Origin: a virus
IMG/VR virus record: IMGVR_UViG_3300049783_000526
Location: 1-20,594 of that record
Length of the DNA stretch: 20,594 nt
Strand: one strand, 5' to 3'
Position numbers and translations under genes: made by a program. Within the stretch, counting starts at the first letter, position 1. Each line of letters begins with the position of its first letter. Of this stretch, positions 1 to 20,594 are shown piece after piece. The notes under the pieces are model-generated. The model was not told the DNA's origin. It did no database searches and saw only the letters and a list, made by a program, of their open reading frames with translations.

Positions 1-148
1 CTGCAATGTGCTTTTCAAGATACCTTCTTGTAGAAACGTGCCTTTCACAAATTTCAATATGTTTATTGCCTTTTTCCTCAAGCTCTGCAATTTTAGCTAA
101 AAGACTATCAATTATTTCTTTGTTTCTTGCATGGTTGAAATGTTTCAC
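1..148 (-). CDS. hypothetical early protein, 3' part missing (runs off window)
   Basis: A GTG-started reading frame stays open to the left edge for 49 codons. The product begins MKHFNHARNKEII and continues with a charged helical stretch containing AKIAELEEKGNKH, which is likely to form a coiled coil. The G of the GTG is the last base of the TAG that ends the gene upstream, the same tight coupling seen along this operon. A weak ribosome site (AAAGGCGG) lies just before it, inside the previous gene. No ATG occurs in this frame, so GTG is the only reasonable start. It carries the pair AELEE also found in its upstream neighbour, but I see no clear homology. Function unknown; the C-terminus lies outside the window. 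Confidence 0.6.
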   Translation of the reverse strand, partial: MKHFNHARNKEIIDSLLAKIAELEEKGNKHIEICERHVSTRRYLEKHIA

Positions 149-528
149 TATGCACCGCCTTTAGACAGTAAAAGAGTTGCTTTTTCTTCCAATAATTCGA
201 CTTCATTACTCCCTGTCCACAGGCGCACTGTGGCGTTAACGTACTCTAGTAAACATTCTTCAAGCTCCGCAATGCGCTCGACATTCTTCTGGTCAACTTT
301 TAAATGGGAGTCCGGTATATCCAGCACCATTACCCCATGCACTCCCCTTTCAAACCATTCCCTTGATACTGTAGCTATCCGTCTCACGGCATTGGGCGCA
401 ATGTCGTCCCCCCTTACTAGGGGGATTGTCTCGATGTACTCACAGATATTTACTGAAGTAGTTCCTTTGTGTCCACCGCTTCTAATCAGGTTTTCTGCTT
501 TGTCGATGTGTTTAATAAGTAACTTCAT
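148..528 (-). CDS. hypothetical protein, 126 residues, leftward operon
   Basis: Starts with ATG (MKLLIKHIDKAENLIRSGGH) after GGAG placed eight bases upstream. The start overlaps the preceding stop by four bases (ATGA). The N-terminal two thirds look mixed alpha/beta, with an ordered segment around residues 63-75 (GVHGVMVLDIPDSH). The last third is helical and charged (residues 78-123, with RIAELEECLLEYV). There is no signal peptide, membrane segment or motif I recognise. The gene downstream starts on its last base. It may interact with nucleic acid or a host factor like other small early phage proteins, but the sequence does not show this. Coding status is secure from the coupling; function is unknown. 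Confidence 0.75.
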   Translation of the reverse strand: MKLLIKHIDKAENLIRSGGHKGTTSVNICEYIETIPLVRGDDIAPNAVRRIATVSREWFERGVHGVMVLDIPDSHLKVDQKNVERIAELEECLLEYVNATVRLWTGSNEVELLEEKATLLLSKGGA

Positions 529-692
529 GATGCGTCTCCGTTATTTTTCTCACTGTTCTGTTGGTTTAGCTTCACCATTTCACTGATTGCGTCATGCTCA
601 GTAGTCGGTCCGTAGCAACAATACATATCTTCATTATCAAAGACGAGCCAATCCCCTTGTTTATCTGCCGATGCTGTGAACCTATTTCTCAT
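525..692 (-). CDS. hypothetical small protein, 55 residues
   Basis: Reads MRNRFTASADKQGDWLVFDN and ends in SEKNNGDAS. ATG overlaps the stop of the gene upstream (ATGA at 692-689), and its own stop overlaps the next start in the same way. GGAG lies nine bases before the start. The body (residues 3-45) has the look of a very common small phage domain: a short beta hairpin around a GxWxVxD-like core (GDWLVFDNED), followed by a helix ending in LN (EHDAISEMVKLN). That resemblance is from memory of such proteins and assigns no function. It is too short for most gene finders, but the exact four-base overlaps on both sides strongly support it. Confidence 0.65.
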   Translation of the reverse strand: MRNRFTASADKQGDWLVFDNEDMYCCYGPTTEHDAISEMVKLNQQNSEKNNGDAS

Positions 693-859
693 GGCCCTGT
701 CTCCACTGCGACGAACTCAAGGTCCAAGAACGTGGGTGCTGACACCCAGTCCAGCTCCTCTTTGCGCAAGTACACGATAGGAATGACGGCAGGCAGGTCC
801 ACTGACTCATAGACATACGTGCCCTTAGTTTGACGTAGGTACTTCATCTTAATCTTCAT
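689..859 (-). CDS. hypothetical small protein, 56 residues
   Basis: Begins MKIKMKYLRQTKGTYVYESV and ends FVAVETGP. The start at 859 overlaps the upstream gene by eleven bases and is preceded by GGGAG seven bases upstream; a second ATG four codons in (847) has no comparable ribosome site, so 859 is chosen. The stop overlaps the next start (ATGA). The protein is short and beta-rich, with no cysteine, signal or membrane segment. A conserved-looking core PAVIPIVYLRKEELDWV may be a small domain, but I do not recognise a family. Coding evidence is positional: packed overlaps and good ribosome sites in a same-strand operon. Confidence 0.62.
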   Translation of the reverse strand: MKIKMKYLRQTKGTYVYESVDLPAVIPIVYLRKEELDWVSAPTFLDLEFVAVETGP

Positions 860-1904
860 TGTTCTGCTCCCGGACTAAACGTTGTACTATGTTGAATGAC
901 TCAGGTTGTTCTTTGGCCCAGTCAAGCATTTCTCGTAGCCCCACCTTAGACCAGCTGTCATCTACTGGGCCTGTGAAGTCATTCTCTGCGTCGAGCATGA
1001 GCTGTCGGTCCAACGCTGCCTTCTCTAGTACGTGCTCATCACCATCGGTGGTCTTGTAATACGATACGTGACATATCTTGCCGTTCGCAATAGACCGTGG
1101 CGTCGAGTTGACCGGGCCTTCGTAGTCCTCAACCTTGGTCAAGTAAGAAGGGCCTTCAGGTGTCACAATGTACTGTTGTGGCAGAGGACCTACTATGCCC
1201 GTGAGAGGGGCTGTCGGTGCTACTGGCATTGAAGGGGCTGTCGGTACGGGTGCTGCCCATGCTTCTTTTGTGAACCGGCTGCTGTCATAGGAGTTTGGTA
1301 TCCCTCTGTCGTCCTCTACGATATACGTCATGGTACCCTGTTCAAACCCCCTGTAGCTCCATCCCTCTGTTATGTGCAGGACCGACTCCACACATCTCAA
1401 CAGTACCAATGGCCCCGGAGCTGCTGCTGGTGGGGATTCCGGGACTATGTCGTACAACTTGCCCTCGTAAGTTGGCGTCTCTGCCATGGGAGGGGGCATG
1501 GGTGCAGGTGCCGGGACTACTTCAAATCTGTCCTTGCGGTACTTTTGGATGTCATACACGTCGTTCTTTATCTGGTAGAATTTGTTGCATTCAGTGACCA
1601 CGTCGTAGGTCAGACCCTCTGTAAGAGTTATCGTTGATAAACTGTCATCTCTGCATATTACTTTCATCGTTACTTTCTCCACTGGTTGTGGTGCTACTGG
1701 TTGTGGTGCTACTGGTGCTGGTGCTACTGGTATTGACGGTAGTGCCGGGACCTTACGGAACCTGTGCTGGTCATAGCTGCCCTCTTTCCCTGAGTCATCT
1801 ATTATTTTGTACCACTTATGATTATCATCAACCACTAGTACCTCGTACTCCTTGCCTGTTGTTAGATTTACGTGGTATGAGTCCTCTTTCTTAATTACTT
1901 TCAT
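849..1904 (-). CDS. triplicated SH3-like domain protein, 351 residues
   Basis: The chosen start (MKVIKKEDSYHVNLTTGKEY) has GGAGAG seven bases upstream and lies two bases after the previous stop; an upstream in-frame ATG at 1958 sits inside the neighbouring gene and lacks a site. Three copies of a roughly 50-residue domain are visible: residues 1-52, 80-131 and about 163-213. All share an LT/ITEGxxY..V start, a central aromatic pair (WYKI, FYQI, TYIV) followed by a charged DD turn, and an RF ending (HRFRKV, DRFEVV, SRFTKE). Linkers are rich in Pro and Ala. A C-terminal region (about 258-351) is unrelated and partly helical. Single copies of this kind of domain, often SH3-like, are frequent in phages; a triple copy is unusual. 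The second copy keeps a ribosome site and ATG (1667). Function unknown; multivalent binding is an inference. Confidence 0.8.
   Translation of the reverse strand: MKVIKKEDSYHVNLTTGKEYEVLVVDDNHKWYKIIDDSGKEGSYDQHRFRKVPALPSIPVAPAPVAPQPVAPQPVEKVTMKVICRDDSLSTITLTEGLTYDVVTECNKFYQIKNDVYDIQKYRKDRFEVVPAPAPMPPPMAETPTYEGKLYDIVPESPPAAAPGPLVLLRCVESVLHITEGWSYRGFEQGTMTYIVEDDRGIPNSYDSSRFTKEAWAAPVPTAPSMPVAPTAPLTGIVGPLPQQYIVTPEGPSYLTKVEDYEGPVNSTPRSIANGKICHVSYYKTTDGDEHVLEKAALDRQLMLDAENDFTGPVDDSWSKVGLREMLDWAKEQPESFNIVQRLVREQNNED
1684..1728. repeat. 15-base tandem repeat inside the triplicated-domain gene
   Basis: Unit GGTTGTGGTGCTACT at 1684-1698 and 1699-1713 (identical), followed by a variant GGTGCTGGTGCTACT at 1714-1728. 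On the coding strand it gives the pentapeptides VAPAP, VAPQP, VAPQP in the linker between domains 1 and 2. The pattern fits expansion by slippage and is likely length-variable. Confidence 0.85.
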
Positions 1905-1906
1905 CG

Positions 1907-2086
1907 TTACTCTCCAGCTATGTTGTCGTTGCGCTCGATTGCGCGGTTCTCTTTCCATTCTTCAATGTCGCGTCGGGTCTTGGCCTTGGCTACGTCCTCC
2001 GGTGTGGACTTGTAGTGCCTCGCCTTAGTGAAGCCGACTTGACTCGGACCCGGTGCGAACATCTTGTCGTTGATACTATTTGCCAT
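1907..2086 (-). CDS. hypothetical small charged protein, 59 residues
   Basis: Begins MANSINDKMFAPGPSQVGFT and ends NDNIAGE. The start lies inside the end of the membrane-protein gene upstream (eleven-base overlap) with GGATG ten bases before it; the stop is two bases before the start of the triplicated-domain gene, whose ribosome site lies within the end of this one. The second half (residues 30-54) is a strongly charged helix containing DVAKAKTRRDIEEWKENRAIE. No family recognised. Codon use is like that of its neighbours. The tight spacing on both sides is the main support for coding. Confidence 0.65.
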   Translation of the reverse strand: MANSINDKMFAPGPSQVGFTKARHYKSTPEDVAKAKTRRDIEEWKENRAIERNDNIAGE

Positions 2087-2288
2087 GGTTTATTACATCC
2101 AGCATAACCGCTGTTACAAGGAACAGTGACGCTATTGTCCATACTCCTGCGTGTAGCATTATCACCATGCTGACTACCGGGGTGTCCATGGCTGGGTCAA
2201 AAGTGACAAGAGCTGCCCCGAAAAGGCTGAAGCATATCGCCAGCAGCTCAGTCAGTGCCGCGAGTTTTAAGAGCTTAGAATAATTCAC
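2076..2288 (-). CDS. small two-helix membrane protein, 70 residues
   Basis: GTG start overlapping the previous stop by four bases (GTGA), with a strong GGAGG nine bases upstream. Two hydrophobic helices are evident, about residues 8-29 (LAALTELLAICFSLFGAALV) and 38-64 (VVSMVIMLHAGVWTIASLF). A short Asp/Pro-containing turn joins them, with a few charged residues at both ends. Size and topology match class II holins (about 70 residues, two helices), which would permeabilise the inner membrane at lysis. However, no endolysin or spanin gene is adjacent, and the gene sits in a leftward, probably early, operon. A membrane-acting early protein, for example superinfection exclusion or modulation of a host membrane protein, is equally possible. 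Membrane location is well supported; the function is not. Confidence 0.75.
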   Translation of the reverse strand: MNYSKLLKLAALTELLAICFSLFGAALVTFDPAMDTPVVSMVIMLHAGVWTIASLFLVTAVMLDVINHGK

Positions 2289-2623
2289 TTTTTACCTCCT
2301 TCATTAATCTCAATAAAACAAATACAAGCCGCTACTAGTTTTGTGCATTTGTAGTCATTCATAATTAAATCCCATCTTGCATAATAGTCATCTGTCACAT
2401 GCACAATCATCAACTCACCCCAGCACTTTTCGATGATGGGCCATGTGTGTAGCGGGTTGGTAGTTGGCTCATATACACTTAAATGAATTTTGCCGTTACT
2501 TAAAAACCGATGATACGGTTCGTCGTTAAAAAGTGGGTATTCTACTTTTAAACCCATAAGTTCACCACACCGCTTTTTAATATCAGCCTCTGTGTACTCT
2601 TTACCGTTTATTGTGTATTTCAT
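2285..2623 (-). CDS. DUF2591/NinX-like phage protein, 112 residues
   Basis: The start MKYTINGKEYTEADIKKRCG has GGAGG eight bases upstream and overlaps the preceding stop by four bases; a longer in-frame reading from 2722 lies inside the upstream gene and is not used. The pattern resembles the DUF2591 (NinX) family of tailed phages: an N-terminal helix with a hydrophobic GLxV segment (CGELMGLKVEY), a central YEPTTNPLHTWPII motif typical of the family's xPxxNPxxxWPII core, and a C-terminal helix (LVAACICFIEI). Members are common in enterobacterial and related phage early regions, and their biochemical role is not known. The match is by eye, so family assignment is moderately confident. Confidence 0.7.
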   Translation of the reverse strand: MKYTINGKEYTEADIKKRCGELMGLKVEYPLFNDEPYHRFLSNGKIHLSVYEPTTNPLHTWPIIEKCWGELMIVHVTDDYYARWDLIMNDYKCTKLVAACICFIEINEGGKK

Positions 2624-3039
2624 TTGCTTGCCTCCTTCCATATTGCGTCCAGTACGTTGAAGTGGTGCAGGGCTGCAGTGAGACGGTCCCCTGTGGAGCT
2701 TTGGCGTACTGCTGCTTTGCACAACATATAACTGGCAGCCCCTGTTACTGTGTCACTCAACTTATGCCACTTGTCTTCATCAAAAAACGTTGAGTAAGTA
2801 TGGAACGTTGAACTTATGTTCTTTCTGAGCTGCTTCAGGGCGTCTGACCGGGCCTGCTTGATAGCTGCACGTAATGGTGGCATTGGCGCCTCCTTCTTGG
2901 CTTGAGTCACTTTACGCACCATCAATGCCATCTCAGACTCATTGAGTCCGAACTGGTCAAGGTGCTTGATGAAGTGTTCTTCGGTCATCTGCCCATCGTT
3001 GAACAAGAATATCCAGTTGTCTAGTGTGCGTGCAATCAC
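2620..3039 (-). CDS. hypothetical helical protein, 139 residues
   Basis: GTG start (reading on as IARTLDNWIFLFNDGQMTEE) with GGAGA seven bases upstream, thirteen bases after the previous stop; reading from the ATG at 3114 would overlap the upstream gene and lacks a site. The stop overlaps the next ATG by four bases. The product looks almost wholly alpha-helical, with a basic central segment (residues 58-74, RAAIKQARSDALKQLRKN) and a C-terminal helix bundle. There is no signal peptide, membrane segment or catalytic pattern. I do not recognise a family. The basic patch could contact DNA or RNA, but that is speculation. Confidence 0.72.
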   Translation of the reverse strand: MIARTLDNWIFLFNDGQMTEEHFIKHLDQFGLNESEMALMVRKVTQAKKEAPMPPLRAAIKQARSDALKQLRKNISSTFHTYSTFFDEDKWHKLSDTVTGAASYMLCKAAVRQSSTGDRLTAALHHFNVLDAIWKEASK

Positions 3040-3052
3040 GGTAATTCTCCTG

Positions 3053-3289
3053 TTATAAATCGTATTCAGATTCAAAGGCGCACAATGCAACCTCGTCATA
3101 TAGTTCTTGGCCAAAAAATTCTACCAATTCAGCTTTTGTGATGTCACCACTCTCATAACCTTCAGTACACGCGTTGTAACGAAGCTGATGCATCTCATCA
3201 ACTATCTCTGGCTTGTGCGGGGTGTACTCACTTCCGTCACTGTCGATGAACTCTTGTACTTCTCTGCTTAACAGTTGCTGGCAATTCAT
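3053..3289 (-). CDS. hypothetical acidic protein, 78 residues
   Basis: ATG start (MNCQQLLSREVQEFIDSDGS) with GGAG eight bases upstream, two bases after the previous stop. The protein is acidic throughout (EFIDSDGSEYTPHKPEIVDE and a DEVALCAFESEYDL tail) and mainly helical. Small acidic early phage proteins sometimes mimic DNA or bind host enzymes, but nothing specific is visible here. Three cysteines are scattered (positions 3, 41 and 70) without a metal-binding spacing. Function unknown. Confidence 0.7.
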   Translation of the reverse strand: MNCQQLLSREVQEFIDSDGSEYTPHKPEIVDEMHQLRYNACTEGYESGDITKAELVEFFGQELYDEVALCAFESEYDL

Positions 3290-3291
3290 GA

Positions 3292-3516
3292 TTATAGCTC
3301 CGTTACATCTATGGCCAGTACCCTGAAGAATTGACCCTTAGCGTAAAACATTGCGTTCACTTCAAGGTGCTCAGTGAGGGAGTTGAAGGCGAAGACCTTG
3401 TCTGAGCACATGTGTGCATAGAATGGCCCATCACCATGTTGTGTCAACGTCTCTGTGAAGAAGCCGTCACGGTGGCAGTTGGTCTGGATAAGTACTCTTG
3501 TAATTTTCATAGTCAT
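3292..3516 (-). CDS. hypothetical protein, 74 residues, first gene of leftward operon
   Basis: Starts MTMKITRVLIQTNCHRDGFF. GGAT lies eight bases before the first ATG; a second in-frame ATG follows two codons later, so the true start could be 3510. It is the promoter-proximal gene of the leftward operon, about 40 bases downstream of the predicted transcription start. The sequence looks like a small beta-rich fold with aromatic residues, including a GPFYAHMCSDKVFAFNSL segment and a C-terminal YAKGQFFRVLAIDVTEL strand pair. Family not recognised. First genes of phage early operons often target host regulation, but no sequence feature confirms this here. Confidence 0.7.
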   Translation of the reverse strand: MTMKITRVLIQTNCHRDGFFTETLTQHGDGPFYAHMCSDKVFAFNSLTEHLEVNAMFYAKGQFFRVLAIDVTEL

Positions 3517-3562
3517 CGTTATGTATCCTGTTTTGAAGTTAATGTGTATGTGTATGAGCCAA

Positions 3563-3591
3563 ACTATAGTTCATTGTCACACAGTGTGCAA
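3563..3591 (-). promoter_or_regulatory. candidate sigma-70-type promoter for the leftward operon
   Basis: On the minus strand, TTGCAC (3591-3586) and TATAGT (3568-3563) are separated by exactly 17 bases. The -10 box matches consensus at five of six positions; the -35 matches at only three, so it would be weak or activator-dependent. Transcription would start near 3556, giving a leader of about 40 bases before the ATG at 3516. Confidence 0.42.
3578..3588. promoter_or_regulatory. palindrome in the leftward promoter spacer, possible operator
   Basis: CACACAGTGTG is a perfect palindrome about a central A, with partial extension of symmetry by flanking TTG and CAA. It occupies the spacer and -35 edge of the candidate leftward promoter, where a dimeric repressor would block RNA polymerase. 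No repressor gene is visible in the window. Confidence 0.35.
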
Positions 3592-3628
3592 CCCCTATTT
3601 GCAATTAATTTCAAAGTATTAGTTACGA

Positions 3629-3673
3629 GGTGATTGATGCTGTGGTGATTGATGCTGTGGTGATTAGTCATAT
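3629..3673. repeat. 15-base tandem repeat in the control region
   Basis: GGTGATTGATGCTGT at 3629-3643 is repeated exactly at 3644-3658. A degenerate third unit, GGTGATTAGTCATAT, runs from 3659 to 3673 and leads straight into a TCATATGG element. Such iterated units can be protein-binding sites of origins or operators. Confidence 0.8.
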
Positions 3674-3929
3674 GGTGAGTAAGACTGATAGTATGGTACT
3701 GAGTGAAAAACAAGGGAATGCGGCTTGGGGGCTGTGCATCATATGGTAACTTATTGGGGTAGGCCACGTCAGTGCTGCTGTGTACTTGGTTGGTGTACCC
3801 ACTTCATATGGTAACGATTAGCCGATAGCTGTCAGCACGAAATCTCTGTATCCCAGTAAAGTGGTTTAAATATCATATGTTTTACTGAGTTTCTATTTTA
3901 TGTAATTAATATTAAGTATCTGTAACTCA

Positions 3930-4014
3930 TCTGGATTCAAAAGTTAAGGTTCAAGTTATGAAAGTGTATATATAGTAAAAAATGTATATGTAGCTAGTAG
4001 TCATTGAATCCAGA
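3930..4014. repeat. 11-base perfect inverted repeat around an AT-rich core
   Basis: TCTGGATTCAA at 3930-3940 and its exact reverse complement TTGAATCCAGA at 4004-4014 flank 63 bases that include TATATATAG and runs of A. The symmetric arms could bind a dimeric regulator that loops out the enclosed promoter-like sequence, or they could mark an origin. The arms are too far apart for a typical terminator. Confidence 0.7.
3944..3976 (+). promoter_or_regulatory. weak candidate rightward promoter
   Basis: TTAAGG (3944-3949) and TATATA (3967-3972) have a 17-base spacer, and TATAGT overlaps at 3971-3976. The -35 match is poor (three of six). It is the most promoter-like AT-rich stretch upstream of the late operon and sits inside the inverted repeat. 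A phage-specific polymerase or activator could use a different element. Confidence 0.25.
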
Positions 4015-4057
4015 CGCAGACTGTAGTATGGTACTGAGTTCTAATCATATGGTAACG

Positions 4058-4075
4058 ATGGGTGAATTGAGATGA
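4058..4075 (+). CDS. possible five-codon leader minicistron upstream of the first late gene
   Basis: ATG GGT GAA TTG AGA TGA encodes MGELR. Its TGA overlaps the ATG of the next gene (ATGA at 4072-4075), so a ribosome ending here could restart at once. It is preceded by TAACG, the same context as the second minicistron at 4767. Its own ribosome site is weak. It may be only the leader of the downstream gene, whose own site could be GGGTGA within it. Confidence 0.25.
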   Translation: MGELR

Positions 4076-4749
4076 AAAAGATTGAGCAGCTTGAGCAGAT
4101 GGTGATAGACCTCGATGAACAGGTCAAACAGTTAAGAAGTGATAACGCAGTCATGGATAGTAAGCTCAAGGAGATGGGCAAGCAACTGGGTGTCAGGCTG
4201 AAGGAGGAGCTGAACTCAAAGCAGCAGATGAAGTTGCAAGAGGACCTCCGGTTCGCTCAAGCGTTAATGGATGTCTTGAAGAAACAACACAAGGACTATC
4301 CCCTCATCCAAGACCGCGACGTCTTTACTACACGTCACCTGCACATGATAGTGTGTCGGTTTATTGAGGAGGATATCCATGGACTAAAGATGAGTGCTAT
4401 AAAAACTGGATGGAATGGCCCCGAGTTCCACAAGCTCAATGCGGAGCTGAGGTCTATGACGAGCAGACTGGTGAACTCTGGGCTATTCATGAGGAGAAAA
4501 ACGCAGCAGTATGTTCCGGTGAACCCCTATGACATAGAAGGCAAGCCCTCGACCACCAAAGCTACTGTGGTTATATCTGACAACTTTAAGCGGTACGGCA
4601 AGATGACTGACAGTGCGCTGGGTGCTGTCATGGCGAGGCAGAAAGATAAAGCAAACCTACTGTACCAAAAAGCCCTCAAGAACTACTACCAAAAGCTCAA
4701 GGAGGCAGAGGACAATGCAGAAGTGGACACAGAGGTCTCGTTCTTATAG
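4072..4749 (+). CDS. coiled-coil protein of unknown function, first late gene, 225 residues
   Basis: Starts MKKIEQLEQMVIDLDEQVKQ. Residues 1-70 form a long heptad-rich coiled coil. Residues about 85-155 could be a winged-helix domain: HLHMIVCRFIEEDIHGLKMS, then a helix ELRSMTSRLVNSGLFM and a strand pair RRKTQQYVPVNPY that resembles recognition helix plus wing. The tail (190-225) is helical and ends in an acidic stretch (EAEDNAEVDTEV). It is the first gene of the rightward operon, directly after the repeat-rich control region and before the terminase small subunit. That position and the domain guess suggest a DNA-binding regulator or packaging accessory, but I cannot place it in a family. The start is coupled to a tiny leader frame. 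Confidence 0.8.
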   Translation: MKKIEQLEQMVIDLDEQVKQLRSDNAVMDSKLKEMGKQLGVRLKEELNSKQQMKLQEDLRFAQALMDVLKKQHKDYPLIQDRDVFTTRHLHMIVCRFIEEDIHGLKMSAIKTGWNGPEFHKLNAELRSMTSRLVNSGLFMRRKTQQYVPVNPYDIEGKPSTTKATVVISDNFKRYGKMTDSALGAVMARQKDKANLLYQKALKNYYQKLKEAEDNAEVDTEVSFL

Positions 4750-4766
4750 ACTGTCAAGGACTAACG

Positions 4767-4784
4767 ATGGATAACCCTATATGA
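4767..4784 (+). CDS. possible five-codon leader minicistron upstream of terS
   Basis: ATG GAT AAC CCT ATA TGA encodes MDNPI, and its TGA overlaps the terS ATG. AAGGA ends six bases before this ATG, which is ideal spacing for the leader and too far (20 bases) for terS itself. The layout copies that at 4058. GGAT inside it could serve terS directly, so expression of the peptide is unproven. Confidence 0.3.
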   Translation: MDNPI

Positions 4785-5257
4785 AAAAGCTGCAGCACAG
4801 AATACTGGAAGACCTGCCCCTTGTGAAAGAGGAGGCACACTTCGTGCTGGAGTATTGCATCGACATGAATATTCACCGGGTGGCTGCTGCGTGTAACATC
4901 GACCCGGAGAGAGCATTCGAGCTGAGGCAACGAGAAGACATCTCAGCCGTTATACAAGAGATAATGCAAGATAGGTTCACACCGCACGAGATAACCGCTG
5001 AGGTGTTGATGCAGGACTTCTATCGCCTGCACCACGTTGCTATGCAGCAAGGCAAACTACCTACCGCACTACAAGCACTCGACCGGGTCGCAAGATTGGG
5101 CATGGTGGACGCATACGCTGCAGAGAAGGTCGAGCTGAAGAGTGACCGTGACGTCGTTGAACGATTGATACGTGAGCGCAAGCGTAGACTGGCAGAGCTT
5201 AATAATCCAGATAAAGTAATCGACTTTAACCTCGACAATGGACCCTCCTTCCTATGA
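4781..5257 (+). CDS. terS: terminase small subunit, 158 residues
   Basis: The small terminase subunit recognises viral DNA at the packaging site and recruits the large subunit. Here the call rests mainly on position directly upstream of, and four-base overlap with, the large subunit, plus a typical size. An N-terminal helix-turn-helix-like segment is seen at residues 20-55 (EYCIDMNIHRVAAACNIDPE followed by AFELRQRED), as in small subunits that start from a resident DNA-binding fold. A helical oligomerisation region follows (60-108), then a long helix that is very charged (EKVELKSDRDVVERLIRERK). The C-terminal end (residues 140-158) is short and probably flexible, as expected for the part that touches the large subunit. 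The stop overlaps the next ATG, suggesting coupled translation. Confidence 0.82.
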   Translation: MKKLQHRILEDLPLVKEEAHFVLEYCIDMNIHRVAAACNIDPERAFELRQREDISAVIQEIMQDRFTPHEITAEVLMQDFYRLHHVAMQQGKLPTALQALDRVARLGMVDAYAAEKVELKSDRDVVERLIRERKRRLAELNNPDKVIDFNLDNGPSFL

Positions 5258-6849
5258 CTGTATCATTCATGAACCCACCTGCACCTCTTGCTGTACCTGA
5301 CATCAAAGCATCACTGGTGCCTACTGAGTTTCAAGACTTCGATGATATTGATGAGCTACTGGCTGGCGAGGTAGCACAATTCTTTGATGACCCACTTGGA
5401 TGGGTGATGTGGGCATTTGACTGGGGACATGGGGACCTTGAGGGCTTCGATGGACCAGACAAGTGGCAGGTGGATGAGTTAGAGGAGCTTGGCAGGCAGA
5501 TACGAGCCAACAGGTTCAATGGGGTTGACCCAGTTGACCCCATCAGATTCTCAACTGCATCAGGTCACGGGATAGGCAAGAGTGCCAAGTCCAGCTGGGT
5601 TATCCTATTCATCATGTCAACACGTCCATACGCGAAGGGTATCGTGACTGCTAACACAGGTGAGCAGCTTCGCACCAAGACGTGGTCAGAGCTGGGCAAG
5701 TGGCGTGAACGTTGTATCGTTGGCCACTGGTTCGAGTATAACAATGGTAAGGGGTCAATGAGCCTGTACCACAAGTCATTCCCGTCATCATGGCGAGTGG
5801 ATGCGCAGACATGTCGTGAAGAGAACTCTGAAGCATTCGCAGGACTACATGCTGCTAACAGTACACCATTCTACCTGTTTGATGAAGCATCAGCGGTGCC
5901 ATCCAAGATATGGGAAGTAGCTGAAGGTGGACTGACCGACGGGGAGCCTATGTTCTTCTGCTACGGTAACCCTACTCGTAATGATGGAAAGTTCCATGCA
6001 ACTTTTGACCCCGGCAGTCGATGGACCACGTTCCAGATAGACAGTCGCACCGCTAAGATGACGAACAAGCGACTCATTGCACAATGGGAAGAAGACCATG
6101 GGGAGGACTCAGACTTCTTCCGGGTACGTGTGAAGGGTCAGTTCCCTAAAGCGGGTGACATGCAGTTCATGCCGTCCGATATCGTTGAGATGGCGCAGAC
6201 GTACCCGATGCCTGCATACCTTGGTGATGAGCCACTTATCATGTCACTGGATGTGGCACGAGGTGGGGGTGATGATTGTCGTATAGCGTTCAAACGTGGT
6301 AAGGACCTCAAGTCTGAGACCAGCTACCGGATACCCTATGAGCAGTCGCGTGACTCGATGCGTATGTTGAGCAAGGTGGTCATGGTCATCGAACGCCACC
6401 AGCCCAATGCTATCTTTGTGGATGCAACCGGGGTCGGAGGTCCAATCCATGACAGACTACGTGAGCTAGGCTACAACTCCTATGAGGTCCACTTCGGCAA
6501 CAAAGCAGATGACGAGAAGCGATACTACAACAAGACCGCTGAGATGGGTGATAGGCTGCGTCGTGCCATGATGGACGGTGCCCGGATACCTAATGACGAG
6601 CAGCTTAAACGTGAGCTGACATGCCGTGAGTTCTGGCACGATGACAAGGACAAGCTGGTGCTGGAGCGTAAGAAAGATATCAAGCAACGACTAGGCTACT
6701 CACCGGATTGGGCAGATGCAATGTACCTGCTTTATGCCATGGAGAATGTACCAAGGTTGCACTATAAGCGTGGAGATGCTGACGTGGCACCATGGGCCAG
6801 AGAGCGTATGTCTCGTGATAAAGATTACGACCCACTAGCAGATATGTAA
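5254..6849 (+). CDS. terL: terminase large subunit (packaging ATPase and nuclease), 531 residues
   Basis: This motor cuts concatemeric DNA and pumps it into the prohead through the portal. The ATPase half shows a Walker A-like loop GHGIGKS (104-110), Walker B FYLFDE (206-211) and a coupling motif YGNPTR (237-242). The RNase H-like nuclease half has the three expected acidic strands: SLDVARGGG (Asp333), IFVDATGVGG (Asp390) and SPDWADA (Asp485/Asp488). Length is normal for the family. Start: ATG overlapping the terS stop (ATGA); a later Met at residue 6 is possible. All key residues appear present. The family cannot by itself tell cohesive-end packaging from headful or direct-terminal-repeat packaging. 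The 56-base gap after it holds the ribosome site of the next gene. Confidence 0.95.
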   Translation: MTVSFMNPPAPLAVPDIKASLVPTEFQDFDDIDELLAGEVAQFFDDPLGWVMWAFDWGHGDLEGFDGPDKWQVDELEELGRQIRANRFNGVDPVDPIRFSTASGHGIGKSAKSSWVILFIMSTRPYAKGIVTANTGEQLRTKTWSELGKWRERCIVGHWFEYNNGKGSMSLYHKSFPSSWRVDAQTCREENSEAFAGLHAANSTPFYLFDEASAVPSKIWEVAEGGLTDGEPMFFCYGNPTRNDGKFHATFDPGSRWTTFQIDSRTAKMTNKRLIAQWEEDHGEDSDFFRVRVKGQFPKAGDMQFMPSDIVEMAQTYPMPAYLGDEPLIMSLDVARGGGDDCRIAFKRGKDLKSETSYRIPYEQSRDSMRMLSKVVMVIERHQPNAIFVDATGVGGPIHDRLRELGYNSYEVHFGNKADDEKRYYNKTAEMGDRLRRAMMDGARIPNDEQLKRELTCREFWHDDKDKLVLERKKDIKQRLGYSPDWADAMYLLYAMENVPRLHYKRGDADVAPWARERMSRDKDYDPLADM

Positions 6850-6905
6850 ACGATGGTGTAGACTGTCGAAATAAGTACCATATTCATGAACCAGAGGATA
6901 CGCAT

Positions 6906-7097
6906 ATGTGTAGTTCAAGTGGACCAAAGCCAGCACCAAAGACACCCGAAGCCCCGACTATGCCTAACGTAGATGGAGGCCGAGATTCTGCTGCCCGTAA
7001 GAGACGTGCTGCCAACAACAGCGGCACCATCCTGACTGGTAGCATGGGGGTCACTAATCCTGCACCTACAACGAATAAAACGTTACTAGGCGCATAA
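6906..7097 (+). CDS. small Met-Cys virion protein, T7 gp6.7-like, 63 residues
   Basis: Begins MCSSSGPKPAPKTPEAPTMP, a Pro/Lys-rich start with cysteine at position 2, much like T7 gp6.7 (MCFSPKIKTPKM). The centre is basic (RDSAARKRRAANN), and the end is a short TGSMGVTNPAPTTNKTLLGA segment seen in small proteins of other podophages. It lies between terminase and portal, which fits the T7 order in which gene 6.7 precedes portal gene 8. T7 gp6.7 is a minor virion protein lost from the particle at ejection. AGAGGA eight bases upstream supports the start. The match is by N-terminal pattern and position only; T7 gp6.7 is longer (about 88 residues). Confidence 0.65.
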   Translation: MCSSSGPKPAPKTPEAPTMPNVDGGRDSAARKRRAANNSGTILTGSMGVTNPAPTTNKTLLGA

Positions 7098-7098
7098 C

Positions 7099-7860
7099 GT
7101 GTCTACTGCTCAAGTCACACTAAGCACTACGCAATACGTCAGGGTTAACTTGTGGGAGAACCGAATTATTCTGCAAGCGTTCCGTGACTCTGTAAGAATA
7201 GTGATGGCCACGGACAGACCCTCGTTAGCAAATACCGCTTACCATTTAATAGGGGGTAACACTCCTGTCCTGACGATGGATATCATTGACACCAAGCTAT
7301 GGGCGCTGGCAACCTCACCGAACTCGTCTCTTACCGTAAGTGAGGTAGTTCACAGTGTACCCGTCGCATCTCAGTCATACTTCTCTGCATCAGGGGAGAC
7401 TGGCAATGCCTATTCACGCAATATCAGTATCACACTGAGAGCAGGAGAGCAAAACTCAGTCAAACTGCAGAAGAACAGCAGGGTGAGAGTCGCGTTTGTG
7501 GAAGCAAAAGGACTGTACTTGACTGCAGTGAGAGGCGAAGTGAGTGGTATCATAAAGGGATTTAATCAACTCGTAAGCACTAACGGGGTAATTGCTTCGG
7601 ATTTTGTGGGCCTCATAGAAGAGTATGGAGGTCCTGCAGTGGGGGACCGGGTACTCGGTAGATTCGATGAGATAAAAGAGGCATTTTATCCTAATGGGGA
7701 ATTTGTGATAGGATTGCACAATAGTACCGCTGAAACAGTAAATACGTTTTTAACAATAGGAGTTCAACAATTGTCAGATGCAGGAGTGTACATCATCTTA
7801 CAGCCTGACACACAGCTTGAGCCTACTACAGAAATGAGTGATTACAATGGCACGAATTAA
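7099..7860 (+). CDS. beta-rich structural protein, 253 residues
   Basis: GTG start (reads STAQVTLSTTQYVRVNLWEN) just after the previous stop; the ribosome site is weak. Residues 1-80 form a compact beta domain with the pattern VRIVMATDRPS..NTAYHLIGG and IIDTKLWALATSPNSSLTVSE, which I associate with N-terminal modules of podophage structural proteins. Residues 85-160 (HSVPVASQSYFSASGETGNA onward) and 160-253 form a further beta-sandwich-like part. There are no enzymatic motifs. It sits between terminase and portal, so a capsid-attached or tail-attached accessory protein is likely. Base use looks more A/T-rich than in terL and the portal gene, suggesting it was acquired separately. Exact role unknown. 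Confidence 0.75.
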   Translation: MSTAQVTLSTTQYVRVNLWENRIILQAFRDSVRIVMATDRPSLANTAYHLIGGNTPVLTMDIIDTKLWALATSPNSSLTVSEVVHSVPVASQSYFSASGETGNAYSRNISITLRAGEQNSVKLQKNSRVRVAFVEAKGLYLTAVRGEVSGIIKGFNQLVSTNGVIASDFVGLIEEYGGPAVGDRVLGRFDEIKEAFYPNGEFVIGLHNSTAETVNTFLTIGVQQLSDAGVYIILQPDTQLEPTTEMSDYNGTN

Positions 7861-8407
7861 TATACCAACCAGTGGAGCGTGGGCATCGGTAGCTGGGGCT
7901 ATCAATGCTATGTTTACCGAGATATTCGGTCGGACCGGGTGGGGCGACTACGAAGACAGTGTGTACACCTCCGCATCACCGCTGGCACTGGTGGCGGGAG
8001 TGGCGACGTTTCTTCCTAATGACAAGGGCACGACCCTAGAGGGACAGAAGCCCTCCGATGTTGCCACGTTCTATGATGGCATACGTATCCCCGGAAGAGA
8101 GGGGGATGGCATCGCTGTGACTATAAATTTTACATTGGTACCCACTGTCACCGCTACTGATGAAGTATTAGTATGGGTGGATATCACAGCAGGCACTGGC
8201 ACCCCTGTAAGGCTGGCTAACTTATTTAAGAACATAACCTCATTTAAACAACTGGTAGGGGCAGTAAGACCCATTTCTCTCACGTTCAGTGGGTACACTG
8301 CGGCTACATGGGCGGCTAACGGTGGCAGGGTGATGATACAAGCGAATGGGGCTTGCAACGTGTATGGTATATCGTACACAATAACTCGTACACACAAAGC
8401 ACGATAA
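7847..8407 (+). CDS. jelly-roll-like structural protein, 186 residues
   Basis: The ATG at 7847 (MARINIPTSGAWASVAGAIN) is chosen over an in-frame GTG three codons earlier because GAG lies eight bases before it; it overlaps the previous gene by 14 bases. After a short N-terminal helix (AMFTEIFGRTGWGDYEDSVY) the protein is all beta: ATFYDGIRIPGREGDGIAVT, then FTLVPTVTATDEVLVWVDI, and a C-terminal GRVMIQANGACNVYGISYTI strand pair. This alternation resembles jelly-roll domains of phage head fibres, cement proteins and short tail appendages. There are no catalytic residues. It forms a pair with the preceding beta protein and shares its composition, so they may be partners in one appendage. Family not recognised. 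Confidence 0.72.
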   Translation: MARINIPTSGAWASVAGAINAMFTEIFGRTGWGDYEDSVYTSASPLALVAGVATFLPNDKGTTLEGQKPSDVATFYDGIRIPGREGDGIAVTINFTLVPTVTATDEVLVWVDITAGTGTPVRLANLFKNITSFKQLVGAVRPISLTFSGYTAATWAANGGRVMIQANGACNVYGISYTITRTHKAR

Positions 8408-8422
8408 AAGGCGTATAAGATT

Positions 8423-10105
8423 ATGGGTGAAGTCACCAAGTTCAACAAAAGATTAGAAGCACTGAAGAGTGAGAGAAGTTCGTTCATCCCGACGTGGCGT
8501 GAACTCAGTGACTATCACCTTGCTCACCGTGGACGATTCCTCACAAGTGACAGAAACAAAGGTCACAAGCGCAACACGAGACAGTACAACAACACGTCCA
8601 AGATGGCTGCACGCACGTTAGCGTCAGGCATGATGGCGGGTATCACGTCCCCCGCTAGACCGTGGTTCAAGCTGGGCGCACCTGACCCGAAGCTGAATGA
8701 CATGGCTGCAGTCAAGGAGTGGTTGTTCCAAGTCCAGACAATAATGTACCGTGTGTTCAGTCAATCAAATGCGTACATATCCTTACACACACTTTACACT
8801 GAGCTGGGCGTATTCGGTACAGGTGCCATGGGAGTATATGAAGACTTTGACAATGTCATCCGGTGCAAGACGTATTCTGTGGGCAGCTACTGCTTAGGCA
8901 TGAATGGCCGTGATGAAGTTGATACCTTCTACCGTGACTATGATAAGACAATCGGTGAATGCGTTAAGATGTTCGGGTATGACAAGTGCTCTAGTTACAT
9001 CCAAGAGCAATGGACACGAGGCAACACTGAAGCGTGGATAACGCTGGTACATGCCATAGAGCCGAATGATAACCGTGACCAGATGTCACCGATGGCTAAA
9101 GATAAGAAGTTTCGCTCAGTGTATTATGAGCGTGGCAGTGGTACCCAGAAGGGCAGCAACAGTGGCCAGATACTAAAACGTTCCGGGTTCGATGAGTTTG
9201 CTGTACTGACCCCTCGCTGGGATGTAACCGGAGAGGACATCTACGCCACCGATTGCCCGGGCATGACTTGCCTTGGCGATACTAAAGCATTACAACTGGG
9301 GGAGAAGCGAGCGTATCAAGCTGTCGATAAGATGGCTAACCCACCACTTCAAGGTGACGCAACGCTGAAGACTAAGGTCGCCAATGGTAACAGCCTCAAG
9401 CCTGACGAGATAATCTGGCATGATGGTGACATGAAAGGACTGACCAGCATCTACGGGACCTATCGTCCTGACCTCAACGCTATTGAGCTGAAGAACGGAC
9501 AGGCTGAAATGCGTATCAAGAAGTCATTCTACGAAGACCTATTCCTTATGCTGGCAAGCAGTGACCGTAGACAGATAACTGCACGAGAAGTGGCTGAGAA
9601 GCAGGAAGAGAAGCTGTTGATGCTTGGTCCTGTCCTTGAGCGACTACACAACGAGTTACTAGACCCTCTCATCAATCGTACGTTCAACATACTACAGAAG
9701 GCAGGCATATTGCCTCCACCTCCACCAGAGTTGAATGGGGTTGAGCTGGGCGTCGAGTACATCAGCATATTGGCACAAGCGCAGCGCATGGTTGCAGTGG
9801 GTGGTATCGAGAGATTGACTGACTACACTATGAACATGGCGCAGATGTGGCCTGAAGCACGTCATAAAGTTAACGCGAGTCAGATGGTCGATGACTATGC
9901 AGAAGCGATGGGCGTTAACCCTAACATGGTGCGGAGTGATGATGATGTCGAGAAAGCAATGCAACAAGAGCAACAAGCGGCACAAGCAGCTCAGGCACAG
10001 GAGAGTGCAGCTCAGATGGCTCAGACTGCTAAGACAGCATCAGAAGCCAACACCAGTGGCGAGAACGGATTGAATAGACTACTACAACAGGCGGGGCTAC
10101 AATAA
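8423..10105 (+). CDS. portal protein (head-tail connector), 560 residues
   Basis: The portal is the dodecameric ring at one capsid vertex through which DNA enters and leaves and to which the tail attaches. The sequence fits the podophage head-to-tail connecting protein family (T7 gp8 type, Pfam PF12236), which is about 540 residues long. The N-terminus reads KRLEALKSERSSFIPTWREL then SDYHLAHRGRF, followed by NNTSKMAARTLASGMMAGIT and SPARPWFKLG, the family's hallmark. The central part (residues 150-400) is mixed alpha/beta, with a stem helix region near KSFYEDLFLMLASSDRRQIT. The C-terminal 60 residues are rich in Gln, Ala and Ser and probably disordered or barrel-forming. AAGGCG precedes the start. 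The stop overlaps the next ATG (TAATG). Confidence 0.93.
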   Translation: MGEVTKFNKRLEALKSERSSFIPTWRELSDYHLAHRGRFLTSDRNKGHKRNTRQYNNTSKMAARTLASGMMAGITSPARPWFKLGAPDPKLNDMAAVKEWLFQVQTIMYRVFSQSNAYISLHTLYTELGVFGTGAMGVYEDFDNVIRCKTYSVGSYCLGMNGRDEVDTFYRDYDKTIGECVKMFGYDKCSSYIQEQWTRGNTEAWITLVHAIEPNDNRDQMSPMAKDKKFRSVYYERGSGTQKGSNSGQILKRSGFDEFAVLTPRWDVTGEDIYATDCPGMTCLGDTKALQLGEKRAYQAVDKMANPPLQGDATLKTKVANGNSLKPDEIIWHDGDMKGLTSIYGTYRPDLNAIELKNGQAEMRIKKSFYEDLFLMLASSDRRQITAREVAEKQEEKLLMLGPVLERLHNELLDPLINRTFNILQKAGILPPPPPELNGVELGVEYISILAQAQRMVAVGGIERLTDYTMNMAQMWPEARHKVNASQMVDDYAEAMGVNPNMVRSDDDVEKAMQQEQQAAQAAQAQESAAQMAQTAKTASEANTSGENGLNRLLQQAGLQ

Positions 10106-10323
10106 TGAGAATAACTACTTCAGCAAACGTAGCACCATCAGACACCGTGAGGACTGACTTCGGTTGGTTCATGGTTACGGATGTCGCAGGCTCTGTCGTA
10201 TATGAGAATGTAGGAGGTAACGTCGTGACACTGGCTAACGTACCCGTTGGTGTATGGATGCCTGTGGGCAGCGCGATACGAATAAGAACTGCATCGACAG
10301 CTGTCGGTTTCATTGTAGCTTAA
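10105..10323 (+). CDS. small beta-rich structural protein, 72 residues
   Basis: Reads MRITTSANVAPSDTVRTDFG, with the second part YENVGGNVVTLANVPVGVWM and VGSAIRIRTASTAVGFIVA. The ATG shares its A with the portal stop. Small beta barrels of this type, with a conserved pattern VTLANVPxGxWxPVG, follow the portal gene in several podophages and prophages. Their role is unassigned as far as I know; a capsid-bound or portal-bound accessory is most likely. There are no Cys residues, no membrane segment and no charged tail. Recognition is from memory of similar small proteins and no family name is claimed. Confidence 0.7.
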   Translation: MRITTSANVAPSDTVRTDFGWFMVTDVAGSVVYENVGGNVVTLANVPVGVWMPVGSAIRIRTASTAVGFIVA

Positions 10324-10342
10324 CAAATAGGAAAGAATTACC

Positions 10343-10741
10343 ATGGCAAATATTATATATGACAAAGCTGCCGAAGGCTTGTGGAACGCAGACATCGACT
10401 GGGCCACTGCTAACATCAAAGCGGTGCTAGTAGATACTGCGGTGTACACCTTGAATGCAGCCACTGATGAGTTCTTATCAGATGTGACAGGTATCATAAC
10501 AACCTCACCAAACCTTGCGAGCAAGACTATCGTAGGTAGGGTCATCGATTCTGCGGATGTTACATTCGCGGCAGTGACAGGGGCCACAGGGGAAGCACTG
10601 GTGATATTCGTAGACACCGGAACTGCGGCAACTAGCAGATTGATTATCTATGCAGACACCGCGTCAGCAGGACTCCCGGTCACCCCTAACGGTGGTGACA
10701 TTATTGTACGTTGGAACGCGTCAGGTATCGCAACACTTTAA
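10343..10741 (+). CDS. minor structural protein, probably head-associated, 132 residues
   Basis: Begins MANIIYDKAAEGLWNADIDW after AGGA in the short gap. The features match a widespread small structural protein of podophages and siphophages: IKAVLVDTAVYTLNAATDEF near the N-terminus, a SxTIVGRVIDSADVTF core, GEALVIFVDTG, and a near-terminal LPVTPNGGDIIVRWNASG motif. The fold should be beta-rich. Its position among capsid accessory genes suggests a decoration or head-completion role. The role is not experimentally assigned in any relative I can name, so function is inference. AAGGAG for the next gene sits directly at its stop. Confidence 0.75.
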   Translation: MANIIYDKAAEGLWNADIDWATANIKAVLVDTAVYTLNAATDEFLSDVTGIITTSPNLASKTIVGRVIDSADVTFAAVTGATGEALVIFVDTGTAATSRLIIYADTASAGLPVTPNGGDIIVRWNASGIATL

Positions 10742-10751
10742 GGAGAGCGAC

Positions 10752-10919
10752 ATGATTTACATTTTGAGGGGATTGTACTACGAGTATAAAGTCCGTGCGT
10801 ACGAGAAGAAGATAATGCTGATTCAAACCGCACGAAACAGTCTGAAAGCTAAACAGGCCAGAGCGACCCTTGCGCGTGAGAAGTACGCAGATAAAGTACA
10901 GGCGCATAGGCGCAAGTAA
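10752..10919 (+). CDS. small basic protein, 55 residues
   Basis: ATG (MIYILRGLYYEYKVRAYEKK) preceded by an excellent AAGGAG seven bases upstream; longer readings in this frame start inside the previous gene without a site. The product is one long, strongly basic amphipathic helix ending KYADKVQAHRRK. Its stop overlaps the next ATG (TAATG). It could bind DNA or act as a small assembly factor; there is no recognisable family. The clear ribosome site and overlap on its 3' side argue that it is real. Confidence 0.68.
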   Translation: MIYILRGLYYEYKVRAYEKKIMLIQTARNSLKAKQARATLAREKYADKVQAHRRK

Positions 10920-11980
10920 TGGCGTATTATGTAACTACGGATGGCGTAGACCGAACTATTGATGCACCCGGGTTTCTATTTCCATCAACAGGTATTATAA
11001 GAATTGCAGTTGACCGCGAGTTATTTACTGGTGGGGGTGGTATTCAAATAACCACACCATCAAGCGGTTCAATTATATTTTATTCGCCTGCAAGTAATTA
11101 TTTTCAAATTTCTTTTACTGGTACTGGCCAGTTTATGTTTGGACCTGCTGGCTACACGTTTGTTCGTGGCGAGCAAGCAATAGAGCTTGATTTTGATTTG
11201 GGGGTAATTCGGTGTTATGGGGGCGCAAGTAGCGCCTTGCTTGGTACGTTTACTGCAACAAGTGTTTTATCATCGTTAGGTGGGACTACATCGACATCGT
11301 TAACTTGGGGCAAAAGAATTAACGACTATTCTCAATCTGACGTTTACGCGTTTCAGATACTAGAAAATGCTGTTCTAGTAAGAGATTACGACCCAAGCTT
11401 GAGTAATGGCACAGGTTTAGTTGTACCAGATGGACAAGGCGGTACGTCTGCAAGCCTTGTGAACTACAACCCGCCTAACGACGATTCCCAATGGGTGTTT
11501 TATGGTTCGGGTGGTCTAACCATTGACATGCTAATAGCATCAACGACCCCAATAGTTTACTCACCCAGTATCGTGACAGAACAGTTCATCGATGCGCTAG
11601 TTACCAGTGGTACCCCAGTCGTTTACACGTACGAAGTGGTGCAGGACCAGTTCATCGACGTTGACCGAACATCTGCAACGGTAGAAGTGTACCCGTTCTT
11701 GATTCCAGAAGGCCTTGTGATTGACCTTAACCAGACGATTGCAAACCCTGTCATATTCAGCCCGGAGGTCATAGCAGGTGCCATCGAGCTACTGCCTGAC
11801 ATAGCTGCAGCGACACCCGATGTTTATGAGTACTCATTGGAGTATACGCAGTTCCTTGACCTCAACCTCACGTCGTCTACTGCTGAGGTATACGAGTGTC
11901 TGGTGTTCATACGAGACCCGGTCACTGGACAAAGGCTGGCAGGTTTTGGTATATTGCAGTTCATGTACTGGGAGGATTAA
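10919..11980 (+). CDS. LamG-like structural protein with 22-residue repeats, 353 residues
   Basis: Begins MAYYVTTDGVDRTIDAPGFL. Residues about 20-195 resemble a concanavalin/LamG-type jelly roll: strands around GIIRIAVDR, FQISFTGTGQFMF and QAIELDFDLGVIRCYGG, then AFQILENAVLVRDYDPS and a NGTGLVVPDGQGGTSASLVN segment typical of such phage lectin-like modules. Residues 200-329 hold six copies of a 22-residue repeat with consensus FID-x4-S-x-TP-x-VY-x-x-x-V. The last 24 residues (FIRDPVTGQRLAGFGILQFM) are unrelated. The N-terminal DNA is noticeably more A/T-rich than the repeat part, which suggests a mosaic gene. It lies between portal and scaffold genes, so a capsid or connector appendage that binds a surface glycan is plausible; a tail fibre is the alternative. 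Confidence 0.75.
   Translation: MAYYVTTDGVDRTIDAPGFLFPSTGIIRIAVDRELFTGGGGIQITTPSSGSIIFYSPASNYFQISFTGTGQFMFGPAGYTFVRGEQAIELDFDLGVIRCYGGASSALLGTFTATSVLSSLGGTTSTSLTWGKRINDYSQSDVYAFQILENAVLVRDYDPSLSNGTGLVVPDGQGGTSASLVNYNPPNDDSQWVFYGSGGLTIDMLIASTTPIVYSPSIVTEQFIDALVTSGTPVVYTYEVVQDQFIDVDRTSATVEVYPFLIPEGLVIDLNQTIANPVIFSPEVIAGAIELLPDIAAATPDVYEYSLEYTQFLDLNLTSSTAEVYECLVFIRDPVTGQRLAGFGILQFMYWED
11516..11905 (+). repeat. six-unit 22-residue protein repeat (coding)
   Basis: Units begin at residues 200, 223, 245, 267, 289 and 312 of the LamG-like protein; the fifth is 23 residues and the sixth is truncated. Conserved positions are ID near the start, S/A-x-T-P-x-V-Y/F in the middle, and Q or G near the end. 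The DNA copies have diverged, so the array is old rather than freshly slipped. Confidence 0.8.
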
Positions 11981-12228
11981 TGGCTACAGAACAGAGAAAC
12001 GTTGAAATAGTGGAGATAACTGCTATGATGTCAACGGAAGGTGGTCGCAGGTTCGTAGCTCGCATACTAGAGTCCACTGGTGTATTCACCAACACGTTCG
12101 ACTTAGACACTCATAAGCACGCATACAATGCAGGCAAGAGACAGGTTGGACTGGGACTCGTATCAGAACTAGAACAAGCGTGCCCTGATAAATATTTACA
12201 ACTATTGGAAGAAAGATATGACGACTGA
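11980..12228 (+). CDS. Bbp19-like phage protein, 82 residues
   Basis: ATG overlaps the previous stop (TAATG) and has GGGAGG four bases upstream. The sequence matches the Bbp19 family named after the Bordetella phage BPP-1 gene: STEGGRRFVARILESTGVFT (residues 18-37), then a short FDLDTHKHAYNAGKRQVGLG motif and a helix leading to ACPDKYLQLLEERYDD. The family is helical, about 80-120 residues, found just upstream of scaffold and capsid genes, as here. Its role is unproven; location suggests head assembly. An in-frame extension upstream from 11896 lies inside the previous gene and is not used. Confidence 0.8.
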   Translation: MATEQRNVEIVEITAMMSTEGGRRFVARILESTGVFTNTFDLDTHKHAYNAGKRQVGLGLVSELEQACPDKYLQLLEERYDD

Positions 12229-12877
12229 AGCTGCTGCAATAGTAACTGCACAAACCGAACAACAGGCACAAGCTGCCGAGCAACAGTCTGCCGATGATAC
12301 GGCACTGACTGCTGCAGTAGAAACCACTGAAGGCGAAACTGCCGACGGTGAAACTCCACCAGCTGATAAAGCTGATGGTGATAACGCTGATGGTAATGAC
12401 ACCAAAGATAGTTCACTCGAAGCTTATGCCGACTTTACGTTGCCCGAGGGAATGACACTTAATGACGGCTTACTTGAGCAAGCAGCACCACTCTTTAAAG
12501 AGCTGGGACTGAACCAAGAGCAAGCGCAGAAATTAGTGGACTTCCAAGCGGCACAAGTTGAGGCAGGCCAACAGGGACAAATGGATGCATTTAATCAGCT
12601 GAAGAACGACTGGGTAGACCAAGCTAAGAAAGACCCTGAAATCGGTGGCGACAAGTTTGATGAAACTATTGGCATCGCTAAGGAGGCTATGACTAAGTTT
12701 GGAAGCGAAGGTCTAACTAAGCTGCTGAATGATTTTGGAATGGGTAACCATCCTGAAATGATTCGCTTTATGGCTAACGTGGGCAAGTTAACGAAGGAAG
12801 ATTCACCGGGTGAAACTGGTAATCCCGTCGGTAAACCAAGAGACCACGTTGGTGTTTTGTATCCAGAAAAATCCTAA
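12218..12877 (+). CDS. capsid scaffolding protein, 219 residues
   Basis: Scaffold proteins guide capsid subunits into a prohead and leave before DNA enters. This one precedes the major capsid gene and has the usual composition: a disordered N-terminal 60 residues rich in Ala, Gln, Thr, Asp and Glu (QTEQQAQAAEQQSADDTALT), a helical middle (LEQAAPLFKELGLNQEQAQK, then LVDFQAAQVEAGQQGQMDAF), and a compact C-terminus with KFGSEGLTKLLNDFGMGNHP and the motif PEMIRFMANVGKLTKED. The last part is a conserved feature of scaffolds of the BPP-1/epsilon15 type. The start overlaps the preceding gene by 11 bases, with GGAAGAAAG as ribosome site. No protease motif (Ser-His-Asp) is evident. Confidence 0.85.
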   Translation: MTTEAAAIVTAQTEQQAQAAEQQSADDTALTAAVETTEGETADGETPPADKADGDNADGNDTKDSSLEAYADFTLPEGMTLNDGLLEQAAPLFKELGLNQEQAQKLVDFQAAQVEAGQQGQMDAFNQLKNDWVDQAKKDPEIGGDKFDETIGIAKEAMTKFGSEGLTKLLNDFGMGNHPEMIRFMANVGKLTKEDSPGETGNPVGKPRDHVGVLYPEKS

Positions 12878-12891
12878 AGAGGAACTAAACT

Positions 12892-13890
12892 ATGGCTACC
12901 ATAGGAAATACATTCGTAGATTTAATTGACATCTACAAGCAACAGGATGGCATGGGACAATACGTCTCTGTCATAGAGTTACTAATGGAGATGAACCCTA
13001 TTCTTGACGACGCTATTGCTGTCGAGTGTAACAAGGGAACGTCTCACCTACACACAGTACGAACAGGTCTACCTGCCGTATCGTGGGGCCGATTGTACAA
13101 AGGCATCGACCAGAGCAAGTCAACTACTGCACAAGTAGAAGACACAACTGGTTTCGTTGAAGGTCTTAGCACCATCGATGAGCGTTTGCTTGCCTTGTCT
13201 ACTAACGAAGGCGCAGTACGTTTATCCGAAGCGATGTCGTACTTAGAAGCGATGAACCAAGAAGTCGCTACTAAGATGTTTTATGGTAACAGTGCTTCGG
13301 ACCCGGAAGAGTTCATGGGCCTTGCACCACGATTCAACGACCTTGGTGCGGCTAACGGTGGACAGATTATCGACGCTGGTGGTACTGGTGCTGATAACAC
13401 GTCTATCTGGTTCGTTACATGGGGCGAGCGTCAGTGCCACTTGTTGTATCCTAAAGGTACGCAAGCGGGTGTACAGCGTGAAGACATGGGACGTCAGCGT
13501 ATTACTGATGCCGATGGCAAAGCTTACTACGCGAAGGAAGAGAAGTTCACTTGGCATATTGGCCTAGCGCTTAAAGACTGGAGATACGTTTCTCGTATCG
13601 CTAACGTCGATGTATCGCTTATGGAAGCAGGCTCAGTGGCATTGTACGACTTTATGCGTAAAGCGTACTACCAGTTACAGAACCGTCGTGTTGCAGGTGG
13701 CAAGTTATGCATCTACACAAACCGTGACGTACTGGAAGCACTTGATGCATTAGCGACTAACGCTGGCGCAAGTGACAGCTTCATTCGTTTGAAGCCGATG
13801 GAAATTGAAGGTCAAGAAATTATGACTTATCGTGGTATCCCTATTCGTGAAGTGGATGCTATTCTTAACACAGAAGCTCGTGTGGTTTAA
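12892..13890 (+). CDS. major capsid protein, epsilon15 gp7-type, 332 residues
   Basis: Forms the icosahedral shell. The start MATIGNTFVDLIDIYKQQDG follows AGAGG at good spacing. The length and many segments match the gp7/BPP-1-type major capsid family (epsilon15 gp7 is about 335 residues): NPILDDAIAVECNKGTSHLH, then an LPAVSWGRLYKGIDQSKSTT loop, a DERLLALS segment, MNQEVATKMFYGNSASDPEE and FMGLAPRFNDL. Near the end, MTYRGIPIREVDAILNTEA is the family's characteristic last motif. It has the HK97 fold in relatives and shows no protease-cleaved N-terminal arm. No programmed-frameshift signal is evident at its 3' end. Codon use is more biased (CGT, GGT, GCG rich) than in neighbours, as expected for the most highly expressed gene. 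Confidence 0.93.
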   Translation: MATIGNTFVDLIDIYKQQDGMGQYVSVIELLMEMNPILDDAIAVECNKGTSHLHTVRTGLPAVSWGRLYKGIDQSKSTTAQVEDTTGFVEGLSTIDERLLALSTNEGAVRLSEAMSYLEAMNQEVATKMFYGNSASDPEEFMGLAPRFNDLGAANGGQIIDAGGTGADNTSIWFVTWGERQCHLLYPKGTQAGVQREDMGRQRITDADGKAYYAKEEKFTWHIGLALKDWRYVSRIANVDVSLMEAGSVALYDFMRKAYYQLQNRRVAGGKLCIYTNRDVLEALDALATNAGASDSFIRLKPMEIEGQEIMTYRGIPIREVDAILNTEARVV

Positions 13891-13930
13891 TACCGCACGA
13901 TTCCTTCACTAGAAATAGGGAACTATTATC

Positions 13931-14368
13931 ATGATACTTTCACAACAATTGATATTCTCAGCGTTACAAGCTGTTACCGCTACCGCGTTATCTACTAACG
14001 TGGTTGACCTTGGCGTGGCTGGCACTCCGTATGGTGCTGTCGCTGCGTTGAACAACGACAAGGGTAAAGGGACTCCTGTTCCGATTCTTATCCAAGTCGC
14101 GTCAGACTTTGCGACGCTAACGTCGTTGACTATCACTATCGAAGTCTCTGCGAACGAAGACATGTCCTCCTCTACTGTACTTGCTACAGAAGTGATTGCT
14201 GCAGCTAACCTGCTCGCAGGTAAACAGACGTTCGTTCAAGTGCTTCCTAATGGTGCTAATCAGCGTTACTTAGCAGTGCGTTACACCGTTGGTGGCTCTA
14301 ACGCAACGGCTGGCACAATCACTGCTGGCATTAGCATGGGCAACCAGACTAATGTTACTGGTGCATAA
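13931..14368 (+). CDS. Bbp16-like capsid cement protein, 145 residues
   Basis: Begins MILSQQLIFSALQAVTATAL after GGGAA. In BPP-1, Bbp16 is a jelly-roll protein that bridges capsid subunits at local twofold axes and follows the capsid gene. This protein has the same position, size and pattern: STNVVDLGVAGTPYGAVAAL near residues 21-41, a PVPILIQVASDFATLTSLTI strand pair, TIEVSANEDMSSSTVLATE and a final RYLAVRYTVGGSNATAGTIT. The fold is almost all beta, with no cysteine. It is directly followed by the terminator, so it is the last gene of the high-output capsid block. Assignment is by order and recurring motifs, and is good but not tested. Confidence 0.85.
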   Translation: MILSQQLIFSALQAVTATALSTNVVDLGVAGTPYGAVAALNNDKGKGTPVPILIQVASDFATLTSLTITIEVSANEDMSSSTVLATEVIAAANLLAGKQTFVQVLPNGANQRYLAVRYTVGGSNATAGTITAGISMGNQTNVTGA

Positions 14369-14390
14369 CTGACCGTTTCGGTATATGATA

Positions 14391-14420
14391 AAGGCAGACT
14401 CTAACCAGTCTGCCTTTTTT
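14391..14420 (+). terminator. intrinsic terminator after the capsid block
   Basis: AAGGCAGACT (14391-14400) and AGTCTGCCTT (14407-14416) form a perfect ten-base-pair stem with a CTAACC loop. It is followed by T through 14420, giving six T in a row counting the stem base. It lies between cement and tail genes on the coding strand. Downstream tail genes must be reached by partial read-through or another promoter. Confidence 0.92.
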
Positions 14421-14440
14421 AAATCTAGGAGATAAAGACG

Positions 14441-14716
14441 ATGCCACAATATAAAGTAAAATCACCGGGCTATTACAAGGGTGAACTGTACGACCCTGCA
14501 GGTAAGCGTACGACGTTGCATGTAGACAAAGCGTTCACACGATGCCCCCGTTGGCTGAAACCGATGCAAGGTGAAACTGCAGCGGAGAAAGGTGCCCGAA
14601 CTAAAGCCCTCAACAAAGAAGCAGAAGAAGCAAAGTTGCAAGCAGCTGAAGACAAGAAGTCTATCGACGCTGTAACCTTCGTCACTTCAGCCGAGCAAAC
14701 TACGCAGACACTTTAA
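14441..14716 (+). CDS. hypothetical protein, 91 residues, between terminator and tail adaptor
   Basis: ATG with AGGAG nine bases upstream. Residues 1-45 (MPQYKVKSPGYYKGELYDPA, then a TTLHVDKAF strand and CPRWLKPM) form a small beta domain that I have seen at the start of small podophage proteins next to gp11-type genes. The rest (46-91) is a charged, Ala-rich helix ending in a Thr/Gln-rich tail. It is translated from the first cistron after the terminator, so its level should be lower than that of the capsid. A possible head-completion or assembly role is only inferred from place. Confidence 0.72.
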   Translation: MPQYKVKSPGYYKGELYDPAGKRTTLHVDKAFTRCPRWLKPMQGETAAEKGARTKALNKEAEEAKLQAAEDKKSIDAVTFVTSAEQTTQTL

Positions 14717-14727
14717 GGTGAACCCTC

Positions 14728-15387
14728 ATGGCAAGTGATATAGATATTTGTAATTTAGCGTTAGGTAACGTCAGAGCAGGTACAATCAATTCGTTAACTG
14801 AGAACAGTGTTCAAGCAAAACAGTGCGCGTTGAGATACCCTATTCTGAGAGACCAGATGCTGCAGGACTCACCGTGGCAGTTTGCCGGGGCAGTCAAGCC
14901 ACTTGCCTTGTTGGTCGCTGAGTTGTTCGACTGGGCCTATGTGTATTCGTACCCAGTTGACTGCCTGCGCATAAATAAGCTGATACCGAACTACGAAGGT
15001 ATCAACGCGGAGAACAGAACGTCAGGATTGTACTACCCGTACCGTGACGAGGACATATACAGGCTGTCGCCTAACCCAGTCATTGAGTACAAGATATACA
15101 ACCTCAACGGTGTGAAAGTTATCGGGTGTAACTACTCTGATATTCGCATCGACTACCGGGTTAAAATTACTGACCCGAACCTATTCAGTACCAACTTCAC
15201 CATGGCATTGAGCCACCTGCTCGCTGCTGAGATAGCAATACCTATCGTGGGTGTGGAGCAAGGTCGAATTTTACGTGCTGACAGTTTGTCAATGTACGAG
15301 TCGTACCTGAACGCAGGTATCGTCAACGAGTTGAACGAGCAAGCACAAGAGATAGCCGAGAGTGAATACATTACCATAAGGACGTAA
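14728..15387 (+). CDS. tail tubular protein A / adaptor, T7 gp11-like, 219 residues
   Basis: Forms the ring that connects the portal to the nozzle. The N-terminus MASDIDICNLALGNVRAGTI is typical of this family, followed by TENSVQAKQCALRYPILRDQ and MLQDSPWQFAGA; the aligned helix and conserved PW are the best marks. The centre (residues 75-130, VYSYPVDCLRINKLIPNYEG) is beta-rich, and the C-terminus is helical (LAAEIAIPIVGVEQGRILRA). T7 gp11 has 196 residues. The order gp11-, gp12-, gp13-, gp14-, gp15-like here matches T7 exactly. AAGGTGA lies upstream. Confident family call. Confidence 0.9.
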   Translation: MASDIDICNLALGNVRAGTINSLTENSVQAKQCALRYPILRDQMLQDSPWQFAGAVKPLALLVAELFDWAYVYSYPVDCLRINKLIPNYEGINAENRTSGLYYPYRDEDIYRLSPNPVIEYKIYNLNGVKVIGCNYSDIRIDYRVKITDPNLFSTNFTMALSHLLAAEIAIPIVGVEQGRILRADSLSMYESYLNAGIVNELNEQAQEIAESEYITIRT

Positions 15388-15391
15388 GCTC

Positions 15392-17932
15392 ATGCCCGAA
15401 ATCATACAACGAAGTTTCACAGGGGGTGAGATAGCACCAGCTTTACGGACCCGTGCTGATATCAACAAGTACTCCAGTGGGCTGGCTAAACTTGAAAACA
15501 TGTTCGTGCGTACCCAAGGTGGTGCGTATTCTCGTGAAGGAACCAAGTTCATCTCTGAGGTCGGTGACAGCACAAAACGCCCACGGCTAATCCCTTTCAG
15601 CTTCAACACTGAGCAGACGTATGTCCTCCTGTTTGAGCAGAATACCCTCCGCTTTTATCGCAATGGGGGTCTAGTACTTGAGGGGGATGGCATCACCATA
15701 TATGAGATAGCGACTCCGTACCTTGAGTCCGAACTGTCTCGACTGTCATTTACTCAGCGAGCTGACGTGATGACCCTAGTTCACCCAGACCATGCGCCTC
15801 GTAACTTGAGCAGAACTGCTGATAACGCATGGACACTCTCGGTGATTGACTTTGCCCCTACAGTTCAGCCTCCTGAATTTGTAGTTTCCATCAATTTTTC
15901 GATAAGCAATGTTACGCAAGCGAACCCTGCAGTGGTAATAACAACCACACCTCATGGACTAGAATCAGGGGACTCGGTGAGCATCACGAGCGTATTGGGC
16001 ATGACCCAGCTCAATGGAAATGCTTATATTATATCGTACATTTCTGCCACAACTTTCAGTCTTGATGAGACAGATAGCACCGGATACGGGGCGTATACGT
16101 CAGCAGGAATAGTTGCGCGAGACCCTACATACCCAGTAGGAGATGGTTTCGGTGACTTCAATAAGACATACACCTACGTAATAACTTCGGTAGGGTTCGA
16201 TGGCACAGAGTCTATTGCTTCACTTCCACAGAGCAGGGAGAGTGCGTCGCTGTCTGAGACGGGAGGAATTAGACTACAGTGGAACGTGGTGTCGAATGCG
16301 TCCTACTACCGGATATATAAAGACCCGTCCAAGAATACAGGCGCGTATGGTTTCATAGGGACATCTCTGGGTCTGACGTTTGATGACTTCAATTTAGCCC
16401 CTATCATATCAGATGCCCCTCCGCAGCTGCGAGACCCGTTTACTGACAAGAGTGGTGTGATAACTGACTTGAACTTAATAGACCTCACTGTGACGGTGTC
16501 AGCCACACATGAGCTAGTATCAGGCGAGGTGGTCTACATCGATGGCATACTTCAACCTACCGATTTCAATGGGGGATTCTTTAACATAAGAGTCATCGAC
16601 GAGACATCGTTCCGTCTTGTGGACACAGGCGTCGTGGGACCGTTCCTGCCATACACCAGTGGTGGCACGTTCTTGAAAGAAGGTCAGCAGCCTGCAACAG
16701 TTAACTACTATCAACAGCGACTGGTCTTCGGTAACACTGACGAACAGAAGCAGACAGTATTTACATCACAGACCGGGAACTTTGATTCGTTCAGGACGTC
16801 AAGTCCATCCAGAGCAGACGATGCTATCACTTTTACTTTAGCAGGTAGAGAGGTGAACGAGATTCGCCACATCATTGAGCTAGATGCCATGATGCTGCTT
16901 ACCTCTGGGGGTGTGTGGAGAGTGACCGAAGGACAGGACAGGGTGCTGACCCCGGCAACAGTGGGCGTCCGTAAGCAGTCAAACAAAGGAGCATCGTACG
17001 TGGCCCCGGTCATATCAGATGCAACTATCATATACGTACAAAGTAACGGGGCTAGACTCCGGGACCTGAACTATGCTGTCGAAGCAGACAACTTCAGAGG
17101 AGATGACTTGTCTATCATGGCACAGCATCTACTGGAGGGGTTCGAGATACAAGAGATGGTACTGGCCGATGAGCCATACGGTATATTATGGATGGTGAGA
17201 AACGATGGCAAGATGTTGGGTCTAACATACCAACGTCAACAGCAGGTCTGGGGGTGGCATCAGCACGTCACTGACGGGACCTTTGAGTCAGTCACCAGTG
17301 TGATGGAGAACAACCGTGATGCAGTGTACGTCGTAGTCAATCGCACCATAGAAGGTGTTACGCGTCGATACGTTGAACGCATGGAGCCTCGTGACGTTAC
17401 GGCACCTGAGAACGTATGGTGTGTCGATAGTGGCCTGCAGTACGTAGGCGTAGCAGCAGACAACATCTCAGGGCTTGACCATCTCGAAGGGAAAGAAGTG
17501 GCAGTCGTAGCTGACGGCAATGTGGTGACTGGACTGACCGTCGTGTCGGGTGCCATCACGCTGCCCAGAGAAGCGTCCAAAGTCACTGTGGGTCTCGGGT
17601 ATACATGTACCATGGACACACTTGACTTAGACTTACCACAGATGAAGCAGGTTCTAAAAGCTAAAGACGTTAACATCAATGAAGTGACCGTGGTATTTGA
17701 GAACAGCCGTGGCGCGTCAGCAGGGTCATTGAGAGATGACGGTACCGCTGACATGCAGGAGTTCAAGCCAAGGTACGACGATTTTGGGTACGGAGCCATC
17801 CCTCTTTCTACGTGGCAAGAGTCACTGTATACGGCCCCCACATGGGGAGTAGGGGGTGGCATGAGGATTCAGCAGACCAACCCAATGCCAATGGCAGTGC
17901 TCGCGGTGATACCTAATGTCGATATCAGTTAA
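15392..17932 (+). CDS. tail tubular protein B / nozzle, T7 gp12-like with inserted domains, 846 residues
   Basis: The nozzle forms the hexameric stubby tail tube. The N-terminus is diagnostic: QRSFTGGEIAPALRTRADIN, then GLAKLENMFVRTQGGAYSRE and RPRLIPFSFNTEQTYVLLFE, and later VNYYQQRLVFGNTDEQKQTV then FTSQTGNFDSF. It is about 50 residues longer than T7 gp12 (794). Between the N-terminal part and the propeller (after about residue 440) three modules are visible: an FCCH-like beta domain at about 175-242 (VVITTTPHGLESGDSVSITS), a fibronectin type III-like domain at about 257-335 (WNVVSNASYYRIYKDP), and a second FCCH-like copy at about 362-428. Such insertions exist in some podophage nozzles and may extend the tail surface. 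The C-terminus is complete. Confidence 0.9.
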   Translation: MPEIIQRSFTGGEIAPALRTRADINKYSSGLAKLENMFVRTQGGAYSREGTKFISEVGDSTKRPRLIPFSFNTEQTYVLLFEQNTLRFYRNGGLVLEGDGITIYEIATPYLESELSRLSFTQRADVMTLVHPDHAPRNLSRTADNAWTLSVIDFAPTVQPPEFVVSINFSISNVTQANPAVVITTTPHGLESGDSVSITSVLGMTQLNGNAYIISYISATTFSLDETDSTGYGAYTSAGIVARDPTYPVGDGFGDFNKTYTYVITSVGFDGTESIASLPQSRESASLSETGGIRLQWNVVSNASYYRIYKDPSKNTGAYGFIGTSLGLTFDDFNLAPIISDAPPQLRDPFTDKSGVITDLNLIDLTVTVSATHELVSGEVVYIDGILQPTDFNGGFFNIRVIDETSFRLVDTGVVGPFLPYTSGGTFLKEGQQPATVNYYQQRLVFGNTDEQKQTVFTSQTGNFDSFRTSSPSRADDAITFTLAGREVNEIRHIIELDAMMLLTSGGVWRVTEGQDRVLTPATVGVRKQSNKGASYVAPVISDATIIYVQSNGARLRDLNYAVEADNFRGDDLSIMAQHLLEGFEIQEMVLADEPYGILWMVRNDGKMLGLTYQRQQQVWGWHQHVTDGTFESVTSVMENNRDAVYVVVNRTIEGVTRRYVERMEPRDVTAPENVWCVDSGLQYVGVAADNISGLDHLEGKEVAVVADGNVVTGLTVVSGAITLPREASKVTVGLGYTCTMDTLDLDLPQMKQVLKAKDVNINEVTVVFENSRGASAGSLRDDGTADMQEFKPRYDDFGYGAIPLSTWQESLYTAPTWGVGGGMRIQQTNPMPMAVLAVIPNVDIS

Positions 17933-18389
17933 ATACCTACAGCCTAATGTTAATCTGCTACAATACGTAGCAGACAACATGAGAGAGGCCGACGCGCTGG
18001 AGTGTAAGCTGATGTCAGGGTCAACACCCATGGAGGCATTGACTAAAGGGGTCAAGCTGTCACACCATTGCAGTGTCGTGGTGATAAATGGTAAACCTTG
18101 TGCCGTCGTCGGACTTGTGATACTTAACTTACTCAGTGGCACAGGAGTCCCATGGCTACTTGCCACGGACGATGCCATTAAGTACAAACGAATTTTTATA
18201 AACAATTGTAAGCAAGGTGTCGAAGACATGATGACGGTGTGCCCTAACCTGATGAACTTCGTTCACGCTGACAATAAACTGAGTATCAAGTGGCTGAAGT
18301 GGATGGGCTTCACTATCGAAACCAGCGAGCCAATAGGCAGAGGTGGTACCCACTTCCACAAATTTTACATAGGAGATTGTCATGTGTGA
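17916..18389 (+). CDS. GNAT-fold internal virion protein, T7 gp13-like, 157 residues
   Basis: ATG overlaps the end of the nozzle gene by 17 bases. The family (DUF2833 / gp13-like) has an acetyltransferase-like fold with no proven catalysis; T7 gp13 is needed for correct internal core assembly. Matching segments are MREADALECKLMSGSTPMEA then LTKGVKLSHHCSVVVINGKP (helix then the central strand pair), GVPWLLATDDA, a helix KRIFINNCKQGVEDMMTVCP, and the end NFVHADNKLSIKWLKWMGFT, which corresponds to the typical xxNxxSixWLkwmGF feature of GNAT proteins. T7 gp13 has 138 residues. The cofactor-binding Q/RxxGxG/A loop of active GNATs is not evident, so a structural role is favoured. Confidence 0.82.
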   Translation: MSISVKYLQPNVNLLQYVADNMREADALECKLMSGSTPMEALTKGVKLSHHCSVVVINGKPCAVVGLVILNLLSGTGVPWLLATDDAIKYKRIFINNCKQGVEDMMTVCPNLMNFVHADNKLSIKWLKWMGFTIETSEPIGRGGTHFHKFYIGDCHV

Positions 18390-18942
18390 CCCGGTAACTA
18401 TGACCACCTTGGCAATTGTCGCAGGTGGTACACAAGCTTACTCACAAGTACAAGCAGGCAGGACTGCAGAAGCTACTGCCAATTTCAATGCTCGTGAGAT
18501 GGAGAACCAAGCCACCAGTATCCAAAACAAAGGTACTGAGGAAGAGAACATCAAACGCAGAGAGACCGCAGAGTTTCTGTCTAAACAGCGTGCTATGTTG
18601 GGCGCTTCAGGCATTGACATCGATACTGGTTCCGCTGGCGACTTGCAGCAGGATACCCAGTTGTTGGGTGAAGTGGATGCATTGCGTATCCGACGTAACT
18701 TCACTGACCAAGCAGAGACAGCAGAACGTCAAGCAGTCCAAACACGAGCAGAGGGGCGCAGTGCCAAGCGTGCAGCGAACCTGTCAGCACTAGGAACAGT
18801 GCTCACGACAGCAGCTACCGTAGGCATGATAAATGCGCCAGTTCCTGCAGGGGCCGGAGCAGGGGCAGGTACCGGGCAGATGGCGGGTTCACCGATGAAC
18901 TCAAAGTGGTACACTGACACCAGTGCGTTCATGGTTACTTAG
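18382..18942 (+). CDS. ejection protein, T7 gp14-like (Met-Cys), 186 residues
   Basis: Begins MCDPVTMTTLAIVAGGTQAY, close to the T7 gp14 pattern (MCWAAAIPIAISGAQA) and to many podophage homologues. T7 gp14 (196 residues) is ejected and forms a channel in the outer membrane. Here residues 20-70 are helical and polar, with ETAEFLSKQRAMLGASGIDI then DTGSAGDLQQ resembling the RAAIGESMLEGSSMDRI region of gp14. A hydrophobic segment (131-151, NLSALGTVLTTAATVGMI) may insert into membrane, and the C-terminal part is Gly/Ala/Pro-rich. GGAG six bases upstream and overlap with the preceding gene set the start. Order matches T7. Confidence 0.85.
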   Translation: MCDPVTMTTLAIVAGGTQAYSQVQAGRTAEATANFNAREMENQATSIQNKGTEEENIKRRETAEFLSKQRAMLGASGIDIDTGSAGDLQQDTQLLGEVDALRIRRNFTDQAETAERQAVQTRAEGRSAKRAANLSALGTVLTTAATVGMINAPVPAGAGAGAGTGQMAGSPMNSKWYTDTSAFMVT

Positions 18943-18952
18943 GAGATAAAAA

Positions 18953-20575
18953 ATGCCAACAGTACAGTACACACCTGACCAAGTCAGAACCCAAGTTCAG
19001 GGAACAGTCCAAGCTCGCGCTGTGGATAACGGTGGCCAACAACTGGCCCAAGGTATCAATTCTCTTGCGCAGATGGCAGGCGAGATGAACAAGCAGGCAA
19101 CTGTCGCGGAGACGCAACAAGCAGCTACCTCATTCGAGCGTGAGAAAAACAAGATATTCTTTGACCCCGAGAATGGGTACTTCAACAGCAGCGGCAGAAA
19201 TGCCTACGAGATGGCGGGTGACACCACCAAACGACTGGAGCAGTTGAAGGCCGACTACGGCAAGGACTTAAGCCCCCGAGCACAGGCAGAGTTTAACCGG
19301 GTGGCTGATGCACAACTTACCCGAGCGAATGTGGACATCATGGCTCACTCGTCCAAGAACCTGAAGGCATGGCAGCAGTCCAACATTGAAGCGGAAGTGG
19401 AGAACTCGCTGGAGAACAGCTCGCTGTACTGGAACAACATGAAGCAGCTGAACGTCCAGAAAGAACTGGGCCGTCAGTCGGTCATGGAGTCTGCACAGAT
19501 GCAGGGCCTGAGTTCACAAGCGACTAACGAGAAACTGCAAAACTATAACTCTGCTTTTGCCATGAACACCATCAAAGCTGCGGCACAAAGTAGCTCTGCT
19601 GATGGTGACAAGGCGATGGAATTGTATGGTGATAATCTCGAAGGACCGGACAAGGTTAACATCAGCGAGATGCTGACGAAGCGTCGTGAGATTGAGGACA
19701 CCAAGGCCAAAGCAGGCGAGGCAGTTTTGCGCAGTAACAACCTTGTGTCTACTTTCGGTGGCAGAGCGGATGCTCGTACTGCCATGATTGATGAGATAAA
19801 CAAAATCAAAGACCCTGAGATGCAGAAGATGGTTAAGTCTGAAGCGTCATATCAGCTGGACCAGAAGCTTCGTGCCGATGGTGAAGAGAGAGCGAACATC
19901 GTCGTTCAGGTACAAGACTTTATCACCCGTGGTGGGGGTTCTGTTGACTCATACATCGCGCAGAATACCGAGCAGTGGGACAAGCTGAGACCTGCTGAGA
20001 AGCAAGCATTGCAGGTCGGGGGCAAGATTGAGACAGACTACATCGTATATGGTGAACTGGTTCTGCTTAACGACAAAGAGTTGGCAAAGCTAGACCCTTC
20101 TGATTATCGCTTGAAGCTGGGTAACACCGAGTACAAAGATATAGTTAACAAGGTCAAAGCAGCGCGTGGGGAAGTATCAGCCAGTGCGTCCGACTTTGCA
20201 TCGGTGCAGGCCACCCGTTCAAGAGCAGCACAAGCAACGTCTACTGTCGAGCAGATATTTGGCAAGAAGAGTAGCTGGAATGATAATGAGCGTGCAGGAG
20301 TCAACGCGTTCCATGGGGCGGTAGATAACGAAGTACGCAGGATGGAAGCGGAGAACAACCGTAAGTTAACATCAATGGAGTTCTCGAATGTGTTGAATGA
20401 CTTCACCCGTAAGTTTGTCGTTGAGAAAGAGTACTGGTTCGACAGTGAGCAAGACATCGCTGACATCCCTGCTGATGAACTCAAACAGATATCTGATTTC
20501 TTGTACGAAAACAATATTCCTGCTAATGTTAGCACAATATTCAAAGCGTACGAACAGGCTAAAAAGGCTAAATAA
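18953..20575 (+). CDS. large helical ejection protein in T7 gp15 position, 540 residues
   Basis: Starts MPTVQYTPDQVRTQVQGTVQ after AGGAG in the gap. T7 gp15 (747 residues) and its partner form the periplasmic part of the ejection conduit. This protein is shorter and nearly all alpha-helical with many Gln, Asn and Ala; motifs such as EREKNKIFFDPENGYFNSSG and RNAYEMAGDTTKRLEQLK (residues 62-99) are typical of the internal virion proteins found here in podophages, with no lysozyme signature. A long middle of regular helices follows (residues 110-330), and the C-terminus contains WNDNERAGVNAFHGAVDNEV and NRKLTSMEFSNVLNDFTRKF. The family name is secure only by position and general pattern. Its stop overlaps the next ATG. 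Confidence 0.78.
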   Translation: MPTVQYTPDQVRTQVQGTVQARAVDNGGQQLAQGINSLAQMAGEMNKQATVAETQQAATSFEREKNKIFFDPENGYFNSSGRNAYEMAGDTTKRLEQLKADYGKDLSPRAQAEFNRVADAQLTRANVDIMAHSSKNLKAWQQSNIEAEVENSLENSSLYWNNMKQLNVQKELGRQSVMESAQMQGLSSQATNEKLQNYNSAFAMNTIKAAAQSSSADGDKAMELYGDNLEGPDKVNISEMLTKRREIEDTKAKAGEAVLRSNNLVSTFGGRADARTAMIDEINKIKDPEMQKMVKSEASYQLDQKLRADGEERANIVVQVQDFITRGGGSVDSYIAQNTEQWDKLRPAEKQALQVGGKIETDYIVYGELVLLNDKELAKLDPSDYRLKLGNTEYKDIVNKVKAARGEVSASASDFASVQATRSRAAQATSTVEQIFGKKSSWNDNERAGVNAFHGAVDNEVRRMEAENNRKLTSMEFSNVLNDFTRKFVVEKEYWFDSEQDIADIPADELKQISDFLYENNIPANVSTIFKAYEQAKKAK

Positions 20576-20594
20576 TGAGCGAGAAGACGACCCT
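20575..20594 (+). CDS. start of next late gene, truncated by window end
   Basis: The TAA of the preceding gene overlaps an ATG that opens a frame reading MSEKTT before the window stops. By gene order this should be the largest ejection protein (gp16 position, often carrying a lytic transglycosylase), but only six codons are visible and nothing in them tests that. Confidence 0.45.

Follow-up and report, generated by a model that had tools for sequence, protein, structure and literature searches.

The gap between the divergent operons in front of the terminase genes is, on a tentative reading to which we give just under an even chance, an iteron-type replication origin of the phage. It occupies 3517–4071 of the window, by which we mean the whole 20,594-base virus record analysed. 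The window is a fragment and its own primase is not in the record, so that the origin reading rests here on relatives and on a free-standing winged helix encoded beside the gap. Among the relatives, the place and architecture of the gap are conserved, not its letters. As reader of its repeated words, sequence comparison best supports the winged helix at the C-terminus of the DUF5906 primase-helicase that relatives encode. A first-pass annotation had proposed an origin, a switch region or a packaging site; this was the right short list, and the evidence favours the first. To call the gap an undescribed device overstates the case, since initiator helicases that read iterons through a C-terminal domain are of a known kind.

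The gap is 555 bases long, with leftward genes on one side and the terminase operon, running rightwards, on the other (Table 1); the divergent flanks described earlier were borne out. The late operon is of the podovirus type, with terS at 4781, terL at 5254, a portal/head-tail adaptor at 8423 and the major head protein at 12892. For TerS, two relatives matched phrog_51 with E 1e-12 and 2e-9, the window copy with E 0.035 only. The leftward set consists of small genes, nearly all without family matches, and the 74-aa product of the first one gave no Pfam or PHROG match. Further left, the product of 849–1958 (−) has 369 aa and matches DUF6501; its coding sequence contains a 15-bp tandem at 1681–1731.

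Table 1 Features of the window in and around the gap.
Feature	Position	Strand	Remarks
First leftward-operon gene, 74 aa	3292–3516	−	L001: another gene at the same place
Divergent intergenic repeat region, candidate iteron origin	3517–4071		Repeats; same gap in relatives
Candidate leftward promoter, TTGCAC-17-TATAGT	3563–3591	−	Form TTGCACnnTGTnnGACA common to window, L001 and L004
15-bp tandem array, unit GTGATTGATGCTGTG at 3630/3645, 2.5 exact copies	3629–3665	+	
TCATATG element 1	3668–3674	+	Altered in L001
16-base direct repeat TAGTATGGTACTGAGT, copy 1	3689–3704	+	L001: one base different
TCATATG element 2	3739–3745	+	
TCATATG element 3, in form TCATATGGTAACGAT	3804–3810	+	
Most A+T-rich 60 bases in the gap (83%), possible unwinding element	3865–3924		
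TCATATG element 4	3873–3879	+	
11-bp inverted repeat, left arm TCTGGATTCAA	3930–3940	+	
11-bp inverted repeat, right arm TTGAATCCAGA	4004–4014	−	
16-base direct repeat TAGTATGGTACTGAGT, copy 2	4024–4039	+	
TCATATG element 5, in form TCATATGGTAACGAT	4045–4051	+	Directly upstream of 4072 start
“Pre-terS”, coiled coil and predicted winged helix, C-terminus EVSFL	4072–4749	+	Related to the C-terminal end of the primase-helicase
Terminase small subunit (terS)	4781–5257	+	By position and profile
Terminase large subunit (terL)	5254–6849	+	

All four kinds of repeat named in the first-pass annotation were present; they are genuine and exceed what chance would give. When the gap was shuffled 2000 times with dinucleotides preserved, five TCATATG copies, a repeated 16-mer and an exact 15-bp tandem were each reached 0 times. 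An 11-bp inverted repeat with a loop of 20–150 bases was reached in 33, and is therefore the weakest of the elements; its arms flank a 63-base core with 75% A+T. TCATATG occurs five times in the whole window, every time inside the gap. We additionally recognized TATGG cores in two pairs, 3671/3692 and 4027/4048, each with a spacing of 21 bp, the first joining element 1 with copy 1 of the 16-mer and the second element 5 with copy 2. Exact 8-mer direct repeat pairs numbered 56, with 5.8 expected; inverted 8-mer copies showed no excess (8 vs 5.5, p 0.2), and the window’s word copies all have one orientation. A search for tRNAs and known RNA families found none. DnaA-type boxes were absent from 14 of the 18 gaps searched, including the window’s, and gave single or double matches in those of L008, L022, L025 and L026.

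Rightwards of 3510 (L001 651), the relative L001 matched the window with 99.7% identity over 12,429 bases and 34 mismatches; leftwards it was unrelated, marking a sharp mosaic breakpoint. Twenty of the 34 mismatches fell in 3510–3704 and none in 3705–4071, and L001 diverges from inside the second unit of the 15-bp tandem array onward. The left gene of L001 resembles that of L004. The next relatives were L002, L003 and L004, in which, over the stretch compared, DNA common to the window was found within terS only. A BLASTN search with window positions 3000–5300 gave no match in 50,697 phage records. Exact TCATATGGTAACGAT was found in 74 IMG/VR stretches, twice in L001 and singly in the remaining 73, and the exact 16-mer TAGTATGGTACTGAGT once in each of 20 stretches, L001 included. 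Absence of the repeats from all close relatives had been named beforehand among the grounds for giving up a control function. Taken literally this is nearly what we found, only L001 among the relatives found having these words; in spirit it fails, most relatives having their own repeats in the same gap. The comparison with relatives that had been suggested points to a family-wide cis element and not a local curiosity.

In most loci with enough upstream sequence the order was leftward operon, gap, an optional pre-terS gene and terS. Loci arranged otherwise were L044, L045, L058, L059, L066 and L067, and in L002 a pre-terS was present without this gap in front. At L002 1–181, the end of a + strand gene resembling the window’s leftward 2285–2722 abuts pre-terS, by eye a rearrangement. 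The relatives’ leftward operons (e.g., L034, L026 and L018) read as an accessory-gene hotspot, with pentapeptide-like repeat proteins, AP2/HNH-like proteins and lysis-like genes.

From 52 loci with a terS hit we took 29 gaps, excluding short, near-duplicate and differently arranged loci and setting the gap ends by hand from crude ORF calls; the 29 are not independent, because the window and L001, and L012 and L014, are near-copies. With a threshold of p 0.005 or less in 200 shuffles, 26 of the 29 had excess 8-mer repeats, direct (23/29) or as inverted copies (22/29), the three without excess being L004, L009 and L083. At equal search effort, a 12-base word outscored every one of 30 shuffles in 30 of the 37 gaps searched, the window’s too, and by more than 3 units in 27. 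No word beyond shuffles was found in the other seven (L009, L021, L022, L034, L083, L187 and L190). For this search L001 was dropped; for eight added loci a constant 900 bases upstream were taken, perhaps with some coding DNA among them.

The repeated word varied between lineages: AGTCTAC.TT in L004, GGTTGGC in L007, L010, L046 and L182, TGTCCTAT in L012 and L014, CGTTACAATGG in L029, AACATT-type words in L011, L026 and L027, and GTGTCA/TGTCAT in L165, L172 and L175. Copies were spread across 0.3–0.9 kb. They lay in both orientations in 29 of the 30 strong-word gaps, the window being the exception. In a scan of 15 records, including relatives of 44.7–47.3 kb (L009 was omitted, having no clear word), exact 11-mer words were absent farther than 1.3 kb from the gap in all 15, and had 0–2 copies there when one mismatch was allowed; 7-base cores such as TATGGTA were also found elsewhere (five in the window). 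Because each word was picked from its gap, enrichment there is by construction, and what the scan tells us is that the word does not cluster a second time. The window, itself a fragment, has the copies of its short site clustered at one place, and the larger relatives agree with it.

Inverted-copy repeats, counted in 600-base segments of 16 records, peaked at the gap in nine, tied in the window and did not peak there in six. Same-strand word spacings favoured 10.75–11 bp (Rayleigh p 0.0005); we do not rely on helical phasing, because spacings of 9 and 9.5 bp come to p 0.015 as well and the pairs lack independence. Strong segments of purely direct repeats occur elsewhere in the records, at G015 3501, G005 44401, G011 1901, G014 2701, G012 4301 and others, several of them holding hundreds of 9-mer pairs.

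The mosaic breakpoint could also suggest a recombination-prone spacer, where repeats would accumulate and turn over neutrally at a site of accessory-gene exchange, with no dedicated reader. The near-identity of the window and L001 to the right of 3510, their unrelated left sides, the concentration of their differences in 3510–3704 and the hypervariable leftward genes would all fit. We nevertheless consider it improbable, given the two orientations of the words in all strong-word gaps except the window’s, and given that lineages with mostly non-aligning gaps share words and that the words covary with one protein domain, as detailed below.

Base composition was examined as third-position GC skew in 12 records of 44.7–47.3 kb treated as circles, with gene strand as a covariate. 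The skew summed over the 12 records peaked at the gap (sum 17.9, rotation p 0.0004). Genes pointing rightwards were richer in G when on the right arm (10 of 12 records), and those pointing leftwards when on the left arm (10 of 11; such genes are few on the right arm). Inside the left arm alone the skew agreed in only 8 of 12 records. Taken singly, five records placed the gap 25th or lower of ~90 positions, two of these with reversed sign. Function and position are inseparable in this analysis, because the late genes start exactly at the gap. The strand-controlled skew thus agrees weakly with an origin, confounded by the shared gene layout.

A relative of the L027 DUF5906 primase-helicase was found in 17 of 30 relative records, some of which are fragments. 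The DUF5906 identity comes from Pfam/profile matches for those tested (L027, L004 and L095); a RepB_primase match was also seen but was weak. Wherever primase and gap are in the same locus, the primase lies beyond the leftward operon. The window record holds only a free-standing relative of the primase tail domain, its pre-terS. A profile of the 4072 protein and its relatives matched 30–36 residues at the end of 850–870 aa proteins, with E 2e-7 to 2e-5 for the primases of L022, L027 and L007 and more weakly in others. In L028, the gene preceding terS matched primase positions 744–848. By these profile matches, the window’s first rightward gene is classed as a free-standing relative of the primase-helicase winged-helix domain. 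A 364-aa protein adjoining the gap in L047 (7599–8693, −) and L140 (4680–5774) carries four repeats of a short motif from the primase-helicase end.

AlphaFold modelled both pre-terS and the primase tail as winged helices (mean pLDDT 78 and 85, respectively). With Foldseek neither model had a match at E 0.001 or below, and a second structure comparison gave weak matches, mostly winged helices, with Z of at most 6.5 for the primase tail and 5.5 for pre-terS. The origin-binding domain of P4 was not among the matches listed, to which we attach no weight. Sequence searches of solved structures found nothing for the primase tail and only weak, coiled-coil-like or chance matches for pre-terS. In joining a coiled coil to a predicted winged helix, pre-terS brings gpNu1 to mind. 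Over 22 lineages the tail was the most variable part of the primase, with 38% mean identity compared to 60–65% elsewhere.

The similarity of the words between lineages followed that of the winged helix. In a partial Mantel test, words correlated with the winged helix given the helicase core (r 0.25, p 0.003, 22 lineages; r 0.24, p 0.003, 25 lineages), and the reverse test, helicase given winged helix, gave p 0.22 and 0.13. Vibrio phage 1.185.O was omitted from the 25, its gap being 94% identical to that of PS25B.1. TerS identity gave p 0.17 with 22 lineages, and a range of 0.11–0.40 given winged helix and helicase. Plain correlations with the words differed little (winged helix 0.59, helicase 0.57, TerS 0.54). 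Without the lineages sharing a TDKK recognition region, which look like one clade, 18 remained and the winged helix given helicase gave p 0.055 (0.067 given helicase and TerS); with a thinned set of 21, p was 0.035. Because of these last values, the covariation is support and not proof, with the winged helix appearing narrowly the best predictor of word similarity. All statistics used shuffles, rotations or Mantel permutations, with no phylogenetic model.

The TDKK lineages L155, L165, L172 and L175 have the recognition region, a short wing and the GTGTCA/TGTCAT word in common. GTGTCA was named from these four loci (3.3–14.4 per kb) and then sought in cultivated Vibrio phages. Four of these, PS25B.1, 1.185.O, 1.021.A and MZH0603, all have the TDKK/short-wing tail, and their gaps contained 14.3, 15.8, 10.3 and 2.9 GTGTCA per kb, respectively. 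MZH0603, the weakest of the eight, was already in the analysed set and so is no blind prediction, and the best words of its gap differ from GTGTCA. Altogether, all eight TDKK-type gaps had 2.9–15.8 copies per kb and all 18 others 0–2.4 (p 1.8e-5). Most TDKK-type gaps gave no BLASTN alignment beyond short pieces, the exceptions being PS25B.1 against 1.185.O (94%) and, at one end only, L155 against L165 (72%). Reader and word do not pair off neatly one to one: L010 abounds in GGTTGGC as well as AACATT, and L041, which is not TDKK, has 7.0 TGTCAT per kb.

The same words might instead be operators of an early/late switch, with a regulator (pre-terS or the primase winged helix) closing a leftward promoter and opening the terminase operon. 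We think this unlikely as the main function, though it is the most probable of the alternatives considered. Divergent operons lie on either side of the gap, and a strict TTG-type leftward sigma-70 match stands near its left end in 11 of 38 loci, a count made without a chance control; another promoter form is common to the window, L001 and L004. The last TCATATG element is just upstream of the 4072 start, and the product of that gene is modelled as a winged-helix protein. Against a switch, the leftward operons have no shared regulator (the largest cluster covers 6 of up to 30 loci), and the pre-terS profile matches nothing in many loci that have words. The words also span 0.3–0.9 kb without a second cluster elsewhere, and promoter-like matches in 3300–4300 were not above chance (2 found, 2.6 expected), none of them rightward. 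A switch could coexist with an origin, because the leftward promoter candidate lies in the gap.

The position upstream of terS also brings to mind a cosB- or pac-like array that would recruit the terminase, its reader being TerS or else pre-terS in the role of recognition subunit. The R sites of lambda cosB and pac sites are likewise repeats near terS; the array in these phages is larger and mostly in both orientations, and TerS is not the best predictor of its words. In favour, pre-terS shares the C-terminal [VPI]SF[LFMI] tail with TerS, in addition to having a coiled coil and a predicted winged helix. However, the helix-turn-helix regions of TerS are closely similar even where the words differ (L010 vs L027), and TerS identity did not predict the words once winged helix and helicase were given. 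This weakens TerS as reader, and we judge a packaging site improbable, about as much so as a neutral spacer.

The [VPI]-S-F-[LFMI] tail is often preceded by acidic residues. Of the 807 ORFs of at least ~60 aa in the window and the records of 16 relatives, 35 have SF[LFMI] as their last residues: 13 TerS, 4 pre-terS, 14 proteins of 320–497 aa and 4 small genes, two of which are HNH-like. Four of the 320–497 aa proteins were tested and all were DUF2800/phrog_69 exonucleases (e.g., L116 3598–5007 and L110 8448–9833). The ending looks like a shared docking tail, comparable to SSB or clamp-binding tips.

An iteron origin of the kind we favour has known counterparts. P4 has two repeat regions; in the phages analysed here a word was seen to cluster only once. 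The likeness of these phages to the pRN1 type rests on DUF5906 and the weak RepB_primase match. In the pRN1 type, an archaeo-eukaryotic primase, an SF3 helicase and a winged helix are joined in one protein, and the account in PMC4234260 includes a proposal that such primase-SF3-winged-helix proteins use stem-loops. Our phages differ in having repeats in place of a long perfect stem: within 250 bases downstream of the primase, a search limited to perfect repeats found no inverted repeat over 13 in 19 loci, representing 18 phages (L008 and L098 being one phage). The P4 alpha protein is, as described in PMC4234260 (citing Yeo et al. 2002), likewise a fused primase-helicase whose C-terminal winged helix binds repeats at the origin; it differs in its bacterial-type (Toprim) primase and in P4 being a satellite (PMC4234260). 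A P4-like tail fold is also described for ASFV C962R (PMC10516667). Close counterparts too are the D5-family helicases SaPI Rep and SCCmec Cch2, related to primase-helicases, with one repeat cluster per element and short repeats, or iterons, bound through the C-terminal domain; binding was shown there and is inferred here (PMC7581432). In the SaPI and SCC elements the origin is directly downstream of the helicase gene (PMC7581432), whereas in our phages the gap is kilobases off, where early and late genes diverge, upstream of terS. A leftward operon separates primase and gap in the relatives that have both.

As an origin, the gap would work as a binding array, with many copies of a lineage-specific short word over 0.3–0.9 kb including an A+T-rich part. 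The C-terminal winged-helix domain of the phage primase-helicase would bind the words, the helicase would assemble at the array and unwind it, and the primase would begin synthesis. Forks would then depart leftwards into the early genes and rightwards into the late ones. Because the words sit between the candidate leftward promoter and the late operon, their binding may influence transcription too. In the window’s lineage, the free-standing winged helix of 4072–4749 probably binds the same array, as accessory or competitor. Binding, unwinding and initiation at the gap, and every role of the window’s own primase, are what we infer from these comparisons.

A bolder extension, which we regard as speculative and improbable, is that iteron words and winged-helix tip change together as “lock and key” of the origin in marine podovirus-type phages, and that close relatives do not recognise each other’s origins. 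In some lineages, the window’s included, a free-standing key with a TerS-type SF[L/F] tail beside the array would hand the replicated array to the terminase, coupling the start of replication to packaging.

Among the titles and abstracts that our literature searches listed, none dealt with this gap in this phage family. If the origin reading is true, a mostly uncultured phage family, with a few cultivated Vibrio members, would have a predictable replication origin at a fixed place. With the natural series of matched words and domains, the code by which D5-type initiator helicases read DNA could be tested directly, and a mismatch of origins would be a candidate barrier between co-infecting phages.
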